From Pseudomonadota bacterium (GTDB lineage Bacteria > Pseudomonadota > Gammaproteobacteria > SZUA-229): a stretch of 12,285 nucleotides of DNA. Positions 1 through 12,285 of the stretch are shown here, in pieces (positions within the stretch are counted from its first letter, which is position 1; every line of letters starts with the position of its first letter). Location: positions 1 to 12,285 of the forward strand of contig JADFWF010000259.1 in the NCBI GenBank assembly GCA_015222965.1, written 5' to 3'. The translations under genes and the position numbers were made by a program. The notes under the pieces were generated by a model. The model saw only the letters and a program-made list of their open reading frames with translations. It was not told the DNA's origin and did not search any database.

Positions 1-732
1 ATATACGCTGCGTATTACTGGTTTGTATACATCACACTGGCAATGATCGGCTGGTCAGCCAGTATGTTTTTACCCAGCTTCCCACTACGCTGGGCCGTAC
101 TGAGAAACTGTGCCAGGTTTTTTGCAAAAGCAACGAAAACAAAAATCATAATAAACGGTCTGGAAAATATTCCAGCAGATGGGCAACCTTATGTGCTGGT
201 CTCTAACCATGCCAGTTATCTTGACAGTTATGCACTGCTGGCAGCATTACCTGGTTACGTTCGTTTTATTGCCAAAAAAGAACTTGTTACAAACTGGTTC
301 TACCGTATTCCTTTAAAAAATATTCATACAGAATTTGTTGATCGTTATGAAGCAGGAAAAAGCATAGAAAACACGCAACGCCTGGCAAAAGTACTCAAAG
401 CAGGAAATGCATTAATGTTTTTTGTGGAAGGAACCTTTACCCGAATCCCGGGGTTAAGACCTTTTCTTTTAGGCGCTTTTTCAGTCGCCGCAGAGACAGA
501 AACGCCTGTCATCCCTGTTGCGATACGAGGTACCCGATCTATCTTACGCGCAGGCTCATGGTTCCCGCATCATGGCTCCATCAATATAGATATAGGTGAA
601 GCAATCGATCCGAAACAGATCGCAGATGAGTCGGGAAAAGACGCATGGCATGTCACGATTGAACTGCGTGATCGTAGCCGCGAATATATCCTGCGGCACT
701 GCGGTGAACCTGACCTTGCACAAAAAGAATAA
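1..732 (+). CDS. PlsC-type acyltransferase domain, 5'-truncated; probably the C-terminal part of an AMP-ligase/acyltransferase fusion
   Basis: The reading frame is open from base 1, so the gene enters from the left; the ATG at 43 is the first in-frame Met but probably not the start. Counting from that Met, a hydrophobic, aromatic segment (about -12 to +12) precedes a glycerolipid acyltransferase domain. Visible blocks are the catalytic H-x4-D at H56/D61 (NHASYLD), the FVDR block at 98-101, the acyl-acceptor phosphate-binding EGTFTR at 129-134 in place of the usual EGTRS, and IPVAIRGTR at 157-165. Such enzymes transfer an acyl chain from acyl-CoA or acyl-ACP to lysophosphatidate or another lysophospholipid at the inner membrane. 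The EGTFTR-x-PGLRPF wording and the CGEPDL ending match, from memory, the C-terminal domain of long AMP-binding ligase/PlsC fusions in Gammaproteobacteria. A stand-alone PlsC with a longer N-terminus is the alternative. Family confidence is high; the fusion is an inference. Confidence 0.85.
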   Translation: MYAAYYWFVYITLAMIGWSASMFLPSFPLRWAVLRNCARFFAKATKTKIIINGLENIPADGQPYVLVSNHASYLDSYALLAALPGYVRFIAKKELVTNWFYRIPLKNIHTEFVDRYEAGKSIENTQRLAKVLKAGNALMFFVEGTFTRIPGLRPFLLGAFSVAAETETPVIPVAIRGTRSILRAGSWFPHHGSINIDIGEAIDPKQIADESGKDAWHVTIELRDRSREYILRHCGEPDLAQKE

Positions 733-748
733 TTAAAGGGGTTGGTGA
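731..748 (+). repeat. Short dispersed repeat, copy 1 (AATTAAAGGGGTYGGTGA)
   Basis: This 18-base element begins inside the stop codon of the acyltransferase gene. It matches 9994-10011 in the same orientation with one difference (T versus C at base 13). Repeats starting AATTAAAGGGGTC are, as I recall, common as intergenic REP-like elements in gammaproteobacterial genomes. No second arm is visible near this copy. Confidence 0.4.
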
Positions 749-793
749 AGCTACCGCTCCTGCTATCGCACCTTACCTACATCCGTGTAGGCA

Positions 794-812
794 ACAAATG
801 ATAATCATTAAC
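794..812. promoter_or_regulatory. Fur-box-like palindrome between two convergent genes
   Basis: The core AATGATAATCATTA (797-810) matches the classic 19-base Fur consensus at 15 of 19 positions. It lies in the 147-base gap between two genes whose 3' ends face each other, so no annotated start lies downstream on either side. A short hairpin, CCTACA-TCCG-TGTAGG (776-791), sits just beside it. I see no convincing -35/-10 pair. It may control an unannotated small RNA, or be a chance or relic site. Confidence 0.45.
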
Positions 813-879
813 AAGCATCACTTCTCACCCACTGCAACCAACACTTCTGTAATTTAACTGTCTTCCACTATCACTGGAA

Positions 880-2268
880 TCAGCAAAGCCCAAGAGATTT
901 AAGCTTACGATAGATAGTACGCTCACTGATGCCCAATGCATTCGCTGCTTTTTTACGGTTACCATGAAACTGGCCAAGAAGTTCCTTTATGTGCTGCGCC
1001 TCAAGATCTTTTAATGTTGCCTTCTCAGCAATACCAGCAGGAGGCGGTTGAGATGTTGCCATGGACGTATGGCTCATTTCATCAATCGATGTCACATCTG
1101 GATGCATACAATGCGGTAGATTATTGATCACTTTAGTAATTAAAGCTGCATCCATACTAGAATTGTGGCTGCGCGTCGCTGCGATGAAAAGAATATTGCG
1201 CAACTCACGAACATTACCCGGATAGTTATAAGTTTGTAACTTCTCATAAGCATCAGGCATCAGATGATAACTGCTGTGCATCGAGCGATTGATGCCTTCG
1301 AGTAAATTATTAGCCAGAACAGGTACATCGTCAATGCGGTCACGAAGGCTTGGCAGACGGATATTGAGACATGCAATCCTGTAATACAGGTCCTCACGGA
1401 ATGAACCTGCAATAACTGACTCCCATAAATGCCTGTTTGTAGCACAGATGATTCTGACATTGGTCTTTCTACTCTTCTTGCCACCAACACGTCTGTATTC
1501 TCCATTTTCCAGAACACGCAGTAACTTGGCTTGCTGGGATGCAGGCAGGTCACCCACCTCGTCGAGAAATATAGTGCCGCCATCAGCAAGTTCAAACAGA
1601 CCCTGTTTTTCACCGACACTACCGGTATAAGCACCACTGGCATGGCCAAACATCTCTGACTCGAACAGGCTATCGGTAAACACAGTGCTGTCGATGATCT
1701 GGAACGGTCCACCACTACGCGATGAATGCTGGTGAATAAACTTTGCGGCCAGCTCCTTGCCCGTACCGGTTTCCCCCAACAATAATACCGGCGCATCGGA
1801 ACTGGCAGCGACATTTAACTGATTAACACATGCGAGGAACTCAGACGACTCTCCGACCATGCGCTCACCTCTCGGCAGATGAGTATCCGTCAATGAAATC
1901 TTCTCGATACATTCACCGAGGAACAACTCATCGCTGGAACCCTTTAGAGGAAAAGCAGAAACTTTCACATGGTGCATGTGTTGCTCAGAATCGCAATGGA
2001 CATGCGCACAGACAGTTGCCTCTCCGTTACCGAATACCTTGTCGTGAGGGCACTCCTCACCTTCATCGCTACATGGATGATCATTTCCATGACTGACCTG
2101 ATAACACATCTTGCCAACCGCATCTTCGCTCGATGCGCCGTACTCATGTTCGTATGCTTTGTTGACAGCGAGGATACGATAATCTTTGTCGATAACGACA
2201 AATGGCTTTTCGTGACTGTTTACCAGCGATGTCAGATCGATCGATGTTTTTACAACTTTCTTATCCAT
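880..2268 (-). CDS. Sigma-54-dependent activator: Cys-rich PAS, AAA+ ATPase and Fis-type HTH
   Basis: 462-residue enhancer-binding protein that remodels sigma-54 RNA polymerase by ATP hydrolysis. An N-terminal PAS domain (about 12-125) carries C55, C66, C73, C87 and C92 plus many histidines (H60, H64, H89, H91, H97, H99, H100), suggesting a bound metal, heme or redox centre. The AAA+ domain (about 137-365) has Walker A GETGTGKE 165-172, Walker B GGTIFLDE 230-237, arginine-finger candidates R291/R297, and GAYTGS at 212-217 where GAFTGA is usual. The Fis-like helix-turn-helix is at about 435-460. There is no phospho-receiver domain, so the signal is sensed directly. I chose the ATG at 2268, with GGGGTG upstream and PAS homology starting at once, over the one at 2331, which lies within operator DNA. 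It faces away from the thioredoxin operon. Likely targets are the two sigma-54 promoters in this window. Confidence 0.93.
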   Translation of the reverse strand: MDKKVVKTSIDLTSLVNSHEKPFVVIDKDYRILAVNKAYEHEYGASSEDAVGKMCYQVSHGNDHPCSDEGEECPHDKVFGNGEATVCAHVHCDSEQHMHHVKVSAFPLKGSSDELFLGECIEKISLTDTHLPRGERMVGESSEFLACVNQLNVAASSDAPVLLLGETGTGKELAAKFIHQHSSRSGGPFQIIDSTVFTDSLFESEMFGHASGAYTGSVGEKQGLFELADGGTIFLDEVGDLPASQQAKLLRVLENGEYRRVGGKKSRKTNVRIICATNRHLWESVIAGSFREDLYYRIACLNIRLPSLRDRIDDVPVLANNLLEGINRSMHSSYHLMPDAYEKLQTYNYPGNVRELRNILFIAATRSHNSSMDAALITKVINNLPHCMHPDVTSIDEMSHTSMATSQPPPAGIAEKATLKDLEAQHIKELLGQFHGNRKKAANALGISERTIYRKLKSLGLC

Positions 2269-2314
2269 CTGCACCCCGTCAAAACTAGTTATCAAGAAAC
2301 ATTCATATGTCGTA

Positions 2315-2364
2315 ATGACATGCTGCGTCATAATATGTCAACATACCATGCCACATATGACATA
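2315..2364. promoter_or_regulatory. Probable upstream activator sites of the thioredoxin operon
   Basis: A perfect 7-base inverted repeat TATGTCA-N17-TGACATA spans 2334-2364, and ATGAC-N7-GTCAT spans 2315-2331. Several TGNCA half-sites occur in these 50 bases. The - strand string TATGTCATATGTGGCAT (2364-2348) recurs with one base fewer at 9885-9900 upstream of the cytochrome. The main repeat centres about 113 bases before the predicted sigma-54 start at 2463. It overlaps the -10 region of the activator's own promoter, so binding there could repress it. Confidence 0.5.
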
Positions 2365-2381
2365 CATTTGATATATATCAA
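2333..2381 (-). promoter_or_regulatory. Class II FNR/ANR-type promoter of the activator gene
   Basis: TTGATATATATCAA (2368-2381) is a perfect TTGAT-N4-ATCAA palindrome, the FNR/ANR consensus. Reading the - strand, TATGTT (2345-2340) is a fair -10 hexamer (4 of 6). Placing it at -12 to -7 puts +1 at 2333 and the palindrome centre at exactly -41.5, the classic class II activation distance. The leader to the ATG at 2268 would be about 65 bases. This predicts that the activator is induced under oxygen limitation. Confidence 0.65.
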
Positions 2382-2436
2382 TAATTCTTCCATAAAGATT
2401 TTCAGTAAAAACAACCTGTTAGACTAAACACAATAA

Positions 2437-2452
2437 TGGCATGACAATTGCT
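2437..2452 (+). promoter_or_regulatory. Sigma-54 (-24/-12) promoter of the thioredoxin/DUF2059 operon
   Basis: TGGCATGACAATTGCT fits the consensus TGGCACG-N4-TTGCW with one mismatch. The invariant GG (2438-2439) and GC (2450-2451) have the required 12-base offset. Predicted +1 is near 2463, giving a leader of about 100 bases to the ATG at 2565. The sigma-54 activator is encoded divergently next door. Confidence 0.75.
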
Positions 2453-2564
2453 TTTATAACAGGACCACTTCTACAGATTCAGGGCAATTAAATGATCAAA
2501 ATAACAAAGAAGAAGCAAAATTACATATGATGAACAAAAAGATATAACAGGACACATCAAATTA

Positions 2565-3095
2565 ATGCTCAATATGATGAAATACAAAACAACAGCATCA
2601 TTGTTATTCATAGTGGTAGCATTAACCTCCACAACGTTTACCTATGCAGCACAATCATTCGTACCCTATACCGGTGATAATAATTTTGCTCTCGATGACC
2701 TGAAAGGCGAACGACACACCTCCCCCGATCATCATGGCAAGGTGGTACTGGTAAATTTCTGGGCGAGCTGGTGCCCGCCCTGCATCTATGAATTGCCTGA
2801 ACTGCAAAGACTGAAACAGGCGTTTCCAGAACAGTCTTTTGTGATACTCGCCATCAATGTAGGCGAAAAAAAATACAAGGTCAGGAAGTTCGCCAAACTC
2901 ATAAACTATGAGCTTCCAGTTCTATTAGACACATCAAAGAAGACGTTCAATGACTGGGACATAAAGACACTACCGACATCATTCCTTATCGATTCAGCTG
3001 GAAATATCCGTTACCGTGTCCGTGGCAACCCTGGTTGGGACAATGAAGATACCCTCGACCTCATCAGGAAGCTGATTACAGAACCGACTGAATAA
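2565..3095 (+). CDS. Secreted TlpA/ResA-type thioredoxin-fold protein
   Basis: 176 residues. A signal peptide or membrane anchor occupies about 1-28 (cleavage likely near TYA-AQ), followed by a periplasmic thioredoxin fold. The redox motif WCPPC has C70 and C73, followed by the E76-L-P typical of the TlpA/ResA/CcmG group. The cis-proline segment is TLPTSF with P137. Members keep cysteines reduced in the periplasm, commonly the CXXCH cysteines of apocytochrome c before heme attachment. It is first in an operon with the DUF2059 gene 40 bases downstream. AGGAC 12 bases before the ATG is a weak ribosome site; ATGs at 2574 and 2577 are alternative starts. A sigma-54 promoter precedes it. Serving the cytochrome encoded nearby is inferred from shared promoter and operator design; a general disulfide reductase role is the alternative. 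Confidence 0.9.
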   Translation: MLNMMKYKTTASLLFIVVALTSTTFTYAAQSFVPYTGDNNFALDDLKGERHTSPDHHGKVVLVNFWASWCPPCIYELPELQRLKQAFPEQSFVILAINVGEKKYKVRKFAKLINYELPVLLDTSKKTFNDWDIKTLPTSFLIDSAGNIRYRVRGNPGWDNEDTLDLIRKLITEPTE

Positions 3096-3135
3096 CATAT
3101 ACTGCACAAACAGACTTTCCGCCTTAGGTAAAAAA

Positions 3136-3597
3136 ATGAAACCATTTATTCTTCCAGTTATCACCGCTCTCCTGCTGACTGTACTAACCACCACATCATA
3201 TGCTACTGGAGAGAAAGCACATAGAGAGCAGGTCGATACTTTATTCAGACTGACCCAGATGGAGAAAAAGATTCAGGAGAGTGTCGATTCAGTAGTACAG
3301 TTACAGATCAGGCAGAACCCTCAACTGGTCACGCACGAAAAAACGATCCATCAGTTTTTTACTAAATACATAGGCTGGAATGCACTCAAGGATGAATTAA
3401 CAGATATGTATATGCAGAAGTTTACTGAGAAAGAGCTGGTAGAGATCAATGCTTTCTACATTACTCCTTCCGGCCAGAAAGTAATCACCGTGTTACCGGA
3501 ACTGGTGCAGGAACGTAACCAGCTGGCTATGATGCGGTTACAAAAAAATATTGGTGAACTGCAGCAGATCATCGGTGCGCAGAAACCAGCACCATAA
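3136..3597 (+). CDS. Secreted DUF2059-family protein
   Basis: 153 residues with a clear signal peptide (about 1-23, cleavage near SYA-TG). The mature part is all-alpha in character and carries the DUF2059 signature: an aromatic helix, then FTEKELVEINAFY (about 96-108) followed by TPSGQKV. The mature part has no cysteines. DUF2059 proteins are exported and their biochemical role is not established, so I assign none. TTAGGT lies 7-8 bases before the ATG as a ribosome site. The gene sits 40 bases behind the thioredoxin gene and very likely shares its sigma-54 promoter, which would place it in the same response. The gene ends 36 bases before the 3' end of the opposing small secreted-protein gene, and I see no strong terminator between them. 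Confidence 0.85.
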   Translation: MKPFILPVITALLLTVLTTTSYATGEKAHREQVDTLFRLTQMEKKIQESVDSVVQLQIRQNPQLVTHEKTIHQFFTKYIGWNALKDELTDMYMQKFTEKELVEINAFYITPSGQKVITVLPELVQERNQLAMMRLQKNIGELQQIIGAQKPAP

Positions 3598-3633
3598 ACA
3601 TAGCGTCTACCAATTGCTAGTACTATCTATTAG

Positions 3634-4068
3634 TCATTGCGGCTGGATTGAGCAATCCAGGGATTCGTCTTTTATTTTGGAAAAATCGACGACGGCAGTT
3701 TGACCCAGAACTGACCAATGAATGACATCACCCCCCTTCACTTCGGCTATGGAGAATTCAACCTCGAATTCATCTATATGCAGTCCTGGAAGGAAAACTT
3801 TTGGCTGCCCTCTATCGACTGGATACAGTGAGAACAAGTTATCATCGCCAATGTCGATATATACTTCTGCTTCAATTCCGGCATCTTCGGGACATTGGAG
3901 GTCATAGCCAAAATGAGCGATAGCACTGCCCTCTTCTAGCCGCTGCACACAATGAAAAACAGGCACTACAACACAGGCGTGAGCCTGGTTGGCAGTGCTT
4001 TTCTGCGCCCATGCTAAAGTTGTAGATAGCAGGGCCGATAATATTGTCAGGATATAGACGTAGCGCAT
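3634..4068 (-). CDS. Small secreted four-cysteine protein, unknown function
   Basis: 144 residues from the ATG at 4068, which has AAGGA about 7 bases upstream; an ATG at 4098 lacks this and precedes the signal peptide. The signal peptide is about 1-21 (AWA-QK). The mature part has C32, C40, C59 and C139, enough for two disulfides. A central block reads AHFGY (51-55), then IDIGDDNLFS (71-80), DRGQPKVFLPG (85-95), F-x-V and a Trp strand (IHWSVLG). This order resembles, from memory, a recurrent beta-rich segment of secreted bacterial proteins (A-H-F/W-G-Y, I-G-x-x-N-x-F, R-G-Q-P-x-x-F); I know no function for it. It is about 150 bases downstream of the parvulin gene on the same strand, so it could be the last gene of the cytochrome cluster or a separate unit. 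Confidence 0.7.
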   Translation of the reverse strand: MRYVYILTILSALLSTTLAWAQKSTANQAHACVVVPVFHCVQRLEEGSAIAHFGYDLQCPEDAGIEAEVYIDIGDDNLFSLYPVDRGQPKVFLPGLHIDEFEVEFSIAEVKGGDVIHWSVLGQTAVVDFSKIKDESLDCSIQPQ

Positions 4069-4219
4069 TATTTTTTCCTTCCTATTCGACAGGTGCACGC
4101 TAACGATAATCTAGTAATCGTGGATCCGTACACATCTGAATGACTCACTTATTTCGTATTACACTGGAATATAAAAAGTATAATAAGTAGCAGCTCATCT
4201 CATAATGACGTAATAAAAA

Positions 4220-5731
4220 CTATTCTGCTGCCGGTGTTATCCACTTCTGCAAATCCTGCAAACGCTGTTTTGTTACAGAATCCTGCTCTTTGGCTTTTAT
4301 GGTTAATTCTGCGATGTAGTCCGCCTCACTCTGGAAGTTCCTGTTCAACTCATCCTCAAACACAGCTACTTCGAAATGGTTCTTGCGAAGATCGATCACA
4401 TAGTCACTGAACTTTTTCTGCATGTAGAGGCGAAGTGTTAGTTGACGTACCTGCGGATCATCAAAATTCTCATATAGTGCATCATTGACATCTAGCACCT
4501 TGACCAGGTGCCAGCCGGCAGGTGATTCGACAGGACCGCTGACCACTTCCGGCTCGAGGTTAAAGGTAAAATCATCCAGCTCTTTAAAACCGGTACCCTG
4601 ACTGACCCAGCCCATATCTCCTAACGTACGTTTTGCATTAGGATCGATCGAATATTGCTGTGCAGCCTGGAACATGGTGATCTTGCCACTATCAATTTCA
4701 GACTTGATCGATTCAGCTTCTTTTTTTGTTTTAACCACGACCATCTGTACTTTGCGTGTCTCAGGCACACTTATCTTATCCATATTATCGACGAAGGCTG
4801 TCTTTAGCTCATCCTCTGAAGGTTTCCACTTAGCGACCAGGTTGCTGCGATAGATATTGATCAGGTGTGTCTTGCGGTATTCAGCTGTCCGCTTGAAAAA
4901 TTCTGGATCCTTGTCCATACCAGCCGCCCTTGCCTTGTCGACCATCAACGTATTATCGATATACTCCTCTAACCGCTGCATGCGCTCCTCGTCATTATCG
5001 ACATAGAACTCTGCCAGTGTGGCGTGGTGATCCGCACCACTCATCAGCACCTTTACATCGCTCCAGTTAATACGTTTATCGCTTATAGTCACAACGGTAT
5101 CTGTATCCGAGCGTTCGCCATCTGCACTGCTGCTCACTACATCCTCAAAGATCTTGATATCAGTACCGGCACGCAGGCGATCACGCAGGCTGTTTTTCTG
5201 TTCAGCGAATCGCTGTTTACGTATCTTGGCCTCGATAGACAGTTTTACATCATCGGTAAATTCGGTTTCCGGGTTAATATTCGTTTTATAGTACGCCGCA
5301 ACCTCTTCTTCACTGACCGGAATATCGCCGATCATGACGTTTGATCGGTACATAGTCACCAGTACCGCATCCTCAAATTTTTTCATATCATCCACGTACT
5401 TTGTCAGCCTGTCCGCACCATTTTTCTTTGCGTCCAGGTACAGAAGGTTGGCACTGATCATCTTGTCGAGCAAGGTAATGATCACTTGGTTGCGGTCAGG
5501 CGTACCTAATGCAGGAATAGACAGACCAACCATGGCTGAACTGTTCAACATGAGGTTGAGCTCATTGAATGTAATCAGCTCATCGTCGACTTTCGCAACG
5601 ACACCCTCGGCATTCAATTGCTGACTGGTTTCATCAGCAGATTTATCTGCAGGTTCTTCATTGCCACAGGCCACCAGAAATAAAGTAATCAACAGGAAGG
5701 ATACAAACTTAGAAAAATACTGATACCGCAT
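4220..5731 (-). CDS. SurA-like parvulin peptidyl-prolyl isomerase lipoprotein
   Basis: 503 residues. A lipoprotein signal peptide has lipobox L19-V20-A21-C22; Gly-Asn after the Cys, with no Asp at +2, suggests outer-membrane sorting. Two similar chaperone-like starts are seen, VVAKVDDELITFNEL (about 44-58) and VVTISDKRINWSDVK (213-227), suggesting an internal duplication of the SurA N-terminal type. A parvulin (rotamase) domain follows at about 322-414, with the conserved order QAAQQYSID, GDMGWV and AGWHLVKV. It would catalyse prolyl isomerisation and chaperone secreted proteins at the outer membrane. It lies directly behind the cytochrome gene on the same strand, past a large hairpin, so a dedicated foldase for that cytochrome is a reasonable inference. 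I chose the ATG at 5731; a TTG at 5746 is the alternative. EpsD-type or general SurA-like roles are possible. Confidence 0.87.
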   Translation of the reverse strand: MRYQYFSKFVSFLLITLFLVACGNEEPADKSADETSQQLNAEGVVAKVDDELITFNELNLMLNSSAMVGLSIPALGTPDRNQVIITLLDKMISANLLYLDAKKNGADRLTKYVDDMKKFEDAVLVTMYRSNVMIGDIPVSEEEVAAYYKTNINPETEFTDDVKLSIEAKIRKQRFAEQKNSLRDRLRAGTDIKIFEDVVSSSADGERSDTDTVVTISDKRINWSDVKVLMSGADHHATLAEFYVDNDEERMQRLEEYIDNTLMVDKARAAGMDKDPEFFKRTAEYRKTHLINIYRSNLVAKWKPSEDELKTAFVDNMDKISVPETRKVQMVVVKTKKEAESIKSEIDSGKITMFQAAQQYSIDPNAKRTLGDMGWVSQGTGFKELDDFTFNLEPEVVSGPVESPAGWHLVKVLDVNDALYENFDDPQVRQLTLRLYMQKKFSDYVIDLRKNHFEVAVFEDELNRNFQSEADYIAELTIKAKEQDSVTKQRLQDLQKWITPAAE

Positions 5732-5820
5732 AATACAATTTCCCAATATAAATTTAGTGCTTGTTATTCATTGACCTAAGAGAATTACATAAAAGATAAA
5801 AAGTATCTATAAGCAATTCA

Positions 5821-5876
5821 CCTGTAATAAAACAATGGAGGGAAAGTCGCCTTTCCCTCCACTGTTTTATTACAGG
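5821..5876. terminator. 26-base-pair palindromic hairpin after the cytochrome gene
   Basis: Arms 5821-5846 and 5851-5876 pair over 26 positions around a 4-base loop. Read as - strand RNA, all positions pair with a single G-U wobble, and the loop is GCGA, a GNRA tetraloop closed by G-C. On the + strand the wobble becomes an A-C mismatch. The GGAGGGAAAG core is flanked by A-rich and T-rich arms, as in a bidirectional intrinsic terminator. It starts 36 bases after the cytochrome stop and lies before the parvulin gene, so it may terminate, attenuate or protect the cytochrome mRNA end. Confidence 0.8.
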
Positions 5877-5911
5877 ATCAGCAGGGCGTCCTCTCCCTGC
5901 TTACTACCTGC

Positions 5912-8900
5912 TTACCAGCCGCAGGTATCACCGGTATGCTGCGTTGAGATATACTCCCAGGCAGCCTCGGAAGCACGGCCCTGTACCAGGTGGTTCTTCC
6001 ATTTATCCGTACAACCCCTGCGAGCCAGTGTCCTGGTACGGTCACCGTGACAACTGGTACAGACCGTATTCGTCGGATCTTCAAACGCAGGGTCACCGCC
6101 GACATGGCCAAATTTCGCCAGCTCTACCTTGTCCATCATCTCACGAGAGCTGCGTCCCTTGTAGGCGTGCTCTGTCCACGTCTTGTTGGTAGATGATATG
6201 TCAGCGCTATTATCCTGATGACAGTTCAGGCAGTAATCGACCAGCGGATCAGCCTCAGCGGTAAAGGTATGCATCCACGCAACCGCCGCTTCATAGTCAT
6301 CCTTGATAGGCTGTCCATTGTAGGTCAGTCCATCCTCGATATGACTAGGAACACCGACACCATTCACCTCGTGACATGTACCGCACTTCAGTGGACCATG
6401 TGAACCATCGTGGTTCAGTGCCGCAGCCTGTGCGTAAGTCGTGGTATCGATATTCGGCGTTACCGGATACAGACCATGGATCGACTCATGACAGCCCTGA
6501 CAGCTAATGTCCTGGTGACCTTTCGAGTAACGCATCAAGCTGGCTTTACGCGGGTAGTTAAATGGCGGATAAGCATTGATGTTGCCGCTCTGCTCAACAA
6601 ACGGTGCAGCGTGACAGTCCGCACAGTGTGGTTCACCGGCAGACAACCAGTGGTCACGACCATCGGTGGCTGCTGAGAATGGTACCGGTACTGCCACAGA
6701 ACCTGATGGTAGTGTCTTCTGTGCTGCGGCAACACAATCAGGTGTTGTACAGAAGTCCATCGCATTCACACTGAAGTCGCCATCGCCATCCGTAGTTCCA
6801 CAGATATGGAAAGCAGGACCACCCTCAGCACTACAGTCGATGAGACCAGTACCACCACCGGTTGAACATGAAGCTGCACTGCTAGTATTAACCTCAACCG
6901 TAGCCACAGCGCCATCATGGGCAGGGTCTATAGATCCTGCAAAATAACCGGCTACATAATTACACAGGCCAGGATCAGGCGCCCAGATCGCATAGGTATC
7001 ATCGACCGGGTTACTGCTCTTAGGATCCAGCCAGGAGATCGCCTGCGCTTCTGTGGTTCCAACAGCAGCAGCAACCGCTGCCAACGTTGGTTCAGCACGT
7101 GGATTGGCCGTACCTTCGTTGTGTACCAGGCTAGTCATATTTTCAGCCTTCCACATTTCCTGACCCAGCTGGTTATGACAGTTGGTACACCAGAGACCGT
7201 TTGCACCCGGTACGTCATTGGCAACGTTATCCGATATCCACTGTCCAACCGCATTCAGGTGTGCAGATGTCTCTACACCATCATTATCCTTATTAGGATT
7301 AGAGTGCACATCGCGACCGACGAAACAGCCGCCGTTGGCGCCACGATTATCACCGTTAGCATAATAGTTGGTACCTGCCAGGGTGATAGGGTAACCACTC
7401 ATGTCACCATCAGAACGGTGAGCCGGGTGACAACCCTGACAGCCACCATCACGACCCAGTGAGTCAGAGAAGGCAATCGGACCACCAGCAGCTTCGCTCT
7501 TGTGGTTATTATGCAAAGCCTCGGTCACCGGCGGAATCAGGTCACCGCCATGGGTCGCTGATTTAACCGCTGCGATCACGTTGTCCGCATGGCAACGCTG
7601 ACAGATCACGGATTCATGACCCAGGCGGGTGTTCTGCGGTGCTACACCACCCTCATCCGCACCAGGGTAGTTCGCCGTAAAGCTGGTGCCATGCTGAACA
7701 TCATGGCCGTTTAACATACTGATCGCCGCACTCTTCAGTCGAGCATACCAGTCGGCATCGCCGGCACCGGTATCGATATTGTAGTACGCAGTCCAGTAGT
7801 TATATTCCTGTGTCACCAGCGCATACTGTGCTGGATCATTGTTTGGACTGTTGTCTACCATCAGTTGACCGCCACCTTCAACAGCAGGTATATCGATCAT
7901 GACACCATCAGCTGGATTAGAGTGACAACGCTCACAGTTCGGAATATCGATCGGTGCAGTACCGAAACCGATCACCGGATTACCGCTGCTGTCCAGTGTC
8001 GCTGCCCCGATACCGCCATAAGCGTTTGGATCGTAGTCATGCATCTGTGCCTTCATGGCGACGAATGGGCGTACGGAGTCCTCGTCCACCAGTCCAGGAT
8101 CGGCGAAGAAGTCGATGGTGTCTTCAAACGGGGTCAGCGGCAGACCTAATGCTTCCCAGATATCGGGCGAAGTCAGCATGATCGGCAGATTTTCCAGCAC
8201 TTTCATCTGGGTATACACCACCGTACCGTGCTCACCGGAGAAGGTCAGCACGTTACCATTAGAGAAACCGGCACAATCGTTATCAGCACCACCTTCTGTC
8301 ACCGGCCCCATCGGATGCAGTGCTGGACCACAATTTTTTGGATAAACTACGTGACCGTTCACACCCAGGCGGATCTTGTCGGCATCCAGTGAGGTACCAG
8401 TCGAGTTACTGCCTTCCAGGTCTTCATAGAAATACAGATGGTTCCACACGGCATTCTGATAGTTGTCAGCACCGCCAGAGGTATCACCGTCACCCAGGAC
8501 AACACCATCAGAACCGTTATAGTTGCCAGTAACAAAAGTGCCATTTGCGTTCAGCGCAGCTGAATCGAACGTGGTGTTCCATGACATCAACGAGTTACCT
8601 TCCACCGCGCTGATCAGCGTGCTGGACTGCGCCTTACCGCGGCCATCGTTACGAGGTTGTGCATCATGCCAGTATCTCAGCACATATTTCTTGAAGTTAC
8701 CGTTTCCATCCAGCTCCATATCTCGGACCACGGTTTGACGGCCCAGCGCATCAAGGCCTTCGTTTGGATCACCTGCCATCAGCCTCGCAAAATCACTGCT
8801 ATCATTCGGATCGATGGTATTTGGTTTAACAACCTGTGCCAGGATAGAGTTGTAAGCTGGCAAGACACAGCAGTAAGCAAATTCGAAACCGGTACAGTGC

Positions 8901-9646
8901 ATGCCCAGCTCGTAGTTCATCATGATCTTGAAATCTGTCTGATCAGTAAAACCAGGGTCAATTGGCGGCGGGACATCGGTCACTGTAATCGTCACTGTTG
9001 CTGTATCTGTAAACTCACCATCAGACACTTCATAGGTAAATGAGTCATCACCTTCAAAACCACCATTAGAGGTATAAGTAAACGAACCATCTGTATTCAG
9101 GTTCAGATTACCATTAGATACATCGCTTATCAGATCTGAGACTACAAGCGGATCAAGCAATCCATCATCTTGATCGTTACCCAGAACGCCCGGTGCAGCC
9201 ACATTCAAGGTCTGAGTTGTCGTTGCATTGTAGGTATCATTGATAGCCGTTGGAGCAGTATTACCGCCGCCGGATACAACTGTAACTGTTGTACTGCAGT
9301 TCGCCGAATCACCTCTTTTGTCGGTGACATTGAGCAGCACATTATAATTCTCACCTGGAGTGGAATAAACAACATCCACACGGGTATCAGTAGAAGCACC
9401 GGGAACACCACCACCATCTGTAAAATCCCAGGTATAGGATTTTGCCCCCTTGCCTCCATCGGTATTACCATCAAAATTAATGGCCACACCAGCCGTCGCT
9501 GTAGCGTCAGTTGGTGTAATAGTACATGACAAAGGTGCTGGCTGAGCCGCCTGAACGCTGCCAATTGTCATTACCAAAAGTACGCTGGTGCAAGTTGCTA
9601 TAAAGGCTGTTTTTTTCAAGAACTGTTTCAGTAGACCTGTAAACAT
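5912..9646 (-). CDS. Large secreted nine-heme c-type cytochrome with PKD and cadherin/Ig-like domains
   Basis: 1244 residues. A signal peptide (about 1-33, VQA-AQ) precedes a PKD-like domain (about 38-125) and a cadherin/Big_9-type domain (about 129-225, with GVLGNDQDD and DSFTYEVSDG). A region holding GMHC (248-251) and CCVLPAYNS follows. Nine CXXCH heme sites begin at residues 571, 682, 736, 820, 1008, 1049, 1088, 1139 and 1196, so the first 570 residues carry none. A 184-residue gap between hemes 4 and 5 holds non-heme cysteines and a DGDGDF acidic loop. Hemes are attached in the periplasm. With no lipobox or anchor seen, the protein is probably surface-exposed or released and conducts electrons outward. 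AGGAGG lies 7 bases before the ATG. A sigma-54 promoter and activator sites precede it; a parvulin gene follows. The GMHC segment recalls large delta/gamma-proteobacterial cytochromes, but I cannot tie it to a characterised one. Confidence 0.92.
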   Translation of the reverse strand: MFTGLLKQFLKKTAFIATCTSVLLVMTIGSVQAAQPAPLSCTITPTDATATAGVAINFDGNTDGGKGAKSYTWDFTDGGGVPGASTDTRVDVVYSTPGENYNVLLNVTDKRGDSANCSTTVTVVSGGGNTAPTAINDTYNATTTQTLNVAAPGVLGNDQDDGLLDPLVVSDLISDVSNGNLNLNTDGSFTYTSNGGFEGDDSFTYEVSDGEFTDTATVTITVTDVPPPIDPGFTDQTDFKIMMNYELGMHCTGFEFAYCCVLPAYNSILAQVVKPNTIDPNDSSDFARLMAGDPNEGLDALGRQTVVRDMELDGNGNFKKYVLRYWHDAQPRNDGRGKAQSSTLISAVEGNSLMSWNTTFDSAALNANGTFVTGNYNGSDGVVLGDGDTSGGADNYQNAVWNHLYFYEDLEGSNSTGTSLDADKIRLGVNGHVVYPKNCGPALHPMGPVTEGGADNDCAGFSNGNVLTFSGEHGTVVYTQMKVLENLPIMLTSPDIWEALGLPLTPFEDTIDFFADPGLVDEDSVRPFVAMKAQMHDYDPNAYGGIGAATLDSSGNPVIGFGTAPIDIPNCERCHSNPADGVMIDIPAVEGGGQLMVDNSPNNDPAQYALVTQEYNYWTAYYNIDTGAGDADWYARLKSAAISMLNGHDVQHGTSFTANYPGADEGGVAPQNTRLGHESVICQRCHADNVIAAVKSATHGGDLIPPVTEALHNNHKSEAAGGPIAFSDSLGRDGGCQGCHPAHRSDGDMSGYPITLAGTNYYANGDNRGANGGCFVGRDVHSNPNKDNDGVETSAHLNAVGQWISDNVANDVPGANGLWCTNCHNQLGQEMWKAENMTSLVHNEGTANPRAEPTLAAVAAAVGTTEAQAISWLDPKSSNPVDDTYAIWAPDPGLCNYVAGYFAGSIDPAHDGAVATVEVNTSSAASCSTGGGTGLIDCSAEGGPAFHICGTTDGDGDFSVNAMDFCTTPDCVAAAQKTLPSGSVAVPVPFSAATDGRDHWLSAGEPHCADCHAAPFVEQSGNINAYPPFNYPRKASLMRYSKGHQDISCQGCHESIHGLYPVTPNIDTTTYAQAAALNHDGSHGPLKCGTCHEVNGVGVPSHIEDGLTYNGQPIKDDYEAAVAWMHTFTAEADPLVDYCLNCHQDNSADISSTNKTWTEHAYKGRSSREMMDKVELAKFGHVGGDPAFEDPTNTVCTSCHGDRTRTLARRGCTDKWKNHLVQGRASEAAWEYISTQHTGDTCGW

Positions 9647-9653
9647 GTCCCAT

Positions 9654-9659
9654 CCTCCT
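9654..9659 (-). promoter_or_regulatory. Consensus ribosome binding site of the cytochrome gene
   Basis: On the - strand AGGAGG lies 7 bases before the ATG at 9646. It is the only full-consensus Shine-Dalgarno among the complete genes here and fixes this start. It suggests high translation once the gene is transcribed. Confidence 0.85.
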
Positions 9660-9771
9660 AAGATTTTTTTATCATTTATTTATTGTCTAGAACACCCCGA
9701 ATATTTCATTCTGATGATCTTGACGCTATTATTATTTCGTCTGTACATAGTACATCGATGCATATTTGGAA

Positions 9772-9787
9772 AGCATATAACATGCCA
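9772..9787 (-). promoter_or_regulatory. Sigma-54 (-24/-12) promoter of the multiheme cytochrome gene
   Basis: The - strand reads TGGCATGTTATATGCT. The GG (9786-9785) and GC (9774-9773) have the correct 12-base offset, and the TGGCATG block equals that of the thioredoxin-operon promoter. The -12 element is ATGC rather than TTGC, so it is slightly weaker. Predicted +1 is near 9761, giving a leader of about 115 bases. Confidence 0.65.
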
Positions 9788-9796
9788 AAACTTCAA

Positions 9797-9812
9797 AGTG
9801 CCATAAGGCACT
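9797..9812. promoter_or_regulatory. Short perfect palindrome just upstream of the sigma-54 promoter
   Basis: AGTGCC-ATAA-GGCACT is a perfect 6-base inverted repeat centred about 43 bases before the predicted cytochrome start, just upstream of the -24 element. It could be an extra operator close to the polymerase. Its GGCAC arms also resemble -24 elements but lack a matching -12. Confidence 0.35.
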
Positions 9813-9864
9813 GTTTACTATATTTCTTAAGAATATCAGCAGATTATTATTGAGTAACATACAT

Positions 9865-9916
9865 GACAGTTACTGTCGCTGAGGTATGTCACTGTGGCAT
9901 TAGTGACTGCCATATA
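9865..9916. promoter_or_regulatory. Probable upstream activator sites of the cytochrome gene
   Basis: Two perfect inverted repeats lie here: GACAGT-T-ACTGTC (9865-9877) and GTCACT-N8-AGTGAC (9888-9907). TATGTCACTGTGGCAT (9885-9900) nearly repeats the - strand string at 2364-2348, in the same orientation relative to the promoter it would serve. TGCCATATATGCCA adds two further TGNCA half-sites. The cluster centres about 130 bases before the predicted start at 9761, a usual distance for sigma-54 activator sites. Confidence 0.5.
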
Positions 9917-9993
9917 TGCCATGCTGATGTGTGAAATGGCGTAAGTTAAAGTATAACTAAAGGTGTAAACATCCCCTAAAATAGTACCGTGAA

Positions 9994-10011
9994 AATTAAA
10001 GGGGTCGGTGA
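9994..10011 (+). repeat. Short dispersed repeat, copy 2 (AATTAAAGGGGTYGGTGA)
   Basis: This matches 731-748 at 17 of 18 bases. A GGGTC-type end recurs inverted at the far arm of the nearby hairpin (TTACTCTGACCC, ending at 10078), so 9994-10078 may be one decayed REP-like or miniature element. The rest of the 458-base gap (9647-10104) holds the cytochrome leader, promoter and operators; I see no gene in it. Confidence 0.35.
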
Positions 10012-10035
10012 CAAATGAGAATTATTTAATATTTA

Positions 10036-10078
10036 GGATCAGAGTAAAAACTCTTAGTAACAGTTCTTACTCTGACCC
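10036..10078 (-). terminator. 17-base-pair hairpin after the patatin-like gene
   Basis: On the - strand GGGTCAGAGTAAGAACT pairs with AGTTTTTACTCTGATCC around a 9-base loop, with two G-U wobbles. It starts 27 bases after the patatin stop codon. No clean T-run follows, so it may instead be part of a REP-like element that also stabilises or ends the transcript. The wobbles favour function as - strand RNA. Confidence 0.5.
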
Positions 10079-10104
10079 AGAATAACTAAGAATTCGTTAC
10101 AGGC

Positions 10105-12285
10105 TTATTTGCTTACATGCTGTTCCTCATCGGCACTCTCCTCCCGTAATCTTGATAACCAACGGCAGTAACAAAGACTTTCTTTATCCATAGAGTACAC
10201 ATCAGGATATGCTTTACAGCGCCTTTCATTTTTGCTGATGGTTAAATTGATCAGGTGCCATTTTTTAAGCATCTCATGATTGCCACATTCTTTGATGACT
10301 TTTCTTGCCAGATCCATGTTGCGCATGGAAGGCCTGATCCGAAAATACAATACTGCATCGCCATACGTGCCCGGTATGTTCTTTTTTCCCGACTTAAAGT
10401 ATGCCGGCCCGGTAATGATGAATCCAAAATTGAGATTTATATCTTGATTGGTATCATCAACAACCGGGTCGTTGGTTTTGACCTTAAGCGGGTAAACATG
10501 AAAAACAAATGGGTCCTGATTTTTCCTGAGCTTATCAATTGCCGCGACGTCTTCATGTTTTATATAGGCATTAATGAATTCTCTGATGAGAAGCGTTTCA
10601 TAATGGTGAAAGTTGTATTCACTCTGTGCTTTTTTCCAGTCGATTTCTTCAGCATCGTCATCATCAGATAAATGTAGAAATCTCACATCGTATTGTACTG
10701 ATTGATTGCCAGATTGTTGACCTGGTCTGCTGCCACAGGGTATTACTATATCAAATGGTTTCTCTTTGAACTCCAGATCTCCGGAATCCAGTCCAAGGCG
10801 GTATTCACAGAAAGACTGGAAACGAGCACCGTAGGTTCCAGCCGTCATCGTCCAGGTAAAACGCAGCATCTGTGACCACGACCAGCGGCGGAACAGGTTC
10901 ATCCAGCCACGGTTTCTTGGAGCGGCATACTCCAGGTCAAGGTGGCGGTCATAGTAGATCTGCTGCATGAACTGGATTAGGCGTTTACAAAAGTAGAACC
11001 CTGCTCTGAATTCCTCATAATCAGCGGGCAATAAACCTCGGCTTTTATCTACAGTATCAGCGATAGAATCATCTTCAGTGTCCTCTACAGGATCAGTAGA
11101 TCGCTTACCTGGATCCTTTTTATCAAAATGCTCTTTAGCTACTATTTGCAGATTCGGGTAGAGTTGTCCATCAAGAAAAACAAGGTGTTTATCAGTTCGC
11201 AACGTATCCATAATTGATTCGAGCTGCTCATCATGATCTTCAGGTTTCTGGCTGTACGGGTCAGAACCGGCATACCATTGTTTATGAAGTTCCATAACGA
11301 CGCGATCAATCCTGTCCTTTAGATTGGTTTCTTCTGAACGTGCAATATCTACTGCATTTTCGAGGACGGCCGTTGCAATATGCTCTCCCAGTGCCCGGTA
11401 GCTCTCAAACTGGGTCTCATCAAACCACTGATCAACTGTGCTTTCATGTGGGAAATCCTTATGGCTGTTCGCATATGTCTCTACACTTAGGGGTTCATCA
11501 CCGGTCAGCGAAGATTTGATATAGACAAGGATACCATCCGGCTGGTCCTTGTCAGCTTCACTATAACGGATGCAACCCACAGCGCAATGCCACTGGCTTT
11601 TACCGGTTTCAGAATCCCGTTTTATCTGTGAAACGTCGATATCGATAGGAACACCCAGATCAATCTGGCATTTTTCGAGTGCATTCCCCAGCCCTGAGAA
11701 TGTCATATCCGGGTCGGCCTCGGCATCACAGGCCACGATAATATAACAACGCCGGCGCACCAGTTCGTAGATGCCAAGGTTTTCAAAGTGGCCGCCGTCG
11801 GAGAGATAAACATAGTCGCTTTTTGAGTCGGTTTTGCCCAGCAGCTCATTCCAGAGATAAAGCAAACCCCACCCTGGAGCGCTTGACGAAATACGCATGG
11901 AGTTTTCTTTTGTGGTATTTGGCAACCACCAGCCGAGTCGGACATTAAATGTGGTCATCAGGAAAGTGAGCGCAGGTGATGAATGGTAGCCCATATTAGG
12001 GCTGGCAGCAGCGCCGGAAATAGTCATGGCTTTGCCTAGTGAAATGCCATGCGTATCCCCTGCGTAATGTTCACTTCCAACAAAACCACCGACACGCCCT
12101 ATGTTCTCTTTACCGGGTTTATTATCGTTTTCACCGCAGAATTCGTAACCACAGTACTGCGGGGTAAACGTAAAAGAAGCAGCTTTACGTTTTTGCCATG
12201 CGAGTCGTTTGCTGTCGACCAGGTTAATCGCAGCATTAATAATCAGGTAGGGTTCGGTACATTGTCTCTCCCTTCGATCACCTTC
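10105..12285 (-). CDS. Patatin-like phospholipase family protein, 5'-truncated
   Basis: The frame is open to the right edge, so the N-terminus lies outside; 726 residues are visible. The ATG at 12027 is internal, because 86 further in-frame codons precede it with family-like sequence (INAAINLV, RKAASFTFTPQYCGYEFC). The patatin fold's catalytic aspartate is visible as SDGGHFENLG, with D at residue 163 of the visible part (codon 11799-11797). The nucleophile Ser (GXSXG) should lie upstream, off-window. Patatins are Ser-Asp dyad acyl hydrolases of phospholipids. The long C-terminal half, with acidic runs such as DDDDAEE, has no domain I recognise. I associate the layout with large, partly membrane-bound patatin proteins in Gammaproteobacteria. 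It is separated from the cytochrome by regulatory DNA and is probably a functional stranger to it. Confidence 0.88.
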   Translation of the reverse strand, partial: EGDRRERQCTEPYLIINAAINLVDSKRLAWQKRKAASFTFTPQYCGYEFCGENDNKPGKENIGRVGGFVGSEHYAGDTHGISLGKAMTISGAAASPNMGYHSSPALTFLMTTFNVRLGWWLPNTTKENSMRISSSAPGWGLLYLWNELLGKTDSKSDYVYLSDGGHFENLGIYELVRRRCYIIVACDAEADPDMTFSGLGNALEKCQIDLGVPIDIDVSQIKRDSETGKSQWHCAVGCIRYSEADKDQPDGILVYIKSSLTGDEPLSVETYANSHKDFPHESTVDQWFDETQFESYRALGEHIATAVLENAVDIARSEETNLKDRIDRVVMELHKQWYAGSDPYSQKPEDHDEQLESIMDTLRTDKHLVFLDGQLYPNLQIVAKEHFDKKDPGKRSTDPVEDTEDDSIADTVDKSRGLLPADYEEFRAGFYFCKRLIQFMQQIYYDRHLDLEYAAPRNRGWMNLFRRWSWSQMLRFTWTMTAGTYGARFQSFCEYRLGLDSGDLEFKEKPFDIVIPCGSRPGQQSGNQSVQYDVRFLHLSDDDDAEEIDWKKAQSEYNFHHYETLLIREFINAYIKHEDVAAIDKLRKNQDPFVFHVYPLKVKTNDPVVDDTNQDINLNFGFIITGPAYFKSGKKNIPGTYGDAVLYFRIRPSMRNMDLARKVIKECGNHEMLKKWHLINLTISKNERRCKAYPDVYSMDKESLCYCRWLSRLREESADEEQHVSK

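Follow-up and report, generated by a model that had tools for sequence, protein, structure and literature searches.

A widespread family of nine-heme cytochromes with a conserved heme-free GMHC domain

Described multiheme cytochromes and the present locus

Whether a microbe can exchange electrons with minerals, with electrodes or with partner cells is decided by its multiheme surface cytochromes. A passage in PMC6703420 describes OcwA of Thermincola as a nonaheme cytochrome that is proposed to act as terminal reductase on the cell surface. Excerpts of other reports describe an operon in bacterial partners of ANME archaea in which genes for a beta-propeller and a peptidyl-prolyl isomerase accompany those for two multiheme cytochromes (PMC5539420), PKD-bearing cytochromes of the c553o family predicted in Methylococcus (PMC4257694), and Methylococcus c553o-family cytochromes at the cell surface (PMC4831470).

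The window, i.e. the whole stretch of 12,285 nucleotides analysed here (contig JADFWF010000259.1, Gammaproteobacteria, SZUA-229), carries on its minus strand a gene for a nine-heme GMHC cytochrome (5912..9646; an uninterrupted frame of 1,244 aa and a stop codon, read from 9646 to 5912). Its product resembles members of the OmcA/MtrC decaheme family in being large, exported and multiheme, and in combining heme groups with adjacent beta domains. Nevertheless, solved MtrC, OmcA, OmcS and OmcZ gave no match among PDB sequences (E up to 1) or in a fold search, no named cytochrome family of NCBIfam was matched, and the Pfam and PDB sequence searches gave no named cytochrome family beyond general cytochrome c3/c7 models and Ig-like domains, in line with the first-pass annotation, which could not match the protein to any characterised cytochrome family. 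The OmcA/MtrC model PF22113 scores 27.6 bits for the window protein (cut-off 30) and 31.0 in one relative (L068), but since it also matches an MtrA-like protein at 30.1 bits, it is not specific. By sequence the protein falls outside this family: it has nine hemes, not ten, and no match to TIGR03507, a model that scores 501 bits against a true OmcA/MtrC member in genome G012. OcwA shares the number of hemes, but is absent from the PDB sequence matches. The ANME-partner operon (PMC5539420) offers a precedent, as described, for a prolyl isomerase that adjoins exported multiheme cytochromes; it differs in its 16 and 26 hemes, its beta-propeller partner and the lineages concerned.

Domain organisation and family relationships

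The protein begins with a probable signal peptide (residues 1-34; 9545..9646, minus strand like all its other parts), recognised by eye from a basic start, a hydrophobic stretch and VQA-AQ. A PKD domain (residues 46-122; 9281..9511; Pfam PKD_4, 39.6 bits, cut-off 27) and a Big_9/cadherin-like domain (residues 129-221; 8984..9262; Big_9, 55.8 bits, cut-off 23.6) follow, the latter also matched by Cadherin_5 above its Pfam cut-off (residues 129-223). The GMHC domain (residues 230-566; 7949..8959), named after the tetrapeptide at residues 248-251, is beta-rich in the AlphaFold model and devoid of a heme site, with no CXXCH within residues 226-570. In the heme part, where Cytochrome_C7 and Cytochrom_CIII exceed their Pfam cut-offs, hemes 1-4 (CXXCH starting at residues 571, 682, 736 and 820; 7175..7936) are separated by residues 871-1000 (6647..7036) from hemes 5-9 (CXXCH at 1008, 1049, 1088, 1139 and 1196; 6047..6625). 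The order along the protein, from sequence and AlphaFold model, is a beta region, four hemes, a region with strands and five hemes, to be set against the alternating beta and five-heme domains of the OmcA/MtrC fold, for which the fold search gave no match. A C-terminal tail (5915..6046) carries the conserved C1212 (98%), C1242 and a C(G)W/Y end. In 2,000 random permutations of the protein sequence, CXXCH occurred 0.03 times on average and at most twice. Reading frame, Pfam matches and motif positions thus confirm the exported nine-heme protein of 1,244 residues with PKD and Big_9/cadherin-like domains that had been described at first pass; the signal peptide was agreed by eye, the segment of some 345 residues with GMHC and no heme site was borne out (about 340 residues), and the CXXCH gaps of 111, 54, 84, 188, 41, 39, 51 and 57 were exactly reproduced from the motif starts.

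Of 121 proteins compared, namely the query plus the 120 best of its 811 matches, 119 have at least nine CXXCH. As judged from sequence comparison, the window protein is a member of a widespread, uncharacterised bacterial family and not an oddity. The features found at family level are the GMHC domain, nine hemes, a C-terminal C(G)W/Y end and a downstream isomerase; the window protein shows the defining set, namely nine CXXCH, a GMHC-CC segment, the C(G)W/Y end and an isomerase gene next downstream. CGW, CGY or CW forms the C-terminus of 111 of 112 relatives, and 13 histidines outside CXXCH after residue 640 are conserved at 98-100% in 112 nine-heme proteins, exceeding the number that bis-His ligation of nine hemes requires. 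The adhesive-type N-terminus, by contrast with these family-level features, is a variable, optional part: fewer than 70 residues precede GMHC in 23 of 112 relatives, 17 of which start with M and have at least 30 residues before GMHC. Matrix or mineral binding by these domains, as considered at first pass, therefore cannot be the core function.

The GMHC domain itself is tightly conserved. M249, H250, C251, C259, C260 and H403 are invariant in an alignment of 112 nine-heme and 120 seven-heme proteins, and H327 is invariant in the former and present in 89% of the latter. The GMHC-N7-CC segment (residues 248-260; 8867..8905) is kept in all of these aligned proteins, which were chosen for having GMHC, the CC pair being no selection criterion; it may represent a metal site.

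The seven-heme GMHC cytochromes (Methylobacter, Sedimenticola, Nitrospinota, Saprospiraceae and others) form a sister family, as yet unnamed, sharing 46-48% identity with the core in alignment A1, and 37-41% in tblastn for most. Their GMHC domain, hemes 1-7 and the corresponding histidines align one to one with the nine-heme family. They are, however, about 800 aa long and stop after heme 7, thus lacking hemes 8 and 9, as well as C966/C971, invariant in the region between the heme groups of the nine-heme family. Among the 120 listed, 12-99 residues precede GMHC, leaving little room for adhesive domains. Together, the two families occur in clam symbionts (Candidatus Thiodiazotropha), methanotrophs, Sedimenticola and Nitrospinota. 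More remote from both are the DLGMHC nine-heme cytochromes of Methylococcus and other Gammaproteobacteria, which also have GMHC and nine CXXCH, with exchangeable domains such as PKD, Calx-beta and fn3 at the N-terminus. The profile match reaches 99.6% in the region of hemes 1-2, and hemes 6-9 can also be aligned, but the DLGMHC consensus has no CC pair following GMHC, hemes 3 and 4 are just 22-30 residues apart, and the DLGMHC loci inspected yielded no isomerase homologue at E 1e-4. We infer that they correspond to the cytochrome c553o family of M. capsulatus, through an indirect link: P0243, a distant relative from Methylococcus sp., is 88% identical to L142.

Neighbouring genes, putative regulation and porins

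Downstream of the cytochrome gene lies a PpiC/SurA-like prolyl isomerase gene (4220..5746, minus strand; Pfam Rotamase, 66.1 bits, cut-off 21.7), whose product has a lipobox-like LVAC near its N-terminus, seen by eye. A PpiC-type isomerase is the next gene in all 16 nine-heme loci with room for it, and among 59 seven-heme loci at least 41 have one downstream. Between the two window genes is a terminator-like 26-bp hairpin with a GCGA loop (5821..5876, minus strand; -46.4 kcal/mol, z -9.9). Hairpins with a GGAGGG arm occur 3' of 17 of 18 nine-heme genes, whereas those of seven-heme genes lack this arm. The plus strand carries genes for a TlpA/ResA-like thioredoxin (2565..3095; WCPPC motif by eye; 29 homologous ORFs in the loci fetched) and a DUF2059 protein (3136..3597; identical gene order in locus L002).

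A PAS/sigma-54 activator/Fis-type regulator is encoded at 880..2331 (minus strand; Pfam Sigma54_activat, 206.6 bits), with homologues in L002, L007, L013 and L015. A sigma-54-like -24/-12 site precedes the cytochrome gene (9772..9787, minus strand) and also its counterpart in the same-genus genome G005. Another lies upstream of the TlpA-like gene (2437..2452, plus strand); none was found in the corresponding L002 spacer. Sigma-54-like scores reach 12.5-14 ahead of five of six nine-heme genes in regulator-bearing loci and do not exceed 11 ahead of the 12 remaining genes, an association (Fisher P 0.0007) that is post hoc, score and cut having been picked after the sites were seen, and that involves five loci, two of them from one genus. 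The second gene copy in L013 scores only 9.

MtrB/PioB porins exceed the cut-off in all four near-complete relatives carrying a nine-heme gene and in nine of 37 near-complete genomes overall (hypergeometric P 0.0019, kinship not corrected); five of these nine have no nine-heme gene. The window's own genome (75% complete) gave no MtrB/PioB or OmcA/MtrC match. In G005, where no OmcA/MtrC exceeds the cut-off, the cytochrome gene is some 9.8 kb away from genes for an MtrA-like decaheme protein (TIGR03508) and the porin (TIGR03509). Porin and cytochrome genes do not form one operon. Genomes G012 and G019 encode their own OmcA/MtrC protein; their conduits therefore do not require the nine-heme protein in the role of MtrC. 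A seven-heme relative is present with an MtrAB-like pair in Methylobacter luteus, and without a porin in G025.

Proposed function and significance

We propose that the protein is probably an electron-transfer cytochrome, either secreted or exposed on the outer surface, that has its own folding partner. This builds on the domain order, the conservation, the isomerase neighbour and, in a small sample, the co-occurrence with porins, all directly observed. Expression would be switched on by sigma-54. Once exported to the periplasm, the protein would receive nine c-type hemes, the TlpA-like thioredoxin may hold the CXXCH cysteines reduced, and the isomerase encoded downstream would aid folding of the long polypeptide. 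The mature cytochrome would act at or beyond the outer membrane, with the PKD/Big_9 front end as a replaceable tether. Its hemes would relay electrons, in one direction or the other, between an external partner and either an MtrAB-type porin-cytochrome conduit or a carrier in the periplasm. Of the surface or released conduit suggested at first pass, the large exported multiheme cytochrome stands, and porin co-occurrence speaks for it; matrix or mineral binding is not retained as the core role.

Conservation of a heme-free domain, which must have a role, argues for an unlikely alternative, a redox enzyme that is secreted or periplasmic. Here the GMHC domain would bind non-heme Cu or Fe via M249/H250/C251, C259/C260, H327 and H403, ligands invariant or nearly so in both aligned families, and perform small-substrate chemistry, the nine hemes feeding electrons; sulfur chemistry in these lineages is suggested by dsrA, above its cut-off in four of the six relatives examined. 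However, the remoter DLGMHC family retains GMHC while its consensus lacks the CC pair, the close relative P0071 has WMH instead of GMH, the GMHC loop is a low-confidence region of the AlphaFold model, which leaves the closeness of the ligands uncertain, and the fold search matched the model to no known enzyme fold. Bolder and quite improbable is the idea that this domain is an undescribed non-heme metal/thiol redox centre wired to the nine-heme chain, and the family a new class of secreted redox enzyme-conduits among bacteria that cycle sulfur and methane; its members would each be produced along with their own isomerase, under the control of sigma-54 and of a conserved hairpin in the mRNA.

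The protein could also be a periplasmic electron store or shuttle, its Ig-like domains binding peptidoglycan or partner proteins, and never reach the surface. No lipobox that would anchor it was seen in the window cytochrome, TlpA-like proteins and PpiC-type isomerases work in the periplasm, and three of the 120 listed seven-heme relatives (P0217, P0221 and P0241) carry the peptidoglycan-binding domain PF01471. We regard this as rather unlikely, as PKD and Big_9/cadherin modules are frequent in surface proteins, MtrB/PioB porins co-occur, and Methylococcus c553o-family cytochromes, tentatively tied to the remote relatives, are reported at the surface in an excerpt of PMC4831470. Polymerisation into a filament, as in OmcS, OmcE and OmcZ, would suit an exported multiheme protein that has an isomerase of its own, and such filament-forming cytochromes may be unrelated to each other in sequence. 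However, no filament cytochrome is among the PDB sequence matches (E up to 1) and the beta domains are large, making a filament very improbable.

Despite their wide occurrence, the window protein and its relatives are covered by no family-specific NCBIfam model, only by general cytochrome and Ig-like Pfam models. An excerpt of a study of a Methylobacter sp. describes a porin-cytochrome cluster and reports no MtrC/OmcA or OmcB/OmcC outer-surface homologues detected (PMC13322032). The seven-heme relative in M. luteus, which also has an MtrAB-like pair, is a testable candidate for a missing outer part.

The cytochrome and the nine-heme family

The window corresponds to one entire contig (C52) of a draft genome that totals 2.05 Mb over 371 contigs and is 75% complete. 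The first-pass annotation of its large cytochrome proved correct in each checkable detail: the predicted 1,244-residue ORF was found at 5912-9646 on the reverse strand, with the PKD domain at residues 46-122 and the cadherin/Big_9-like domain at residues 129-221. The heme-free stretch it had described bears GMHC at residue 248 and zero CXXCH up to residue 570, and the nine CXXCH motifs and their uneven gaps were both reproduced. Shuffling the residues of this protein yields a mean of 0.03 CXXCH.

A protein search with residues 230-1244 scored 7,996 candidates and recovered 811 of them as relatives (E ≤0.001). Among the query and the best 120 of these 811, 119 of 121 proteins harbour nine or more CXXCH (nine in 118, ten in one), the exceptions being P0029 with seven and P0069 with five, which both look cut. 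The set taken further comprised the 112 of these 119 that also bear GMHC; of the seven left out, six have a late start within the protein; the seventh, P0071, reads WMH instead of GMH. The 112 proteins show no variation at the 27 Cys and His positions of their nine CXXCH, nor at M249, H250, C251, C259, C260, H327, H403 and 12 histidines after residue 640; H1083 is conserved at 98%. The C-terminal end is CGW, CGY or CW in 111 of them. The length ahead of GMHC ranges from 5 to 672 residues and is below 70 in 23 proteins, 17 of which are not simply cut, since they begin with Met and have at least 30 residues there. The Pfam domains given for the best 120 of the 811 matches differ (PKD, Big_9, cadherin, and others).

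Seven-heme and DLGMHC relatives

When the 112 nine-heme proteins were aligned with 120 members of a sister family, the seven CXXCH of the latter mapped onto hemes 1-7; the two families also share the GMHC-CC residues, together with 10 of the 13 extra histidines. Position H999 is a Tyr in the seven-heme proteins, where the part carrying hemes 8-9 is absent. Both families belong with a wider nine-heme set bearing NDLGMHC. Comparison with this DLGMHC set gave 99.6% probability over 222 columns around hemes 1-2, and C-terminal profiles, built from 70 of 111 nine-heme and 70 of 119 DLGMHC proteins, placed hemes 6-9 in register (96.1%, 144 columns), a score to which CXXCH itself adds. The corresponding seven-heme versus DLGMHC comparison reached 88.4%, covering only 28 columns. 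Among the 120 listed relatives of the DLGMHC cytochrome L142, all carry DLGMHC and 119 have nine CXXCH; one of them, P0243, is recorded as a PKD domain protein from Methylococcus sp. The simplest interpretation is that the ancestor carried nine hemes, two of which were lost in the seven-heme family; a gain of hemes is a possible alternative history.

With regard to individual relatives, the seven-heme proteins P0217, P0221 and P0241 possess a peptidoglycan-binding domain (PF01471), one being named as from Hyphomicrobiaceae. Five seven-heme loci (L038, L044, L049, L050, L053) come from MAGs that carry the label Saprospiraceae (Bacteroidota), a group distant from most other carriers, and represent either transfer or binning error. 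A genome taken from the order to which Methylobacter luteus belongs has four consecutive nine-CXXCH genes without GMHC on one strand (L148:3462-16000).

Gene neighbourhood, hairpin and putative regulation

The fetched loci contain 18 distinct nine-heme genes. For the 16 whose downstream sequence extends beyond 1.2 kb, the gene that follows on the same strand is without exception homologous to the prolyl isomerase gene of the window (4220-5746, reverse strand). An isomerase homologue comes next in at least 41 of 59 seven-heme loci, an undercount because the crude gene caller merges starts; that of the seven-heme locus L068 was detected in a separate homologue comparison of the fetched loci. Homologues of the TlpA-like thioredoxin (2565-3095, forward) occur in 12 of 18 nine-heme versus 17 of 67 seven-heme loci, as fetched. 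The PAS/sigma-54 activator (880-2331, reverse) has homologues with 55-80% identity in L002, L007, L013 and L015, and one with 42% identity in the seven-heme locus L060. The window and L002 share the gene order cytochrome, isomerase, DUF2059 (3136-3597, forward), TlpA and regulator, the window with one extra small gene. Two nine-heme GMHC genes and two isomerase genes lie in a single stretch of L013 (5862-18184), and in L179 a single isomerase gene is flanked by a nine-heme and a seven-heme gene. Two window ORFs, 3634-4098 and 10105-12285 (the latter scanned from its ATG at 12027), gave no Pfam/NCBIfam family over cut-off.

Between the cytochrome and isomerase genes, a very stable hairpin at 5821-5876 combines a 26-bp stem with a GCGA (GNRA-type) loop (-46.4 kcal/mol, z -9.9). 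The stem finder placed a GGAGGG-arm stem 3' of 14 of 18 nine-heme genes versus 0 of 66 seven-heme genes, 49 of which are followed by some stem of length at least 10; mononucleotide shuffles gave 0 of 360. The GGAGGG arm is also present in L003, L005 and L179, where the finder gave another stem or none, bringing the count to 17 of 18 nine-heme genes; the arm in L007 is related but lacks GGAGGG. Fold z-scores of the spacer in 16 nine-heme loci range from -1.7 to -8.8. The pattern GGAGGGGA-N3-14-TCCCCTCC has a single occurrence in genome G019 and a single one in G339, both in the cytochrome-isomerase spacer; G000, G005 and G012, with stems that depart from this exact motif, contain none. A T run follows the hairpin in several copies (e.g. 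L003, L009, L014, L175). We infer that the hairpin acts as a terminator or a stabiliser, which would raise cytochrome mRNA above isomerase mRNA.

A sigma-54-like site, TGGCATGTTATATGCT, lies 125 bases upstream of the cytochrome ORF start, and another, TGGCATGTTAAATGCA, upstream of the nine-heme gene in G005, a genome of the same genus. Among 18 scored nine-heme upstream regions, six belong to loci with the PAS/sigma-54 regulator; five of these score 12.5-14 and the sixth (second copy in L013) 9, while the other 12 score ≤11. The association with the regulator (Fisher P 0.0007) comes from a post hoc test in which two of the five high-scoring loci are of one genus and some loci do not extend far enough for a regulator to be excluded. 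The strict pattern has 5 occurrences across the draft genome to which the window belongs, including two inside the window, and 8 in G005; with one mismatch allowed, the window has 2 matches versus 0.7 expected. Read by eye, the PAS part of the regulator is Cys/His-rich (HPCSDEGEECPH, VCAHVHCD), and this part of the activator is possibly a metal or redox sensor.

Predicted structure, genomic context and proposed role

The AlphaFold model of the core, computed with 80 sequences (pLDDT 81.7, pTM 0.85), runs from a beta-rich part through hemes 1-4 and a part with further strands to hemes 5-9, an order which we take to resemble that of MtrC; fold searches with this model returned no match. The GMHC domain alone was modelled more poorly (pLDDT 72.4, below 50 in the GMHC loop), as might fit a domain in need of a metal or of the heme domain, and fold searches with it gave weak Ig-like rows only.

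Among 58 relatives' genomes, the window's included, the nine-heme gene is present in G000, G004 (cut by the contig end), G005, G012 and G019. An MtrB/PioB porin over cut-off was found in 13 of the 58, and in 9 of the 37 near-complete ones. These nine include all four near-complete genomes that carry the nine-heme gene (P 0.0019, kinship not corrected), the other five having the porin without it. In G005, an MtrA-like decaheme gene and a porin gene lie about 9.8 kb from the cytochrome gene. An octaheme tetrathionate-reductase-family protein (TIGR04315; L175:13991-15547) is encoded between the nine-heme gene and this mtrAB-like pair. OmcA/MtrC over cut-off was found in G012 and G019, and not in G004, G005 or the window's genome. 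As for dsrA, it was over cut-off in G005, G012, G019 and G025, and absent at this cut-off from G000 and G004; its presence points to sulfur-oxidising relatives, with Dsr, as we infer, running in that direction.

The nine-heme protein most likely serves, as we propose with moderate confidence, as an electron-transfer cytochrome that is secreted or sits on the outer surface and has its own dedicated folding partner. It represents a new, unnamed branch of a known kind, the large exported multiheme cytochromes, and is distinguished by its GMHC domain.
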